Source of the DNA: Vicinamibacterales bacterium
GTDB taxonomy: Bacteria; Acidobacteriota; Vicinamibacteria; Vicinamibacterales; UBA8438
Direction: 5' to 3'
Length of the DNA: 64,000 bases
Assembly (NCBI GenBank): GCA_937766455.1
Contig: CALLXD010000042.1
Span: 1 to 64,000, forward strand
The notes beneath the pieces are model-generated. The model did not search any database. It was not told the origin of the DNA and worked only from the letters and a program-made list of their open reading frames with translations. Made by a program: the position numbers and the translations under genes. Shown here piece by piece: positions 1-64,000 of the stretch. Numbering within the stretch: position 1 is the first letter of the stretch; each line of letters begins with the position of its first letter.

Positions 1-1632
1 ACGAGCGGGAGCTCTCGGTGCTCGATACCGTGGACCCGCATGCCGTTCGCCAACTCGGCTGACCAGACCCCGGGGACCCGGAGCTGGGGTCGCTCGGCCA
101 GGTCCGGCGGCGTGGAGCGGTCGATGCGAGATGGTGTCTTCTCGAACGCGGGAGGCGCGGCGACCGGGGCGTCCGGCTCGCCCTCGGACACGATGGCCTC
201 CTCGACCACCGCGGCCATCTCGGAGTCGTCGAGGGCCAGTGCGAGGCCGCCTTGCGGCACGAAACTGGTCGCGATGTGTGGCCGGCCGGCCACGTACTCT
301 CGATACACACGCATGACGTCGTCCGCGGTGACCGCGCGTAACCGTCGCAGGTCCTCGTTGATGAACCCGGGGTCGCCTGCGAGGACGCTGTAATTCGCGA
401 GCTGGAACGATTTGCCCAGCACGCTCGCGATCCCACCGTAGAACCCCGTCTCGAGCCCGGCCGTGATCCGCTGCAGGTCCGCCTCGCTCACACCCGCTGA
501 CTCGAAGCGTGCAAACGCCCGATGGAAACTGGCGAGCACGTCATCAAGATCGGTGCCTGGGAATGCCCGGGCCGAGAGCTGGAACTGACCCGCCAGTTCG
601 CGCTGCGGGTGACCCGCACTGACGTCCGGCGCAAGCATGTCCTCCTCCACCACGACCTGATAGAAGGGCGAGGTGCGCCCCTTGGCAAGCAGCGCGCTGA
701 GGGCGTCCAGTGCGTACGAATCGGGATGGTATGCCTCCACGGTGGGCCACGCCATGGTGAGCATCGGAAGCTGAGCGAAGTTGTCTTCGTGCACCAGCCG
801 GGTGGTCCGGTCAATCACGCCGGGCGCGGGCGCTCGGCGTGGGATGGCGTCGCCCCGCGTGATTTCGCCGAAATAGGTCTCGACCAGCTCGCGGGCCTGC
901 CCCGAGTCGAAGTCGCCGGCGACGACCAGGGTCGCGTTCTGCGGACCGTAGTACCGCTCGTAGAACTGCCGGACATCGTCCAGCGTCGCGGACTGCAGAT
1001 CATCGAGCGAACCGATGATCTGCCAGCTGTAGGGGTGGTCATCTGGATAGAGATGCGAGTCGACCACGAATCCGGTGTGCCCGTAGGGCTGGTTGTCGTA
1101 ACTCTGCCGCTTTTCGTTCTTGACGATCTGTTTTTCGTTTTCGAGGCTCGGCTCGTTCACCGTATTGATGAAGAAGCCGAGGCGGTCCGATTCCATCCAC
1201 AAGACACGCTCGAGGGCGTCCTGCGGCACGACCGCGTAGTAGATCGTCGTGTCGTTGGAGGTGCCGCCGTTGAAGGTGCCACCGAGCGCCGGGACGCCAT
1301 TGATGAAGCCCCCGGGGCCGACGTTCTCCGAGTTCTGGAAGAGCAGATGTTCGAACAGGTGCGCGAACCCGGTTCGCCCCGGGCTCTCCCTCGCCGAGCC
1401 GACGTGGTACAGCACCGCCACCGCGACCACCGGGTCCGAATGGTCCTGGTGCAGCAATACCTCGAGGCCGTTGTCGAGCGTGAACGCCTCAAACGGGAGC
1501 TCCAGCTCGTGGCTGGCGTCCGCGCCTGTCTCCGCCGGGGGGGGCGGTCGTGCAGGCCAGCAGCGGCACGAGCAGGGTCGCCAGAAGCGGGCGAGCGTGT
1601 GAGCTGTGGCATTCGCACTCCGTTCGGCGCAC
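1..1632 (-). CDS. M16 (insulinase/pitrilysin) family zinc peptidase lipoprotein, C-terminus outside window, frameshift in G8 tract
   Basis: This is a secreted zinc metallopeptidase of the M16 family; the part inside the window holds the N-terminal M16 domain and the beginning of the next. The inverted zinc motif HLFEH (HxxEH) is followed about 75 residues later by the conserved Glu in ENEKQIVKNE. The N-terminus, read from a GTG near 1632, is a lipoprotein signal ending LLVPLLAC, so the protein is probably anchored in the envelope. The signal-peptide frame and the peptidase frame differ by one base, and they meet at a run of eight G (plus strand 1537-1544); seven would restore one continuous reading frame. 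The rest is clean to the window edge. It lies 40 bp downstream of the ABC permease in the same direction. The family call is secure; the start codon and the status of the frameshift are inferred. Confidence 0.85.
1537..1544. repeat. G8 homopolymer tract at the M16 frameshift
   Basis: Eight consecutive G (C on the coding strand) sit just after the lipobox of the M16 peptidase. One base fewer joins the signal peptide to the catalytic domain. It could be a base-calling error or a slippage-prone switch. Confidence 0.8.
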
Positions 1633-1671
1633 GATTGCGCAGGCCCCAGTCTACCTCCGAGCGTCGGTCCG

Positions 1672-2945
1672 CTACGACGCGCGAATGACCCCGAGCAGGT
1701 CGGGGAGCGTCGGTCGTTTGCCGTGCATCAGGAGCGCGTAGCGAACGACCTTGGCCGAGGCCCAACCGGAGGCGACGATCCCCAGCACGAGCAGTCCGAT
1801 GCTCAGCCAGACTCCCCAGAGGGCGGTGGAGGACGTTGACGCGGCCCAGCATGACCAATGGCGTGAAGGGGGGGAACAGACTGAGGACCCGAGCCGCTGT
1901 CGTGCTCGGGTTGGCGATGACGTATAACGTCGACATGAGCGCCAGCACCATCGGGAGGACCGCCGCGAACATAGACTGGCTGAGTTCCTCCGTGCTGGTG
2001 CAGGTGGCCGCGATAGTCGCGAAGAGAATCGAATACAGGCAATAGCCCAGGGCGAAGAACACCGAGAAGTAAAACAGGAGGCGTCCGTCGAGAACAGTGC
2101 TCAAGTCGAAGCCCGTCAGATCTGCGCCGATGGACAGCATCGGCATCGCGTAGAGCAGCGCGAAGACTGAGGCGAGCACCCAGACGCCGAGCTGGGTGAG
2201 CCCGGACGCGAGGACCCCCAGAATCTTGCGGCCATGAACTCTGTCGCCGTCACGGCGCCGAGGATGACCTCGATTAACCGTGATGACTTCTCCTCCACGA
2301 TCGCCATGGCCATACCCTGGCCGTTGATGAGCACTGCCATATAGAGGAGCATGGCGAGGACGAACGTGCTGACGAACGTCGCCCGAACCCACCCGCATTC
2401 TCGCCGTCGGCCGAGACCGTCACGGTGGCCAGGTCTGCGCGTTGGAGTGAGCGCACCTGATCGACGTCGACCCCCGTATCGACGAGCAGCTCGTCCAGCA
2501 CCGTCGCTTCCACGGCGCGCTCGAGCGCGCGGAGCACAGTGGGGTTGCCGGTCTCGCGAGCGTAGTAGCGGCCTCGGGCGACGATCTCCGGGTCCTCCTG
2601 AAGGAGCAGGTATCCGTCGATGTCCTCGTCACGGACCGCCGTTGTGAACGGCGCGCGCGATGTCTCCGAGTCGTCCGGTATCGCCGCCTGAGTAGTGACG
2701 ACGACACGCGGTCGCTCGATGTCGCCGAGGTGATTGACCAGTGGCGTCGTCAATCCCGTGCCGGTATCGACGACCGCCACCCGCAGTTCCTCGGTGCCGG
2801 ACCCCGAGAAGATCGCGGGCATGACGAAGCCGTACGCCACCATGAAACCCGGGACGAGAATGGTCATGAAGATGAACGCTCGGCTCCGCACCCGAGCCAG
2901 ATATTCGCGGCGGGCGATCTTCGCGATCTGTGTCAGATTCGTCAT
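1672..2945 (-). pseudogene. ABC-2 type transporter permease (NatB/YhaP-like), three frameshifts
   Basis: This is the membrane subunit of an ABC exporter. It starts MTNLTQIAKIARREYLARVR, followed by a first transmembrane segment (AFIFMTILVPGFMVAYGFVM), a large extracytoplasmic domain, then a membrane region containing INGQGMAMAIVEEKSSRLIE, a motif typical of NatB-like ABC-2 permeases. It ends LPDLLGVIRAS at 1672. The coherent protein needs three frame changes, near 2390, 2231 and 1830; at the first two a single missing base is the simplest repair (for example MAGKILGVL). The start ATG overlaps the stop of the ATPase gene as ATGA, showing translational coupling. The gene is either decayed or carries sequencing indels; the homologous protein remains recognisable over its full length, which favours errors or very recent decay. 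Confidence 0.75.
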
Positions 2946-3878
2946 CGCGTGGCTCCCTCCGGGGAGGCGTCTCGGTGTCCGACGGTTGCCAAGTAGATTT
3001 CCTCGATGTGCGAGTGGTCCAGCTTGATCGACTGAATCGCTACCCGAACTAGCACCGCCCGCATCACGGTCTGGGGGTCCGTGTCCGGTTCGAGTTCCAG
3101 ACGGGCCTCGTGCCCCGTGTCTTCGCAGCGCCGGATGCCGGCGAGCGCACCGAGCGTTCCCCGACTCCCGTGATACTCGACGGCGATGGTGTTTCGCCCG
3201 TAGCCGGCCTTGATGGCGGCAAGATTCCCCTCCAGGACCGGCCGGCCCTGTGAATGAGGCAGATCGCGTCACACAGTGCCTCCACCTGCTCCATACGATG
3301 CGTGGAGATCACCACCGTGGCGCCACGGTCGTGCTGTTCCAAAATCAGCTCCTTCAGTAACCGCGTGTTGACCGGGTCGAGCCCGGTGAAGGGCTCGTCG
3401 AGGACGATCAGGTCCGGGTCATGGATGACCGCGGCTGCGAACTACACCTTCTGCTGCATCCCCTTGGATAGCTCGCTCGTCAGCGACTGGGCATTGGCGG
3501 ACAGTCCGACGCGTTCGAGCCAATCGTCGGCGCGCCGTTGCGCCTCTTGGGTGTCCAGTCCGCGAATGGATGCGAGAAACGCCAGCTGTTCTCCAACCCG
3601 CATCCGTGCGTAGAGTCCGCGCTCCTCCGGAGATAGCCGACCCGATGCCTGACCGCAAGCGGATCAGCGGCACCGAGAAGACTGACCGAGCCGCCATCTG
3701 GCACGTAGATACCGAGGGTGGTGCGGATGGTCGATGTCTTGCCGGACCCGTTCGGCCCGAGCAGCCCGAAGATGCTGCCCGTCGGCACCGTCAGGTCGAG
3801 TTCGTTCACCGCGATCTTGTCCGCAAACCGCTTCACGAGCTTGTGGCACTCAATCGCCGCCGGAATGGTTGTGTGCAT
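2942..3878 (-). pseudogene. ABC transporter ATP-binding protein (NatA-like), two frameshifts and one in-frame TAG
   Basis: This is the cytoplasmic ATPase partner of the downstream permease. The Walker A motif GPNGSGKTSTI lies near residue 40, the signature region reads LSKGMQQKV and the Walker B DLIVLDEPFTGLDP, followed by the H-loop VVISTHRMEQVE. A C-terminal extension ends with HIEEIYLATVGHRD, as in NatA-type exporters. The frame is broken near 3628 (VGYL should continue PEERGLYARM; one C missing) and near 3246 (HRGRPVLEG; one G missing). A TAG at 3442-3444 replaces the usual Gln in QQKVQFAAA. The stop codon overlaps the permease start as ATGA. If the sequence is correct the exporter is dead; if not, it is an ordinary exporter operon. 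Confidence 0.75.
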
Positions 3879-4007
3879 CGTGTCGCCTCGACAGTAGTAC
3901 GCCGCGCGTCCGCATTTGTTCGATCATCAGGTTTCCACAAGAGACGTCCCCTCGTCTGGTCCGGTCTGGGCGCGCGTCGCGGCCGGTTCCGTGTACGCTT
4001 GGTCGCT

Positions 4008-5114
4008 ATGAGCGCGCGTGAGGTGTCGACGGTCAGACGTGCATGTGGGCGCAGGCGACGGTGGGCGTGCCTGTTGACGGCGGCGGTGCTGTCTACGGGG
4101 TGCTACTGGGCCCGCAGTTCTTCCCAGCCGGTCCCTCGGCTGGCCCATCCACCCTTTGACCGCGTCACGCAGGCGGCCCAGCCGCCGTTCCGCTTTGCCA
4201 TCTTCGGGGATCAGAAGGGGCTGGCCAAGAGCGGCGAATGGGACGCGCTGCTTCGCCAGGTCAGCGCGCTCGAACCGCCGCCGCTGTTCTTGCTCGACAC
4301 CGGCGACATCGTCGAAAACGGCACCTACCGCGACCAGTTCGTGCAGCTGGAGGAGATCTTGTCGGTGGTCGACGGGTTGCCCTATCTGCTGGCCGTTGGC
4401 AATCACGAGATCGACGATGACGACACCGCGGCGAAAGGGCACGTCGTGGAATTCCTCGGCGACGTCATCGGTCGCGACCAGTTTCGCGAGGAACGCCTGT
4501 ATTACGCGAAGACCGTGGGGCCGCTCCGGCTACTGGTGCTGGACAGCAACGATCTCGTGTATCCAGCCCGGGGGGCCTGCCGGGAACGATACTCGGCCGG
4601 CGCGCGCGGGGCGGAGCAACTGAGCTGGCTTGCCGACGAGCTGGCCCAAGCCTGGGAAGGACCTACGGTGGTCGCGTTTCACCACACGACGATCCTCTCG
4701 GCCTCCAAACACGAGGGTCACGCCCGGTGTCTCTGGAATGGTTCCTACGCCGCCCACGGCGAGCGAACACTGCCAGAGATGCTGATCGACGGTGGTGTCG
4801 ATGTCGTGTTGACCGGGCACACGCACACCTACGAAGTCCTGCGTCTCACCCGCGGGGGGCGTGACATGCTCAGCGTCAATGTCTCCGGGACATCCGGCGG
4901 TAGTCGTCTGGCTCGGTCGGTCTCGGATCCGCTGACCGATTTCTCGGACAGAGGGTGGGACCTGAGTGGTTGGCCAGGGCTGTCACAGGGTGCGTTCATG
5001 CCCCCGAACGACATCGTGAACCAGTTCGGTCTTGTCTCGGTGGACGCGTCCGGTGCCCTGGACTGTGCGATTTACCATGTCGGCGAGTCGGTGCCGCGTC
5101 CCTGCCATCCGTAA
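4008..5114 (+). CDS. Calcineurin-like metallophosphoesterase lipoprotein
   Basis: This is a 368-residue secreted metal-dependent phosphoesterase. The N-terminus MSAREVSTVRR leads to a lipobox LLTAAVLSTGC, so it is predicted to be lipid-anchored. The metal-binding motifs occur in order: FAIFGDQKG (an unusual first motif, GDQ where GDxH or DxH is common), DTGDIVENG, AVGNHE, VAFHHTT and VLTGHTHTYE. It is divergently placed from the ABC ATPase. The ATG at 4008 was chosen because it gives the signal peptide immediately; the frame is open further upstream but overlaps the opposite gene. The substrate cannot be told; purple-acid-phosphatase-like or nucleotidase activity is possible. Confidence 0.85.
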   Translation: MSAREVSTVRRACGRRRRWACLLTAAVLSTGCYWARSSSQPVPRLAHPPFDRVTQAAQPPFRFAIFGDQKGLAKSGEWDALLRQVSALEPPPLFLLDTGDIVENGTYRDQFVQLEEILSVVDGLPYLLAVGNHEIDDDDTAAKGHVVEFLGDVIGRDQFREERLYYAKTVGPLRLLVLDSNDLVYPARGACRERYSAGARGAEQLSWLADELAQAWEGPTVVAFHHTTILSASKHEGHARCLWNGSYAAHGERTLPEMLIDGGVDVVLTGHTHTYEVLRLTRGGRDMLSVNVSGTSGGSRLARSVSDPLTDFSDRGWDLSGWPGLSQGAFMPPNDIVNQFGLVSVDASGALDCAIYHVGESVPRPCHP

Positions 5115-5138
5115 GGCGTCGCCTGCGCCTCCCCTCGT

Positions 5139-5989
5139 ATGAAGCTCTACGCGCTTGCGGACCTGCATCTGGGTCACCGACCCAATCGGGAGGCCCTCGC
5201 CGACTGGCCGGCGCGTCCGGACGACTGGCTGATTCTCGCCGGCGACGTCGGAGAGACGCTGGCCCATCTGGAGCTCGGTCTGGCGGCGGCGACCGACCGG
5301 TTCGCGAAAGTGTTCTGGGTGCCCGGGAACCACGAGCTCTGGAGTGCTCGGAGTGAGGGGCCCCGGGGGGGTCGCGAAGTACGAGGCAGCGGTCGACGTG
5401 TGTCGCCGATTCGGCGTGCTCACCCCCGAGGACCCGTACGCGGTCTGGCCCGGGGATCCGACCGTGTGTGATTGCCCCCCTGTTCGTCCTCTTTGACTAC
5501 ACATTTCGACCGGACGTTGTGGCGCCGGAGGACGCGGTGGCGTGGGCCTGGGAGGACGGCATTCGTAGCGCCGACGAGCGATGCCTGGCGCCGGATCCGT
5601 ATGCCAGCCGCACGGCCTGGTGCCACGCCAGGGTGGCGTACAGCGAAGCGCGGCTGGCCGAGGCCTGCGCGACGGCGCCGTCGATTCTGGTGAATCACTA
5701 TCCACTCAGGCAGGACCTCGTGCGACTGCACCGCATTCCGCGGTTTTCGCCCTGGTGCGGCACGCGGCTGACCGAGCAGTGGCACACGCGTTTCGGGGCA
5801 CGGGTGGTCGTGTCCGGGCACCTGCACATTCGCGCGACCGATTGGGTTGACGGGGTGCGGTTCGAGGAGGTGTCGCTCGGATACCCCAAGCACTGGCACC
5901 GCGAGCGCGGGATCGACGGCTACCTGCGCGAAATCCTGCCTGGACCGGCCACCCCTCGTCAGACCGGCGGGCCCGAGTACCACCGCTGA
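5139..5989 (+). pseudogene. Second metallophosphoesterase, cytoplasmic type, two frameshifts
   Basis: This is a phosphoesterase without a signal peptide, starting MKLYALADLHLGHRP 24 bp after the preceding phosphoesterase. Motifs are ADLHLGH (DxH), LAGDVGE, VPGNHE, LVNHYPLR and VVSGHLHIR, a complete calcineurin-like set. The frame must change twice, each time as one extra base: at the G7 run 5365-5371 (after SARSEGP) and again near 5460 (before VIAPLFVLFDYTF). The two phosphoesterases of this neighbourhood are not close paralogues. As the catalytic motifs are all intact on both sides of the breaks, sequencing error is more likely than real decay. Confidence 0.75.
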
Positions 5990-6070
5990 CGCCGTGGTGC
6001 GCACGGCGGCGCGCGCCGCGACCGAGGAGCCCCGCCACGGCGCTCCTGGCCGGCCCGTGGCCACGGCGCA

Positions 6071-6829
6071 CTAGAGGAGCGGGCTCGCCGCTTCGTGAGT
6101 GGTGATGCGGATTGCGGTGCCGGCATCGACCTCGACCGCTGTCGCGACGAGATGGTGATCGCCCAGTAGGTCCACGCCGAATTGCCAACGCGCGGGGGTA
6201 TCGTCGAGGGCGGCGGCAAACTGTATCTGGACGTCGTCCGGACGCTGAGACGGCAAGTCGAAGGAAAAATCGCCCAATGGGATAGCGAGACCCATGCCGC
6301 GTGCTTTGATATACGCCTCTTTGAGGGTCCAGTACTCGAGGAACCGGCGGGGGCGATCACGTGCCTCAACCTGGCGCAGTGCGGCGGCCTCCCCGGGCGA
6401 GAAAAAGCGGTTGGCCAGGTCGAGCCATTCGCCCGAGCGACTGCGCGGCTCGACATCCACCCCGACCTCGCGGTCGCGGGAGACGAGACACACCACCAGG
6501 CCGTTCGTGTGGGAGAGGTTGAAATGCAGCGATGAGGTCGGCGTCTCGATGGCCGGTCGACCGTAGCGATTGCTGCGGAACCGCCAGTCCGACGCGCCGA
6601 CGCCGTCATACCTGGACAAGGTCGTGCGCGCGAGCACCCGCGCCAGGAGACAGAGCTGCCGGTCCCGAGCGAAACGGAACCGATCCGTCTTCTTGCGCTC
6701 CTCGTCAGTCAGGACCGAGCGATAGCGCGCCAGTTCACCTGGGTCGGTGAAATGTTCCGGTACCGCCCACCACAGGTGCGCGTGGCCAGCGGGCAGCGTC
6801 AGCGGCGGGGCGCTGTGCGGGCGCATCAT
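6071..6829 (-). CDS. 4'-phosphopantetheinyl transferase, Sfp/AcpT type
   Basis: This enzyme transfers the 4'-phosphopantetheine arm of CoA to a carrier-protein serine, activating fatty acid, polyketide or peptide carrier proteins in the cytoplasm. The 252-residue protein has the Sfp-type signature motifs: FNLSHT (103-108), GVDVE with the Mg-binding Asp/Glu (123-127) and WTLKEAYIKARGMGL (from 167). The length is typical of the family. It is the last gene of a minus-strand run behind the sugar aminotransferase, with a 69-bp gap. No carrier protein or synthase is visible in the window, so the partner is unknown. Confidence 0.9.
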   Translation of the reverse strand: MMRPHSAPPLTLPAGHAHLWWAVPEHFTDPGELARYRSVLTDEERKKTDRFRFARDRQLCLLARVLARTTLSRYDGVGASDWRFRSNRYGRPAIETPTSSLHFNLSHTNGLVVCLVSRDREVGVDVEPRSRSGEWLDLANRFFSPGEAAALRQVEARDRPRRFLEYWTLKEAYIKARGMGLAIPLGDFSFDLPSQRPDDVQIQFAAALDDTPARWQFGVDLLGDHHLVATAVEVDAGTAIRITTHEAASPLL

Positions 6830-6898
6830 GATGCGACCATCCTACCGTGGCTCGGCGTGCATGCATGCCAGGGTGGTGGTCTACACGATGATCCGGTG

Positions 6899-8022
6899 CT
6901 ACCGTGCCGCGCCGAGGCTGCTATCGGTCACCGCGTCGACCACCCGGCTGACGGCGGCGTCCGTCAGCCCCGGGTAGAGTGGGACAGAGAACAGCTCGTC
7001 GCAGACGGAGGTTGCCACCGGGCAATGATTGGGGCTCGCGTCGGCGAACGCTGGCTGGTTCGGGAGCGGGGTCGGGTAATGGACGAGCGTGTCGATGCCG
7101 CGCGCGTGCAGGCGCTTCCGCAGACCGTCCCGGGCGGCGGTCCTGAGCGGAAATAAGTGATACACGTGGCCAGGATCACAGGCTGGCGGAACGACGATCG
7201 TTGTGTTCGTCGTGCCTCTCGTGTCCGTGAGGCCCGCTCGATACTGGGCGGCCAGAGCGCGGCGGCGGGTAGTCCAGCCAGCTAGGTAGGGGAGCCTGGC
7301 GCGCAGGACCGCAGCCTGCATCTCGTCGAGTCGCGAATGGGCGGCCACCTCCGTGTGGTGGTTCCGGGTGGTCTGGCCCCCATTACGCAATCGCCGCAGT
7401 CGGGTGTCGAGCGCCGCGTCTCGCGTGCACACGGCACCGCCGTCTCCGAACGCCCCGAGGTTCTTCGTCGGGTAGAAACTGTATGCTGCGGCGATACCCG
7501 TGGTGCCGACGGGGACACCCTGGCAGGTCGCCAGGTGCGCCTGGCAGCAGTCTTCAATGAGGGCGAGCCCGTGCTGGTCCGCCACCCGGGCGAGCGCCGG
7601 ATATCGGCCGGCTGTCCATACAGATGCACCGGCATGATCGCGGCAGTGGATGGCCCGATGAGGGCCTCGACGGCGGCCGGGTCCACGGTCAAGCGGTCCG
7701 GGTCGATGTCCGCGAACACGGGTCGTGCGCCTGCCATCATGATGGCCAGTGCGGTAAAGGCTGCCGACAGCGGCGTGGTGATCACCTCATCGCCTGGGCC
7801 GATGCCCAACGCTCGGAGCGTCAGCGTCAACGCGTCGGTACCGGAAGCAAGGCTGACCGTGTGTTGGCTGCTCGTGGCGTCTGAGAACTCCGCTTCGAAG
7901 CCCTCCACCTCGGGGCCGAGGACGAACCACCCCCGATCGACCACGCGCCGAATGGCCGCCGCGACATCCTCGGCGTCTTCTTGAGGATGCAGATCGATCC
8001 AGTTCACGCGCTGGTTGGTCAT
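6899..8022 (-). CDS. DegT/DnrJ/EryC1/StrS family PLP sugar aminotransferase, one frameshift
   Basis: This is a PLP-dependent aminotransferase that makes amino sugars on nucleotide-linked 4-keto or 3-keto sugars for surface polysaccharide. The N-terminal half shows SLASGTDALTLTLRALGIG and PVHLYGQPAD; the C-terminal half has EDCCQAH and the PLP lysine region SFYPTKNLGAFGDGG, then HVYHLFPLR. The two halves lie in different frames; one C missing near 7600 (PADIPALARV) reconnects them. The start ATG overlaps the epimerase stop as ATGA, so the two are translationally coupled. The family is certain; the exact sugar product cannot be read from sequence. Confidence 0.85.
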
Positions 8023-9069
8023 GGGGCTTCCGCCGGCGCATCGAGCGGTGCGTCAATGTACTCTGACAGGTGGTCCCGATAGTACGCGACGGTACGGGTC
8101 AGGCCGTCGCGCAGTGCCACCCTGCCAGACCATCCCACCGCGCGCTTGAATTTGGACGAGTCGGCATAGAAGTCTCCAATGTCGATGGCCCGGCGCTCGG
8201 CTGGCCAGTCCACAAAGCGCACGCGGCCGGTGCCCGCCACCTCGACCAACAGCGTCGCCAGCTCGCCCAGGGACACCGGTCCGCTACCCCCGACGTTGAA
8301 CACCTCCCCGTTGCAGGCGTCGGACGCGCCCGCGCGAAGGAACGCGTCCACCGCATCGTCCACGTAGACGAAATCTCGCCGTTGCGACCCATCACCGAAG
8401 AGCTGAATCTCTCGATCTTCCACCGCGAGACGGATGAACCAGCCGATGAACCCCTGGCGATTGTGCCGCATCAGTTGCCGTGGTCCGTACACGTTCGTCA
8501 ACCGCAGCGAGCACGACCGCACACCGAACACGTTGTTGTAGACCAGGTGGTAGTACTCGCCGGCGGCCTTGTTGATGCCGTTGACATCGATGGGGCGGAC
8601 CAGATGCTCCTCGGTCACCGGGAGCGCGTCGGGCTTCCCGTAGAGCTGCCGGGTGCCCGCGAAGACGACCTTGACCGACGGGATGTGTGATGCCGGCAGG
8701 CTTCCAGAATCGACAACTGGCTCCGGCAGTTGATCTCGAGGTCGGTATACGGGTCTCGCATGCTGTCGACGTGGCTCACTTGCCCCGCGAGATTGAAGAT
8801 GACCTGCTGGTCCTGCACCAGATGCTGCATCGAGCTGGCATCCCGCACGTCCGAGATGTTGACCCGCACCGCTGTCCCGGATCGGCGCGATATTGAACAG
8901 GTTGCCGCCGTAGTCCGGCGTCAGGGAGTCGACCAGCAGCACCTCGGCGCCGAGCTGCCACCAGGCGGGTCGCGAGGTTGCTCCCGATGAATCCGAGTCC
9001 ACCCGTGATCAAGACGCGTCGCCCCTTGTAGAATGACGCGTTGTCGTCGCCCATCATGTTCTCAGCCAT
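8019..9069 (-). pseudogene. NAD-dependent sugar epimerase/dehydratase (SDR), three frameshifts
   Basis: This is an extended short-chain dehydrogenase acting on nucleotide sugars. The Rossmann motif is GGLGFIGSNLATRLV, preceded by MAENMMGDDNASFYKGRR; later come LVDSLTPDYGGN, FNLAGQVSHVDSM, the GTRQLYGKP segment and a C-terminal part with LRLTNVYGPRQ and FGDGSQRRDFVYVDD. In the visible sequence the catalytic Tyr region reads INKAAGEYYH. Three frame changes are needed (near 8955, 8873 and 8690). It is coupled by ATGA overlap to the sugar aminotransferase, supporting a two-step dehydratase or epimerase plus aminotransferase route. The MAEN start at 9069 is chosen; MMGDDN slightly downstream is an alternative. 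Confidence 0.75.
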
Positions 9070-9136
9070 CTTACCTATCTGCTCTGCACGTCGGTCTTCG
9101 GCGATTGTATGGCGTACCCTCGGGGCGGCCTGACCC

Positions 9137-9900
9137 ATGGACCGGCTGTTGGACGCGACCGCACGGGCGGAACAGCAGCACTTCTGGTTCCGAGGCCTTC
9201 GGCGCTTCGTGCGGCCGCTCATCGAGCGAGGCGGTTGCGGGCGACACGGACCCCCAGATTCTGGATTGTGGCTGCGGCACGGGCACCAATCTTGGGGGTC
9301 CTGGCCGCGTATGGAGAGGCCCGCGGCGTCGACCGCGCCTGGGCCGGCGTGCGACGCGCCCGAGCCGCCGGACGCCAGGTCGGGCAGGCGACCGTGACCC
9401 ACCTGCCGTTCCCGGACGCGCGATTCCATCTCGTGACGTCGTTTGACGTCCTCTACTGCCTGGAGGAAGCGGACGAGAGAGCCGCCGTGTCGGAGATGTT
9501 TCGGGTGTTGCGCCCCGGCGGCCGGGTCCTCATCAACGTCGCCGCGATGCCAATACTGACCGGGAACCACTCGGTACTCGCGCACGAGGTCCGACGCTAC
9601 CGTGCGTCTGGCCTGCGCGCTTTGCTCGAGCGTGCGGGGTTCAGCGTCGAACGCCTCACCTACACCAATACTGCGATGTTGCCGATCCTGGTGCCCTTGC
9701 GCCTGTTGCAGCGTGGGGTCGGCCTTGCCCGGGAGGAGGACGACGACGCGACGCGGGAAATGCAGGTGCCGCCGGCTCTGCTCAACATGCTGCTGGACCG
9801 GGTACTGGCGCTCGAAGCGGCCGTCGTGCGTCATATCGATTTGCCGTGCGGCAGCTCGCTTCTGGCCCTGGCCAGGAAACCCGTCCCAGACGCGGATTGA
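9137..9900 (+). pseudogene. Class I SAM-dependent methyltransferase, two frameshifts
   Basis: This is a small-molecule or sugar methyltransferase, divergent from the epimerase with a 67-bp gap. It starts MDRLLDATARAEQQHFWFRG, a beginning typical of methyltransferases in polysaccharide clusters. The SAM motif I is ILDCGCGTGTNLG, followed by QATVTHLPFPDARF and SFDVLYCLEEADER (motif II/III) and LRPGGRVLINVAA. The three segments lie in three frames, changing near 9235 and 9297. The C-terminal half is uninterrupted to 9900. The acceptor is unknown. Confidence 0.75.
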
Positions 9901-9935
9901 CTGGCGGGTGTGTCTGGCCAGGGCACACCGAGAGG

Positions 9936-10742
9936 TTATGGCTGTTCCCCCGTCCCTTTGCTGGCCGGCCCCGAATGCGCGCCCGTGGCCTGAGGGTCCG
10001 TGGTGGCCTCCTGATGCTGCTTGCGCCAGACCAGCACCGTCCATAACTGGGCGATGTCCAGCAGGGTGCGCGCAATGCGCGGGAAGTTGAAGAACTGAGA
10101 TGTCCCGTACGCCCGGTGAAAGTGATGCACGGGTGCTTCGACGATTCGGCCACCGGCGTCCTGGACCTTCTTCATCAGCTCGAGGCAGATCACCCCGCTA
10201 CTTTTCTCCAGATGCACCCGGTCGAAGATCGAGCGGCGCATGAGTCGAAAATCGCAGTCGACATCCCTGACGCGGAGCCCGAAGAGCGCCCGCACGGTGT
10301 GGTGATAGAGGCGTCCGATGATGATCCGGTGTAGCGGATCGGACCGGCTAATCTTGTACCCATTGACCAAATCGACGTCGGGTGTCATGCGGACCCACAG
10401 TTCAGACAGTTCTCGCGGGTCGTATTGGGCGTCGCCGTCCGTGTAGAAGACGAACTCTTTCGTGGCCGATGCGAAGCCGGTCCGTAGGGCAGCTCCGTAG
10501 CCGCGGTTCTGCGGATGGGTCACGACGCGGAGCGACGGGCACATTCGGGCCAGCTCTTCGAGCACCGCTCCCGTGCTATCGCGGCTGCCGTCGTTGACCA
10601 CCACGACCTCGAAGTCATCCGTGAGGGTACGCGCGGTCATCACCGCCCCGATCACCATGCTGGGGATGGTGCCGGCGTCGTTGTAGGCCGGGAAGAAAAT
10701 GGTCAGACCGCCGGCGGCGGCCGGGGGCGTGTTCGTTACCAA
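9936..10742 (-). CDS. Glycosyltransferase family 2 (polyprenyl-phosphate sugar transferase-like)
   Basis: This is an inverting GT-A glycosyltransferase, probably cytoplasmic at the membrane surface, resembling DPM1-type enzymes. It shows TIFFPAYNDAG at the N-terminus, VVVNDGSRDST and the DxD-containing YTDGDAQYDP, then VDCDFRLMRRSIF. There are no transmembrane segments after the catalytic domain. The start is uncertain: a TTG at 10742 gives a normal-length N-terminus (MVTNTPPAAAGGLTIFF), whereas the frame remains open upstream into the preceding gene. Its neighbour upstream is a large polytopic membrane protein with which it may form a flippase or transfer pair for a lipid-linked sugar. Confidence 0.8.
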   Translation of the reverse strand: MVTNTPPAAAGGLTIFFPAYNDAGTIPSMVIGAVMTARTLTDDFEVVVVNDGSRDSTGAVLEELARMCPSLRVVTHPQNRGYGAALRTGFASATKEFVFYTDGDAQYDPRELSELWVRMTPDVDLVNGYKISRSDPLHRIIIGRLYHHTVRALFGLRVRDVDCDFRLMRRSIFDRVHLEKSSGVICLELMKKVQDAGGRIVEAPVHHFHRAYGTSQFFNFPRIARTLLDIAQLWTVLVWRKQHQEATTDPQATGAHSGPASKGTGEQP

Positions 10743-10833
10743 GCACGCCAACGTACCACCGGCGGCTGGAACCCCGCAAGTCCGTCCGGCGATGGCGTCT
10801 CCGGAGGTGGGCACGCGCTGTCTGGTGCGGACG

Positions 10834-12519
10834 CTACGGCGCCGCGGTGACGACTTCGTACAGTCGCGCGTCGTCATCCCAGAAAATCGGTTGTAGCCGA
10901 TGGTGGAATTGGGCCGCGCGGGCGGCCAGGGTCTGCCACTCCTCCTCACCATAGAGCCGTCGGTGGAGAAGCACGTAGCGGGTGTCATGCCGGGCCAGAA
11001 TGTCGAAGGCTTGCCGGGACGGGAACCCGGCCAGATCGTTCACCTCGGCTCGAAAATCCTGCGGGATCACGTCGGAATAGCCATTGACCAGCGCGCGCCA
11101 GTGAGCCGTCGACCCCACCATGTAGTACGCATGGCGCGGGAACTCCATCCGCGCGTTGAAGTACGGAAACTCGGCCACGGGGCCTGCCGGCAACTGCGCC
11201 AGCATGCGGTAGGCGGCCGGGAACCGGGGCGCCTCGAAGTGCGGATACGGCACCGCCGCCAGTTCGGCGAGCGCGACGACGAGCAGACCGCCGGTCACCG
11301 CCGCGGTCCAGCGCCCGCGCGCGAGCCGGGTCACGCCGACCCCGGCCAGCACCGCCAGCGCAAGTGCCGTCACGATACCCAGACGCGCCGGCGCCCGCAA
11401 CATCCCGAACCCGGGCACGATCTCGAACAACACGGTGTAGAGGCCGCCCGCCGGCCCGAGTGAGGCCCACCCGGCGAGCACGGCGATCGTCCCATAGAGT
11501 GCGACCACGCGCCTCAGGTTCGCACGCGGTGGCGGGATGTCCCCCGTACGGCTCTCCACGGCGCGAGTCGGCCGCAGTGCGGTCGCGGTGCCGAGCGCGG
11601 CCAGGCCGAGCATCAGAAAGCCGGGAAACAGCACTTCGTTCCAGACCTCGATGCGCGTGAGCAGCCATCGATGGGAGCGTGCCGGTGACGCCAGGTAGGC
11701 CCGCCAGTCTGCGGAGTACATGCGGGCGTCATCCAGCGTCCGCACCATTGCGCCGTGGGTCTCGCTGACATCCAGATACGGGAGGAAGCCGGCGCCAGTC
11801 ACGATGCCACCGGTCACGACCGCCACCGCAATGGCGGTCCAGTATCCACGGTTCGCCCAGCCCCGATCCATGGCGGCGTGGAAAAGAATGGCCACGCCCA
11901 CCATGAGGCCGGCGAACAGTCCGTAGTACCCGCACGCGAGGCCCGCCGCTGCCAACACCAGACCGAGGACGACGCCGCGACCGAGGGTCGGCCGTTCGGC
12001 GAGACGGTGAAAGGCCAGCATGCCGAAGGGGAGACCGGCGGTCATCAGCAGTTGGATGTGCGCGCTGCGAGCGAAGACAAAGGGGCAAAAGGCGAACAGG
12101 ACTCCGGAGACGGCGGCTGCGGGTCGGCTTCCGGTCAGCCGTCGCACCAGCAGGTAGGCGCCGACGAGCGACAGCATGAACGACCACAGCACCACGGTGT
12201 TGTGCGCGGTGTACGGGTTGCGGGTCAGCCAGTACGGCGGGACCGCCAGCAGCCCCGCCACCAGGTTGGCTTCAGAAAATGCCAGTGCGTTGCGATGCGG
12301 GTAGAAAATGTTCGCGTGGAACAGCTCGGCGGGGTCAGCGACGATGGTGCGAGCGACCCACGCGATGTTCCAGATGCTGAACAGGCCGTCTTCGGAGTCG
12401 ACACGGCCGCCGTCGCCGAGTTGGAATGCGAGCGGGTACGTCAGGGCGACCGTGGTGACGACGGCCAGGGTGGCGACCAGAGCCGCTTCACGACGACGAG
12501 AGATACCACCGGAGCTCAC
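10834..12519 (-). CDS. Polytopic membrane protein, GT-C glycosyltransferase-like
   Basis: This 561-residue integral membrane protein has about eleven predicted hydrophobic segments and a soluble C-terminal part. After the first transmembrane segment comes a periplasmic loop with VDSEDGLFSIWNIAWV, the acidic luminal loop position used by GT-C enzymes (in YfhO and PMT-like proteins). The C-terminal soluble region contains LPAGPVAEFPYFNARMEFPR and HDTRYVLLHRRLY, typical of bacterial family membrane proteins that pair with GT2 genes. It probably uses a polyprenyl-phosphate sugar to modify a glycolipid, polysaccharide or protein, but the donor and acceptor are unknown. It lies just upstream of the GT2 gene, with a 91-bp gap. 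Confidence 0.65.
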   Translation of the reverse strand: MSSGGISRRREAALVATLAVVTTVALTYPLAFQLGDGGRVDSEDGLFSIWNIAWVARTIVADPAELFHANIFYPHRNALAFSEANLVAGLLAVPPYWLTRNPYTAHNTVVLWSFMLSLVGAYLLVRRLTGSRPAAAVSGVLFAFCPFVFARSAHIQLLMTAGLPFGMLAFHRLAERPTLGRGVVLGLVLAAAGLACGYYGLFAGLMVGVAILFHAAMDRGWANRGYWTAIAVAVVTGGIVTGAGFLPYLDVSETHGAMVRTLDDARMYSADWRAYLASPARSHRWLLTRIEVWNEVLFPGFLMLGLAALGTATALRPTRAVESRTGDIPPPRANLRRVVALYGTIAVLAGWASLGPAGGLYTVLFEIVPGFGMLRAPARLGIVTALALAVLAGVGVTRLARGRWTAAVTGGLLVVALAELAAVPYPHFEAPRFPAAYRMLAQLPAGPVAEFPYFNARMEFPRHAYYMVGSTAHWRALVNGYSDVIPQDFRAEVNDLAGFPSRQAFDILARHDTRYVLLHRRLYGEEEWQTLAARAAQFHHRLQPIFWDDDARLYEVVTAAP

Positions 12520-12569
12520 GCTGGGTTCGATTCTACTCGGCGCGCGTCAGACCGAGGCCGCGGACGCGG

Positions 12570-13361
12570 CTACTGAGGGCCCACCGTCAGCAGGGTGATG
12601 TCGAAGAGCAGCGTGGAGTTGGGCGGGATGATGCCGCGTTGCACATCGCCGAATCCCAGTTCCGGCGGAACAATCAGACGTCGTTCGCCGTTCACACGCA
12701 TGCCTGGGATGCCTTGCTCCCAGCCTTCGATGACCTGCCCTGCGCCGAGGGTGAACGGGAACCCAGCTGAACTGTCGAACTGGGCACCCTTGTTGTCCGA
12801 CCGGCTTTCGTCATAGAGCCAGCCGCCGAACGCAGCCGTCAACGTATCGTCGGCCGCTGCCACCGCGCCATCACCAATGGACAAGTCCGTGATGGAGAAG
12901 GGGGCGGTGTCCGTCGTTAGCGGTTGCACATCGACCAGCGTCACATCCGCCACCAGGGTGGCGTCCGCGGGAATGGCACCGGATGAGTCCTGACCGAACC
13001 CGAGGTCAGGCGGAATGACGAGTTGTCGAATCCCGTCGACGCGCATGCCGAGCACGCCCTGGTCAAACCCACCGATCGTCTGGTTACCGCCGACCACAAA
13101 TGTGAGTCCGTCGCCGCTGTCGACCTGGGTGCCCTTGTTTTCGGATGCACCGTCCTCGAAGATCCAGGCGATGTAGTTGATGGAGACCTGCGTGCCGCGG
13201 GTGGCGAGGTCGCCAGACCCTAGCATGATGTCGGTGAACGAAAAGAACGCAACGCCGCCTGGCGCGAGTGGATTGACCCCGCCGCTGCAAGCTGGCGTGC
13301 CCCCCACGGTCAGCGCTACCACGGCAACCATCGCCACCAGTCCACGATTCGTCGACACCAT
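12570..13361 (-). CDS. Lipoprotein with two tandem FKBP-type peptidyl-prolyl isomerase domains
   Basis: This protein catalyses cis-trans isomerisation of prolyl bonds in envelope proteins. The start ATG at 13361 gives the lipoprotein signal MVSTNRGLVAMVAVVALTVG ending in PAC, so it is lipid-anchored. Two FKBP domains of about 105 residues follow. Each holds the Gly-rich FKBP core: GFDQGVLGMRVDGIRQLVIP with DLGFGQ in the first, and GWEQGIPGMRVNGERRLIVP with ELGFGD in the second. The domains are clearly paralogous, and both keep the typical substrate-pocket residues. It stands between an NHL protein and the polytopic membrane protein on the same strand, with gaps that allow a separate promoter. 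Confidence 0.88.
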   Translation of the reverse strand: MVSTNRGLVAMVAVVALTVGGTPACSGGVNPLAPGGVAFFSFTDIMLGSGDLATRGTQVSINYIAWIFEDGASENKGTQVDSGDGLTFVVGGNQTIGGFDQGVLGMRVDGIRQLVIPPDLGFGQDSSGAIPADATLVADVTLVDVQPLTTDTAPFSITDLSIGDGAVAAADDTLTAAFGGWLYDESRSDNKGAQFDSSAGFPFTLGAGQVIEGWEQGIPGMRVNGERRLIVPPELGFGDVQRGIIPPNSTLLFDITLLTVGPQ

Positions 13362-13522
13362 CACACCGTCCTCCAGCCTGGGGAACCCAACCAACATCCC
13401 TCAGTATATGCAACCACCCATCCGCTGCGGGATTCGTCCAGCGGAGACCGCCTGTCTTCCACCGTGGACTCGTCAAGGTGGTGACTTATTTCACGTGCGT
13501 TGAACATTGTTGTCGACCGACT

Positions 13523-14626
13523 CTACGGGGAGACCACGCGGAACTTCTGAATGCGGCGACCTTCCTGCTCAGCGACGTAGACGTTGCCGGTCGAATCCAC
13601 GGCGATACCGTGTGGCAACGTGAACTGGCCACGGTAGCGTCCCGGACCGCCCCCGAAACTGGACAGTCGTTCTCCGCTCCGGCGGTCGAGGATATCGACC
13701 ATCACGCTGTTTTGGTTGAGCACGTACATGAGGCGTTGGTCCGTGTCCGGCGAGAACGCGAGCACGACGGCGGTGCCGCGGGTACCACTCTGGCGCCCGT
13801 CAGGTGTGGTCACGGGTGTGAAGGGCACGTCGATGTTCCGCACGAATGCACCCATCTGGTCGAAGACCTGAATTCGGTCGGCCTGCCGGTCGCAGACGTA
13901 GACCAACCCATCGTTGGACAGCCGGAGGCAGTGGGGCAGCGGCGTAAGGTCTCGTTCGGCCGTCGTCCGGTGCAACCCCCACTGTCGGAGGAAACGGCCG
14001 TCGCGGTCCAGGACGGCGATTCGCTGGTTGCCGCGCGGCGTCTCCCCATCGGCGACGTAGATATCTCCCGTCGCGGCATCCACGTCGAGACTCGCAGGCA
14101 GGAAGAACTGAGCGTGGTCGGAATTGAGCGGCGTCCCGTCTCGTGTGCCGTCCGACGAGTCGTACCGTCCCGATTCGCCTATCTGCAGCAGACGCTGGCT
14201 CCCGTCGCCAGAATATTTTTGTACCACGCCGGTGCCGGACGCGACGATCCAGATGTTCCGGTCGGCGTCGACGTGGCAATCGTGCAGCCGGTCCCCGAGC
14301 GCCACCGGGTCCCCCCAACCACGGACCACCGCCCCGCTTGGGTCAAGCTCGATGACCGGAGGGGCCAGTCGGGCGCCATCGAGGTCGTTGGGAACGACGT
14401 TTTGACGGTTGAGGATGAAGACATGGTCACGGCTATCGATGCACATACCGCCCAGGCCGCCGGTCATCCAGTGGTCTCCCAGCGGGAGTTGGGGCCAAAG
14501 GGGATCAACCTCGTAGCGTGGCACCGGTTGTGCCCCAGCGTCGGTCGGGACCACCACCCCGCTGGTCATCGCAAGCGCCAGAAGGGTCATGGTGATCGCC
14601 CGCAGGGCGGTCTTGCGTACGTGCAT
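13523..14626 (-). CDS. Secreted NHL-repeat six-bladed beta-propeller protein
   Basis: This 367-residue protein has a Sec signal peptide (MTLLALAMTSGVVVPTDAGAQ). Repeated blades of the NHL type follow: GGMCIDSRDHVFILNRQN, HDCHVDADRNIWIVASG, ASLDVDAATGDIYVADG, HCLRLSNDGLVYVCDRQ and HGIAVDSTGNVYVAEQE, each with the alternating Asp-Gly pattern. The family includes peptidyl-alpha-hydroxyglycine lyase-like and scaffold propellers, but no catalytic set is recognisable here. A second, separate NHL protein is at 40692. The function cannot be assigned beyond a secreted propeller. Confidence 0.85.
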   Translation of the reverse strand: MHVRKTALRAITMTLLALAMTSGVVVPTDAGAQPVPRYEVDPLWPQLPLGDHWMTGGLGGMCIDSRDHVFILNRQNVVPNDLDGARLAPPVIELDPSGAVVRGWGDPVALGDRLHDCHVDADRNIWIVASGTGVVQKYSGDGSQRLLQIGESGRYDSSDGTRDGTPLNSDHAQFFLPASLDVDAATGDIYVADGETPRGNQRIAVLDRDGRFLRQWGLHRTTAERDLTPLPHCLRLSNDGLVYVCDRQADRIQVFDQMGAFVRNIDVPFTPVTTPDGRQSGTRGTAVVLAFSPDTDQRLMYVLNQNSVMVDILDRRSGERLSSFGGGPGRYRGQFTLPHGIAVDSTGNVYVAEQEGRRIQKFRVVSP

Positions 14627-14791
14627 GTCGGATGTGCCTCCCCACCACGGCCCGGGGACCGCGTTTCGTCAGGATCATCTCACGCCGCACGCCGCAACGG
14701 GTCGAACAGTGGTGCCGAACTGTCCTTTCGCAGGACGAGCCGATATTGTGGACAGGCGATGCCGCCACCATGGCGGCCTGGATGCACAACC

Positions 14792-15850
14792 GTGGAGCGC
14801 ACTGTGACAGCACCAGGACGATACGCCGGACGAGTGGGGCACGCGGGGCTACTCCTTGCGGTGGTGGCGGCGTGTGCCGTCGGACCTACCGCGCAGACCA
14901 TTCGCCAGGGGCCAGAGCCGGCTGACGCTCCTCAACCAACCCGCAACGGGGTGGTCCAGGCTCTCGCCCCGTCAGACGAAGTGCTGATGCTGCGTCATCA
15001 ACGGCTGCAAAAAGGAGCGCATGAGCTGTACTACCGGGCGAGTCTGTTCGGGGTGTGGCCGTGGTTCGAACGGTTGGGTGCGCGGATGACCGGGCAGTGG
15101 CAGGTCGTGTACCCCGAGGGCGGAGGCAGCTCGGACTTTGACGAAGGATACCGCCTCGCGCGATACGCCAGCTTCGAGCACTGACGGCATACGCGCGGCG
15201 GGTTGTCGGCCGCCCTGGGCGGCAACGGTCCAAACCGGGAGCGCAGCAACCAGGCTCTTCGGACCCGCCGCGAATACGGGCTCGGATCGGCCGGCGGGTA
15301 TTTTCTCAAAGGAGTGACCGCCACCACCCGGCCGGTGTTTCTCCCGGCGCTTGACGAGGCGTATGAGCGCATCGATGCGACATCGGCGGACTCGGGTGAC
15401 GAGGTGATCGCGGTGCGCAACGATGTTGAACGGCCCGGTATCGAAACGGTGGTCCTCCGATACACACGAATCCGCAAGGGGGCATTCGACGACATCGTGC
15501 GGGCAACGGTCGCGCAGGTGTGGCCGTTTGAGGAGAAGGTCGGAGTCCGGCCGATCGGTCAATGGCAGGTCGTCTATCCCGACGCACCGCGTCGCACCGA
15601 GGAGAGCCCCGACTACGACGAGATGATCACGCTGACTCGCTATGCCAGCTACGAGCATTACCTGGCGACACGTCCCGGTCGGGCCGTGTTGGCCGGTGGG
15701 AACGGGCCTGATTGGCAGGCGTGGCGCGCCGCGCGCGCGGTGGAAGCTGAGCGCACGATCGAGACGACCACCGAGTTCCTCCAGGGATTCACCCACACGA
15801 GCTCGCCGTCGTATCAGCCCGGCCTGCCCGAGCGATATCGATTGCGCTGA
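14792..15850 (+). CDS. Tandem NIPSNAP-like lipoprotein with an in-frame TGA
   Basis: A GTG start (14792 or 14804) gives a lipoprotein signal GLLLAVVAACAVGP. Two homologous NIPSNAP-like alpha/beta halves follow. The first has QWQVVYPEGG and RLARYASFEH; the second has QWQVVYPDAP and TLTRYASYEHYLATRPG, ending in LPERYRLR. A single TGA at 15182-15184 interrupts the frame directly after ASFEH, where the other half has Tyr and many relatives have Trp. The frame is identical before and after, and the protein continues with GGNGPN, matching GGNGPD of the second half. A TGG to TGA change is the simplest reading. A hairpin (15209-15223) lies 24 bases after the TGA, but there is no redox-Cys context, so selenocysteine is unlikely. 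NIPSNAP proteins have no settled enzymatic role. Confidence 0.7.
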
Positions 15851-15916
15851 GGAGATCTGGTGCTGGAGGCTGACGCGCGGTCGAACCACCGCAGGCAGGG
15901 CGGGTTGCGCCGCGAG

Positions 15917-16891
15917 CTAGTCGTTGCCGTCCGCGCTCGCCCGCTCGGGCAGCGGAAGGGTGTGTTGATAGTCGAGGATCGAGCGTAGCAGCGCGTCTGA
16001 AATTTGGTCCCGATAGGCGTCCGTCGACAGGAGGACGGCCTCGCGTTCGTTTGTGCGAAATGAAATTTCGGTAAGGACGCTGGGCATGGTCGCGCCTCGC
16101 AAGACCATGAACTTTGCTCCCTTGACGCCCATATCTCTCGCGTCGGGATTCAATTGGCGGACGCCCGCAAGCAGGTTCCGTTGGACCGCTTCAGCCAGGT
16201 CGCGAGACTCGTGCCCCGTCGATGGCCCTGCGGTGAATGAGGCGGGTCGGGCGGAGGTGGTTTGAGCCGAACCCGGTGCGCGGAGATGATAGGTGGCGAT
16301 GCCGCCAGCCACTTCGTGACGCGACGCGTTCACGTGTATCGACAGGAACAAGTCCGCCCCTACGCAGTTGGCCAGCGCTGTTCGAGCACGAAGTGGAAGG
16401 TAGACGTTGTCCCGGCGCGTCAAGACCACCTCGATGCCGGTCTCCGCTCTGAGTCGAGCCTCCAACCGTGTCGCCACGTCCAGCACCACTGCCGCTTCGT
16501 TGAGGGCGCCCGCGCGCGCTCCAGGGTCGTGGCCGCCGTGGCCCGGGTCCAGCACGATTCGGGTCAAGGCCGGGTGCAACGGGGCGAGCGCTGGGCGGAC
16601 GGAGACCTCGGTGGCGGCTGTGGCGGGGACAGGCGACGTCGGCCGCAGACGTCCTTGCGTCAGGAACGCGCCAGCGACAAGTATGCCGCCAACGGCAGTC
16701 AGGCCAACCCATCGTGGCCGACCGTGGCGACTGGTAGGTGGTGGGGTAGGTGGCGGGGCCGGTGGCGCGATCGGGGCCGAGGCCCTGCGCCGGCGTGCCC
16801 GCGCATGCCGGTTGCGGACGGCCCGTTCGTAGGACTCGATCGCCTGCCGCAGCCCCTGCGGCGGATTGTCGCCATCCTGCACGGAGGTCAC
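15917..16891 (-). CDS. N-acetylmuramoyl-L-alanine amidase (Amidase_3) with cytoplasmic N-tail and one transmembrane segment
   Basis: This cell-wall hydrolase cleaves the bond between N-acetylmuramic acid and L-alanine. The catalytic domain (about residues 110-310) has the zinc ligands in VLDPGHGGHDPGA, NEAAVVLDV (Glu), FLSIHVNA and the C-terminal catalytic Glu in PSVLTEISF. Ahead of it lie a 40-residue basic, proline-rich cytoplasmic stretch and one transmembrane helix (RWVGLTAVGGILVAGAF), so the domain faces the periplasm. The first 30 residues share the pattern LRxxIxx[YF]ERAxxNR with the neighbouring SPOR protein. It is 41 bp downstream of the SPOR gene and probably co-transcribed. Confidence 0.9.
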   Translation of the reverse strand: MTSVQDGDNPPQGLRQAIESYERAVRNRHARARRRRASAPIAPPAPPPTPPPTSRHGRPRWVGLTAVGGILVAGAFLTQGRLRPTSPVPATAATEVSVRPALAPLHPALTRIVLDPGHGGHDPGARAGALNEAAVVLDVATRLEARLRAETGIEVVLTRRDNVYLPLRARTALANCVGADLFLSIHVNASRHEVAGGIATYHLRAPGSAQTTSARPASFTAGPSTGHESRDLAEAVQRNLLAGVRQLNPDARDMGVKGAKFMVLRGATMPSVLTEISFRTNEREAVLLSTDAYRDQISDALLRSILDYQHTLPLPERASADGND

Positions 16892-16932
16892 TGTACCCCG
16901 GAACCCCAGGCTGTGCCAATCTGTAAACTTGA

Positions 16933-17757
16933 CTACGGCGTCTGCAGGAGGTACCAGTCGAGCCCTTCATCGGCGGTGATCCGCCGGCCCGTCGCCTCCG
17001 CGGTGGATCGGTCGGTGTACCCACCGATCCGGACCCGGAACACGATCCGATCCTCCAGGTTCCGCGATTCGGCGACGTATGCCGGGTAGTTCTTCGCGGC
17101 CAGACGCCCCGCGAGAGCCGCCGCCTGAGGTTTCCGGTCATAGGCGCCGACCTGGATGGCAAACCGTCCGGGTCGAGCCGGCCCAATAGCTAGCCCGCCG
17201 TCTACCGTCGACCCGTTCTTGGGTTCGTCAGAGACGGTGCTGGATTCGGCGTGTGCGGTGTCCTCGCCGGGGCCCGTCGTTGCCGCCGTCCCTGGCAACA
17301 TTGTCTCGGCGCCCGCGTCCTCGGCATCATCGGAGGATGTGCGGTCGCTGGGCGGGCCCGACGTGGGCGGGATGCTCTGCGCTACCGGGTCTGGGTCGCC
17401 CGGGTCTGTCGCCGCACTTGGCGTGACCGGCGTGGGCGGCGCGATGCTCTCGGTTACCGGGTCCGAGTCGTCCGGGTCTGTTGCCGCACCCGGCCCGACC
17501 GGTGCGGCACTCGCCACGGCGGGCACCGGAGCCGCGCCGTCAGTGACACTTTCCGTCGGTCCGCCACCCATGAGATAGACAGCGAGCGCGCAGAGGCCCA
17601 CCCCGAGCATGACCACGGGCAGCTAGCGCCGGCCTACCGGGGAGACAGTCGGCGCCAGCGGCGGGGCCGCCGCGCGTATCCGCTTGCGGTTTTCGCGCGC
17701 GCGTTCGAATGCCTGGATGGAGTCACGTAGTTCCTTCAATGATTCGTCGTCTGCCAC
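16933..17757 (-). CDS. SPOR-domain membrane protein, with an in-frame TAG before the transmembrane helix
   Basis: The protein carries a C-terminal SPOR domain (RFAIQVGAYDRKPQAAALAG and VFRVRIGGYTDRSTAEA), which binds denuded septal glycan. Between helix and SPOR domain is a Pro/Ser/Asp-rich linker that contains a duplicated unit ending TDPxDxDPV. A GTG at 17757 starts a 44-residue cytoplasmic tail, LRDSIQAFERARENRKRI, then GRR followed by TAG at 17623-17625 and LPVVMLGVGLCALAVYLMGG, the transmembrane helix. The TAG most likely replaces Trp (TGG). The frame is otherwise intact. If the stop is real, a GTG at 17616 could still initiate a shorter protein that keeps the helix and SPOR domain but loses the tail. 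Confidence 0.8.
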
Positions 17758-18124
17758 AACCGCTCCACTCTAGCGGGCACCGCCGGGCCCCCGCAATGGG
17801 TAACTCTCCGTCGGGGCCGCGTTCGACGCCGGTGTCATCCTCCGATGGGACTCTCAGACTGCGGCCTGTCGCCCGGCATGCAACCAATAACCGATTCGGG
17901 GCAGCTTGGGGTCGTCAGACCGGGAGGACCAGCGACCTGACGTGGGCGTCATGATAACCGGGGCGAGCCACAGCACCACGGAGCACGTCCGCGCCAGGGG
18001 CTGCTGGTATCATCTGTGTGGCCGTTTCCTGCGAATACGGCCGACGTCACCCGGCGAGTGGGGAGCGCCCCGTTCGTGCGGTGTGGTACATTTCATCACC
18101 TACCCGCTTTCTAGCTCACGACTT
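17758..18124. other. Intergenic region between divergent SPOR and hydrolase genes
   Basis: Nothing coding is convincing in these 367 bp. It presumably holds the promoters of both flanking genes; no strong -35/-10 pair, RNA gene or clear repeat was found. Confidence 0.5.
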
Positions 18125-19162
18125 ATGCCCATATACCTGAGATCGCTCTGTGTGTCGCTCGTGTTCCTCGGCTTCGCGGTGTCCGTTGGCGCCCAGAACC
18201 GCACCATTCTTTCGCCAGTCCCAACGCCCACCGACGTGAAACCGGGCAGCATCACCTGCGACGAGTGCCCGTATCCCTATCCGAGCAAATACCTCGACAT
18301 CAGCGTCTACAGCCACGACGTGCGGATCTCGTATATGGATGTGGCGTCGCAAGGCGCCCCCAACGGGCACACCGTGATGCTGATGCACGGGAACAACTTC
18401 GGCGGGTTCTATTTCAAGGCCATCATCGACGGCCTGACCGCGGCCGGCTTTCGCGTGCTTGTCCCAGACCAGATTGGGTATGGCAAGTCTTCGAAGCCGA
18501 TCGCGCCATACAACTTCAATTCGCAGGCGCGTAATACCTGGCTCATTCTCCAGGCGGAGCAGATCGACAAGGTGATGGTCGTGGGGCACTCGATGGGGGG
18601 CATGCTGGCCGCCCGGTTCACCACGCAGTATCCCCAGTCGGTGGAGCGGCTGGTGATCTACAACCCCATCGGACTGGCCGATAGCCGGTATACCCGTCCC
18701 ATGCCGCCAGTCGACGAGGCGTACCAGCGGACGCTGAAGACCGACTACCAGAGCACACGAGCGAGTCTGAGCCGGTATGTGGCGCACAACCCGCAGGCCT
18801 GGAATGACGATTTCGAGCTGTATACCCGTATCCGCTACTCGTGGACGCTAAGTGCCGACTGGCCGCGACTCGCCATGGTGCAGGCCATCATCGGCCAGAT
18901 GTTGTACGGCGACCCGGTGGTATACGACTGGGCGCACATTCAGGTGCCCACGCTGGCGTTCGGGGGCGCAGAGGACATGTTGCTCGGTCCGGCGGCGACC
19001 TTCCAGGAGCGGATGAGGGTCTTGGCCGAGACCATCCCGAATGGCAACGGCGAGGTGCTGCTGCTACCGGGCCTGGGCCACGTGCCGCACCTCGAGGAAC
19101 CAGAGACGGTGGTGCCGCCGCTGGTGGCCTATCTTCAGGCAGGCGTGGCCGCGTCACAGTAG
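18125..19162 (+). CDS. Secreted alpha/beta hydrolase
   Basis: This is a 345-residue alpha/beta-fold hydrolase with a Sec signal peptide (MPIYLRSLCVSLVFLGFAVSVGAQ). The oxyanion region is LMHGNNFGGFYF, the nucleophile elbow GHSMGG, and the acid/His region lies in FGGAEDMLLGP and LPGLGHVPHLEEPE. This arrangement is typical of esterase/epoxide hydrolase/haloalkane dehalogenase relatives. A Cys pair (CDECPYPYP) near the N-terminus could form a disulfide. The substrate is not determinable. The downstream HbpS-like gene starts 60 bp later and may be co-transcribed. Confidence 0.85.
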   Translation: MPIYLRSLCVSLVFLGFAVSVGAQNRTILSPVPTPTDVKPGSITCDECPYPYPSKYLDISVYSHDVRISYMDVASQGAPNGHTVMLMHGNNFGGFYFKAIIDGLTAAGFRVLVPDQIGYGKSSKPIAPYNFNSQARNTWLILQAEQIDKVMVVGHSMGGMLAARFTTQYPQSVERLVIYNPIGLADSRYTRPMPPVDEAYQRTLKTDYQSTRASLSRYVAHNPQAWNDDFELYTRIRYSWTLSADWPRLAMVQAIIGQMLYGDPVVYDWAHIQVPTLAFGGAEDMLLGPAATFQERMRVLAETIPNGNGEVLLLPGLGHVPHLEEPETVVPPLVAYLQAGVAASQ

Positions 19163-19222
19163 AGCCGCCGGGCTGCGACTCCACGGATGAGGCGGCTGGT
19201 AACCAACGACAAGGGGATCAAG

Positions 19223-19699
19223 ATGAACGGAAGTAGTCGATATGGCGTGGCCCTCGGTGCCGGTCTGTGCCTGGCGCTGATGACCGGCACGGCCGGAGCG
19301 CAAAGCGTCATGGGACCGTCGCTGGCCGAGGCGCAGGCGGCTTTGGCCGCAGCCCAGCGATCGGCAGTCGAGATGAGCGTCGGTCTGAGCTGCGCGGTCG
19401 TGGACGCTCGAGGCGCGCTTGTGGCGCTGGAGCGGATGGACACGGCGCGGTTTTTCACCGCCGATGTCGCGGTCGGCAAGGCGCGCGCGTCGGCGACCTT
19501 CGGCGCCCCGTCTGGCGATTTGACCAGAATCGGCTCGTTGGGGCTGGACAAGGTCGTTGAGGGCGGACAGATGTTGTTCCTTCAAGGCGCGGTCCCGATT
19601 GCGAAGGATGGTCAGACCGTGGGTGCCATTGGATGCAGCGGGGCCTCGTCGCAGCAGGATGAAGATGCGGCGAACGCTGGTGTTGCCGCGATGCAATAG
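19223..19699 (+). CDS. Secreted GlcG/HbpS-type (heme-degrading/corrinoid-binding fold) protein
   Basis: This is a small DUF336-family protein with a signal peptide ending TAGAQS. The fold markers are SLAEAQAALAAAQRSAVEM, SCAVVDARGALVALERMD, AVGKARASATFG, and the late QDEDAANAGVAAM. The group includes HbpS and GlcG, and its members bind heme or sit beside oxidoreductases. The ATG at 19223 is preceded by AAGGGG about 10 bases upstream; an in-frame ATG at 19187 would add 12 residues. Its role here is unknown. Confidence 0.8.
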   Translation: MNGSSRYGVALGAGLCLALMTGTAGAQSVMGPSLAEAQAALAAAQRSAVEMSVGLSCAVVDARGALVALERMDTARFFTADVAVGKARASATFGAPSGDLTRIGSLGLDKVVEGGQMLFLQGAVPIAKDGQTVGAIGCSGASSQQDEDAANAGVAAMQ

Positions 19700-19741
19700 C
19701 GACACGACACTGACTGTCTGGACCGGCCAGCGCACCTGCCG

Positions 19742-22267
19742 GTGCGCCGATTCCCGCTCCCTCTCTCCATGTTGACCGTCCCGCAGACCCCGGGTTGGGT
19801 ATTGCCACGCCCGCATGCACACTGTCAGCGCGTGCTGGTAGCGCTCGCGAGCTGTGTCGCGTTGAGTGTCTCCGCCGTCGCCGGTGCCCAGACACCGCTG
19901 CAACCGTCCCCGTCGGTCGACGCGGGGCGGGTGACCATGGCGGAATCGTCCGCCGGTGTCCCGCATCCGCGCGAATTGGCGGGAAATGCGTCCGCGGTCC
20001 AGCCGAGCGAATCGGTTTCGGCTGGATCGATCGGGGGACCGCCCGCGCCTGTGCCACCCGAAGTCGTGGCCCGCGACGACCTCGGCCAGGCGACTGTCCG
20101 CGCGATCAAGCTCACCGAGGGCATTCGTCTTGACGGCCGGCTCGACGAGCTGGTGTATCAGACCATTCCCGCGATCGAGGGGTTCGTCCAACAGATGCCG
20201 GACGAGGGTGCCCCGGGCACCGAACGGACTGAAGCCTGGGTCATGTTCGACGCGACCCATATCTACGTGAGCGGTCGGTTGTGGGATACGGCGCCGCCCA
20301 GTGGATGGGTCGCAAACGAACTGCGTCGTGACACGAGCCAGCTCCGAGAGAACGATGGGTTCTGGGTCGCCTTCGACACCTTCTACGACCGGCGAAACGG
20401 CGTGGCCTTCTACACCAATCCCCTGGGCGCGCTCGGTGACTTTGCGATCACCAACGAGGGGAACCCCAATACGGACTGGAACCCCGTCTGGGATCTCCGC
20501 ACGGGGCGGTTCGAGGGCGGGTGGACGGTCGAGATGGCGATTCCGTTCAAGTCGCTGCGCTACCGGCCTGGGCCGGCGCAGGTCTGGGGTCTGCAGATTC
20601 GTCGGACCGTGCGGCGAAAGAACGAGCTGACGTATCTGACCCCAGTGCCGATCTCCGTCGGTCGCCGTGGCATTTTTCGTCTTTCGGACGCGGCGACGAT
20701 GGTGGGGTTGGAGGTGCCTGCCGGCGACCATACGTTGGAGTTCAAGCCCTACGCCATCTCCGGGCTCACCACCGACGTCACCGCGACGCCGCCGCAGCAG
20801 AACGACCTGGATGGCGACGTCGGCGTGGACGTCAAGTACGGCATTACGCGAAATTTGACCGCGGATCTGACGTACAACACCGACTTTGCCCAGGTTGAGG
20901 TGGACGAACAGCAAGTCAATCTCACCCGCTTCAATTTGTTCTTTCCCGAGAAGCGCGAGTTCTTTCTGGAAGGCCGGGGAATCTTCGACTTCGCGCTCGG
21001 CGGCGGGGCCAGCACGCGCGACACCGCATTGCGGCCGGTCGGTGGGGGAGGCGTTGGCGGTCGAGGTGCGGGTATCGCGCCCACGCTCTTCTACTCGCGC
21101 CGGATCGGGCTCGACAATGGCGCGATTGTCCCGATCATCGGCGGCGGACGCGTCACCGGGAAGGTGGGGGCCTTCGACGTCGGAGCGCTCAATATTCAGA
21201 CCGCCGAAGAACCCATCTCCGGCGCCGAGTCGACGAACTTCACCGTTGTCCGTGTGAAGCGGGACATTCTTCGGCGGAGCAGTGTCGGGATGTTGCTGAC
21301 CAACCGGTCGGTGTCAGTGGACGGAGAAGGCCAGAGTGCGGCGTATGGCGTAGACGGGAGTTTTTCGTTCTTCGACAACGTGAGCACGCTCGGCTACGTC
21401 GCCAAGACCCAGACGCCGGGGCGCAGCGTCGAGGACATGAGCTACCAGGGGCAGGTCACGTACGCAGGAGACCGCTACGGTCTCCAAGCTGACCATTTAT
21501 TGGTCGAAAAGAACTTCTCCCCGGAGGTGGGGTTCACGCGGCGTGACAATTTTCGCCGGTCGTTTGCGACCGGCCGCTTCAGCCCGCGGCCGCGCTCGAT
21601 TGACGCCGTTCGACAGTTTCGGGTGGAGGGCAGCTTTGAGTACATCCTCGCGGCCGACACCGGGTTCGTGGAGACGCGCCAGTCCCAGTTGGCGTTCGCG
21701 ACCGAGTTCGAGTCCAGCGACCGGCTGGGCGTGTCGGTGACGGACAACTACGAATTTCTGACGGAGCCGTTTGAACCCGGCCCAGGGGTGACGCTACCAG
21801 TCGGCGGCTATGGGTTCCGTGACATGGAGGCGACCTACACGGGGGGAGCCCAGCGTCCGCTGAGCGGTACGGTGACCGTTCGTCTAGGTGAATACTTCAG
21901 TGGCGATATACGGACGGTTGGTTTCAGCCGCGGCCGGGTGGCGCTCACCCAGCAACTGTCAATCGAGCCGACGGTGTCGTTCAACTGGGTGGACACACCG
22001 CAAGGGTCCTTTCGCACCGACCTGCTCGTCTCGCGAGTGACCTATACGTTTACCCCTCGCATGTTTTTTGCGGGACTGATTCAATACAACTCTGCCACCG
22101 ACACGGTCAGCAACAACCTGAGGCTGCGGTGGGAATACACGCCGGGGAGCGAGCTGTTCGTCGTCTACACCGAAGACCGCGATAGCGATCCCCTGCGGCC
22201 GAACCGTTGGTCCGAGCTCCGCAATCGTGGGTTTGTGTTCAAGGTGAATCGGCTGCTTCGGTTCTAG
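19742..22267 (+). CDS. DUF5916 outer-membrane protein with N-terminal CBM9-like domain
   Basis: This 841-residue secreted protein starts at a GTG (19742); an ATG at 19769 is an alternative. A signal peptide (VLVALASCVALSVSAVAGAQ) is followed by a carbohydrate-binding family 9-like domain (about residues 120-300) with IRLDGRLDELVYQTIPAIEG and EAWVMFDATHIYVSGRLWD. The remainder fits DUF5916: FFPEKREFFLEGRGIFDF and many amphipathic beta-strands, ending LRNRGFVFKVNRLLRF, as for an outer-membrane barrel with a terminal Phe. Such proteins are common in Acidobacteriota and Bacteroidota, and their ligand is unknown. Confidence 0.85.
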   Translation: MRRFPLPLSMLTVPQTPGWVLPRPHAHCQRVLVALASCVALSVSAVAGAQTPLQPSPSVDAGRVTMAESSAGVPHPRELAGNASAVQPSESVSAGSIGGPPAPVPPEVVARDDLGQATVRAIKLTEGIRLDGRLDELVYQTIPAIEGFVQQMPDEGAPGTERTEAWVMFDATHIYVSGRLWDTAPPSGWVANELRRDTSQLRENDGFWVAFDTFYDRRNGVAFYTNPLGALGDFAITNEGNPNTDWNPVWDLRTGRFEGGWTVEMAIPFKSLRYRPGPAQVWGLQIRRTVRRKNELTYLTPVPISVGRRGIFRLSDAATMVGLEVPAGDHTLEFKPYAISGLTTDVTATPPQQNDLDGDVGVDVKYGITRNLTADLTYNTDFAQVEVDEQQVNLTRFNLFFPEKREFFLEGRGIFDFALGGGASTRDTALRPVGGGGVGGRGAGIAPTLFYSRRIGLDNGAIVPIIGGGRVTGKVGAFDVGALNIQTAEEPISGAESTNFTVVRVKRDILRRSSVGMLLTNRSVSVDGEGQSAAYGVDGSFSFFDNVSTLGYVAKTQTPGRSVEDMSYQGQVTYAGDRYGLQADHLLVEKNFSPEVGFTRRDNFRRSFATGRFSPRPRSIDAVRQFRVEGSFEYILAADTGFVETRQSQLAFATEFESSDRLGVSVTDNYEFLTEPFEPGPGVTLPVGGYGFRDMEATYTGGAQRPLSGTVTVRLGEYFSGDIRTVGFSRGRVALTQQLSIEPTVSFNWVDTPQGSFRTDLLVSRVTYTFTPRMFFAGLIQYNSATDTVSNNLRLRWEYTPGSELFVVYTEDRDSDPLRPNRWSELRNRGFVFKVNRLLRF

Positions 22268-22271
22268 TGTC

Positions 22272-23036
22272 GTGTCCCAGACGTGCGCTGGCAGATTTTT
22301 CGGGTGCGGCGCCCGGATGGCAAGGCGCGACGAGGGAGCATACGGAGTCTGCATGTTTTCGCGGTCGGCCCGGGGACGCCTGACGGACAAGGATCTGGGA
22401 CGTTTCCCGGACGACACACTGTTTCATGGCGTGGCGCGGGCGGTGTGCCACGCGGGTTGCTTGCCCCGCAAAGAGTTGTACGAGACCTGGGAAATGGCGC
22501 GGCGGGTGCGCCGGCGCTTTCGAGGTGGTCGCGTTGTCGACCTCGGGGCAGGGCACGGCTTGCTAGCTCAGCTCATGCTGCTGCTCGACCATTCGTCGCC
22601 GGACGCGGTCGTGGTCGATACCGCGTTGCCTGCCTCGCAGGCCAAAGTACACGACGCGCTGGTGGCTGCGTGGCCAACACTGGCCGGCCGCGTCGACTTC
22701 GTCGCCGGCGCGCTGGAGGAGACCGAGCTCCGAGACACGGACGTCGTGGTGTCGTGTCATGCCTGTGGGGCGCTGACCGACGTGGTGCTGCATCGCGCGG
22801 TTGCCGCGCGGGCCCGCGTCGCGGTGCTCCCGTGTTGCCACGATCTCGATCGAGGCGACACCGGTCGGTTGTCGGGTTGGGTCGACGGACCGCTGGCGAT
22901 CGATATCCAGCGGGCGACACGTCTGACCCAGCAGGGATATCGCATCTGGACGCAGGTGCTGCCACCCGAGATCACCGCAAAGAACCGTCTCTTGTTGGGC
23001 GCTCCGGTCCAGAGCGCGCCGCACGACGCACCCTGA
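22272..23036 (+). CDS. SAM-dependent methyltransferase-like protein
   Basis: This is a Methyltransf_32-like protein. The SAM site is VVDLGAGHGLLAQLML, followed by VDFVAGALEETELRDTDVVV and SCHACGALTDVVLHRAV with conserved Cys residues, and VAVLPCCHD. It is unusually rich in Cys and His in these motifs (SCHACG and PCCHD), as in the METTL-like family that contains tRNA-modifying enzymes. It starts 4 bp after the DUF5916 gene with GTG; ATG at 22320 or 22353 could be the true start. The target is unknown. Confidence 0.7.
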   Translation: MSQTCAGRFFGCGARMARRDEGAYGVCMFSRSARGRLTDKDLGRFPDDTLFHGVARAVCHAGCLPRKELYETWEMARRVRRRFRGGRVVDLGAGHGLLAQLMLLLDHSSPDAVVVDTALPASQAKVHDALVAAWPTLAGRVDFVAGALEETELRDTDVVVSCHACGALTDVVLHRAVAARARVAVLPCCHDLDRGDTGRLSGWVDGPLAIDIQRATRLTQQGYRIWTQVLPPEITAKNRLLLGAPVQSAPHDAP

Positions 23037-23074
23037 CTGCACGCGAATCGTTCGGCACCCATATAATCCGCATC

Positions 23075-24085
23075 ATGAGCATGCGAATCCTGTGGGTGTC
23101 GTGCGTGATGGCGATATGTGGGTTGGGGCTGGCAGCACCGGCCGCTGCGCAGTGTGAGCCCGAGGGTGAGACTCGGTTCGTGTGCGGACCGATCAGCCCA
23201 GAAGACCTGGCCCTGGTCCCGGAGACCCCATGGGTGATCGTGGCGAGTTGGGAGGACGACGGCTACTTGTCGGCGGCCGATAGCCGCGACGGCAGCACCG
23301 TGCGACTCTTCCCGACCGCGACGGCACAGGGACGCCACGATGCCGCGATGTACGCGGATTGCCCGGGCGTGAGCACCGGTGGTTTCCGAGCCCATGGCAT
23401 CAGTCTGCGTCCCGGGACCGGGGGCACGCATGTCTTGTATGTGGTGCGGCATGGGGCTCGCGAAGCGGTCGAGGTGTTCGAGGTGGATGTCCGTGGTGCG
23501 GAGCCGAGCCTGACGTGGACCGGCTGCGCGGTGGCGCCGGACGGCCTGGGCCTGAACGCGGTTGTGGCGCTACCGGATGGCGGGTTCGCCGCGACCAGCC
23601 CACGGACGCGTGATATTTGGGAGTGGCACCCCGACACGGCGTGGGTGCGCGTGCCTGGCAGCGAGGACATCGGTCCCAATGGCATCGAGGTGTCGAGCGA
23701 CGGCCGGTGGTTCCTGGTGGCGGGTTACGCGAGTCAGTCGGTGATCAGATTGTCGCGTGGCCAAACGCCGGTCCAGCAGACCCGGGTCGAGGTGGGCTTC
23801 AACATCGACAACGTGCACTGGGCGCCAGACGGCACGCTGCTGGCGGCCGGGCATACGGCTTCGAGCCCGACTGGAGTTGGCGATTGCATTGCTCGCCGGG
23901 GTTGCGCAGGCATCGTGTCGTTCGTGGCCCGCGTGGACACCGACGCGATGACGCAGCGCCAGATTCTTCGCTATCCCACCGACGATCGGTTGATTCTCGG
24001 CACCACGGCCATCGAGGTGGCCGACGAGTTGTGGGTGGGCCAGGTCGCGGGTGGCACTCACATTCTCAGGATTCCACTACGCTGA
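23075..24085 (+). CDS. Secreted SMP-30/gluconolactonase-like beta-propeller
   Basis: The protein has 336 residues and starts MSMRILWVSCVMAICGLG with a Sec signal. It resembles SMP-30/gluconolactonase or strictosidine-synthase-type propellers: WVIVASWEDDGYLSAAD, GLNAVVALPDGGFAATS, GIEVSSDGRWFLVAGY and FNIDNVHWAPDGTLLAAGH, the last containing the metal-coordinating Asn/Asp region. Cysteine pairs (CEPEG, CGP, DCIARRGC) suggest disulfides. It likely hydrolyses a lactone or ester in the periplasm, but this is a family-level guess. Confidence 0.7.
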   Translation: MSMRILWVSCVMAICGLGLAAPAAAQCEPEGETRFVCGPISPEDLALVPETPWVIVASWEDDGYLSAADSRDGSTVRLFPTATAQGRHDAAMYADCPGVSTGGFRAHGISLRPGTGGTHVLYVVRHGAREAVEVFEVDVRGAEPSLTWTGCAVAPDGLGLNAVVALPDGGFAATSPRTRDIWEWHPDTAWVRVPGSEDIGPNGIEVSSDGRWFLVAGYASQSVIRLSRGQTPVQQTRVEVGFNIDNVHWAPDGTLLAAGHTASSPTGVGDCIARRGCAGIVSFVARVDTDAMTQRQILRYPTDDRLILGTTAIEVADELWVGQVAGGTHILRIPLR

Positions 24086-24127
24086 GGGCGAATTTGCTCC
24101 GCGGAGGGCAATTTGCTCCGCGAGGGC
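24085..24127. repeat. Two near-identical direct repeats between convergent genes
   Basis: The unit GAGGGCGAATTTGCTCCGCG is followed at once by GAGGGCAATTTGCTCCGCG (one base shorter), directly after the stop of the plus gene and up to the stop of the minus gene. The junction forms the palindrome CTCCGCGGAG. It may be part of a bidirectional terminator, or a small slippage duplication. Confidence 0.6.
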
Positions 24128-25530
24128 TAGGCCGTCAGCCCAGGTAGCGGGCCACTTACATCGATAAAGTCGCCGCGTTGGCCACGGACGTGGGACAGGC
24201 CCACATGGTCGACCTCGAGGCCCATGGCCCGCGCCACGCTCACGAGCAGGTGTTGATGGGGGAGCCCAGATACCCGCGTGCTGCCGCCAGTCAGAATCTG
24301 TGACGGGACCCGCATCTCAGCGGGAGTCTGGTGCGGCCAATACAGGTAGCGGCCGGCGTTGAATGCCCACGAGCCGCCGATGAGGACCGGGCAGTAGCGG
24401 CTGTATCCGTGCCAGCCGTCGCCGAGTTCGGATCCCCAGATGATGAGCGTGTTGTCCATCATCGAGCCACCGCCGACATCTGGCATCGCCTCCAGCGTGC
24501 TGACCAATCGGGCGACCTGCTCGCCGTGGTACTGCACGTAGTCAGTCATCGCCGCGTGCTTCTCCGCATCGTCATGGATGTAGTGCGCAATACCCTTGTG
24601 CACCTTGTCACTGATGGCGGCGGCTCCGAATTCCGCGGTTGGCATCTCCCCAAGCGAGAGCGAGACCACCCGGGTGATGTCACAGCTGAACGCGGTCGCG
24701 ATGATGTCCGAGAATGCGTCGAACCGTTTGTCATACTGCTCGAACGATGCAGCCGGCCGAGGCGGCGCGTGGCACGCCAGCGTCGCCAGCCCCTCGAGGC
24801 GGTGTCCCAGTCGTTCGACGAGTCCGAAATGGGACTCGAGCCGCGCACGTTCGGCCGGGCCGAGTCGTGGGGCGAGCTGGCGATACTCGTTGTAGGCGAA
24901 GTCGAGTGTCCGGCGCCGACGCTGGCCGACCACGTCGCCAGACGACGCCGGGCCGAACACACGCTCCCAGGCTTTCAGCGGTGTGCTCTCCGCCGGGAGC
25001 CGGACCCCGCTGGGGTTGTAGGCAATCGGACGCCCGGCCTCCAGCGCCGCGTCGACCGACAACTCCAGTGAGGGCAGTCGATCGGGTTGGGCCGTGTGCG
25101 CGGCTACGAGCTGGTCGAGCGATGCGGAGGTCGACCTCGTGTCGCGTGCCGCGAAGTCGGCGTTGTTCCCGGTCCAGGCGTGAATCCACCCGCGATCGTG
25201 GCGGTTGCCGCCGATGTCGAGTTCGGCGGTTGCGAGTGACAGACCGTCCAGGGCCAGCACGCGGTGTCGATGCTCATATAGCGGCGCCAACGGTTGGCTG
25301 AACGCGTCTCTGGGGAGGCTCTTCAGATCGAGCGCCCACGATTCGTCTTCGGACCGGCCGGTCGGCCGCATCTTCCACGCGCTGTAAGGCCATCCGTGAC
25401 AGTGGCTGATGACGATGAGGCGCCTCGGCGGTGTGGGGCGTTGTGCGAATGCTCGCAGCGTGCTGCCCGGAAGCGTCGCTCCGAGTGCGGTCAGGCCGCC
25501 GAGGTGAAGCAGGTGCCGCCGCGAGATCAT
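24127..25530 (-). CDS. DUF1552 protein with Tat signal
   Basis: This 467-residue protein belongs to DUF1552, a sulfatase/alkaline-phosphatase-fold relative found in Planctomycetes, Acidobacteria and Verrucomicrobia. It starts MISRRHLLHLGGLTALGAT, a twin-arginine signal with RR. Characteristic segments are VISHCHGWPYSAWKM, NRHDRGWIHAWTGNN and MMDNTLIIWGSELGDG. It is exported folded. The start ATG overlaps the stop of the upstream DUF1592 gene by 4 bp (ATGA), so the two are an operon. These pairs are thought to act with c-type cytochrome-like partners, but the activity is undescribed. Confidence 0.9.
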   Translation of the reverse strand: MISRRHLLHLGGLTALGATLPGSTLRAFAQRPTPPRRLIVISHCHGWPYSAWKMRPTGRSEDESWALDLKSLPRDAFSQPLAPLYEHRHRVLALDGLSLATAELDIGGNRHDRGWIHAWTGNNADFAARDTRSTSASLDQLVAAHTAQPDRLPSLELSVDAALEAGRPIAYNPSGVRLPAESTPLKAWERVFGPASSGDVVGQRRRRTLDFAYNEYRQLAPRLGPAERARLESHFGLVERLGHRLEGLATLACHAPPRPAASFEQYDKRFDAFSDIIATAFSCDITRVVSLSLGEMPTAEFGAAAISDKVHKGIAHYIHDDAEKHAAMTDYVQYHGEQVARLVSTLEAMPDVGGGSMMDNTLIIWGSELGDGWHGYSRYCPVLIGGSWAFNAGRYLYWPHQTPAEMRVPSQILTGGSTRVSGLPHQHLLVSVARAMGLEVDHVGLSHVRGQRGDFIDVSGPLPGLTA

Positions 25531-27389
25531 GGCGTGCCTCCTGGGACTCCACTCGGACCGGTGCGGAACAGCGCGCTGCCGGCGATCGAGACAAGGAGCG
25601 TCTTGATGGAGTCGTCATTGCGAAAGCCGGCTTGTAGCGCCTCCAGACCCGGGGTCGCCGCCGCCAATCGATCGCCGAGTGCGTAACGTGTCCAGTGCAG
25701 CACGTAGCAGTTGCGCACCCGTTCGCTTGTCGCAAGCTGATGGGCGAAGTCGACGCCGTCCGTGAAGGTGATCTCCTCACCGTCACCCAAGACGAGAGTG
25801 CCGCTGGCGTCTACCGGCTGCCCGTTGTCCTGAGCCCGCCACGCGCCGATCGCGTCGTAGTGCTCGAATGCGAACCCTGGTGGGTTGATCTGCCGGTGGC
25901 AGGTGTTGCAGGTCGCGGGCCGTGTGGCGGCCGCGGTACGTTCGCGATTCGTGCTCGTCACGGTGAGTGTGTCCGGGGGGAGGGCGGCTTCCGCTCCCTG
26001 AATCGGTGTGCCCAGATGCATGCACGCGAGTCTCTCGAGCACCCGCTTGCCACGGAGGATCGGACCCGGTTGCACCGCGTAGGCCCCAAGCGCGAGAACC
26101 GAGGGGAGGGTCAGCACGCCGGCACGTTCGCTGCGCGGGAATTCCGCCTGGTACAGCGTGAGGTCTTGCTGGCGTCCAATCGAGGCCACCACAAGCTCGA
26201 TCGGCCGCGTCACAGTGGTGCCGCCCGGGATCCGCCTGGCATTGGCGCCGTAGATCGGCGCCGTCGCGTCGGACATGTATCCCCGGTGGTCGGTCATGAG
26301 CGCCTGAAAGGTGCCGGCGCCATCGAAGATGGTCTGTTCGACGAACAACTCGGTCTCGTATTTCATCGAGTACCGCACGGGGCCCATGACGGCGGGCCAC
26401 TTCAGGTCGTCGTTCGACGCGTCTTTCACGCGGGGAGTGAGGCCGAACCGAGGCCCGAAGGCCCGCCGAGCCGGTGCGACGAGCGTGACCTTGTCCGTGC
26501 CGAGCCATTGATGATGGAAGTGCACGATGGCCGTCCGAGCCTTGGGGTCCTCGAGCATCCGTCGGGCCTGCCGTTCCATTCCGGCGCGGTCCACCAATTG
26601 GCTGGTCTCCGCGGCCTCGAACAGTGCGTCGTCGGGCATCGAGTCCCAGAGGAAGTACGAGAGGCGGCTCGCCAATTCCCACTGGCTCGGCGCCGACGCG
26701 CTGGCGTCGGGGTCGACCCGGAAATGAAAAGGCGGCGCCTGCAGAATCCCGGCTGCGGTGAGCGCGACCGCCATGTCGATTGGACCGGCTGCGATGTTCG
26801 TCGTCCAGAACGCGGCCAGTCGTTCCTGCTCGTCTGGGCGAAGCGGACGCCGGTAGGCCCGCCGGGCGAAACGCTCGAGACTTGTCCACCCGCAGCTCTC
26901 TTGCTGCCGCGCTGGTAGTGTGGCCCAGTCGGTGCAGATGAAGAATGTGGGAGATTCGAGCACGAACGATGCGAAGTGCATCGCGGCCAGGTGTAACTCC
27001 TCCACCTGATAGGACGACGGGCTCTGCCCCTGCGCAATACCTTCGAATCCCTCGGACCCCGGTTCGGCCGGAAACCGCCACGGCCACACTGGTGGGGGCG
27101 GCGGAGGCAAGAAGACGCCCTTGCTTGCGGTGCGCCGCGGGCTCAGCGCGTCGGCCAAGGCCGAGCGCGCCGGCCATCGCGCACCGTCTCTCGGCAGTCC
27201 AAGCAGGTCGGCGATGGTGTTGTTGTACTCCGCCGGGGTCAGTGCGAGGGGGGCCGAGCCCGAGGGTGGCGTTGCGGAGGGCGTCTGGCCAGTGGCCACG
27301 TTCGGAGCCCCCACCCCGAACGCCAGCACCGCGGCGAATGCGAACACCCAGCGTCCAAGCGTCGGCAGGCAGGTGACCCAAGACATCAC
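25527..27389 (-). CDS. DUF1592/DUF1588/DUF1585-type secreted protein with a heme-like CNTCH motif
   Basis: This 620-residue secreted protein has a Sec signal (WVFAFAAVLAFGVGA). In order it holds DUF1587-like LALTPAEYNNTIADLLGL, the DUF1595-like RFARRAYRRPLRPDEQERLA, DUF1592 core ASRLSYFLWDSMPDDALFEAA, DUF1588 with LERLACMHLGTPI and CNTCHRQINPPGFAFEHYDAI, and DUF1585 with GEEITFTDGVDFAHQL. The CxxCH resembles a cytochrome c attachment site, but in this family its role is not established. It overlaps the DUF1552 gene start by 4 bp and is its standard partner. Confidence 0.9.
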   Translation of the reverse strand: MMSWVTCLPTLGRWVFAFAAVLAFGVGAPNVATGQTPSATPPSGSAPLALTPAEYNNTIADLLGLPRDGARWPARSALADALSPRRTASKGVFLPPPPPPVWPWRFPAEPGSEGFEGIAQGQSPSSYQVEELHLAAMHFASFVLESPTFFICTDWATLPARQQESCGWTSLERFARRAYRRPLRPDEQERLAAFWTTNIAAGPIDMAVALTAAGILQAPPFHFRVDPDASASAPSQWELASRLSYFLWDSMPDDALFEAAETSQLVDRAGMERQARRMLEDPKARTAIVHFHHQWLGTDKVTLVAPARRAFGPRFGLTPRVKDASNDDLKWPAVMGPVRYSMKYETELFVEQTIFDGAGTFQALMTDHRGYMSDATAPIYGANARRIPGGTTVTRPIELVVASIGRQQDLTLYQAEFPRSERAGVLTLPSVLALGAYAVQPGPILRGKRVLERLACMHLGTPIQGAEAALPPDTLTVTSTNRERTAAATRPATCNTCHRQINPPGFAFEHYDAIGAWRAQDNGQPVDASGTLVLGDGEEITFTDGVDFAHQLATSERVRNCYVLHWTRYALGDRLAAATPGLEALQAGFRNDDSIKTLLVSIAGSALFRTGPSGVPGGTP

Positions 27390-27453
27390 AGCAAGAATCT
27401 CAGCGGCCAGGTCGTCAAGTCAAGCCGCGCGGGGACGGGAGCGGGCGACGCCA

Positions 27454-28674
27454 TCAGCCCAGCTCGTCAAAGACTTCACGGATAACCGCCGCGGCCCAGT
27501 CGACCTCGTCCGAAGTAATGATGAGTGCTGGGGCGATACGGATCACGTGCTCGTGCGTTTCCTTGCACAGCAGACCGCGTGCCTGTAGCGCCTCGCAGTA
27601 CCGGCGGGCGCCGCCGGCCGATGCGTGCAGCTCCAGCGCCACCCAGAGACCGCGTCCGCGCACCTCGCGGAGACTGGAGCTCTTGATGCGCCGAAGGTGG
27701 TCGAGCAGACGCTCGCCCTGGTTCGCCGAATTCTCCACCATCCGCTCGTCGGTCAGCACTCGGAGCGCTTCGCGAGCGACCGCGCATCCCAGCGGATTTC
27801 CACCAAACGTCGAACCGTGGTCGCCCGGTTCGAAGACTTGCATCGTGTCCTCCCGGGCGAGGACGGCCGACACCGGATAGCAGCCGCCGCCGAGCGCCTT
27901 ACCGAGAATGACCACGTCTGGATGGATGCCCTCGTGCTCGAAGGCGAACAAGCGCCCCGTCCGCCCCAGACCGCTCTGTATCTCGTCGACGATCAAGAGG
28001 GCGCCATGTTCCCGACAGGCGGCTTCGAGGTCTCTGAGGTAGCCGTCGGGAGGAATGATGATGCCGGCTTCCCCCTGAATCGGTTCGATCAGAACCGCCG
28101 CCACATTCGGATGGAGCGCCTCGCGAACGGCGTCGATGTCGCCGAATGGGAGGGCGCGGAAACCGGGGGTGAATGGACCAAAGCCCCGTTGGTACTGCTC
28201 GTCCGTCGAGAAGCCGACGATCGTCGTCGTGCGGCCGTGGAAGTTGTTGGAGAAGACCAGAATCTCGGCCTTGTTGTCCGGCACGCCCTTCACGGTATAG
28301 GCCCATTTACGGGCCATCTTGATCGCCGTTTCCACCGCTTCCGCCCCGGTGTTCATGGGGAGTACGCGTGGGTAGCCGGTGAGGGTCGCCACCGCTTCGT
28401 AGAATGGGCCGAGCTGGTCGTTGCGAAACGCGCGCGAGGTCAGTGTGAGGTGTCCCGCCTGCTCCCGCAGGGCGGCCACAATGCGCGGATGGCAGTGTCC
28501 CTGGTTCACGGCGGAGTAGGCGGCCAGGCAGTCGAGGTAGCGGTTCCCCTCGACGTCCCAGACCCAGATGCCCTCACCACGCGTGATCACAACGTCCAGC
28601 GGGTGGTAATTATTGGCGCCGAAGTCGTCTTCGAGCGCAATGAGCTGGCGGGGGTCAGTATGGGTCGCGTCCAT
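27454..28674 (-). CDS. rocD: Ornithine--oxo-acid aminotransferase
   Basis: This class III PLP aminotransferase converts ornithine and 2-oxoglutarate to glutamate semialdehyde and glutamate in arginine/ornithine catabolism or proline supply. The 406-residue protein has [65 protein letters not shown] and the PLP lysine in [10 protein letters not shown], followed by [15 protein letters not shown]. These match ornithine aminotransferase rather than acetylornithine transaminase. It is 64 bp upstream of the DUF1592 gene on the same strand, but metabolic linkage to it is not obvious. Confidence 0.93.
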
Positions 28675-28885
28675 GCGGGTCGTGCTCTCTCAGGATGTCA
28701 GCGGTGCGGGCGGGCGGAGCCAAGGTCTCATCTGGGCGACCATCTTACCCGGTCCGCCCATGCCCTCGGTAGACAGGACGCCCAAGCTGCACGCGTGACC
28801 GCCGGCCTGAACGGGCCATTCGCGCGAAGAAGGGCGGACCTGCGGACCGTGCGCTCGTCGAGCGGCGGGGAGACCACCGCGGCGG
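28675..28885. other. Intergenic, no feature seen
   Basis: A 211-bp GC-rich gap between rocD and the RlmD-type gene. No ORF, RNA gene or clear repeat was found. Confidence 0.5.
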
Positions 28886-30058
28886 CTAGGGTTGGGACGC
28901 CCGGGTCAGCAGCGCGAGCACTTCGACCTGCGCGGTTTGCGGCATCATGTCGATTGGCTGCACCGATTGTATGTTGAAGCCATGGCGGTGCAGGATGTCG
29001 AGGTCGCGACTCAACGTCGCCGGGTCACACGACAAGTAGGCCAGTTTGGTCACCGGGCACTGGGAAATGGCGTCTAGGACCGTTTCCCGAGCACCGGCGC
29101 GGGAAGGATTCAGGACGACCGCGTCGGGCGCCTCTTCCCGTAGACGGTCGAGGCCGCGCTCCACCGCGACAGGCGAGATCCCCATGTCGCTCATGCGGCG
29201 CGCGCGGATCGTCGACTTCAGGTCCGCGATGGCGCTCCGGCTGCCCTCCGCAAACAGTACTCGACGGAACCGTCGTCGGAGGGCCAACCCGTGCGTGCCC
29301 ACACCGGCATACAGGTCGGCCAACACATCGCCGCGTCCGAAGAAGCTCTCCATGCGCGCGTGGATGGTGGGCAACAGCGCGAGGTTGACCTGGAAAAAGG
29401 CGGCGGGGGACACGCGGAGCCGACACCCCCCATGCTCGACCCACACTTCACGCTCGCCCCACAACGGATGCACGGCGCCGCGTATGACCTGGGCGTCCGT
29501 GCCGGGGTTCAGGTTGACCGAGATGCCGTTGACGGCGGGGCACTGTCTCCTGAGGCCATCCACTGGAAATGACTGGCGTTCCGTGGTCCGGAACACCAGT
29601 GTGAGGTGCTGGCGGTTTACATCGGTACCGCAGCGGACGTCGATGTGGCGCAAGCTGGGCGGGATCTGCCGGGATGTCTCCAGAAATTGTCGAATCTGGC
29701 GAGTCGTCTCCAGCAGCTCCGGTATGAGCACGCGGCAGTCTGGTGCATCGACGATCTCACGGGTTCCGGTCTGGAAGTAGCCCAGGCGAGGACCGCGGCG
29801 CGACAATGCCACGGCCATCTTGGCCCGGTTGCGATAGCCGTCTCGCAGCGGCGATGGGACGCACGGGAGCACCGGCACCTGTCCGAGGCTAGGGTGCTTG
29901 GCCAAGGCCTGCGCGACGACCTGGTCTTTTCGCTGAAGCTGGTGCTCGTACCCGACACCGAGCAGGGCGCAGGCCCCGCAGTCTTCACTATGGGTGCAGT
30001 TGATCACGTCTGTGGCGTCTTCCATGAACGGACGTACAATACGCCATACCTTCACCAC
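28886..30058 (-). CDS. rlmD: 23S rRNA (uracil-5)-methyltransferase, RlmD/RumA family
   Basis: This is a TrmA/RumA-type RNA methyltransferase making 5-methyluridine. The N-terminal Fe-S cluster ligands are in [12 protein letters not shown], with a later Cys in APDCRVL. The catalytic domain has [28 protein letters not shown] (SAM site), VVLNPSRAG (substrate Asp position) and the catalytic Cys in [13 protein letters not shown]. There is no N-terminal TRAM domain, making it a short form of 390 residues. An in-frame ATG about 33 bases downstream (MEDATDV) is an alternative start. RlmD versus RlmC versus TrmA specificity cannot be fixed from sequence, so the symbol is family level. Confidence 0.85.
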
Positions 30059-30145
30059 CCCGCTGGGCGCAGCGGGGGGCTACAGGGCGGACGGCGGAGA
30101 CACCGCCCCGTGACCCTGTCCAGAGAGCGACGAAAAAAACACCCC

Positions 30146-32188
30146 ATGCCGACTGTGCGTGCCCTCGATCCGCCAGGCTCCACCGGAAACATGTTGGCGA
30201 TGTTGTCCCCCTCGTCGCCCGGGGCCACCCACGCCGCACTCCCCACGACCGCCGCGGAGATGAAGCAGCGGGGCTGGGACGCGGTCGACGTCGTCTTCGT
30301 GACGGGGGACGCCTACATCGACCACCCGAGTTTCGCGATGGCGATTCTCGGTCGCATTCTCGACGCAGCCGGGTTCCGCGTCGGCATCCTGTCCCAGCCG
30401 GATTGGCATTCCGCCGAGGACTGGACACGCTTCGGACGGCCGCGACTGTTCTTTGGCGTCAGCGCGGGCAACATGGACTCGATGATCAATCACTACACGG
30501 CCAACCGGAAGGTGCGCAACGATGATGCGTACTCCCCCGGTGGTCGGATTGGTCTGCGACCGGATCGCGCGACGTTGTCCTACTGCCAGCGCGCGCGGGA
30601 AGCCTATCGTCAGGTGCCAGTGATTGCGGGCGGGGTCGAGGCGTCTCTCCGGCGCCTGGCTCACTACGACTACTGGAGCGACACCGTGCGGCGCTCGATT
30701 CTGCTGGATTGCAAGGCGGACCTGGTCGTCTACGGGATGGGCGAGGAAGGCATCGTGGAGATTGCCCGCCGCCTTCAGGCCGGGGAGACGGTGCGCGACC
30801 TGCGTGACATGCGCGGGGTGGCGTTTGCGCTGGGGGCCTCGGAAGCGACACCGGACGACGCACTGACGCTGCCGTCGTTCGAGGAGGTCCGGGACGATAC
30901 GCTGGCGTTCGCCGAGGCCACGAAGATCATTCACAACGAGACCAACCCGTACAACGCGCGCCGGTTGGCGCAGCGCCACGACCGGCGCGTGGTCGTCTGC
31001 AACCGGCCGGCCTTGCCGATCTCGCAGCCCGCGATGGATCGGATTTACGGATTGCCGTACACCCGGCGGCCACACCCGACCTACACCGAGCCGATCCCGG
31101 CGTTCGAGATGATCAAAGACTCGGTGACCATCATGCGTGGCTGTTTCGGGGGGTGCACGTTCTGCTCGATCACCACCCATCAAGGACGCATCATTCAGTC
31201 ACGCAGCAAGCAGTCCATCGTCAACGAGGTGCGTGCGCTGGCGCGCGACCCGGAGTTCAAGGGGACCGTGAGTGACATCGGCGGCCCCACCGCCAACATG
31301 TACGAGATGAAGTGCACGAAGCCGGAAGTCGAGGCCATCTGCCGACGCCAATCCTGCGTGCATCCGACGATTTGCAAGCTCCTGGGCACGGACCATGATC
31401 CGCTCATCGAGGTGATGGAAGCAGCACGACAGGCACCCGGGGTGAAGAAGGTGCTCGTGGCCAGTGGGCTCCGCATGGACCTGGCGCAACGTTCGCCTCG
31501 CTATATTCGTGAACTCAGTCGCCATCACGTGGGGGGCCACCTGAAGGTGGCGCCGGAACACACGGACCCGGAGGTGTTGGCGCGGATGCGCAAGCCGTCG
31601 GGCGACGACTTCGAACAGTTTGCGAGCACCTTCGAGGCGGAGTCGAAGAAGGCGGGCAAGCAGCAGTACATCGTGCCGTACTTCATCGCCAGCCACCCGG
31701 GGAGCGACCTCCACGCCATGATCGACCTTGCGGTCTTTCTGAAACGTGGCGGCTATCGGCCAGACCAGGTCCAGGATTTCATCCCGGCCCCGTTTGACGT
31801 GGCGACCGCGATGTATCACACGGGCATCGACCCCTTTACCAAGAAGCCGGTGTTCATCGCCAAGCATCTGCGCGATCGCAAGCTGCAGCGCGCGTTGATG
31901 CAGTTCTTCAAGCCCGAGAATTACGTGGAGGTGCGGCGAGCGCTGTTGAAGGCGGGTCGAAGCGACCTGATCGGAAGCGGCTGCGATGCGTTGATCCCCT
32001 CAAAGCCGCCGCGAGAAGCGGTTGCGCGTCGCCGCGAGCAAGCCAACGCACAGTTCACCGGGGAGTATGTCCACACGGTACCCGGTGTGGAGCGCGGGAC
32101 GCCCTCCAAGCGGCAGTCGCGCCACGAATCTGGGTCAGGCTACCGGCCGAACCGCACCAGCGCCACGACACCGCGTACGTCTCGCTAG
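30146..32188 (+). CDS. ygiQ: YgiQ-family radical SAM protein
   Basis: This is a large B12-independent radical SAM protein. The 680-residue protein has the N-terminal YgiQ domain ([43 protein letters not shown]), a core with the CxxxCxxC cluster site [11 protein letters not shown] near residue 335, and the YgiQ C-terminal region [20 protein letters not shown] low-complexity basic tail ends the protein. The start ATG at 30146 follows CGAAAAAAACACCCC with no clear Shine-Dalgarno. The biochemical function of YgiQ remains unknown. It is divergent from the RlmD-type gene, 87 bp apart. Confidence 0.93.
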
Positions 32189-32210
32189 CCGCCGAGGCCC
32201 TCCGGGAACC

Positions 32211-32228
32211 GCCTGGACTTAGCCAGGC
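32211..32228. terminator. Hairpin between convergent genes
   Basis: A perfect 6-bp stem GCCTGG/CCAGGC with a 6-base loop overlaps the stop codon of the MaoC gene and follows the YgiQ gene. It lacks a clear T-run, so it is only a candidate terminator. Confidence 0.4.
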
Positions 32229-32632
32229 AAACGCACCAGTGCGCGGCCCGGCGCAATCACGGCGTCGTCCGCGTTCTTGATATACAGCTGAAGCGTGACG
32301 GTCCCCGCCTGTTGGTCAATCTCGACCACCTCGCCGCCGGCGCGCAGGCGCTCGCCGAGATACGCGGCTCTTCGATTCGAGTACTCAAATTCCACGAGGT
32401 CGCCGTCCTCACCGAGCCACTCGGTGACTACCTGGGACAGCCAATCGCCTTGTAGCGGGCCGTCGACCACGATGTTCGGATGCTTTTCGACCTGGGTGGT
32501 GTACTCCGCATCGAAGTGAATGCGATGCGGATTCCAGACCGCGGCGTTGTAGAGGAACAGCGACACCATGGACGTCTCGTGCGTCCGTTCGTCCAGTTCG
32601 GTGCCGACCGTGACGGTGCTGAGTCTAGGCAT
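32219..32632 (-). CDS. MaoC-like hot-dog fold (acyl-CoA hydratase) protein
   Basis: This is a 137-residue hot-dog protein of the MaoC/FkbR2-type acyl dehydratase group. It has YNAAVWNPHRIHFDAEYT, which contains the hydratase Asp/His pattern (the canonical D-x4-H reads here N-P-H-R-I-H), then VVDGPLQGDWLSQVV. The other MaoC-like gene lies just upstream, 12 bp apart. The two probably form a heterodimeric enoyl-CoA hydratase, as in ChsH1/ChsH2. Its product would act on acyl-CoA thioesters in the cytoplasm. It ends the four-gene thiolase cluster. Confidence 0.75.
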   Translation of the reverse strand: MPRLSTVTVGTELDERTHETSMVSLFLYNAAVWNPHRIHFDAEYTTQVEKHPNIVVDGPLQGDWLSQVVTEWLGEDGDLVEFEYSNRRAAYLGERLRAGGEVVEIDQQAGTVTLQLYIKNADDAVIAPGRALVRLPG

Positions 32633-32644
32633 GTGGTCGGGTCC

Positions 32645-33161
32645 CTACCGGAAAATCCTGCGTCGTATTTCTTCCATGACCAGTTCGCCGTTCTCGGTTT
32701 CGACACGCACGCCGTAGACCACGAAGATGAGTGGGCCCGAGGCCCCCTGTTTTTCGTAGATATCGGCGATCGTCCGCGTCAGAACCAGATGGTCGCCCGG
32801 TTTGACGGGGCGGTGATACGTGTTCTTGATGCCGCCGGCCATGACCCGTCGCAGCGGCAGTTCTGGCAGCAGGGGGTCCACCGTGAGACCGTCCGGACGG
32901 AGCGCGTCGAGGTCGACCAGCGGTTGATGCGCATTGAAGAGAAACATGGGCGGCGCTTCATCGCCGCGTCGGTACTTCTCGAGCCGCTGCTGCGTCGCGA
33001 TCGCGTACTTGACGATGTCGCGTCGCGTCACTTCGAGGCGTTGCGGCTCGCCGGACCGTCCGATCCACTGCCGAATCTGCGGGGTGATCAGTCCACCCGC
33101 GTCAGCCGTCTGCGTCGTGATCGGCCCACTCCGCGTCAGCCGTCTGCGTCGTCTTCGCCAT
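32645..33161 (-). CDS. MaoC N-terminal-domain protein (acyl-CoA hydratase subunit), start disrupted by a 34-bp duplication
   Basis: The protein is a MaoC_dehydrat_N type hot-dog domain: GGLITPQIRQWIGRSGEP, RRDIVKYAIATQQRLEK, RVMAGGIKNTYHRPVKPGDH and LTRTIADIYEKQG. Its natural start is probably ATG at 33161 (MAKTTQTADA). A 21-bp repeat at 33098-33118 and 33132-33152, offset by 34 bp, puts that ATG out of frame with the domain; skipping one copy would give MAKTTQTADAGGLITPQ. In the sequence as given, the in-frame 5' end lies somewhere upstream or at a non-ATG codon near 33139. It likely pairs with the following MaoC protein. Confidence 0.65.
33098..33152. repeat. Imperfect 34-bp tandem duplication at a gene junction
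   Basis: The 21-bp word CGCGTCAGCCGTCTGCGTCGT occurs at 33098-33118 and again at 33132-33152. It spans the stop of the DUF35 gene and the start of the MaoC gene and shifts their relative frame by one base. Confidence 0.85.
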
Positions 33162-33570
33162 GTATTCGGAACCTCGGTACGGTGATGTCGTCGTGTCGAT
33201 CCTGGTAGTCGAGTATGACCGGTAGTCCGATGGCGAGTCGACACGCGTCTGGCACCACCATCGGCGCCACCATGCGGACCCCTTCGGCCAGGTCGACCGT
33301 CAACAGGACGTAGGGCGCCAGTGAAGCGAATCCCCGGTGAAACGCGTGATGACAGACCGTCCAGCTATGCACGCGACCCAGCCCGGAGGCGGTGAACCAT
33401 TCGTTCTCCAGCGAGAAACAGGTGTCGCACATCGGTCGAGGATAGTGTCGAGGGGTCTTGCAGGCCGCGCACCGTTGGAGGACAAGTCGATGGGCTCGCA
33501 GGCCGTCCCAGTAGGGTTGACTCTCGACAGTCGGATCCGGTCGCGGTGGGGCGTGAGTGGGCGCGGTCAT
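33136..33570 (-). CDS. DUF35 OB-fold/zinc-ribbon protein (acyl-CoA-associated)
   Basis: This is a 144-residue protein with the DUF35 architecture: an N-terminal helix, zinc ribbon CAACKTPRHYPRPMCDTC, then an OB-fold ending VPRFRIHGEDDADG. DUF35 proteins are obligate partners of thiolase-like proteins, including the Ltp2-ChsH2 retro-aldolase and HMG-CoA synthase complexes in archaea. The start MTAPTHAPPRPDP (33570) is 7 bp after the thiolase-like stop; a longer start upstream would overlap it. It supports the neighbour as a thiolase-fold enzyme, not a free-standing thiolase. Confidence 0.85.
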   Translation of the reverse strand: MTAPTHAPPRPDPTVESQPYWDGLRAHRLVLQRCAACKTPRHYPRPMCDTCFSLENEWFTASGLGRVHSWTVCHHAFHRGFASLAPYVLLTVDLAEGVRMVAPMVVPDACRLAIGLPVILDYQDRHDDITVPRFRIHGEDDADG

Positions 33571-33577
33571 GGGTCTG

Positions 33578-34732
33578 TCAGTCGCGGTGCATGATCGCGA
33601 TGGAGCCGTCACCGAGATCGCCATACCCGGTCACGAGTCCGACTTCGGCGTTATCAACCTGTCTGGCCCCGCAGTCGCCACGCAGCTGGCGGACAAGCTC
33701 GACGACATGGTTGAGTCCCGCCACGTGTGCCTGCGAGAGCAATCCGCCATGAGTATTGGTCGGCAACACGCCGCCGAGCCCGATGCGCCCGCCCTCGACG
33801 AACGGCCCGCCCTCGCCCTTCGCGCAGAATCCAAGATCCTCGAGCTGGCAGATGACGGTATAGGTGAAGCAGTCGTAGATTTCCGCGACGTCGATATCGG
33901 CATGAGTGACGCCAGCCATCTCGAACGCGCGCGGCGCGGCCTTGGCGAGACCCAGACGGGTCATGTCCGGACGCTGGGTGATCGCGCTCGGTGAATCGGG
34001 ATGACCGACGCCCATTCCCGAGAGCAAGACGCGCGGCCGTGGCATGTCCATCGCGTGATCCGCGCCGCTGACCACAACGGCCGCGCCGCCGTCGCTCTCG
34101 AGGCAGCAGTCCAGCAACCGGAACGGGTCGGCGATCATCCGCGAGGCCTGATGGTCCGCGACCGTCATGGGGGTTCGCATCAGCGCGTTGTCGTTCAGCG
34201 TCGCGTGCCGACGCATCGTTCGCGCGACCTCCGCAAACTGCTCGCTCGTCGTGCCGTACAACTCCATGTGCCGCCGGGCCATTGGGGCGTAGTACTGGGC
34301 GGGGGCGTTCGCGCCCACCGGCGCCTCAAACTCGGACACGACGTGGAACTGCCGCATCTGACCCAACCGCCGATGGATGCGGGCTCCCGAATAGCCATCA
34401 CGACCGAGCGGGACGAGCACGTGCGTGGCGACGCCGGTGCTGACGGCCATGGTTGCGCATTGGAGCGCCGCCACGGCGCTGGCGCCGCCCAGTGGCGTGG
34501 TGGCCGAGAAGCGGAAGTCGTGACTCCCGAAATTGGTCAGCAGGTCTTCGGCGACGACGGCGCCGCTGGCGTACGCGACGATGCCGTCGATGTCTCTCGG
34601 CGTGAGCCCCGCATCAGCAATGGCGGTGAGCGAGGCCTCCAGCGTGAGCCGCAGCGCACTCTTGTCGGTGCCGCGCGTGTAGGGCGTCTCCCCGATGCCG
34701 GTGACCGCGGCCCGGTTACGCAGCGTTGACAT
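33578..34732 (-). CDS. Thiolase-like protein of the lipid-transfer/retro-aldolase (Ltp2-like) group
   Basis: The 384-residue thiolase-fold protein starts MSTLRNRAAVTGIGETPYTR and ends VGLVTGYGDLGDGSIAIMHR. The usual nucleophilic Cys segment is replaced by TTPLGGASAVAALQ, whereas the C-terminal NTHGGLLSQAHVAGLNH is kept, as in Ltp2-type proteins that perform retro-aldol cleavage rather than thiolysis. DCCLESDGGAAVVV is also typical of this family. It leads a four-gene set with DUF35 and two MaoC proteins, the arrangement used for side-chain shortening of steroid or branched acyl-CoAs in actinobacteria. The substrate here is inferred only by analogy. Confidence 0.8.
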   Translation of the reverse strand: MSTLRNRAAVTGIGETPYTRGTDKSALRLTLEASLTAIADAGLTPRDIDGIVAYASGAVVAEDLLTNFGSHDFRFSATTPLGGASAVAALQCATMAVSTGVATHVLVPLGRDGYSGARIHRRLGQMRQFHVVSEFEAPVGANAPAQYYAPMARRHMELYGTTSEQFAEVARTMRRHATLNDNALMRTPMTVADHQASRMIADPFRLLDCCLESDGGAAVVVSGADHAMDMPRPRVLLSGMGVGHPDSPSAITQRPDMTRLGLAKAAPRAFEMAGVTHADIDVAEIYDCFTYTVICQLEDLGFCAKGEGGPFVEGGRIGLGGVLPTNTHGGLLSQAHVAGLNHVVELVRQLRGDCGARQVDNAEVGLVTGYGDLGDGSIAIMHRD

Positions 34733-34781
34733 GCGGCCCCACGACTCGTCTGCTCATTCCAGTGGCCGCCGCGCGTCGGGA

Positions 34782-35414
34782 CTACCGAAATTGTTGGAGG
34801 ACTGCGGGCGCGATCACGCACGAAATCGTGCGCGTTTCGCCTACCAGGTCGAGTGTGACGGCCGAAGTCGGAGCCCAGGCCTCGTAGTCGTAGGTTGCGC
34901 GGCCACTCCCACCGCTTACGGATCGATCGACGGCGCGGGCTGGCTCCCCGTCACGCGAGAGCACGAGATCGGTGAGGGGGTTGTTGGCACCGGCGACCGG
35001 TGTCGCGCTGATGGTGACCCGGGTGCGGCGGGCCGCCTGGAAGTCTGGCTGCGGCGGCGGTTGCCCGTTCCGTACCGTGCCCCAGACCTCGTAGGCCACC
35101 TGTTTGTAGGCGCTGTGAGCGGCCAGCGTGAAATCGTCGTTCTGGCAGAGCCCCGTATCCCAGAAGACACACGGCGGATCGTCCCCACCCTGGGTGCCAC
35201 ATTCGATGGCGTGGTAGTAGCTCTCCGGCGAAATGGGGAGGATGCCTTTGGTCCAGGGCGGCGTGGCACCAGCCCGCGCGGTGGCCTGGATTTGTGCGGA
35301 CGCGTCAGAGACCCAAGGCCCGACGCCGACCAGGAGACACACGACGGCGAGGGGCCAGCGAGCCGCGTGCCGGCGGCGCACGGGCGAACTGGAAGGGGAC
35401 GGTGTCATAGCCAT
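34782..35414 (-). CDS. Secreted protein of unknown function
   Basis: This is a 210-residue exported protein starting MAMTPSPSSSPVRRRHA, with a signal peptide ending SDASAQIQA. The mature part has four Cys residues (IECGTQGGDDPPCVFWDTGLC and TISCVIA) that could form two disulfides, and VTLDLVGETRTISCVIAP near the end. No family is recognised. It follows the DUF2182 gene by 32 bp on the same strand, so it may belong to that operon. Confidence 0.65.
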   Translation of the reverse strand: MAMTPSPSSSPVRRRHAARWPLAVVCLLVGVGPWVSDASAQIQATARAGATPPWTKGILPISPESYYHAIECGTQGGDDPPCVFWDTGLCQNDDFTLAAHSAYKQVAYEVWGTVRNGQPPPQPDFQAARRTRVTISATPVAGANNPLTDLVLSRDGEPARAVDRSVSGGSGRATYDYEAWAPTSAVTLDLVGETRTISCVIAPAVLQQFR

Positions 35415-35446
35415 GCTGCAAAGTATACGACCGCCTGGGGACGTGA

Positions 35447-36232
35447 CTACGCCAGCATCACCAACCCCGCGACTACGAACACCACTCCGCCGAGCTTGCC
35501 AACGACCTCGCCGCGAGGCAGGACCTTCTCCGCCAGCACGAACACGCTGATTGCCGCGACCCAGGCCAGGTTCATGACTCCCGCCACGAACAGCAGGGCC
35601 ATCAAGATCCAGCAGCAGCCGACACAATAGAGCCCGTGCTCGAGCCCCATACGCACCGCGCCCCCGGAGCCTTCTCGCCAGTGTCCCATCACGAATCCAA
35701 GCGGTGACCGGCAGTGGGAGAGGCAGGCGTGCTTGAGTGACGTGAACTGAAAGACGCCCGCGAGTAGCAACAAGACCCCGCCGAGCACGGGGCTGGTGCC
35801 GACCATGGCGGGTGAGAGCAACGCCGAGGCGTGGAGCCCCCACTGCGCGACGGTGGCCAGCGCGCTGAACAACGTCCAGGCCAGCAGGTAGCCGCCAAGG
35901 AAGAGCCCCGTCGGGACCAGCGGGTCGTCCTGTTCGCGTCGCCTGCGATTGGCCGCCGCCATCATCAGAATGAGCGGCGATGCCGACGGCACCATCATCG
36001 CCACCATCATCACGGCCCACATCACGAACACCAGCGCGAGGTCGACGACACCCCATGCACGCATCTGCGGCATCGTCATGTCGCTGCCCATGTCCATGCC
36101 GGCCATGTTCCGAGCCAGATACAACATGTAGGCCCAGCCGAGCGCCGCCACCCCGACGAGACCCGCGGCGACGATCACCCGGTCTCGCCGCAAGAGTCTC
36201 TCCAAAGTGGTGTCGCCAGCCACGGAGCACAC
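35447..36232 (-). CDS. DUF2182 predicted metal-binding integral membrane protein
   Basis: The protein has 261 residues with seven or so transmembrane segments. It contains a methionine-rich periplasmic loop, NMAGMDMGSDMTMPQMRAW, and the conserved VMWAVMMVAMMVPSASP and KHACLSHCRSPLGF. GLYCVGCCWILMALLF lies late. This is the standard DUF2182 layout. Its Met and Cys/His content fits copper or another soft metal, but function is not established. It sits 49 bp downstream of the DUF1326 gene; the two families commonly travel together. Confidence 0.85.
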   Translation of the reverse strand: MCSVAGDTTLERLLRRDRVIVAAGLVGVAALGWAYMLYLARNMAGMDMGSDMTMPQMRAWGVVDLALVFVMWAVMMVAMMVPSASPLILMMAAANRRRREQDDPLVPTGLFLGGYLLAWTLFSALATVAQWGLHASALLSPAMVGTSPVLGGVLLLLAGVFQFTSLKHACLSHCRSPLGFVMGHWREGSGGAVRMGLEHGLYCVGCCWILMALLFVAGVMNLAWVAAISVFVLAEKVLPRGEVVGKLGGVVFVVAGLVMLA

Positions 36233-36281
36233 CTGCGATCAAGTCGATATCTGATGGTGCCGGAAAAGGCAGAACCGGGGG

Positions 36282-36899
36282 CTACGCGGCGTTGGACCAG
36301 TCGAACCCGTAGAGAATCATGTTGGTGTTCTCGGCGCCGATGGAGACGCCGGCGGCGGCGGCGCTGTAGGTGCCGGACCCGCATTCCCCCTTGGTCCAGA
36401 TAAATCCGGTCGGGAGGTGCACCTCGGCCAGGTGATCTTCGCCCGTGACCGGATTCTTGAGCGTGTCGCCACGGCCCTCGGCGATGCCGTCCACGATGAA
36501 CGTGCTCTTGGGCCCGCTGCCCGTAATGGTGATTGCGGCCTTCTTCATCCCCACGACTTCGAAGGTGGGTCCCAGCAATTCCCAGGGCATGCCGCCCAGT
36601 TGGCCGGTGAAGATCTGGCCCAACGCCCCGATCTGTTCCTCTGTGCTGGTTGGTTCGACTACGAATACCGCCTTGCCACCGCCTTCGTGTATCGCCTTGG
36701 GCCAATCAACGATGGCCGCGCAGGTGAGCCCGGACAGATCGACGCTTCCACACGCCCCACTGGCGATTTTGAAACCGACCAGCGCGCGGCAACTCCCATC
36801 TGGGGAGTTGGGAAATCCCCCGAAGTTGCACCCGCAGCCGAAATCACAATTGCAGAATTCGTAGCCCTGACCCTGAAGGGTCCATGGTGTCGCTGTCAT
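36282..36899 (-). CDS. DUF1326 cysteine-rich protein
   Basis: This 205-residue cytoplasmic protein starts MTATPWTLQGQGYEFCNC and has the Cys cluster CNCDFGCGCNFGG near the N-terminus. Further on are GGMPWELLGPTFEVVGMKKA and NPVTGEDHLAEVHLPTGFIW, typical DUF1326 segments. The Cys cluster is a plausible metal site. The pairing with DUF2182 suggests a metal-handling or redox unit, unproven. It is the first gene of a three-gene minus-strand group. Confidence 0.85.
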   Translation of the reverse strand: MTATPWTLQGQGYEFCNCDFGCGCNFGGFPNSPDGSCRALVGFKIASGACGSVDLSGLTCAAIVDWPKAIHEGGGKAVFVVEPTSTEEQIGALGQIFTGQLGGMPWELLGPTFEVVGMKKAAITITGSGPKSTFIVDGIAEGRGDTLKNPVTGEDHLAEVHLPTGFIWTKGECGSGTYSAAAAGVSIGAENTNMILYGFDWSNAA

Positions 36900-37008
36900 C
36901 TGGAGTCTCCTGAACTGCGATCGCGTCGGTTACCGGCGCCGCAGCGTCACATGGTATCCCGTCAGGAAAGGACTTGCTGGCAACCGGTCAGTCGCGGATG
37001 ATCATGCC

Positions 37009-37368
37009 GTGCGTGCCAAGAGCAACACGCGGTTGGTGTATTCCAGCGATTCGGGTGGGGTGTGTGCCGGTTGCGGCTGGCCGCAGCGGCGCTGCGTCTG
37101 CAGTCGTGGGCGCGTGGCCAACGAGGCAATTCCCACCCGCGTGGTCGCCAAGCTGCGCATGGAGAAGAAGGGGCGCGGGGGAAAGACGGTGACCGTGGTG
37201 TCCGGCTTGCCGCGGAATGCCGCGTTCCTGAAGGCGCTGTGCGCCGAATTGAAGAAATCGTGCGGCACCGGTGGGGCGGTCGTGGACGACAGTGTCGAGG
37301 TCCAGGGAGAGTTGCGCGACCGCGTGCGGGACGTGTTGCAAAAGCGAGGCTATCTGGTCAAGGGGTGA
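37009..37368 (+). CDS. yciH: SUI1/YciH-family translation initiation factor-like protein
   Basis: The 119-residue protein has an N-terminal zinc-like knuckle CAGCGWPQRRCVC and a C-terminal SUI1 domain (RMEKKGRGGKTVTVVSGLP, LCAELKKSCGTGGAVVD, VEVQGELRDRVRDVLQKRGY). It is homologous to eIF1 and bacterial YciH, which monitor initiation at start codons. The GTG at 37009 is used; no earlier in-frame ATG is close. It sits alone between the DUF1326 gene (opposite strand) and the SnoaL-like gene. Confidence 0.92.
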   Translation: MRAKSNTRLVYSSDSGGVCAGCGWPQRRCVCSRGRVANEAIPTRVVAKLRMEKKGRGGKTVTVVSGLPRNAAFLKALCAELKKSCGTGGAVVDDSVEVQGELRDRVRDVLQKRGYLVKG

Positions 37369-37458
37369 TCTGGCCGGTACGGCGGCGCGGTCAGTTGGGA
37401 CCATGCGGTTGTGTCCCGGTCCGCGCTGAAGCGGTTGTTCAAGAATTGAGGAGCAGAG

Positions 37459-37956
37459 ATGTCGAAGTTACGTATGTTGGTCGCGGTCGCAGTGGTGGTT
37501 GGCGGGGGATCCGCTTGGGTGTCGGCGCAGAGTGGGAGTGCGTCGGGCACGTTGACGGGACAAGACTACGGTGAGATCGAGGAACTCTACGCCCGGTACA
37601 GCCACGGGAGCGATTTTCGGGACGGCGATTTGTTCGTGTCCGCATTTTCCGAAGACGCCACGATCGTACGAGCGGACGGGAGCAGCATTCAGGGCAAGGC
37701 CAATCTGGTGGCCGAGCGCGCCGAACGCAACCAGGGGCGGTCGGGCGACGTGGGAAGACGTCACCGGACGGCGAGTTATCGCATCACCGCGACCCCGGAC
37801 GGCGCGAAAGGCCGCGCCTATTACGTGCTGTTGGATGTGACCACGCGTCCGGCGACGACCACGTTCACTGGCTACTACGACGACCTGTTTGTGCGGACGC
37901 CGGCCGGATGGCGTATCAAGCACCGCACCATCAACCGCGACACGCCCAGCAACTAG
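37459..37956 (+). CDS. Secreted SnoaL/NTF2-like protein
   Basis: The 165-residue protein has a signal peptide ending GSAWVSAQS. It carries an NTF2-like (SnoaL_4 type) alpha+beta fold: QDYGEIEELYARYSHGSDF, VSAFSEDATIVRADGS and TGYYDDLFVRTPAGWRIKHR, ending TINRDTP. NTF2-like folds are often enzymatic or ligand-binding; here the role is unknown. The ATG at 37459 has GAGGAGCAGAG 6-16 bases upstream. Confidence 0.8.
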   Translation: MSKLRMLVAVAVVVGGGSAWVSAQSGSASGTLTGQDYGEIEELYARYSHGSDFRDGDLFVSAFSEDATIVRADGSSIQGKANLVAERAERNQGRSGDVGRRHRTASYRITATPDGAKGRAYYVLLDVTTRPATTTFTGYYDDLFVRTPAGWRIKHRTINRDTPSN

Positions 37957-38037
37957 CAGCTCGGTCGGACTCAGCGCCGGTCGCATGCCGCGGCACGTCC
38001 ATGACGGGCTGCCAGGCCGCGACGCGGCGTCGTCACT

Positions 38038-40464
38038 TCATCGGAGGCGTTCGGCGAGCTGGCTCAGTGTCTCCGTGAGCCCTCTGAGCTGTCGCTGGCT
38101 CGCGCCACCGGCCGCGTCGGCGTCGCGGGCCAGCGCCTCGGCGGCTGCGTCCAGTTGCGCGGTGAGGACTGGGTCAGCGGGCGCCCGTTCTGACAATATT
38201 TCCTCGGTGCGATCGAGCAGATCCGAGACGGCATCGCGGCGCTCGCGCGCGAGCGCATCGCCGCGGCCGAGTTGGTCCAGGTAGGCCCGCGCAATGATCG
38301 GGCGGGGCGACCAGTCGATGCGTCGCTGCTGCTGGGCGTTGAACGTGTCCGGGGCCACCTGTGCCGCTGCGGCGAGTTCATTGCTCGAGAGGAACTCGCT
38401 CGGCAGCAACTCCAGCACATCGAGCCCGCGGGCGATCTCCGTCGCGTAGACAAAACCTCGGTACCAGTACGCGGACCAGTAGCCGGCCAGGGTCAGTTTC
38501 TCCGGGTCCAGCGGACCACGGTCGAAGAAGGCGATCTCCACGGGGTTCGAGGAATCGGTGAAGTCCATCACGGAGATGCCGCCCTGGTACCAGGCCTGCA
38601 CCAGAATGTCGCGCCCCGGTATGGGCACGAGCGAGCCGTTGTGGGCGACGCAGTTTTCCTGTTCGGTCTGCGGCGCGGGGAGCTTGTAGTGGCTACGGAA
38701 TTGCAGCGTCCGGTCGACGATGTCGTAGATCGCGTCCGCGCCCCACTCCCTGGGGTCTGACGCTCGGCACCGCGCTCGTCCGCCGCCACCCCATTCATCG
38801 GTGAAGATCACCTTCGTGCCGTCGTTGTTGAACGTGGCCGAATGCCAGTACGCGAAACCGGGGTCGACGACTTCGTCGAGACGGACCGGGTTCACCGGGT
38901 CAGAGATGTCCAGCAGGATGCCATTACCTGAGCACGCACCGGCCGCGAGCCCGATCTCCGGGTACGCCGTGATGTCGTGGCACTGGTTGGTCTCTCGCGT
39001 GCGCTGGGTTCCTGGCCCATGGTCGCCGCCTTCCCATAGGCCGGCGATGGCCCCGGACTCAGCATCCCGGAAGACATAGGGGCGGCTGACGATACGGGCG
39101 TCGCTCGGTTCGCTGAGCGGAATTTCGATGACATCGATCCGAAACAGCGCGGTATTCGGATCCTCGCCAGGGGACTCGGCCGAGCACCCCTCGAGCTCTT
39201 CTCCCGGGCGGACAGAGCCGGTTCCCGACCCATACACATAGATGTGGCCCGCTTCGTCTGGGTCCGTCACCAGCGTGTGGGTATGCGACCCGCGGCATGT
39301 CTGAACGGCCGCGACTTGGGTCGGCAGCCGCATGTCGCTGATGTCAAAGATGCGGATGCCTCGGAATCGCGCATCGCTCACCGGTTCTGCGACTCCGCCC
39401 AGTCCGCAGTCCCGTCGCCCGCGGGTTTCCTCGACCGACATGATCAGGAGGTCTCCGACCACAGACACATCGCCCTGTCCTCCCGGGCACACCACGGAAC
39501 TGACCAATTGCGGCGACACCGGTGTTTCGACACGGTAGGTGCTGAAACCGTGATAGTTGCCTTGAAACAGCATGTCTCCGGCGAACGCGAGATCGGTGTT
39601 GGCGAAGCTGAGCAGGCCACGCCGGGCGGGCGTCTCGTCGTCGTCGTCGGCGTCGTCCGGCGACTCGGGCTCCGTCGGAGTGGGGCGACCCGTCGGGAGA
39701 TTGGGGTCGCGGAACCCGTCCGGCTTTGGCCGCGTGGCGAGGAGCGCCATGTTCCACGACGCTTCTTCCGCGTCGAGAAAACCGCCCGCCAACTGGACCC
39801 GAGGATCGGGTGACAGCTCGGTCAGCATGTCATTCATCCGATCAATTTCCATGTTCTGATCAGCCGTCACGTCCGTGGTGAACGCATACAACTGAGAATC
39901 CTGGGCGGCGCCGCGTTGTCGCAAGAGGGTCGCGACCATGGTGACGGCGCCACGGTGGTGCTCGATCATGAGTTGCAGAAACAGTTCGTCGAATTCGACG
40001 CCCCCGGCCTGCCTCAGCCGGTCCATGTCCTCGCGGCTCACCATCCCCGGCATCGGCTCCCAGCCTGGGGCATGGTGCGCCTCCGGCGTGGTGACCGACT
40101 GCTCGCGCGAGCGGAGCCACTCCTGCATCATCGCGATTTCGTCCTCTTGCGAAATCTCAATGCGCTGCGCGAGTCGCTGCATCACAGCGCTGTCGCTCTG
40201 GGCCGCGAGGAGGGCGGTCATCTCGGTGGCCTGCGCATGATGGGAAATCATCCCTTGCATGAACTTCACGTCGGCGTCCGTGAATCCGATATTGGCGAGA
40301 TTCGAGGCCTCGGCCGCCGAGATCAGCCGGCTGGGCTCGCCGGGCGCACCGGGCTGCACGATAGGCGGTTGCGCCCGGGTCCCCGTTGCGCCAAGCGCCA
40401 CGCACGCCAGGCTGAGCATCAGGGTCGCGGCGGGCCGCGAGGCAAACGATGTGCGAGGGCTCAT
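38038..40464 (-). CDS. DUF305 (twin MIxHH) - LVIVD propeller fusion, secreted
   Basis: An 808-residue secreted protein. Start ATG 40464 (MSPRTSFASRP) has GGAGAG a few bases upstream and a Sec signal ending TRAQPP. Residues 30-220 are DUF305 with two MIxHH sites: FMQGMISHHAQATEM and QLMIEHHRGAVTMV, which fit a metal-binding helical bundle. From about residue 260 comes a long LVIVD-repeat beta-propeller with FANTDLAFAGDMLFQGNY, RGIRIFDISDMRLP, GILLDISDPVNPVRLDE and GGISVMDFTDSSNPVEIAF. A helical C-terminal tail follows. DUF305 is linked to metal (copper) handling, and LVIVD repeats occur in envelope proteins; the fusion suggests a surface metalloprotein. Confidence 0.85.
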   Translation of the reverse strand: MSPRTSFASRPAATLMLSLACVALGATGTRAQPPIVQPGAPGEPSRLISAAEASNLANIGFTDADVKFMQGMISHHAQATEMTALLAAQSDSAVMQRLAQRIEISQEDEIAMMQEWLRSREQSVTTPEAHHAPGWEPMPGMVSREDMDRLRQAGGVEFDELFLQLMIEHHRGAVTMVATLLRQRGAAQDSQLYAFTTDVTADQNMEIDRMNDMLTELSPDPRVQLAGGFLDAEEASWNMALLATRPKPDGFRDPNLPTGRPTPTEPESPDDADDDDETPARRGLLSFANTDLAFAGDMLFQGNYHGFSTYRVETPVSPQLVSSVVCPGGQGDVSVVGDLLIMSVEETRGRRDCGLGGVAEPVSDARFRGIRIFDISDMRLPTQVAAVQTCRGSHTHTLVTDPDEAGHIYVYGSGTGSVRPGEELEGCSAESPGEDPNTALFRIDVIEIPLSEPSDARIVSRPYVFRDAESGAIAGLWEGGDHGPGTQRTRETNQCHDITAYPEIGLAAGACSGNGILLDISDPVNPVRLDEVVDPGFAYWHSATFNNDGTKVIFTDEWGGGGRARCRASDPREWGADAIYDIVDRTLQFRSHYKLPAPQTEQENCVAHNGSLVPIPGRDILVQAWYQGGISVMDFTDSSNPVEIAFFDRGPLDPEKLTLAGYWSAYWYRGFVYATEIARGLDVLELLPSEFLSSNELAAAAQVAPDTFNAQQQRRIDWSPRPIIARAYLDQLGRGDALARERRDAVSDLLDRTEEILSERAPADPVLTAQLDAAAEALARDADAAGGASQRQLRGLTETLSQLAERLR

Positions 40465-40691
40465 TGGGCTCTCCATGAGTGCCCGTCGGGGGTGGACGCC
40501 TCCGCGGCGACCATCCTCGAACGAGCGCCGTGACGGCGTCCGACCCACAGCGGGTCCAACGTAGAAGTCGACGTTCGGGTGGCGTGGAACGTTTACCAGT
40601 GGTCACCGCGCCCGTCGGACGGAAGTATCATGATGGACTACAAAATGGAATTGTCCGGCTTGCGCCGGTTCAGGTAAAGCGAGGTTGAGTC

Positions 40692-41735
40692 ATGTCGAGA
40701 ACACTGTTTCGCGCGACGTTGGTGGCGGTGATGCTCATGCTGACCGTGGGGACGGCGCTAGCGCAAGTGCTGCCGAACCCGTATCGGCAAGTTGAGACCT
40801 GGGCCACGCTGCCCGATGGTCGCACGATGGGGGCCGTCGGCCAGGTCACCATTGACCCGGACGGCGAACATGTCTGGGCCGTCATCCGATGTGACGCCAC
40901 CGCTCCCGATCGGTTCGGCAACGAATGTCTCGACTCTGATCTCGACTCGGTGATCAAATTCAATCAAGACGGGGAGGTCGTCGAGAGTTTCGGTGGTGGC
41001 CTCTTCATTTGGCCGCATGGCATCGACGTCGACAGTGACGGCAACGTTTGGGTGACCGACGCCGTGGCCGAAGGCCGCACCCCCGAGGGGACGCGCGGTC
41101 ATCAGGTCATCAAGTTCAGCCCCACCGGCGAGGTGCTGATGACGCTCGGCACCCCTGGCAAGCCGGGGCTCGGGAACAACAGCTTCAACGCACCAGCTGC
41201 CGTGGTGGTGGCCGATAACGGGAACATCTTCGTGGCCGACGGACATGGCAACACCACCAACAACCGGGTGGTGAAATTTGCTCCGGATGGGACGTTCATC
41301 AAGGCGTGGGGCAAGACCGGCTACGGCCCCGGAGAATTTCGCACCCTCCATGCCATTGCGATGGACAACGACGGGCTAATTTACGTCGGGGACCGGTCCA
41401 ACAACCGCGTGCAGATCTTCGACCAGGAGGGCGAGTTCGTCGCGCAGTGGACGCAGTTTGGGCGACCGAGCGGCATCTTCTTCGACGACAACGGCAGGAT
41501 TTTCGTGGCCGACTCCGAATCGGATGACGTGCAGAACCCTGGCTGGGAGATGGGCATTCGTATTGGCGAAGTGGCCACCGGATGGGTGACCGAGTTCATT
41601 CTCTACCCGTGGGGTGACCCACGCAGCACGATCGGGAACGGGGCCGAATTCGTGGCGGTCGATCGCCACGGCAATATCTACGGTGGCGAGCCGGCACCGC
41701 GCCGACTACAAAAATATATCCGCGTCCGGCCATAG
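40692..41735 (+). CDS. Secreted NHL-repeat beta-propeller protein
   Basis: A 347-residue protein with a signal peptide (FRATLVAVMLMLTVGTALAQ). NHL-type blades include WPHGIDVDSDGNVWVTDA, APAAVVVADNGNIFVADG, HAIAMDNDGLIYVGDRSN and SGIFFDDNGRIFVADSESD. It is similar in type to, but not a close copy of, the protein at 13523. The divergent gap to the DUF305-LVIVD gene is 227 bp. No enzymatic assignment is possible. Confidence 0.85.
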   Translation: MSRTLFRATLVAVMLMLTVGTALAQVLPNPYRQVETWATLPDGRTMGAVGQVTIDPDGEHVWAVIRCDATAPDRFGNECLDSDLDSVIKFNQDGEVVESFGGGLFIWPHGIDVDSDGNVWVTDAVAEGRTPEGTRGHQVIKFSPTGEVLMTLGTPGKPGLGNNSFNAPAAVVVADNGNIFVADGHGNTTNNRVVKFAPDGTFIKAWGKTGYGPGEFRTLHAIAMDNDGLIYVGDRSNNRVQIFDQEGEFVAQWTQFGRPSGIFFDDNGRIFVADSESDDVQNPGWEMGIRIGEVATGWVTEFILYPWGDPRSTIGNGAEFVAVDRHGNIYGGEPAPRRLQKYIRVRP

Positions 41736-41841
41736 CGGCTGGCGGAGACGGATGCCGGCCGATCGCCCCCGGACGCGGGAGGGGCGATGGTCGGCACACC
41801 CGCGGTATGTGGCACGCGGAGCCGACCACAAGGGGGACGAC

Positions 41842-42051
41842 GTGAGTGCGGATGGCGATCGGATCGACGCGTTGGAAACGCACCTGGCGTTTCAGGGCGA
41901 CACGATCCGCCAGTTGAACGACGCGCTGGTGGCGCAGCAGGGCCGTATCGATCGCTTGGAGGCGGAATTTGAACGGGTGATAGCCACCGTGCAGCGCGCG
42001 GCGAGCGATGCCCCCGGCCCCCCGGCCGACGAGCGGCCTCCGCACTACTGA
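41842..42051 (+). CDS. slyX: SlyX-family coiled-coil protein
   Basis: This 69-residue protein starts at GTG 41842, with AGGGGGACGAC ahead of it. It contains one long coiled coil: RIDALETHLAFQGDTIRQLN, then DALVAQQGRIDRLEAEFERV, matching SlyX, which is of unknown function. A Pro/Asp-rich tail follows. The size fits the family. Confidence 0.8.
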   Translation: MSADGDRIDALETHLAFQGDTIRQLNDALVAQQGRIDRLEAEFERVIATVQRAASDAPGPPADERPPHY

Positions 42052-42174
42052 AGGCCTGAACGATTGACCCACAGCGCGGCCGTCGCAACGGATCGGAGCC
42101 GGAGTACCGCAGAGAATCGGCGGATACTGGGGTCAGCATCAATACCGAGTACGCTGCGCATCGAGAGGGTTGTC

Positions 42175-43524
42175 ATGAGACCACTTCGTGTAATGGCCCT
42201 GGGGCTTGCGCTGTTCCCGATCGCGTGTGGCGACCCGGCGGCTCCCGTCGTCGAGCCCGGTGGCATCGCGCTCGTCGGGGGACAGTTGATTGACGGCACC
42301 GGCTCTGAGCCGGTGGCGGATTCGGTGGTGGTGATTCGCGATGGACGGATCGCGAGTGCCGGATCTCGCGCCGAGACGCCCGTCCCCGCTGGCGCAGAGG
42401 TGATCGACGTCGCCGGGAAGACCCTCATGCCGGGACTCGTGAACCTGCATGTGCACTACCGCGGCGACGCGGAGAACATTGCACGGCTGTTTCGCACACA
42501 GCTCTACTATGGCGTCACCACCGGGCGGAGCATTGGCAGCGATTCACCGGAGGCCGTCGCCTTCCTGCTGGAGGCCAACGCGGGTCGCCCGGGTTTCCCG
42601 CGCGCCTACACCGCCGGTCTCGGCTTTTCACATCCCAACGGCTTCAACGCCGCTGGTCGGAATGCCCCAGTCACCGAAGAAGAGGGACGGGAGTTGGTTC
42701 GGCAGCAGGTCGCGCTCGGTGTGCATTTCATCAAGATGTGGGTGACCGAGATGTCGGAGCCCGGGTTGCAGATTACGCCGGAGATGCGGACGGCGATTAT
42801 CGACGAGGCGATCACGAACGGTGCGGTGCCAGTGGCCCATATCGACGGTGAAGCCGAGGCTCGTCAATTGATGGAGGCTGGTTTGCGGGACTTCCTGCAC
42901 ACCACGGTGCTGACCTTCGGCCCTGGGGGCGGCGCTCCGGTCGAAGACCCAACGCCGTCGCCGGAGTTCTTGCAAATGGCCCTGGACCACAATGTGGCCT
43001 TCACCCCCACCCTCTCGATCGTCCAGAACGGTTGGCACTTCGCCGAGCACCCGGAACTGCTGGATGATCCGGCGTTGCGGGCCGCGTTCAATCCAGACGC
43101 GCTGGCGCGGTGGGACGACCCGGCGACCCGGGAGGCCGTGGTCGAGGCGCCGGACTTCGAAGACCGCAAGGCTGCGTTCCGACAGATGCAGGACTTCGTC
43201 AAGACCATCCACGATGCAGGGATTCAGGTGGCACTTGGCAACGATGCCGGCACCGCCAATGTGCCGTTCGGATGGGGCATGCACCACGAGATGGAGATGT
43301 ATGTCGAGGCCGGCCTGACGCCGATGCAGGCGATTGTGGCAGCCACGGCGACCGGAGCGGCGCAAATGCCGCCGGTGGGCCAGGCCGACTTCGGCACACT
43401 TGAGGCTGGGAAGGTGGCTGACTTGGTGGTGCTCAATGCCGACCCGTTGGCCGACATTCGCAACACCTTGGAGATTGACCAGGTCATGCGGCTCGGCGAG
43501 TGGGTGGCGCGTGTGTTGCCGTGA
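42175..43524 (+). CDS. Amidohydrolase lipoprotein (imidazolonepropionase/prolidase-like)
   Basis: This is a metal-dependent TIM-barrel amidohydrolase. A short signal peptide ends in a lipobox, LFPIACGDP. The metal site begins with the HxH motif VNLHVHYRG, continues with the carboxylated-Lys position in GVHFIKMWVTEM and His in VPVAHIDGEAE, and ends with the Asp in LGNDAGTANVPFGWG. The C-terminal beta domain has GTLEAGKVADLVVLNADPL. ATG 42175 is preceded by GAGAGGG. The substrate is unknown; close relatives act on dipeptides, cyclic amides or imidazolones. It converges with the LPMO-like gene, 16 bp apart. Confidence 0.85.
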   Translation: MRPLRVMALGLALFPIACGDPAAPVVEPGGIALVGGQLIDGTGSEPVADSVVVIRDGRIASAGSRAETPVPAGAEVIDVAGKTLMPGLVNLHVHYRGDAENIARLFRTQLYYGVTTGRSIGSDSPEAVAFLLEANAGRPGFPRAYTAGLGFSHPNGFNAAGRNAPVTEEEGRELVRQQVALGVHFIKMWVTEMSEPGLQITPEMRTAIIDEAITNGAVPVAHIDGEAEARQLMEAGLRDFLHTTVLTFGPGGGAPVEDPTPSPEFLQMALDHNVAFTPTLSIVQNGWHFAEHPELLDDPALRAAFNPDALARWDDPATREAVVEAPDFEDRKAAFRQMQDFVKTIHDAGIQVALGNDAGTANVPFGWGMHHEMEMYVEAGLTPMQAIVAATATGAAQMPPVGQADFGTLEAGKVADLVVLNADPLADIRNTLEIDQVMRLGEWVARVLP

Positions 43525-43540
43525 CCACCCTCGCCTGTGC

Positions 43541-44200
43541 TTAGTTTCCCGCGGTCGCTGCCGGCCAGGCTTCGTCGATCGGCTTCGACAGGTCCGCCGT
43601 GATCGCCAGGTCAGCACAGTGGTGGTAGGAGTAGCCGCCCGGCTGGTTGTACCGATGATCCGCCATGAACTGGATCACCTGTAGCGTGCAGTGTTCACAG
43701 TTGATATTCGGGAGCTGAATGTCGGTCTCCCATGGAGGCATCGGAGTCTCTGGCCTGAACGACGCGTTCTCACCTTCCGCCGGATAGTGCCTGAACAGTC
43801 CGTCAGCGATGACCGGAATCTGCGGCGGGCTTTGAATGGCCCCCCAGACTGAGAACAAGCCCCTATCCGTGTACTGTTCGAAGGTGAGCGGATCTGGCGG
43901 CAGCTCGTTCCGTGAGTTCACTGCGAGGGCGATGCGGTAGTGGCCCGAGTGAAAAATCGTCTCCTGTATCTTCATGTGCAGCTCGGAACCGCCGGTGATC
44001 TCGGTGGCGGCGCCTGTCAGCAGCTCTGCGTTGTCGCCAGCCGGGTCACCGCCGCACGGTCCGAGTTTCTGAGGGTCGCCAAGCTGGTTCTCTTCGACCC
44101 AGGACGCTGGCTCTAGAAGGATGAAGTGCGCCTGCGTGGCCGCCGGCAGCATGGGGAGCGTGATGACCAGGGCGAACAGAAAACGCGGAAAGAGCTTCAT
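43541..44200 (-). CDS. LPMO-like secreted copper protein with predicted N-terminal His
   Basis: The 219-residue protein has a signal peptide (MKLFPRFLFALVITLPML through ATQA) that would be cleaved directly before HFILLEPASW. An N-terminal His after processing is the hallmark of the histidine brace of lytic polysaccharide monooxygenases. Other possible ligands are in IFHSGHYRIALAV and SYHHCADLAI. Cys pairs in LGPCGGD and NINCEHCTLQV support disulfides. It resembles the LPMO-like families of myxobacteria and Acidobacteriota whose activity is untested. ATG 44200 has AGGA a dozen bases upstream. It is divergent from the redoxin gene, 205 bp apart. Confidence 0.75.
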   Translation of the reverse strand: MKLFPRFLFALVITLPMLPAATQAHFILLEPASWVEENQLGDPQKLGPCGGDPAGDNAELLTGAATEITGGSELHMKIQETIFHSGHYRIALAVNSRNELPPDPLTFEQYTDRGLFSVWGAIQSPPQIPVIADGLFRHYPAEGENASFRPETPMPPWETDIQLPNINCEHCTLQVIQFMADHRYNQPGGYSYHHCADLAITADLSKPIDEAWPAATAGN

Positions 44201-44405
44201 GGTGAGTGGTCCTCCTGACAGACCCGAATGCGCCGATTGTCTGGGCTCTGGGGCGTGGCCGCAGGCCGCGACCCCGATAAGGAGCCCCATTGTAGCCTGT
44301 CGCGCCGCGTCGGGACCCAGTCACAGACGGCTCGGGCCATGGGGTGACATCTGAAGGGGGACTCTCCCGGGCGAGTCCTGATACCATCCCACAGGCGTCG
44401 AAGGT

Positions 44406-45614
44406 TTGGGAGGACGAGAGATGGCACGCAGGATAGTCGAGGCAACGTTTGCGCTGCTCCTGATAGCGGGTGCCAACGATGCTCTGCACGCCCAGGAGGC
44501 CGTCCGGGCCGCCAACGAGAACCTGGCGCCCGGTAGCGAGACCGACGATCTCGGGATTACGATACCGTTCTCCCTATCGCATCCCGGGCGTCTCTACCCG
44601 GCATCCGACGAGTTTCCCACCGGGCCTGAGATTGGCGAGCGACTGCCGACGTTTTCGCTCCCCAACCAGCACGGGCGCACGGTCGATTTCCATACGGATC
44701 GGGGCAACTCGAAATCTATCGTGGTGTTCTACCGGTCGGCCGTGTGGTGACCGTATTGCCGCACGCAGCTGGTCGAGCTGCAAGACAACCTGAGTCTCTT
44801 CTCGGAAGCCGGTATCAAGGTGTACGGCGTCAGCTATGACAGCCAGGAGCAGTTGTTGGTCTTCGGCGAGCAGTACGACGTGACCTACGACCTGCTGTCA
44901 GATGTCGAGTCGGCCGTCATCCGCGAGTTCGGCATTCTCAACACACTGATCGCGCCGGACGACCCGACGCAGATCGCCGGACGCAGCGTCTTCGGTGTGC
45001 CGTTCCCGGGTGTGTACGTGACTGACGAGCGCGGGGTGGTGACCGAGAAGTTCTTCCACCGCCATTACGCCACCCGGGAGTCCGCTGGGGCCATCCGAGA
45101 CTCGGCCTTGGGCGAGATTCTGGCGCGCCACGAGACGCCGGCAGTCGGGCTGACGAACGATCAGGTCCGGATCTCGGCCTTCTTGTCCGATACGTCGCTG
45201 ACGTTCGAGACGCAGTCGACGATCTACGTGCGATTCGAGCTCGAAGAGGGGCTGCATATGTATGGCCGACCGCTTCCCGACGGCTACATCGCCTCCGAGG
45301 CGACCATTCTCGACACGGCGGGGCTCCGGGTGGGAGCGGCGAGCTACCCGCCCACGCATCCGCTTGCGTTTCCTGCGCTTGGCGTCACACTCAACGTCTA
45401 CGAAGGGGTGGTGGACGTCGCGATTCCGGTGACGCCGAACTCGGAGCTGTTCGGACCTGGGCCCTCGAACCAGCCGACGGAATTGGATATTCCGATCTCG
45501 GTGCTGTTCCAGGCGTGCAGCGACACCATCTGCTATACCCCGAGGAACGAGCGGTTCTCGCTGACGCTGCCGGTTGCGCCGTTGTTGCAACCGGGGCAGC
45601 CGAGGACGCCCTAG
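44406..45614 (+). CDS. Probable selenocysteine-containing periplasmic redoxin with C-terminal DsbD-N-like domain
   Basis: A 402-codon frame begins MARRIVEATFALLLIAGAND with a Sec signal, so the protein is exported. Residues about 75-235 form an AhpC/TSA-like redoxin: LPTFSLPNQHGRTVDFH, SIVVFYRSAVW, then TGA at codon 115 and PYCRTQLVELQ, IKVYGVSYDSQEQL, FGVPFPGVYVTDERGVV. In relatives the TGA position is the first Cys of W-C-P-Y-C. The frame is the same and uninterrupted on both sides, and a SECIS-like hairpin follows. Selenocysteine insertion is therefore the best reading; a Cys-to-stop mutation would need a transversion and kill the protein. Residues about 250-390 resemble the DsbD alpha domain, with the Cys pair C371/C376 in ACSDTICYTP. 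The predicted active pair is U115/C118. An alternative start near the TGA is unlikely because it would remove the signal and active site. Confidence 0.8.
44748..44781 (+). promoter_or_regulatory. In-frame UGA and bSECIS-like stem-loop
   Basis: The TGA (44748-44750) is followed after 14 bases by a perfect 6-bp stem GCAGCT (44765-44770) and AGCTGC (44776-44781) around the 5-base loop GGTCG. The loop starts with GG, 20 bases after the UGA, inside the 16-37-base range for bacterial SECIS loops. The E. coli fdhF loop also contains GGUC, from memory. The hairpin overlaps codons for TQLVEL, so protein conservation could contribute to it. Confidence 0.7.
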
Positions 45615-45643
45615 GCTGGCGGCATCGTTGAAGGAGCAGGACA

Positions 45644-47551
45644 ATGGCTGGATTTACCTCGAGATTGGTTATGCGGGTGGCGGTTCTTTTGCTGGCAGTG
45701 GGCTGCCTGGCGGCGAGTGCCCAGGATCCTCAACAGGGTGCGACCGACTGGCCGAGCACCAACTTCACCCAGAGCGCCAACCGCTACAGCCCGCTGACCC
45801 AGATCACGGCTGAGAATGTCGCCACGCTTGAGCGCGTTTGGAGCTTTCACTTGAAGCCGGCCGACTATACCGGTCGTCTCCGGGAAGACCAGGCCATTCC
45901 CCTCGTGATTGGCACCACGATGTATCTCGCCTCGCCCTATGGTGCCGTCATCGCACTGGACGCCACGACCGGTGCAGAACAATGGCGATTCGACATTCCC
46001 GAGAACGCGTTGCCGTCGAAGCGCGGTCTTGCGTACTGGCCGGGCGACGGAGACGTCCCACCGTCGCTGCTGTTCGGTGCCAGCTCGGGCGGGCTGTACT
46101 CGATCAAAGCCTCGGACGGCACACCGAATACAGGGTTTGGGGAGAATGGCGTCGTCGACTTGAAGACACCCGAGGTGATGCGGAACTTCACGGACGCGGG
46201 CTACTTGCTCCTGTCGTCTCCGACCATCTACAAGAATCTGGTTATCACGGGGGCGGGAACCGGAGAAGGGCGCGCTTTTCCGAAGGGCACCGGACCGGCA
46301 GGTGATACGCGAGCCTGGGACGCGCGGACCGGCGAGCTGGTCTGGACGTTCGAGACCGTGCCAGGACCAGATGACTTCGGCTATGACTCGTGGGCCGGCG
46401 ACAGTGCCAGGGATCGTTCCGGCGTCAATGTCTGGGGCTACATGTCGGTCGATACGGAGCGCGGCATTCTGTACATGCCGATCGGGGCTCCGAATGACGA
46501 CCGCGTCGGCGTTGATCGCCCCGGAGACAACCTGTTCTCGTCGTCGATCGTCGCGGTTGATGCCAATAACGGCGAGTATCTGTGGCATTTTCAGCTCGTC
46601 CATCACGACATCTGGGACTACGACGCACAGTCGGCGCCGCTTGTCGTCGACCTCATGCGCGACGGCGAATCCGTGCCGGCCCTCATTGTCGTCAACAAGA
46701 CCGGCTTGCTGTTCACGTTCAATCGGGTCACCGGAGAGCCGCTGTTCGAGATTGAAGAGCGGCCGGTGCCGGCGAGCGACGTGCCTGGCGAGCAGGCGTC
46801 ACCCACGCAACCGTTCCCGGTCAAGCCCGAGCCGCTGACGCAGAATACGCTCTCCCGCGACAACCTCTATAAGGGCGAGCCTGAGCATCAGGCCTACTGC
46901 GAGCGATTGGTTGACGACAACGATATGAAGCTGGGTGGGCCCTACATGCCCATCACGCCCAACCAATACAGCATGTCCCCCCCCGGATCGGCGGGCGGCA
47001 TCAATTTCTGGGGTCCCGCCTACGACCCCGATCTGAATCTGTTTATTTCGAATACCACCAATATGTTTCAGCCGATGCGGCTGATTCAGCGGCCAAACGG
47101 TTCGTGGGTCAATCAAGGACCGTTGGCCGGGGTGCGTCGTTTCGGCGATCCCGATCGGCGTCTGCTGTGCGGGCCGACGCCCTGGGGTGAGCTCGTGGCC
47201 GTCAATATGACGACCGGCGACATCGCGTATCGCAAGACGCTTGGCGTCTCCGATATGTTGCCTGCCGGCCTGCAGGACACCGGCCGTCCAAGTTCAGGCG
47301 GCGTGATTCTGACGGCGAGCGGCCTCACGTTCGTTGGGGGCAGCGACGACTTCAGGTTCCGCGCGTTTGCGACCGCGACCGGCGAACAGCTGTGGGAGCT
47401 GAGATTGCCGTCGTCGATCGAAACGACGCCCATTACCTACCTGGGCGCCGATGGACGGCAATTCGTCACCGTGGTGAGCACCGGTGGTGGGCTGACCGGG
47501 TCACAAGTTACCAACGATGAGATCATCGCCCTCGCGCTCCCGATGAACTGA
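45644..47551 (+). CDS. PQQ-dependent dehydrogenase (quinoprotein, membrane/periplasmic glucose dehydrogenase-like)
   Basis: A 635-residue eight-bladed propeller enzyme oxidising an alcohol or aldose with PQQ in the periplasm. A signal peptide ends AASAQD. Characteristic segments: SANRYSPLTQITAENVATLE, GAVIALDATTGAEQWRFD, RAWDARTGELVWTFETVP, LYMPIGAPNDDRVGVDRPGD, YLWHFQLVHHDIWDYDAQSA and PSSGGVILTASGLTFVGGSD. There is no CxxCH, so electrons leave through a separate carrier. It follows the selenoredoxin by 29 bp and may be co-transcribed. The absence of a vicinal Cys pair suggests the glucose/soluble-type, not methanol dehydrogenase; the substrate is inferred. Confidence 0.88.
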   Translation: MAGFTSRLVMRVAVLLLAVGCLAASAQDPQQGATDWPSTNFTQSANRYSPLTQITAENVATLERVWSFHLKPADYTGRLREDQAIPLVIGTTMYLASPYGAVIALDATTGAEQWRFDIPENALPSKRGLAYWPGDGDVPPSLLFGASSGGLYSIKASDGTPNTGFGENGVVDLKTPEVMRNFTDAGYLLLSSPTIYKNLVITGAGTGEGRAFPKGTGPAGDTRAWDARTGELVWTFETVPGPDDFGYDSWAGDSARDRSGVNVWGYMSVDTERGILYMPIGAPNDDRVGVDRPGDNLFSSSIVAVDANNGEYLWHFQLVHHDIWDYDAQSAPLVVDLMRDGESVPALIVVNKTGLLFTFNRVTGEPLFEIEERPVPASDVPGEQASPTQPFPVKPEPLTQNTLSRDNLYKGEPEHQAYCERLVDDNDMKLGGPYMPITPNQYSMSPPGSAGGINFWGPAYDPDLNLFISNTTNMFQPMRLIQRPNGSWVNQGPLAGVRRFGDPDRRLLCGPTPWGELVAVNMTTGDIAYRKTLGVSDMLPAGLQDTGRPSSGGVILTASGLTFVGGSDDFRFRAFATATGEQLWELRLPSSIETTPITYLGADGRQFVTVVSTGGGLTGSQVTNDEIIALALPMN

Positions 47552-47575
47552 CAGCGATTCCGTCCGAGCCTACCT

Positions 47576-49021
47576 ATGTCGCCTGATGACGAGACACCCT
47601 CGGCTCCCGCCGAGGAAGAAGATTTTGCCGCGCTGTTTGCGGCGTCGCTCCAGCCCGCTGTGTTCGAGACCGGACAGCTGCTCCAGGGCGTCGTCGTCCT
47701 GATCGCGAGAGATGTCGTCTTTCTCGACGTCGGTGGCAAGGGCGAGGCCACGATGGACCTCATCGAGCTGCAGGACGAAGACGGGCAGGTGACCGTCGAG
47801 GTCGGAGCCACGGTCGAGGGCGTGGTGGTCTCGACCGCAGGCGGAATCAAGCTGTCACACAAGCTCGTACAGGGGGCCGCGACGCGCCGACAGATAGAAG
47901 AGGCCTATCGCGCGCAACTCCCGGTGGAAGGGCGAGTGGAGAGCGTCAACAAGCGCGGCTACGAGGTTCGCGTCGGGGGACAGCGGGCCTTCTGTCCCTT
48001 GTCGCAGATCGACACCGCGTTTACCTCCGATCCGGAGGTGCACGTCGGACAGGTCTATACGTTCAGGATCCTCGAATACAAAGACGACGGCGAGGACCTC
48101 GTCGTCTCCCGACGCGCGTTGATCGAAGAAGAAGAACGCGAACAGGAGGGCGACGTTCGCAAGACGCTCATTCCTGGTGCCGATGTGCCGGGTCGCATCG
48201 CATCGGTACGGCCATACGGCGCGTTTGTCGATCTCGGGGGCGGTATTCAGGGCTTGCTGCACGTGTCCGAGATGGGGTGGTCGCGCGTGTCGGACCCGTC
48301 CACGGTGGTGCAAGCCGGCGACACCGTCACCGTGCGGGTCCTGCGTGTCGACAACGAGAAGGGCAAAATCTCACTCGGGATGCGGCAGTTGCAGACGGAT
48401 CCGTGGGACGCGGTTGGCCCGTCCTACGCCAGCGGGCAGCGTCTGACCGGAACGGTGACCCGTGTCGTCGAGTTTGGCGCCTTCATCGAATTGCAGCCCG
48501 GGATCGAGGGGCTTGCGCATCTCTCCACGTTTCCGCCAACCGGAAAGCGAGACGCCTGGAAAGACGCGGTCAGCGTGGGCGCCACGGTGGCGGTCGAGAT
48601 TCTGACTGTGGACCTCGACAAGAAGCGGATTGGTGTCGCCGTGCTCGCGAAAGACGCAGCGCGGGTCGTGGTAATCGAAGCGGGCGCCCAGGTGACCGGC
48701 ACCGTCGATCGCCACGAGCGGTATGGGGTGTTTGTCTTCCTGAGTCCTGGGCGGACCGGGTTGATGCCCAATGAAGAGACCGACACCGCGTACGGGACGG
48801 ACCTGAAACAGGCATTTCCGATCGGCAGTGAGATTCAGGTCGTGGTCCTCGAGGTCGACCCCGACAGCCATCGGATTCGTCTCAGCCGCAAAGCGATTCG
48901 CGAAGGTGCAGAGGGCGACGACGCCCGTGCCTACTCCAAACGTCAGAGCAAGGAGCAGGACGCGACCTTCGGTTCGATGGCCGACAAGCTTCGCGCGGCG
49001 TTTCGCCCTGCGGGCGACTGA
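47576..49021 (+). CDS. Multi-S1-domain RNA-binding protein (ribosomal protein S1-like)
   Basis: A 481-residue cytoplasmic protein with five S1 OB-fold repeats at roughly residues 35-105, 115-185, 200-270, 285-355 and 375-445. Examples: GQLLQGVVVLIARDVVFLDV, VEGRVESVNKRGYEVRV, PGRIASVRPYGAFVDLGGGI, LTGTVTRVVEFGAFIELQPG and VTGTVDRHERYGVFVFLSPG. An acidic N-terminus and a Lys-rich C-terminus flank them. It could be the S1 protein of the small ribosomal subunit or a shorter S1-like factor; another rpsA may exist elsewhere. It starts 24 bp after the PQQ gene. Confidence 0.88.
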   Translation: MSPDDETPSAPAEEEDFAALFAASLQPAVFETGQLLQGVVVLIARDVVFLDVGGKGEATMDLIELQDEDGQVTVEVGATVEGVVVSTAGGIKLSHKLVQGAATRRQIEEAYRAQLPVEGRVESVNKRGYEVRVGGQRAFCPLSQIDTAFTSDPEVHVGQVYTFRILEYKDDGEDLVVSRRALIEEEEREQEGDVRKTLIPGADVPGRIASVRPYGAFVDLGGGIQGLLHVSEMGWSRVSDPSTVVQAGDTVTVRVLRVDNEKGKISLGMRQLQTDPWDAVGPSYASGQRLTGTVTRVVEFGAFIELQPGIEGLAHLSTFPPTGKRDAWKDAVSVGATVAVEILTVDLDKKRIGVAVLAKDAARVVVIEAGAQVTGTVDRHERYGVFVFLSPGRTGLMPNEETDTAYGTDLKQAFPIGSEIQVVVLEVDPDSHRIRLSRKAIREGAEGDDARAYSKRQSKEQDATFGSMADKLRAAFRPAGD

Positions 49022-49120
49022 CGGCGGCCGACAGCGACCGACCCTCGTCCGAGACGTCATCCGGGTCTCGCTCTGAGCTCCCTTCCCCGTCCGTCGCCGC
49101 ATAACGCTTCCGGAGACACC

Positions 49121-51665
49121 ATGCCATCAGACCTCCAACAGTGCCCCCTCAGAGGGCTGGTTCGAACGCGTCGGTTCGCCGGTTGCCTCCGTCTCATCGT
49201 ATTGGGCTTGGCGTTTGCGTGCAGTCCCGGCCCGCTCTTGGCCCAGGAACTGCCCTCCATTGCCAATCACACCCAAGGGATGCAACGCATCGAGGGGTTC
49301 ATGCCGATGCACTGGGACGCGCAGGCCGGGACGCTGTGGATGGAGATTGCCCGCTTTGAGAGCGAGCTGCTCTACGTGCGTGCGCTGGCGGCGGGCGTCG
49401 GGTCGAATGACATCGGGCTGGATCGAGGGCAGATCGGGGCGACCGCACTCGTCCGGTTCGAGCGCGTCGGGCCCAAGATCTTGATGGTCCAACCCAACCA
49501 GCGATTCCGGGTTGACTCGGACAACGCCGACGAGGTCCGGGCACTCGAGGAAGCCTTTGCCACCTCGGTGCTCTGGGGATTCGCCGTCGCGGCGGAGAGC
49601 AACGGTGTGGCGCTGGTTGATGTGACCCCGTTCCTCTTACGCGATGCGCACGGTGCCGCCGATCGCCTGCCTGGTGCCTACACCCTTGACCTGACCCGCA
49701 GCGCCGTCTATCTCCCGCGCACGAAGGGGTTCCCCCAGAACACAGAGCTCGAAGCGACGTTGACATTTACTGGCGACGGACGCGGTCCCGGTGCCGGCTT
49801 TGGTCGAGGCTCGATCAGAGCGGTGGCGCCTACTGCGGAGGCGGTCACCGTGCGCCAGCATCACTCGTTCGTCGAGCTCCCGGACGCGGGGTACACGCCA
49901 CGTGCCTACGATCCGCGCGGCGGCTTCAACGCGCTGAGCTACGACGACTACAGCACGCCGCTTGGCGAACCGATGACGCGACGGTTGGTGCGTCGACACC
50001 GTCTCGAGAAACAGAACCCGGACGCCAGCGTCAGCGACCCGGTCGAACCGATCATCTACTACCTCGACCGCGGCACCCCGGAGCCGATCCGGTCGGCTCT
50101 GCTGGAGGGCGCCCGCTGGTGGAACCAGGCGTTCGAGGCGGCCGGCTATCGTGACGCGTTTCAGGTGCGGATGATGCCTGAGGGAGCCGACAATCTCGAT
50201 GTTCGGTACAACGTCATCCAATGGGTCCACCGTTCGACGCGTGGTTGGAGCTACGGCAACTCGGTGACCGATCCGCGCACCGGCGAAATCATCAAGGGGC
50301 ACGTCACGCTGGGTTCCCTGCGGGTGCGCCAGGACTACCTGCTGGCGGAGGGGTTGCTCTCGCCGTATCTTTACGGCGACGTGCCGTCCGAGATGTCGGA
50401 GATGGCGTTGGCGCGCGTGCGCCAGCTGTCGGCGCACGAAGTGGGGCACACCATCGGGCTGGCGCACAACTACTACGCGAGCGAGCAGGGCCGGATCTCG
50501 GTCATGGATTACCCGCACCCCCTCGTGACGGTGAACCAGGATGGCGTGGTGGATCTCTCGGACGCCTACGATGTCGGTATCGGCGAGTGGGACTCGGTGG
50601 CCGTGACCTACGGGTACCAGGACTTCCCGGGTGCAGACGATGTGGCCGCACTCCAGGCTGGGCTCAAGACGGCATGGGATGGCGACCTGCGATTCATGAC
50701 CGGTCAGGACACGAGCGCCAATCCGCGCGTGCACATCTGGGCCAATGGGACCGACCCGGCGACGGAGCTGCACCGGATGTTGGATGTTCGCCGCGTTGCG
50801 CTCGACCGGTTCGGTGAAGGTGCCGTACGGCTCGGGCGTCCCCTGGCTCTCCTGGAGGAGGCGCTGGTACCGCTCTACCTGCACCACCGCTATCAGGTCG
50901 ACGCGACGGCGTCGGCGCTGGGCGGGTTGAACTACGGATACGCCATGCGGGGGCGACGGGGAGAGCGCTCTCAGCGCGGTCCCGGCCGCCACGCAAAGCG
51001 CGGCGCTCGAGGCGTTGCTGCGGCGGGCCTTGCGAGTGGACGAGCTGCGGTTGCCGGAGTCGGTGATCGAGGTCATTCCGCCACGGCCGGTCGGGTTCGG
51101 CCGACACCGCGAACTGTTTCCCCGTCATACCGGGCCGATGTTCGATCGGGTCAGCCCTGCCGCGATGGCGGCCGATCTGGTGGTCGCCAGTCTGCTAGAG
51201 CCGACGCGCGCGGCCCGTCTGATCGAGCAGCATGCCGGCGACGAGGCCCTGCCCGGGCTGCTTGACGTGGTGGAACGTTTGCTCGAAACCACGTTCGCCG
51301 CTGTGCCCTCTGATGGGTATGAGGCCGAGCTTCAGCGCGTGGTGCAACGGGTCATCGTGGAGCGCCTCATGCGTCTGGGTTCGGTGTCACCGATGGGGCA
51401 GGTGCGGGCCGTGTCGCAGTATTGGCTCGCGGAGCTCGCACGCCGAATCGACGAGAACCGCGATCGCGATGCCGGTGGCGCCAGTGGACGCGCGCATGTC
51501 GCGGCGCTACGTCGTGACATCCAGCTCTTCTTTGACAGCCCCGGTGAGGGGGAGGACCGCTGGTCGGCCCCAAGCGCCCCGCCCGGGAGCCCCATCGGCG
51601 ATCCAGGGTTGGCCTGGATCGCCGAGCCCTTCTGTTCGCAGCCGGACCAGCCGTCTGTGTGGTGA
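49121..51665 (+). CDS. Secreted zinc-dependent metalloprotease (DUF5117/DUF4953 type), one frameshift
   Basis: A large exported zinc protease. ATG 49121 follows CGGAGACACC, and a signal sequence ends SPGPLLAQEL. The zinc motif is HEVGHTIGLAHNY (HExxHxxGxxH) near residue 445. Upstream regions carry the DUF5117/DUF5118-type segments FERVGPKILMVQPNQRFRVD and VEPIIYYLDRGTPEPIR; later DVGIGEWDSVAVTYGYQDF. At G5 (50949-50953), one G too many breaks the frame after GLNYGYAMRG; the C-terminal domain continues as GDGESALSAV through LPESVIEVIPPRPV and ends PSVW at 51665. The family role is unknown; outer-envelope protein processing is likely. Confidence 0.83.
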
Positions 51666-51666
51666 C

Positions 51667-52104
51667 CTACTGCCCGCGGTAGTCGTCGTCGTTCACCGGT
51701 TCGAGCCAGTCCGCCCCCGACATCCCACCCATGAAGGTGAGTTGCACCACGTGCTCAGTCGGAGACGCCCCGTGCCAGTGCACCACGCCCGGCGCGGTGT
51801 AGTTGGGCGCATCACCTGGACTCATCTCCACGATCCCCTGTCCACGCACTTGGGTGCGGCCACGGCCTTCTTCGGCGGCCAGGATCTGCCATCCCGCATG
51901 GCTGTGCCAGTTTGAGCGCGCGCCCGCTTCGAAACGCAGCCGCAGGGCGCGTATGTCTGACGAGTCCGGTCGACTCGGATCTCCTCCGACGAAATTGCTC
52001 TGGGCTGCGGTGATGCGCGAGGGGCCGGCGAGGAGCATGGCGCTCGCTCCTATCAACACGATGGCGAGAAGCACGCTTCGCCGAGGTCGGTTCTGTATCT
52101 GCAT
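51667..52104 (-). CDS. Secreted cupin-domain protein
   Basis: A 145-residue protein with a signal peptide (VLLAIVLIGASAMLLAGPS), a small RmlC-like cupin: RLRFEAGARSNWHSHAGWQ has the HxH metal ligands, and GVVHWHGASPTEHVVQL the second His group. The single cupin likely binds a metal; activity is unknown. Its ATG (52104) is preceded by AAAGGAG, and a 20-bp inverted repeat with 5-bp GTCGG arms lies at 52138-52157. It converges with the zinc protease, with the stops 2 bp apart. Confidence 0.82.
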   Translation of the reverse strand: MQIQNRPRRSVLLAIVLIGASAMLLAGPSRITAAQSNFVGGDPSRPDSSDIRALRLRFEAGARSNWHSHAGWQILAAEEGRGRTQVRGQGIVEMSPGDAPNYTAPGVVHWHGASPTEHVVQLTFMGGMSGADWLEPVNDDDYRGQ

Positions 52105-52289
52105 GACGCCGCTCCTTTGGTCCTTGGTTGTTTAACTGTCGGCACTTATACACCGACGCGGCGCGGAGTGCGACTATTTCCCTGCGCCTGTCGGGCGGAA
52201 CGGTCATCCCGCGGTGAAATAGAGCGGCAAACGCGGAGGTGGCCGAACCCGTCACAGCGTCCGAGCTTGCACCGCGCACCTGCAGCCGG

Positions 52290-53956
52290 CTACATCGCGT
52301 CCCTTGCTTCTGCCAGCTCAGCGCGTGTACTCGCGTCTGCGGCTAGCTCCAGGAGCTTCCGATAATAGTCGTGGGCCACGGCTGTCTCTCCAGCGGCCAT
52401 CGCGGCCCGGGCCGCCCCGACATAGGTGTTGAAGCGGCGCGGCGCGCGGGTCATCGACTCCTCGTATGCGGCGAGGGCCTCCTGGGGTCGGTCCAGTGCG
52501 GCCAGTACGTCTCCCAATTGCTCGTGGGCGGGCAGAACCCGCCCCGGGCTGATGCTGCTCTTGTCGGTCTGTTCTTCGAGCTCGACCGCTGACTGCATGA
52601 GCTGCACAGCACGATCGCGCTCGCCGTTGGTCAGCGCGAGCCATGCGGTCGCTTGAAGCCGGAAGACCTCCGCGGTGTTCCGCCCCCAGATGCGTTCTCC
52701 ACGCGCCAATTGCGTCGCCACGCGCTCCAGCTCGACGAGGTCACGTTGTGCCTGCTCGAGCCGTCCACTGCGAGCCGCCCCGATAACCCGCGCCCAATAG
52801 CGGAGCGCCACCGCGTTCATCGACTGGTCGTTGCCTCCGAACGCCTCCACCTGGCTGAGTGTCGACAGGTCCGCTGCCGCCTCCCAGTCGTGTCGTTCTA
52901 CGGCATACCGCACGGGGACGGCGCCAGCATTGAAGACGATGACGCCATTGTCCAAGTTGAGCTCTTGCATGGTGTTGACGTGGTCGACGATCGCCTCCGC
53001 GGCGGTGCCCTCGCCTCGCTGCAGGTGGGCGTACACCAGATAGTCCAGGGCGTGCAGCTCGCCCTGTGTGGCTTCGCCGAGTCCGAACATTTCCGCGCGT
53101 TCAACGGCCGAGGCCGCGGACCGGATGTTCGCGCCAATCGATGCGTCCCACATGCCCAGCTGTGTGTAGATGTGCCCCGACATATGCAGCGCGTGCGGCA
53201 TCGAGGTCGCGATCTCGAGGTAGCGGTCCGCCGCGTGCACGGCCCGGTCGGCCAGGTCGGGATAGTCGTAGCTATGAATGATGTAGTGCGCGAGCCCGGG
53301 ATGGTCGGGCATCTCGACGAACAGCGGCTCGAGCATCGCTCCAGTGCGCTGCTGAACGGCGTAGGTCTTGTCAGTGGGATCGGCGTTGCTCAGAATCGCC
53401 AGCGCATAGAATATCTCGGCCTCCGTGTCATTCGGGCTGTGTTCGTAGACGCGGGCCATTCCCTCCTCATACTGAACGGCCCGCTCAGGATGGGAAGCCT
53501 CGTCAGCTCCGTCGAAGAGCGCCCCGATCGCCTCGATGTAAAGCCGTTCTCTCTCCGTCGAGTCATGGCTTCTGGCTCTCGCCACGGCCGCGGCGCCGAG
53601 TGAGAGCTCTTGCCGCGTCGGCGGTGCCCAGAGCGGGTGGTAGTGGGTCATGGCCACCCCCCCCATGCGGCCATGCCGCAATCGGGATCCTCTGATGCGA
53701 TGGCCTCGAACAGGTCACGCGCCTCTCCGAACTCGAATGAGTGAAGGGTGGCGACCGCGCGGTCGAACGCTGTCTGCACCTTCGGGGCGCACGAGGTCTC
53801 GAATCGGACCGCCCCTATTACATCCCCGTCATCGGCGTGCTCGGTGGTCTCTCCCGGTGCTGTGCCGGCGTTGTCCCCTGGGGGAGCTGCGCACGAAGCA
53901 CACGTCAGTGACAGGATGCTGAGGGCTGTGACGAAAACAGGATTCTTGGGCTGCAT
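52290..53956 (-). CDS. Tetratricopeptide-repeat lipoprotein, frameshift in a G8/C8 tract
   Basis: The lipoprotein signal MQPKNPVFVTALSILSLTCA ends in a lipobox (ASC). The TPR-rich body has FGEARDLFEAIASEDPDCGM then WAPPTRQELSLGAAAV, helix-turn-helix repeats of AIIDHVNTMQELNLD type, and a C-terminal pair of TPRs ending YRKLLELAADASTRAELAEA. The frame changes at a run of eight G (plus-strand C, 53657-53664) between MAAWG and VAMTHYHPLW; six or nine would restore it. The break lies near the N-terminus, like the M16 gene. Role: probable protein-protein interaction in the envelope. Confidence 0.8.
53657..53664. repeat. C8 homopolymer tract at the TPR lipoprotein frameshift
   Basis: Eight consecutive C on the plus strand (G on the coding strand) separate two frames of the TPR lipoprotein. 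Same layout as the G8 in the M16 gene. Confidence 0.8.
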
Positions 53957-54204
53957 AGTGGTTCCTTCGGATTCGCGCGCTCCAGACCAGAACGCCCACG
54001 CGATTCTGCCACAACGTCAGAGAACGGGGGCAACGTCAGTCACCGTCGGACTCTTAACCCAACTGCTACTGAAAGCCGGGGGACGTCACCGCGGCGCTGA
54101 CACCGCAGCTCCAGCAAGTCGAGGACCGTGCGGTGACCGGTCGGCCGTCCCGGGCGCGGCGGCGAAGGGCACGTGCTACGCTGCGGCATCCACAGGAGCG
54201 TGTC

Positions 54205-55710
54205 ATGAGATACGGACAGACCGGTCGTGCCGCTATCGTTCTAGTCGTGCTGGCCCAGATCCTGATGAGCCCCTCCGGGGACGTCATGACCCACGCCCAG
54301 GAGGGACGGGAGGCGATGCTCGCGCGCGCCGCCGAGGCCGAGCTGGATACCGAGTATGCGCCGCCCCCAGGCGACCCCTTGTGGCATCACACCGCCGGGT
54401 TCGCGAAGACGCTCTGTTCGGCGGTGTTCGTCACTGGACTCGACCCGGCGTTCGCCGCCGAAAACGTCGGCTTCTTCAGCTCGCCCTACGAGCATCGGCA
54501 CCACGTCACGAACGTCGATGTGGACCGCGATCTGCGTCAGGTGCACCTGACGCTCCCGGACGGCGTGGTGCGCACCGCGAAGTTCAATGGCGACCATGGT
54601 TGCGTCACCCTTCCCATGGGCGAAGATGACGTGTTCTTCGAGCCGGTCGACATCACGACGACCTTACCCGACCCGGCCACTCAGCCGTGGCCGATGGGCG
54701 ACCTCATGCCCAGCACCCCACTCCCCGCCGCAATCGACGCCGACAAAGTCGCGGCCGCGGTGGCGGCGGCGTTCGACCCCGCCGGCATGACGGGCGGTCT
54801 CGTGATCACCCACAAGGGACGGATCATCGGTGAGCGCTACGGCGACGGCATCACCATGCATACGCCGCTCGAAAGCTGGTCGATGGGCAAGAGCCTGACG
54901 GCCACCCTCATGGGGGTGCTGATCGAGCAGGGGGTATACGATCTGTACCAGCCGGCACCGGTGCCCGAATGGCAAACGCCGGGAGACCCGAGGCAAGCGA
55001 TCCGCATCGCCGACATTTTGCACATGTCGAGCGGCCTCCGATTCCGCGGCGTCGCCGACCCGGATCTGGACCCGGCGCTTGGTTACCCCGACCACCTCTA
55101 CGTGTACACGGGCACGGTCAACTCGTTCGAGTGGGCCGCCACCCGCCCTCAACAGTGGCCGCCGAACACCATCGGGCGCTACCGCAACTCAGACCCGGTC
55201 CTGATCAACTACCTCGTGCGATTGGGGGTCGAGGGACGTGGCGACGAGTACCTCTCGTTTCCCCAGCGCGAGCTGTTCGACAAGATAGGGGCCCGCGGAT
55301 TCGTGCTGGAAACCGATCCCTACGGCAACTACCTGCTGCAGGGCTATGAACTGGCACCGGCCCGTGACTGGGCGAGGCTGGGGAACCTGTATCTGCAGAA
55401 CGGTGTCTGGAACGGCGAGCGGCTTCTGCCAGAGGGTTACACGGAATTCGTCAGCACCCTCGCGCCGGCCTGGGAGGCAGACGGCCGCCCGATCTACGGC
55501 GGCTTCTTCTGGATCAACGGGACCGGCAGCTTCCCGGTGCCCCGCGAGGCGTATTACATGTCTGGTGCCGGCGGGCAGACCACGCTGATCGTCCCGTCAC
55601 ACGACCTCGTGGTGGTCCGCCAGGGACACTATGGCGGAGCGCGGGCGGGGGGGCGCGCGCTGCGGGAGGCGCTGGCGCTCTTGATGGAAGCGGTACCGCC
55701 CAGTGACTGA
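54205..55710 (+). CDS. Secreted serine hydrolase (class C beta-lactamase/DD-peptidase fold)
   Basis: A 501-residue exported hydrolase of the beta-lactamase/penicillin-binding fold. Signal segment: AAIVLVVLAQILMSPSGDV. About 170 residues before the catalytic domain form an extra N-terminal region with LTLPDGVVRTAKFNGDHGC. The catalytic SxxK is SWSMGKSLTA, the YxN-type motif GRYRNSDP, and the KTG-like position AGGQTTL. Such proteins act as esterases, amidases or beta-lactamases; no claim of antibiotic resistance can be made. ATG 54205 has AGGAGCGTGTC upstream. Confidence 0.85.
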   Translation: MRYGQTGRAAIVLVVLAQILMSPSGDVMTHAQEGREAMLARAAEAELDTEYAPPPGDPLWHHTAGFAKTLCSAVFVTGLDPAFAAENVGFFSSPYEHRHHVTNVDVDRDLRQVHLTLPDGVVRTAKFNGDHGCVTLPMGEDDVFFEPVDITTTLPDPATQPWPMGDLMPSTPLPAAIDADKVAAAVAAAFDPAGMTGGLVITHKGRIIGERYGDGITMHTPLESWSMGKSLTATLMGVLIEQGVYDLYQPAPVPEWQTPGDPRQAIRIADILHMSSGLRFRGVADPDLDPALGYPDHLYVYTGTVNSFEWAATRPQQWPPNTIGRYRNSDPVLINYLVRLGVEGRGDEYLSFPQRELFDKIGARGFVLETDPYGNYLLQGYELAPARDWARLGNLYLQNGVWNGERLLPEGYTEFVSTLAPAWEADGRPIYGGFFWINGTGSFPVPREAYYMSGAGGQTTLIVPSHDLVVVRQGHYGGARAGGRALREALALLMEAVPPSD

Positions 55711-55888
55711 AGGAGGCTCGTCGTCCCGCCGCCGGTCCGCCAAGCGGCACTGACGCGGTCGTACGGCAGGTGCCCGTATTCACCGACGCACTTGGCCACA
55801 CCGGCCCGGCGTCTGCCTCCGGCCGGTCTGGCGGTGGGGGACTGGCGATGATGGTCGGAGCGCCGGCGGCGCCAGTGGCACCCGCGAC

Positions 55889-56691
55889 GGCATTGTCAAG
55901 TTGCCGGCGAGGACACGTTCTCCCCGTGGGCGCTGAGTCCCCACGGTCGGTTAGCAGGCGCACGTCACCTCATCCCAGATGTTCAAGGAACGCGTTCTCA
56001 GCAAACGGTAGTTAACAGCGCGGAGTAGATGCCGGCCGACCCGGAAGAGGTTCTGTACGACGCCGTGCACCGATGCGAATCGTTGCAGATGGGCGGCCGA
56101 TTTGAACCGGCGCATCTGGCGCTCCCGCTGACGGATCGGTTGATGCGAGACCTCCGCCCGGTTGTTCGCATGCTGGGTGGTGACGTGCCGCACGGAGAGC
56201 ATCACGGTTCGGTGGGCGACAGGGTAGCTCGCCAGCTTGTCGGTGACGAGTTCGCGTGGCACGGAGCCTTGGCGCTTCAACAACTTGCGGAAGAATCGCA
56301 CCGCTGCCCGTTGATTGCGCCGCGACTGCACCAGGATGTCGATCACGTCACCGTCTTCGTTGACGGCCCGCCACAGGAGCTGCTGCCGGCCTTGGATCCG
56401 CACGAACACCTCATCGAGGTACCACATGTCGCCCTGGCGTCCCCGCCGGGACCGCAGCCGGCGAGCGTAGTCGAGTCCGAAGGTCAGGCACCACTGCCGG
56501 ATCGTTTCGTACGTGACCGTGATCCCGCGCTCCGCGAGGAGATCTTCGGCGTCCCGAAAGCTGAGGCCGAACCGGTGGTACAACCACACGGCGTGGGCGA
56601 TGACCTCGGGTGGAAAGCGGTATCCGCGGTAGCGGGACGGCTGCTGGCTCATCCGCTCAGTCTGCCACGCGGCGCTCAACCTGACAGCGCC
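55889..56691 (-). mobile_element. IS6-family insertion sequence, 803 bp
   Basis: The element carries one transposase and has imperfect terminal inverted repeats: GGCATTGTCAAGTTG (55889-55903) and, at the other end, CAACCTGACAGCGCC (56677-56691), matching at 12 of 15 positions when inverted. The length is normal for IS6. The flanking 8-base sequences (CCCGCGAC and ATCCAAAC) are not duplicates, so no target-site duplication is visible. Confidence 0.75.
55951..56652 (-). CDS. IS6/IS240-type transposase
   Basis: A DDE transposase of the IS6 family, 233 residues from ATG 56652 (MSQQPSRYRGYRFPPEVIAH). The HTH region RDAEDLLAERGITVTYETI is followed by D in MWYLDEVFVRIQG, D in LVTDKLASYP and E in NNRAEVSHQPIRQRERQMR, then RFKSAAHLQRFASVHGV. 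The catalytic triad looks complete and the frame is intact, so it may be active. It is divergently placed relative to the hydrolase and sits 104 bp from a tRNA-Leu gene. Confidence 0.88.
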   Translation of the reverse strand: MSQQPSRYRGYRFPPEVIAHAVWLYHRFGLSFRDAEDLLAERGITVTYETIRQWCLTFGLDYARRLRSRRGRQGDMWYLDEVFVRIQGRQQLLWRAVNEDGDVIDILVQSRRNQRAAVRFFRKLLKRQGSVPRELVTDKLASYPVAHRTVMLSVRHVTTQHANNRAEVSHQPIRQRERQMRRFKSAAHLQRFASVHGVVQNLFRVGRHLLRAVNYRLLRTRSLNIWDEVTCAC

Positions 56692-56758
56692 ATCCAAACC
56701 GCATTTCCCGCCTCGTGAACCTCGGCGCTGGTGCCCGTAATTCGTTGAAAATGAATGG

Positions 56759-56843
56759 TGCCCGGAGGTGGGGGTCGAACCCACACGGACCGAAGTCCAC
56801 GGGATTTTGAGTCCCGCGCGTCTGCCAGTTTCACCACTCCGGC
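56759..56843 (-). tRNA. tRNA-Leu (anticodon CAA), acceptor stem with one extra G
   Basis: The minus-strand sequence GCCGGAGTGGTGAAACTGGC begins a leucine-type tRNA. The anticodon loop CTCAAAA is flanked by GGGA/TCCC, the variable arm is GTGGACTTCGGTCC, and the T-loop is TTCGACC with stem GTGGG/CCCAC. Anticodon CAA reads UUG. The 3' acceptor strand reads CTCCGGGC where CTCCGGC would pair with GCCGGAG; one G fewer also makes a discriminator A and genomic CCA (56756-56758) fall into place. So a single-base insertion, probably sequencing, is present. Confidence 0.88.
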
Positions 56844-56897
56844 ACGGAGGGTGGGATGAGTCGGGCCCGGACGGGCCTGGTTGCCGCCGATGGCGCG

Positions 56898-57473
56898 TTA
56901 TGGTCTCACGGTTCCGTCGGCGCGCCAAAGATGAATCGTGCGGGTGTTGCCCCGCTGGTCTTCGAAGCTCTGCGTCTCCTCTGGCTCCCAGTTGCCCATC
57001 CGAAAGGCGTGCGACACGATGCGCGAGCCTGGTTGCAGCTGCGCCGTGAGGTTGGGTCTGAGCTTCCGGTTCGACGACGACAAGAGATAGAGGGTCACGA
57101 CGGTGGCCTCGGACACGTCCGTGGTGAGGGCGTCCTCCTGACGGAAGGTCACGAGGTGCTCCAGACCCCGCCGCTTCGCCGTGGCCCGGGCCTCGGCGAT
57201 ACGCTCCGGGTCGTAGTCGATGCCGACACCGCGTGAACCATAGCGCTGTGCCGCCTCGATGACGATACGTCCGTCTCCGCAGCCCAGGTCGTAGAGCACG
57301 TCGTCCTTGGTGACGTCAGCGAGTTCGAGCATGCGATGCACGACATCGATCGGCGTCGGGACGTACGGGGCCAAATTTGGTGATGGTTGCCACGCGGTCA
57401 GCGTCGCTGGCGTCAGTGGCGAGACGATCAAGATCGCCAGCAACGCCGCCGCCAGTGCCGTCTGCCTTCGCAT
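56898..57473 (-). CDS. Class I SAM methyltransferase with an N-terminal signal/anchor
   Basis: A 191-residue protein with motif I DVLYDLGCGDGRIVIEA, GVGIDYDPERIAEARA and FRQEDALTTD, then the late IHLWRADGT. It begins MRRQTALAAALLAILIVSPL, which looks like a signal peptide or membrane anchor, unusual for a SAM-dependent enzyme because SAM is cytoplasmic. Acidobacteriota carry similar proteins. The anchor may stay uncleaved with the domain in the cytoplasm. The ATG at 57473 is at the start of a 341-bp gap. Confidence 0.75.
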   Translation of the reverse strand: MRRQTALAAALLAILIVSPLTPATLTAWQPSPNLAPYVPTPIDVVHRMLELADVTKDDVLYDLGCGDGRIVIEAAQRYGSRGVGIDYDPERIAEARATAKRRGLEHLVTFRQEDALTTDVSEATVVTLYLLSSSNRKLRPNLTAQLQPGSRIVSHAFRMGNWEPEETQSFEDQRGNTRTIHLWRADGTVRP

Positions 57474-57814
57474 GAGTGCTAACTCTACCAGTACTTTGGG
57501 TGCGGGGGGCCGGGCGGTTGCCGTCAGCGGCGGCGCCAGAATGTCAAATCTGTATCAGTCGAATGACCTATCTCAAAATTTCAGCTATGACGATATTGCC
57601 ATCCAATTAATTGGATATATGGGTCATCGCGTGCAACCGCCTGAAATGGCATGAATTTAGCGCCGCGCATGGGTTCCCACCGCGTCCACCCAAGGGCGCC
57701 TTCGAGCAGCTAACTCTCTCTTCTAGCTAGGTTTGCGGTTGATAGACAGTGCCCAATCGGCTATACTCGTAAGGCTAAGGGCACGACGGAAACTCGTATC
57801 CCACTGGGGGCAGT
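57474..57814. promoter_or_regulatory. carD upstream region with AT-rich island and 16-bp palindrome
   Basis: About 57541-57660 is strikingly AT-rich against the GC-rich background. It contains the perfect palindrome ATCCAATTAATTGGAT (57601-57616) flanked by outer ATGACC and GGTCAT. No gene fits. It may be an operator or a binding site for a global regulator; a foreign insertion is also possible. Confidence 0.5.
57739..57767 (+). promoter_or_regulatory. Sigma70-type promoter of carD
   Basis: TTGATA (57739-57744) and TATACT (57762-57767) are separated by 17 bases. The distance to the CarD start at 57815 is 47 bases from the -10 box, which fits a short leader. Confidence 0.75.
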
Positions 57815-58375
57815 GTGACATTCGAGGTTGGAGACAAGGTCATTTACCCGAATCACGGTCTCGGCGTTGTCGAACGCATCGAGGACCGCACGATTATGGG
57901 GACGACCTGCGGATTTTACTCACTACGCATGGCGGACAGCGACACGATTGTGTTGGTGCCGCTTGATAACGTGGACGGCGTCGGGCTTCGGCGCGCCATC
58001 GGCGACACTGAAGTCAAGAAGCTGTTTACCTTGCTTGGGAACGGCAAGATCGACAATCACCAGAACTGGAAGGGCCGCTTCAAGGACAATTCGGACAAGA
58101 TGCGCACCGGGTCGATTTACGACGTGGTGGATGTGCTCAAGAACCTGACGTTCCTGTCCAAATCGAAAAATCTGTCATTTCGAGAGAAGCGGATGCTTGA
58201 CCGGGCCAAGTTCCTGGTGGTGTCCGAAATCTCTGAGGTCGTCGGCGAGCCGTCAGAGGCGACCGACGTCAAGGTGGACAAGGCGCTTGGTCGGTGTTTC
58301 GTCAATCGAGAGCGGGCAATCGCCAGGGCGAAACTGAAACTGGAGAAGGCCAAAACCACCGCCAAGGCATCCTGA
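57815..58375 (+). CDS. carD: CarD-family transcriptional regulator
   Basis: A 186-residue CarD/CdnL-type protein that binds the RNA polymerase beta subunit and stabilises open complexes at rRNA and housekeeping promoters. The RID domain MTFEVGDKVIYPNHGLGVVE is typical, with TVLVPLDNV-like VLVPLDNVDGVGLR. The helical C-terminal domain has DVVDVLKNLTFLSKSKNLSF and REKRMLDRAKFLVVSEISEV. GTG start at 57815 has GGGGG just upstream. A strong promoter precedes and a terminator follows, so it is monocistronic. Confidence 0.92.
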   Translation: MTFEVGDKVIYPNHGLGVVERIEDRTIMGTTCGFYSLRMADSDTIVLVPLDNVDGVGLRRAIGDTEVKKLFTLLGNGKIDNHQNWKGRFKDNSDKMRTGSIYDVVDVLKNLTFLSKSKNLSFREKRMLDRAKFLVVSEISEVVGEPSEATDVKVDKALGRCFVNRERAIARAKLKLEKAKTTAKAS

Positions 58376-58415
58376 GCCTGACGCGGCACCGCAGCGACGG
58401 CGCATCACGACATTG

Positions 58416-58456
58416 CGAGCCCGATTCGGTAGCCCCGGATCGGGCTCGTGTCGTTT
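58416..58456 (+). terminator. Rho-independent terminator after carD
   Basis: A 10-bp stem CGAGCCCGAT (58416-58425) and ATCGGGCTCG (58439-58448) with a 13-base loop is followed by TGTCGTTTT. Confidence 0.75.
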
Positions 58457-58507
58457 TCAGCTCGGCGAGGCGGATGTGTGCCGACGCCCGACTCGACAGG
58501 GGCACCC

Positions 58508-59254
58508 ATGTTCGAACCGCTGTTGACCGCCGTAGCTGCCGTGCGCTCCATCGCGGCCTATGTGCTGGTGTCGCTGTATGTGCTGGTGGTGGCGCCGCCA
58601 GGCATTGTCATCGCGATACTGACAGGACGGCCGTGGTTGCTCTACTGGCTTGGCCGGCAAGGCGTGCGGTTGGGGCTCGTGACGGTCGGCATCCGGTATC
58701 GGGTGGTTGGGGCCGGCCACGTCGATCGCGAACGAGCCTCGGTCTACTGCGTCAACCACGCGAGCAATTTGGAGCCGCCGGTGGTGTACATGGCTCTGGC
58801 GGCGGCGCATCCCAAACTGCGGATCCTGTACAAGGCTGAGATTTACAAGATTCCGATTCTGTCGACTGTGTTCGATACGGCCGGCTTTGTGCCGATCCAA
58901 CGGCGTCATCGAGAGCAGAGCCGGGTTGCCATCGGGACCGCGGCGGCGGCACTGCGAGCCGGTAACTCATTTTTGATTTTTCCGGAAGGCACCCGAAGTC
59001 GGACGGGCGAGCTCTTGCCGTTCAAGAAGGGCGGATTCGTCATGGCCGACCGTGGTCGAGCCGCCATCGTGCCGATGGCGATTCTTGGCACGCGCGAGGC
59101 GATGCGCCGGGGGAGTCCTATCATCCGCCCGGTGACCGTGACCGTGCGGATTGGCGCCCCGATCGAGACGGCGGCTGTTGACACCAGCAAGCGCGACGGG
59201 TTGATGCAGGCCACGCGGGCCGAAATGGCGGAACTACTGGCTGCTGGACACTAG
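58508..59254 (+). CDS. plsC: 1-acyl-sn-glycerol-3-phosphate acyltransferase (PlsC family)
   Basis: Makes phosphatidic acid from lysophosphatidic acid and acyl donor at the inner membrane. The 248-residue protein has an N-terminal membrane segment (IAAYVLVSLYVLVVAPPGIV), the catalytic motif NHASNLEPPVV, FVPIQRRHREQSR (motif II), FPEGTRSRTG (motif III), and the downstream VPMAILGTRE (motif IV). The first motif is H-x4-E, where H-x4-D is the norm. The E substitution is conservative but noteworthy. ATG 58508 was chosen; the frame is open upstream. Confidence 0.88.
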   Translation: MFEPLLTAVAAVRSIAAYVLVSLYVLVVAPPGIVIAILTGRPWLLYWLGRQGVRLGLVTVGIRYRVVGAGHVDRERASVYCVNHASNLEPPVVYMALAAAHPKLRILYKAEIYKIPILSTVFDTAGFVPIQRRHREQSRVAIGTAAAALRAGNSFLIFPEGTRSRTGELLPFKKGGFVMADRGRAAIVPMAILGTREAMRRGSPIIRPVTVTVRIGAPIETAAVDTSKRDGLMQATRAEMAELLAAGH

Positions 59255-59264
59255 GCCTCGATCC

Positions 59265-60404
59265 TCACGACCCGCCAGTCGAGAACCGAAGCGTGTAGGG
59301 CACCAGCGTGGCGGTGTCGGATGCGAGAATACCGTCGCCGAGCGTGACGGTGAGCGTCGCGTACGCGCGAAGCGGCTCGACCAGCGTGACGGTCAATACG
59401 CGGTTGCGAGGCCGATAGGACACGGTGAATTCCGGCGCCTCCTCGTCGGCAGCTCCCTGATAGGCGACCGCGACATTCCCGTCGAATGACTCGTCGTCCA
59501 TATCGCGAGAGAACTGAAGACGCAGCAAGGCATCGGTCGCGATGTCCGTGTCGTCCTGCGTGGGGGTCGAGAAAATGATCTCCGGCGCTGGACCGAGTCG
59601 GCGGTCTTCGGTGGTGGTCGTCCGCGGCACGGCTGCCGGTCGCTCGACTTGTGCCAGGTCGGTGGCGGCGATTTCTGTCAGCTGCTCGTCGCCCTGGACG
59701 AGCCCGGTCACTTCGAGCCACCGGCCGGTGTCGACGCGAGCCATGACGTCGAGCTTGAAGCCCGAGCCGCGCGGTTCTTTGTCCACGACCCAGATGGCGG
59801 CATTGCCCGATTGCAGCACGAAGTCATAGGGGCTCGACCCCGGGGCTTCCGCTAGGTCACCGTAGAGGTTGCGTCCCCGGAATCGGCCGATCACCGTGAC
59901 GGTTTGGCCGAGATAGCGAGCCGGGTCCAGGCTGATCGCTTGAATGGTGGGCGACTGCGGTTCATCCGCCCGTCGGGACTCTTCGGCGATGAGGAGCATC
60001 AGTTCGCCACTCACCGGCCACGGCCGGTTGAAGAGCCGTTCGGACAGTCGCCCGATCAGAAACGTATCGAGTCGTGAGTCGTTAGGCTGCAGCCGGCCCA
60101 CATCCCAGAAGGTACCCTCGATCTCCAGCTGCTCACGGTCGTCAGGTGCTGGGGCGGGCGGGGCCACATTGAGGACCCGAATCCGATGCTCGCCGTCGGT
60201 CACAAAGACGTCCTGCAGGTCGCCGTCCGGCCAGGCCCGTAGGAGCACGGGGCGGCTGTGGAAAAAACTGGTGTAGGCGCTCAAGGCCGCGACGGTCGTG
60301 GAGTTGCGCTGGGCGGACTGGGCCGACGCACCGACGGGGCCCAGTGGGCCGCCCGCCAAGGCCATCAACACGAGACTGACGGTGGCGCACCATCGGGAGA
60401 TCAC
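59265..60404 (-). CDS. Secreted protein with C-terminal Ig-like domain
   Basis: A 379-residue protein with a signal peptide (CATVSLVLMALAGGPLGPVG, then SAQ). The body has ILNVAPPAPAPDD and a middle OB-like region (LGQTVTVIGRFRGRNLYGDL, VTGLVQGDEQLTEIAATDL), then a Ser/Thr-rich link and a C-terminal Big_5-type Ig domain: IIFSTPTQDDTDIATDALLR, LQFSRDMDDESFDGNVAVAY, LTVTLGDGILASDTATLVP. Big_5 domains are common in surface proteins. No enzymatic function. It is divergent from rex with an 83-bp gap. Confidence 0.7.
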   Translation of the reverse strand: MISRWCATVSLVLMALAGGPLGPVGASAQSAQRNSTTVAALSAYTSFFHSRPVLLRAWPDGDLQDVFVTDGEHRIRVLNVAPPAPAPDDREQLEIEGTFWDVGRLQPNDSRLDTFLIGRLSERLFNRPWPVSGELMLLIAEESRRADEPQSPTIQAISLDPARYLGQTVTVIGRFRGRNLYGDLAEAPGSSPYDFVLQSGNAAIWVVDKEPRGSGFKLDVMARVDTGRWLEVTGLVQGDEQLTEIAATDLAQVERPAAVPRTTTTEDRRLGPAPEIIFSTPTQDDTDIATDALLRLQFSRDMDDESFDGNVAVAYQGAADEEAPEFTVSYRPRNRVLTVTLVEPLRAYATLTVTLGDGILASDTATLVPYTLRFSTGGS

Positions 60405-60487
60405 AAAAACAATTTAACATATACTTCCCGAAGGGTTTGCGGCGATTTCTCGCCAACTCGGCTGGTGCCGATTGTGACGACACGGGT

Positions 60488-61114
60488 ATGACGGATCAGG
60501 TTTCCGAGCAGACCACGAACCGCCTCTCGCTCTACCTGCGGTTCCTGAACGAGCTCGAAGCCAACGGTGTGCGGACCGTGTCGTCCAAGGTGTTGGCGGC
60601 CGAGTTCGACCTCAACGCCGCCCTGATTCGGAAAGATCTGTCGCACTTCGGCGACCTCGGGGTGCGAGGGGTCGGCTACGTGGTCGCGGATCTCCGCCTT
60701 CGGCTACGTCAGATTCTTGGGCTTGATCGGCGACTGAACGTGGCCATCATCGGGGCTGGCAACCTCGGGTTCGCGTTGGCTGACTACCCCGGCTTTCGGC
60801 AGGACGGGTTCCGCGTCGTCGCGCTGTTCGATTCGTTGCCTGACAAGGTCGGGACGCGATCGCGTGGCGGCATCTTGATTCACGACATCCGAGACCTGAA
60901 GCGGGTGGCCAAGCGGGAAGGCATCACCATTGCGGTGGTGGCCGTGCCGTCCGGCTCCGCGCAGATCGTGGTGAACACCGTGGTGGACGCCGGGATCAAG
61001 GCGCTGCTGAATTTTTCGCCCGGCTCGCTTCGGGTGCCACGCGACGTCAAACTGAAGAGCGTCGACGTGACCGTCTCGCTCGAGAGCCTGTCATTCTTCC
61101 TGGCCAAAGGCTGA
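60488..61114 (+). CDS. rex: Redox-sensing transcriptional repressor Rex
   Basis: Rex senses the NADH/NAD ratio and represses fermentation and respiration genes when NAD is high. The 208-residue protein has a winged-helix N-terminus (RLSLYLRFLNELEANGVRTV, then SSKVLAAEFDLNAALIRKDL), then HFGDLGVRGVGYVV and the Rossmann site VAIIGAGNLGFALADY. The C-terminus NFSPGSLRVPRDVKLKSVDV matches the family. The ATG 60488 is used. It heads a plus-strand run with moaC and the acyl-CoA synthetase. A Rex operator was not found convincingly in its short upstream region. Confidence 0.94.
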   Translation: MTDQVSEQTTNRLSLYLRFLNELEANGVRTVSSKVLAAEFDLNAALIRKDLSHFGDLGVRGVGYVVADLRLRLRQILGLDRRLNVAIIGAGNLGFALADYPGFRQDGFRVVALFDSLPDKVGTRSRGGILIHDIRDLKRVAKREGITIAVVAVPSGSAQIVVNTVVDAGIKALLNFSPGSLRVPRDVKLKSVDVTVSLESLSFFLAKG

Positions 61115-61144
61115 CGGCCGCGGCGTTCCGGACTGCCTCACACG

Positions 61145-61654
61145 ATGCCCACCACAAAGAAGCGACTCGCCAGCCGGTCCAAGCGGCCACGTCTGTCTCA
61201 TGTCGATGCTGACGGCAGCGCCAGAATGGTGGATGTTGGGGCCAAAGCGGTGACCCGTCGCGAGGCGGTGGCACGTGGCACCATCACCATTGCGCCCGAT
61301 GCGCTCGAGCTGATTCGCAGTGGGCAGATCGCGAAAGGGGACCCGCTGCAGACAGCCCGTTTGGCCGGAATCATGGCGGCGAAGCGCACCGCCGACCTCA
61401 TTCCACTGTGTCATCCACTCCCGCTGTCGCATGTCGACGTTGAGCTGTTGGCCCGAGAGGACGGCTACGATATTCAGGCGGTGGCGCGTACGACGGCGCA
61501 GACCGGCGTGGAAATGGAAGCATTGACCGCCGTGGCGGTCGCGGCCCTCACCGTGTACGACATGGTGAAGGCCGTCGACAAGACCATGGTGATTGGCGAC
61601 ATCCGGCTCATGAAAAAGACCGGTGGACGAAGCGGCGTCTATCGCCGCACCTGA
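61145..61654 (+). CDS. moaC: Cyclic pyranopterin monophosphate synthase MoaC
   Basis: Second step of molybdenum-cofactor synthesis, with MoaA. The 169-residue protein has [74 protein letters not shown] and [19 protein letters not shown], with catalytic Asp and Lys conserved. The stop precedes the acyl-CoA synthetase ATG by one base (TGAGATG). No other moa gene is in view. Confidence 0.95.
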
Positions 61655-61655
61655 G

Positions 61656-63494
61656 ATGACTGAACCACTCATTCGCACGCTGGCCGAGCTCCCCTTCCAC
61701 GTCTCCGGCCGATATCCGAAGCCGGTGCTTGTCCGACGCTGCGTCGGCGACGGGTTGGTCGACCGGTCCAGCCGGGAGCTGTTTGACGAGGTGCGTGACC
61801 TCAGCTTGGGGCTCGAGGGCCTCGGAGTGGGACCGGGCGACCGTGTCGCCATTCTGTCGAACAGTCGACCGGAGTGGACCATCACCGACCTGGCTATTCT
61901 GACCGCGGGTGCGGTCACCGTGCCGGTGTATGCGACCTTGCCGGCCAGCCAAGTCGGCTATATTCTGGCGCACGCCGGAGCCCGTGTGGTGGTCGTGTCC
62001 GATGAAGCGCAGGCCGCGAAAGTGCGGGCTGAGCGGCATCGGCTGCCCGCGCTCGAAATTGTGGTGGTGCTCGACCGTGAGGCGGGCGTCGACGGTGACG
62101 AGACCCTGTGGGCCGATGTCGTCGAGCGTGGCCATCAGCGGTTGATGAACGAGAACGGCTTGGGGCGACGCTACAAGGAACGTGCCCTGGCGATCGAGCC
62201 GGACGCGCTGGCCACCATCATCTACACGTCGGGCACCACGGGACAGCCGAAGGGTGTGATGCTCTCGCATCGCAATTTCGTCATCAATGTGCTCGACATC
62301 GATGCCATGGTCACGATCACCGATGACGACACAGCGTTGTCCTTTCTTCCGCTCAGCCATGCGTTCGAGCGGATGATCGTCTACCTGTATCTCTACAAGG
62401 GCGCCACGATCGCGTTTGGGGAAGCGTTCGCCACGCTCGGGCGGGACATGGGCCTGGTCCGTCCGACAGTGATGACCGGCGTGCCCCGGGTGTATGAAAA
62501 GTTGCGGGCTCGAATCGTCGACGCCGTGGCGACGGCGCCCCGAGTGCGACAGGGACTCTTTGCCTGGGCCGTCGGTGTGGGGCACGCGGCGGCCACCGCG
62601 CGACTGGCTGGTCGTGAACCGGGTGCGTTGGATCGACTGCAGTTGCCGCTGGCCGACCGACTGGTGCTCTCGAAGATACGGGCGCGTACTGGCGGACGCC
62701 TGCGATTCGTGGTGTCCGGGAGCGCGCCGCTGGGACGGGATGTGGCCGAGTTTCTCTTCGCGATCGGACTGCCAGTGCTCGAGGGCTATGGGCTGACCGA
62801 AACCTCGCCGGCGCTGACAGCCAACCCGCTCGAGGCGCCCAGACTTGGCTCGGTCGGCAAAGTGTTGCCCCACGTCCAATTGCGAATCGCCGATGACGGC
62901 GAGATTCTGGCCAGAGGCCCGAATGTGATGATTGGCTACTACGACGACCCCGAGGCGACGGCCGCCGCGATCAGGGACGGGTGGTTCCACACCGGCGACA
63001 TCGGGCAGATCGACGCCGATGGCTACGTGTCGATCACGGACCGCAAGAAGGAGCTACTGGTGACGGCTGGTGGCAAGAACGTGGCACCCCAACCGATCGA
63101 GGCGCTGCTCAAACGTGACCCCATCGTGGCCGAGGCCGTGCTGCTCGGCGACCGTCGCCGTTTCGTGGCGGCGTTGTTGGTTCCGGATTTCGCCATCCTC
63201 GAACAACGGCTTCCTGACGGGGGGGCCGGGGCCAGTCCTGAGGAGCTATCGGCCCGAGCGGATGTACGGGCACTGTTTCAGCCGATCGTCGACCGTGCGA
63301 ACGGTGAACTGGCGAGTTTCGAGCGGGTGAAGTCGTTCGCCATTCTGCCGGCCGAGTTCACGGTGGAGAGCGGCGAACTCACCCCAACCTTGAAGGTCAA
63401 ACGCCGCGTGGTGCAGGAACGCTGGAGCGCCGTCATTGAAGCGATCTACGCGGCGGCGCCCCCTGCCGCCGTCACCCCAAGCTCGGCCCGCTAA
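61656..63494 (+). CDS. Long-chain acyl-CoA synthetase (AMP-forming ligase)
   Basis: An ANL-superfamily enzyme that activates fatty acids with ATP and CoA. The 612-residue protein has the P-loop IIYTSGTTGQPKGVMLSH, FLPLSHAFERM, GYGLTETSPALTAN, GWFHTGDIGQIDADGYVSIT and the catalytic Lys region in ELTPTLKVKRR near the C-terminus. It is like bacterial FadD15. The GTG at 61623 would overlap moaC; ATG 61656 immediately after moaC is preferred. Linked by translation to moaC, although the metabolic link is not clear. Confidence 0.92.
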   Translation: MTEPLIRTLAELPFHVSGRYPKPVLVRRCVGDGLVDRSSRELFDEVRDLSLGLEGLGVGPGDRVAILSNSRPEWTITDLAILTAGAVTVPVYATLPASQVGYILAHAGARVVVVSDEAQAAKVRAERHRLPALEIVVVLDREAGVDGDETLWADVVERGHQRLMNENGLGRRYKERALAIEPDALATIIYTSGTTGQPKGVMLSHRNFVINVLDIDAMVTITDDDTALSFLPLSHAFERMIVYLYLYKGATIAFGEAFATLGRDMGLVRPTVMTGVPRVYEKLRARIVDAVATAPRVRQGLFAWAVGVGHAAATARLAGREPGALDRLQLPLADRLVLSKIRARTGGRLRFVVSGSAPLGRDVAEFLFAIGLPVLEGYGLTETSPALTANPLEAPRLGSVGKVLPHVQLRIADDGEILARGPNVMIGYYDDPEATAAAIRDGWFHTGDIGQIDADGYVSITDRKKELLVTAGGKNVAPQPIEALLKRDPIVAEAVLLGDRRRFVAALLVPDFAILEQRLPDGGAGASPEELSARADVRALFQPIVDRANGELASFERVKSFAILPAEFTVESGELTPTLKVKRRVVQERWSAVIEAIYAAAPPAAVTPSSAR

Positions 63495-63607
63495 CCCGTC
63501 TCAGGAATCACGCTTGCACCGTCGCGAGCAGTTCCGCAGCGTCTCCCGACGGCGTTGCTCGTCGCTCGCACGCTCCCGGATCGTCATGCGAGCGACCGAT
63601 ACCGTCC

Positions 63608-64000
63608 TCACTCTCGCGGTTCGGTACGCGCGTCTGGGCCGGCGGCGATTGCGTGTAACACGACGAATAGCGCGGCGTGCGCGCTGGCGGCCAGGAGCAA
63701 CAGCAGCGTCAACCCCACCCCGCCGAAACGATGCCGCAATCTGGCCCAGACGGTCGCCCGCGTGGCCCGGGCCTCGAATACCAGTTCGGCGTAGCCGCTC
63801 AGGCCATTGATGAACAGGGTCCCATCCTCGGACGAGCGACCCTCCGTCGCCCACAGGCCGATCCCGGCGGCCGGTCGCGGCTCCGGCATCCAGATGTCGA
63901 CCCGGTACGAGCGACCGTACGACTGGTCGATGGGGGGGAAGGCGAACAGAAAGGTGGGATATCGGGTCGCGGTGTCCACCGCCACGCGGTCTTGAAACAG
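63608..64000 (-). CDS. Membrane protein fragment, N-terminus outside window
   Basis: The frame is open to the right edge and ends at 63608. Visible residues read FQDRVAVDTATRYPTFLFAF, then ELVFEARATRATVWARLRHR before a C-terminal transmembrane segment (GVGLTLLLLLAASAHAALFV) and a short Arg/Glu-rich tail. No family recognised from this part. Its real start lies beyond position 64000. Confidence 0.55.
   Translation of the reverse strand: MFQDRVAVDTATRYPTFLFAFPPIDQSYGRSYRVDIWMPEPRPAAGIGLWATEGRSSEDGTLFINGLSGYAELVFEARATRATVWARLRHRFGGVGLTLLLLLAASAHAALFVVLHAIAAGPDARTEPRE

Follow-up and report, generated by a model that had tools for sequence, protein, structure and literature searches.

Does a single TGA within an otherwise open redoxin gene end translation, or is it read as selenocysteine (Sec)? 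In the window, by which we mean the whole 64,000-nucleotide stretch of DNA analyzed, the frame from 44406 to 45614 is interrupted solely by the TGA at 44748-44750, within the sequence W-TGA-P-Y-C, just as the original prediction had described. The likely start of the gene is not TTG 44406 but ATG 44421, which is closely preceded by GGGAGG, and its stop codon is the TAG at 45612-45614; with this start, the TGA is codon 110, and the product has 397 residues with Sec at position 110. The features assigned to the locus are listed in Table 1.

Table 1. Features assigned at the redoxin locus, in window coordinates.
Feature	Position	Strand	Basis
Selenoprotein gene, Prx-like (AhpC/TSA) redoxin with DsbD_N-like domain	44421..45614	+	Open frame with one TGA; Pfam matches
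Probable signal peptide MARRIVEATFALLLIAGANDALHAQ	44421..44495	+	Judged by eye
AhpC-TSA / redoxin domain	44631..45047	+	PF00578; AlphaFold model matches Bcp/AhpE/AhpC structures
Codon read as selenocysteine (U) in W-U-P-Y-C (UGA)	44748..44750	+	TGA in 30/32 relatives and two paralogues; tRNA-Sec UCA in genome
Resolving-type Cys of U-x-x-C motif	44757..44759	+	Invariant in 29-sequence alignment
bSECIS-like hairpin, 6-bp stem GCAGCT/AGCTGC, loop GGUCG	44765..44781	+	Fold; zero synonymous variation; stem conserved
DsbD N-terminal-like domain, invariant Cys pair FQACSDTICYTP	45204..45563	+	PF11412; both Cys invariant in 29 homologues

Searched at the protein level, bacterial genomes yielded 32 redoxin loci, nearly all in assemblies named Acidobacteriota, and the homologous codon is TGA in 30 of these relatives, which come from separately assembled genomes; of the other two, L058 has TGC (Cys) and L055 starts past the UGA site at its contig end. 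The genome itself contains two redoxin paralogues, 70% and 34% identical, both with W-TGA-P-Y-C. Of 396 genomes sampled from the phylum, 49 carry the family at E <= 1e-30, and our reading of the match table assigns a TGA-bearing copy to 43 of these 49 and only stop-free copies to the remaining six. The expectation that relatives have W-C-P-Y-C was mistaken: close relatives have W-UGA-P-Y-C, and Cys occupies the Sec position in a minority of homologues, among the more distant ones. A conserved in-frame UGA that is replaced by Cys in some homologues is a hallmark of bacterial selenoproteins. Five matches (L064, L065, L070, L071, and L072) were also flagged as having one TAG besides the TGA.

These comparisons bear directly on whether the TGA is an error of sequencing or assembly, so that the codon would really be TGC or TGT and the product an ordinary Cys redoxin. 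The assembly is fragmented (78 contigs, 85% complete), and the window has at least one other in-frame stop in a conserved gene, the TAG at 3442-3444, but the same TGA recurs across dozens of separate assemblies and in both paralogues, which lie on other contigs. Independent sequencing errors cannot explain such recurrence, and we regard this explanation as already refuted, with a negligible residual probability.

The genome also encodes the machinery that selenocysteine decoding requires of a bacterium: selA (533.9 bits), selB (344.8 bits), and selD (291 bits), all above curated cut-offs, together with a tRNA-Sec (selC) carrying a UCA anticodon, so that all four genes for which a search had been proposed are present. 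Among genomes bearing the redoxin, selA occurs in 37 of the 43 with a TGA copy and in two of the six with Cys only (Fisher p = 0.012, uncorrected for relatedness); it was not found in six of the 43 TGA-bearing genomes, several of which are incomplete or fragmented assemblies. Gene order adds a further connection. At the loci L118 and L119, which belong to genomes G028 and G183, selA, selB, and selD come after a TGA-bearing redoxin, all on one strand, in G028, and the redoxin adjoins selA and an oxidoreductase-SelD fusion in G183. This arrangement links the family to selenocysteine use through gene position, in addition to sequence.

The UGA could in principle be read by another route, through near-cognate read-through as Trp or Cys or through a reassigned code. 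We found no direct support for this explanation, and against it stand the tRNA-Sec with its UCA anticodon and the selA, selB, and selD genes, the termination of ordinary genes by UGA in this organism (e.g., a PQQ dehydrogenase at 47549), and the location of the UGA, which lies at a redox Cys position in every aligned copy. We judge it extremely improbable, and Sec decoding at UGA 44748 is, on comparative grounds, very well supported.

The hairpin downstream of the UGA has the geometry originally proposed for it, as both the sequence and the predicted fold confirm: the stem arms occupy 44765-44770 and 44776-44781, the GGTCG loop occupies 44771-44775, and the stem and the loop start 14 and 20 nt after the TGA, respectively. 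Its weight as evidence needs to be apportioned differently. The minimum-energy fold of 59 nt at the hairpin has a modest z-score of -2.2, the same six pairs arise in about 16% of random synonymous recodings that preserve the peptide and the local codon usage, and about 10% of synonymous recodings of the hairpin peptide reach an equal or lower energy; the conserved peptide QLVELQ also accounts for part of the pairing. Given the modest z-score and the frequency of the stem among recodings, we set thermodynamics alone aside, and the hairpin taken by itself had been overrated.

Its invariance across species, in contrast, goes far beyond chance. When 34 distinct homologues sharing 50% or more identity with our protein are compared, codons +5 to +10 (ACG CAG CTG GTC GAG CTG) display zero synonymous variation; for conserved codons of four- or six-fold degeneracy outside the hairpin, the mean diversity is 0.43, and the value of the hairpin's codons was not reached once in 100,000 degeneracy-matched resamplings. 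A second codon analysis took in wider homologues, and ten loci in which the motif filter was unmatched or the stretch was absent were left out of it (L055, L079, L080, L085, L100, L110, L112, L113, L115, and L117). Among these wider homologues, all six stem pairs are kept in 27 of 28 distinct Sec sequences and in one of four distinct Cys sequences, counts that ignore relatedness, and in L077 and L081 the outer stem pair has changed from G-C to C-G with both sides swapped. The lack of synonymous variation among the 34 closer homologues indicates strong constraint on silent changes in the hairpin, and a conserved bSECIS-type hairpin shortly downstream of the UGA is what a bacterial selenoprotein gene should possess. 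In a more distant paralogue group (L003, L078, L083, and similar loci), the loops are often CGUGG or CGUCG rather than GGUCG, with GU at positions 2-3 and G at position 5 constant.

Bacterial SECIS elements are highly variable. For this reason, the absence of any SECIS-type family at the UGA site in Rfam searches, at both curated and relaxed thresholds, does not count against the hairpin.

Other genes in this genome raise related questions. A scan for the AhpC-TSA family found an in-frame TGA in six of the 14 copies above the cut-off, with TGGU, WUGC, and FULPC centers among them, and selenocysteine use in this organism appears to extend to several redoxins. L123 (541-543, G000:C17) has its TGA in TGGUTAQC and resembles T-x-x-U peroxiredoxin selenoproteins; L124 (615-617, G000:C37), with WASWUGC, resembles UGC-containing Prx-like selenoproteins; and L125 (501-503, G000:C55) has FULPC and a long hairpin directly 3'. 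The in-frame TAG at 3442-3444 of the window is of a different nature: it lies on the minus strand, at a position where Gln is expected in a sequence resembling ABC-transporter ATPases (LSKGMQQKV*FAAAVIHDPDLIVLDEP). Selenocysteine does not fit as an explanation there; error, pseudogene, and recoding are the candidates.

The protein combines two redox domains. AhpC-TSA (PF00578) scores 94.9 bits against a cut-off of 26, better than Redoxin (PF08534) at 47.4 bits, and DsbD_N (PF11412) scores 45.4 bits against a cut-off of 25, C-terminal in the same chain. The original identification of a redoxin with UGA at the catalytic Cys position was sound, although it missed both the second redox domain and the two paralogues. 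In the AlphaFold model, whose mean pLDDT is 82.7, the first domain matches structures of Bcp, AhpE, and other peroxiredoxins. No family in an NCBIfam search exceeded its cut-off, so no curated family name applies. The peroxiredoxin signature P-x3-T/S-x2-C/U is absent, residue -7 being F in 84 of 84 homologues examined and residue -3 being A in 83 of 84; since the T-x-x-C signature is missing, we rejected membership in the canonical peroxiredoxins, and the W-U-P-Y-C center at the catalytic position is best described as a U-x-x-C of thioredoxin type set on a peroxiredoxin-like fold. The N-terminus, read by eye, has a basic start, a hydrophobic core, and a small residue near its end, and the protein is probably exported.

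The conservation of these domains also bears on whether the TGA simply terminates a truncated gene or pseudogene, with a shorter second product made from GTG 44820. A GTG-started open frame does extend from 44820 to 45614, but in diverged homologues the protein stays conserved through the TGA and over hundreds of residues. The 29-sequence alignment, in which U was entered as C, has no variation at the U/C position, at the second Cys, or at either Cys of the distal QAC...C motif, and this conservation within the distal domain, like the selenocysteine machinery in the genome, speaks against truncation, to which we assign a very low probability.

The apparent stop thus almost certainly encodes selenocysteine, as codon conservation, Cys replacement in some homologues, the machinery, and hairpin constraint all suggest, in agreement with the original prediction. 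Since the hairpin alone would be weak evidence, arising as it does in about one in six synonymous recodings, it is conservation that carries the case. We are highly confident that the gene is a genuine selenoprotein gene in which SelB and the hairpin decode UGA 44748 as Sec110, yielding a probably exported Prx-like redoxin with a DsbD-alpha-like domain.

From these conserved parts we infer the following cycle. SelB carrying Sec-tRNA(Sec), with its UCA anticodon, would bind the hairpin just downstream, and UGA 44748 would be decoded as Sec110. The Sec of the Sec-Pro-Tyr-Cys center would then attack a substrate, either a hydroperoxide or a disulfide, and Cys113 would resolve the intermediate to form a Se-S bond. 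Electrons from membrane DsbD could pass through the C-terminal DsbD-like Cys pair to this bond; a complete DsbD, with DsbD_N, membrane, and thioredoxin domains, is encoded in the genome. Its probable role is that of an exported thiol:disulfide oxidoreductase or peroxidase that receives electrons via its DsbD-like domain, with peroxide and protein disulfide both possible substrates. The intramolecular electron path is putative, and the AlphaFold model does not establish that the two redox centers touch. More tentatively, and with rather less than even confidence, we suggest an exported selenoenzyme with a built-in DsbD-alpha-like reductant module, bringing electrons from membrane DsbD to selenocysteine in one polypeptide and supporting selenium-dependent peroxide or disulfide reduction in the Acidobacteriota envelope.

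Genes with an in-frame UGA are easily shortened or overlooked in annotation, because the UGA is taken as a stop. With three copies in this genome and a place next to selenocysteine genes in some relatives, this family, which commonly occurs in assemblies of Vicinamibacterales and Thermoanaerobaculia, is well suited as a marker of selenium use in Acidobacteriota and as a test case for it. The fused DsbD-like domain points to a route, open to testing, by which electrons could reach selenocysteine outside the cytoplasm. In the open-licence papers searched, we found no account of its distribution in Acidobacteriota, its multiple copies, or its association with a sel gene cluster, and a text search combining Vicinamibacter with selenocysteine returned nothing that looked relevant by titles and abstracts.

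Known systems nevertheless provide close counterparts. The thiol peroxidases Bcp/PrxQ and AhpE share the fold and are the best NCBIfam and PDB matches, but our redoxin lacks the peroxiredoxin P-x3-T-x2-C (F at -7, A at -3) and reaches 63 bits against the PrxQ-type cut-off of 140. It shares with the N-terminal (alpha) domain of DsbD the PF11412 match and the invariant Cys pair; in our protein this domain is joined to a redoxin, and the membrane and C-terminal thioredoxin domains that DsbD has are missing. A review lists, in its Table 1, a Prx-like thiol:disulfide oxidoreductase selenoprotein with PF00578 and UxxC, both found here, and a Redoxin family selenoprotein with PF08534 and UxxC (PMC13188914). 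The former is listed by a single domain, whereas our protein adds a C-terminal DsbD_N-like domain; the latter shares the PF08534 match and the motif, although PF00578 matches better here, a comparison made by description only. The closest counterpart is the Prx-like selenoprotein (U/CxxC) fused to Pfam11412, there called DsbC, in Figure 2D of Xu et al. 2021, which derives from marine Global Ocean Sampling (GOS) reads (PMC9402790). Pfam11412 is the DsbD_N model matched here, and both domains, the U/CxxC motif, and extra conserved Cys in the fused domain are common to the two proteins; the passages describing that fusion, on which the comparison is based, give no Acidobacteriota assignment, gene context, or hairpin constraint. 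Since the same fusion is described there, we assign our redoxin to this known type: it is a well-supported new example of an already reported selenoprotein rather than a new kind.
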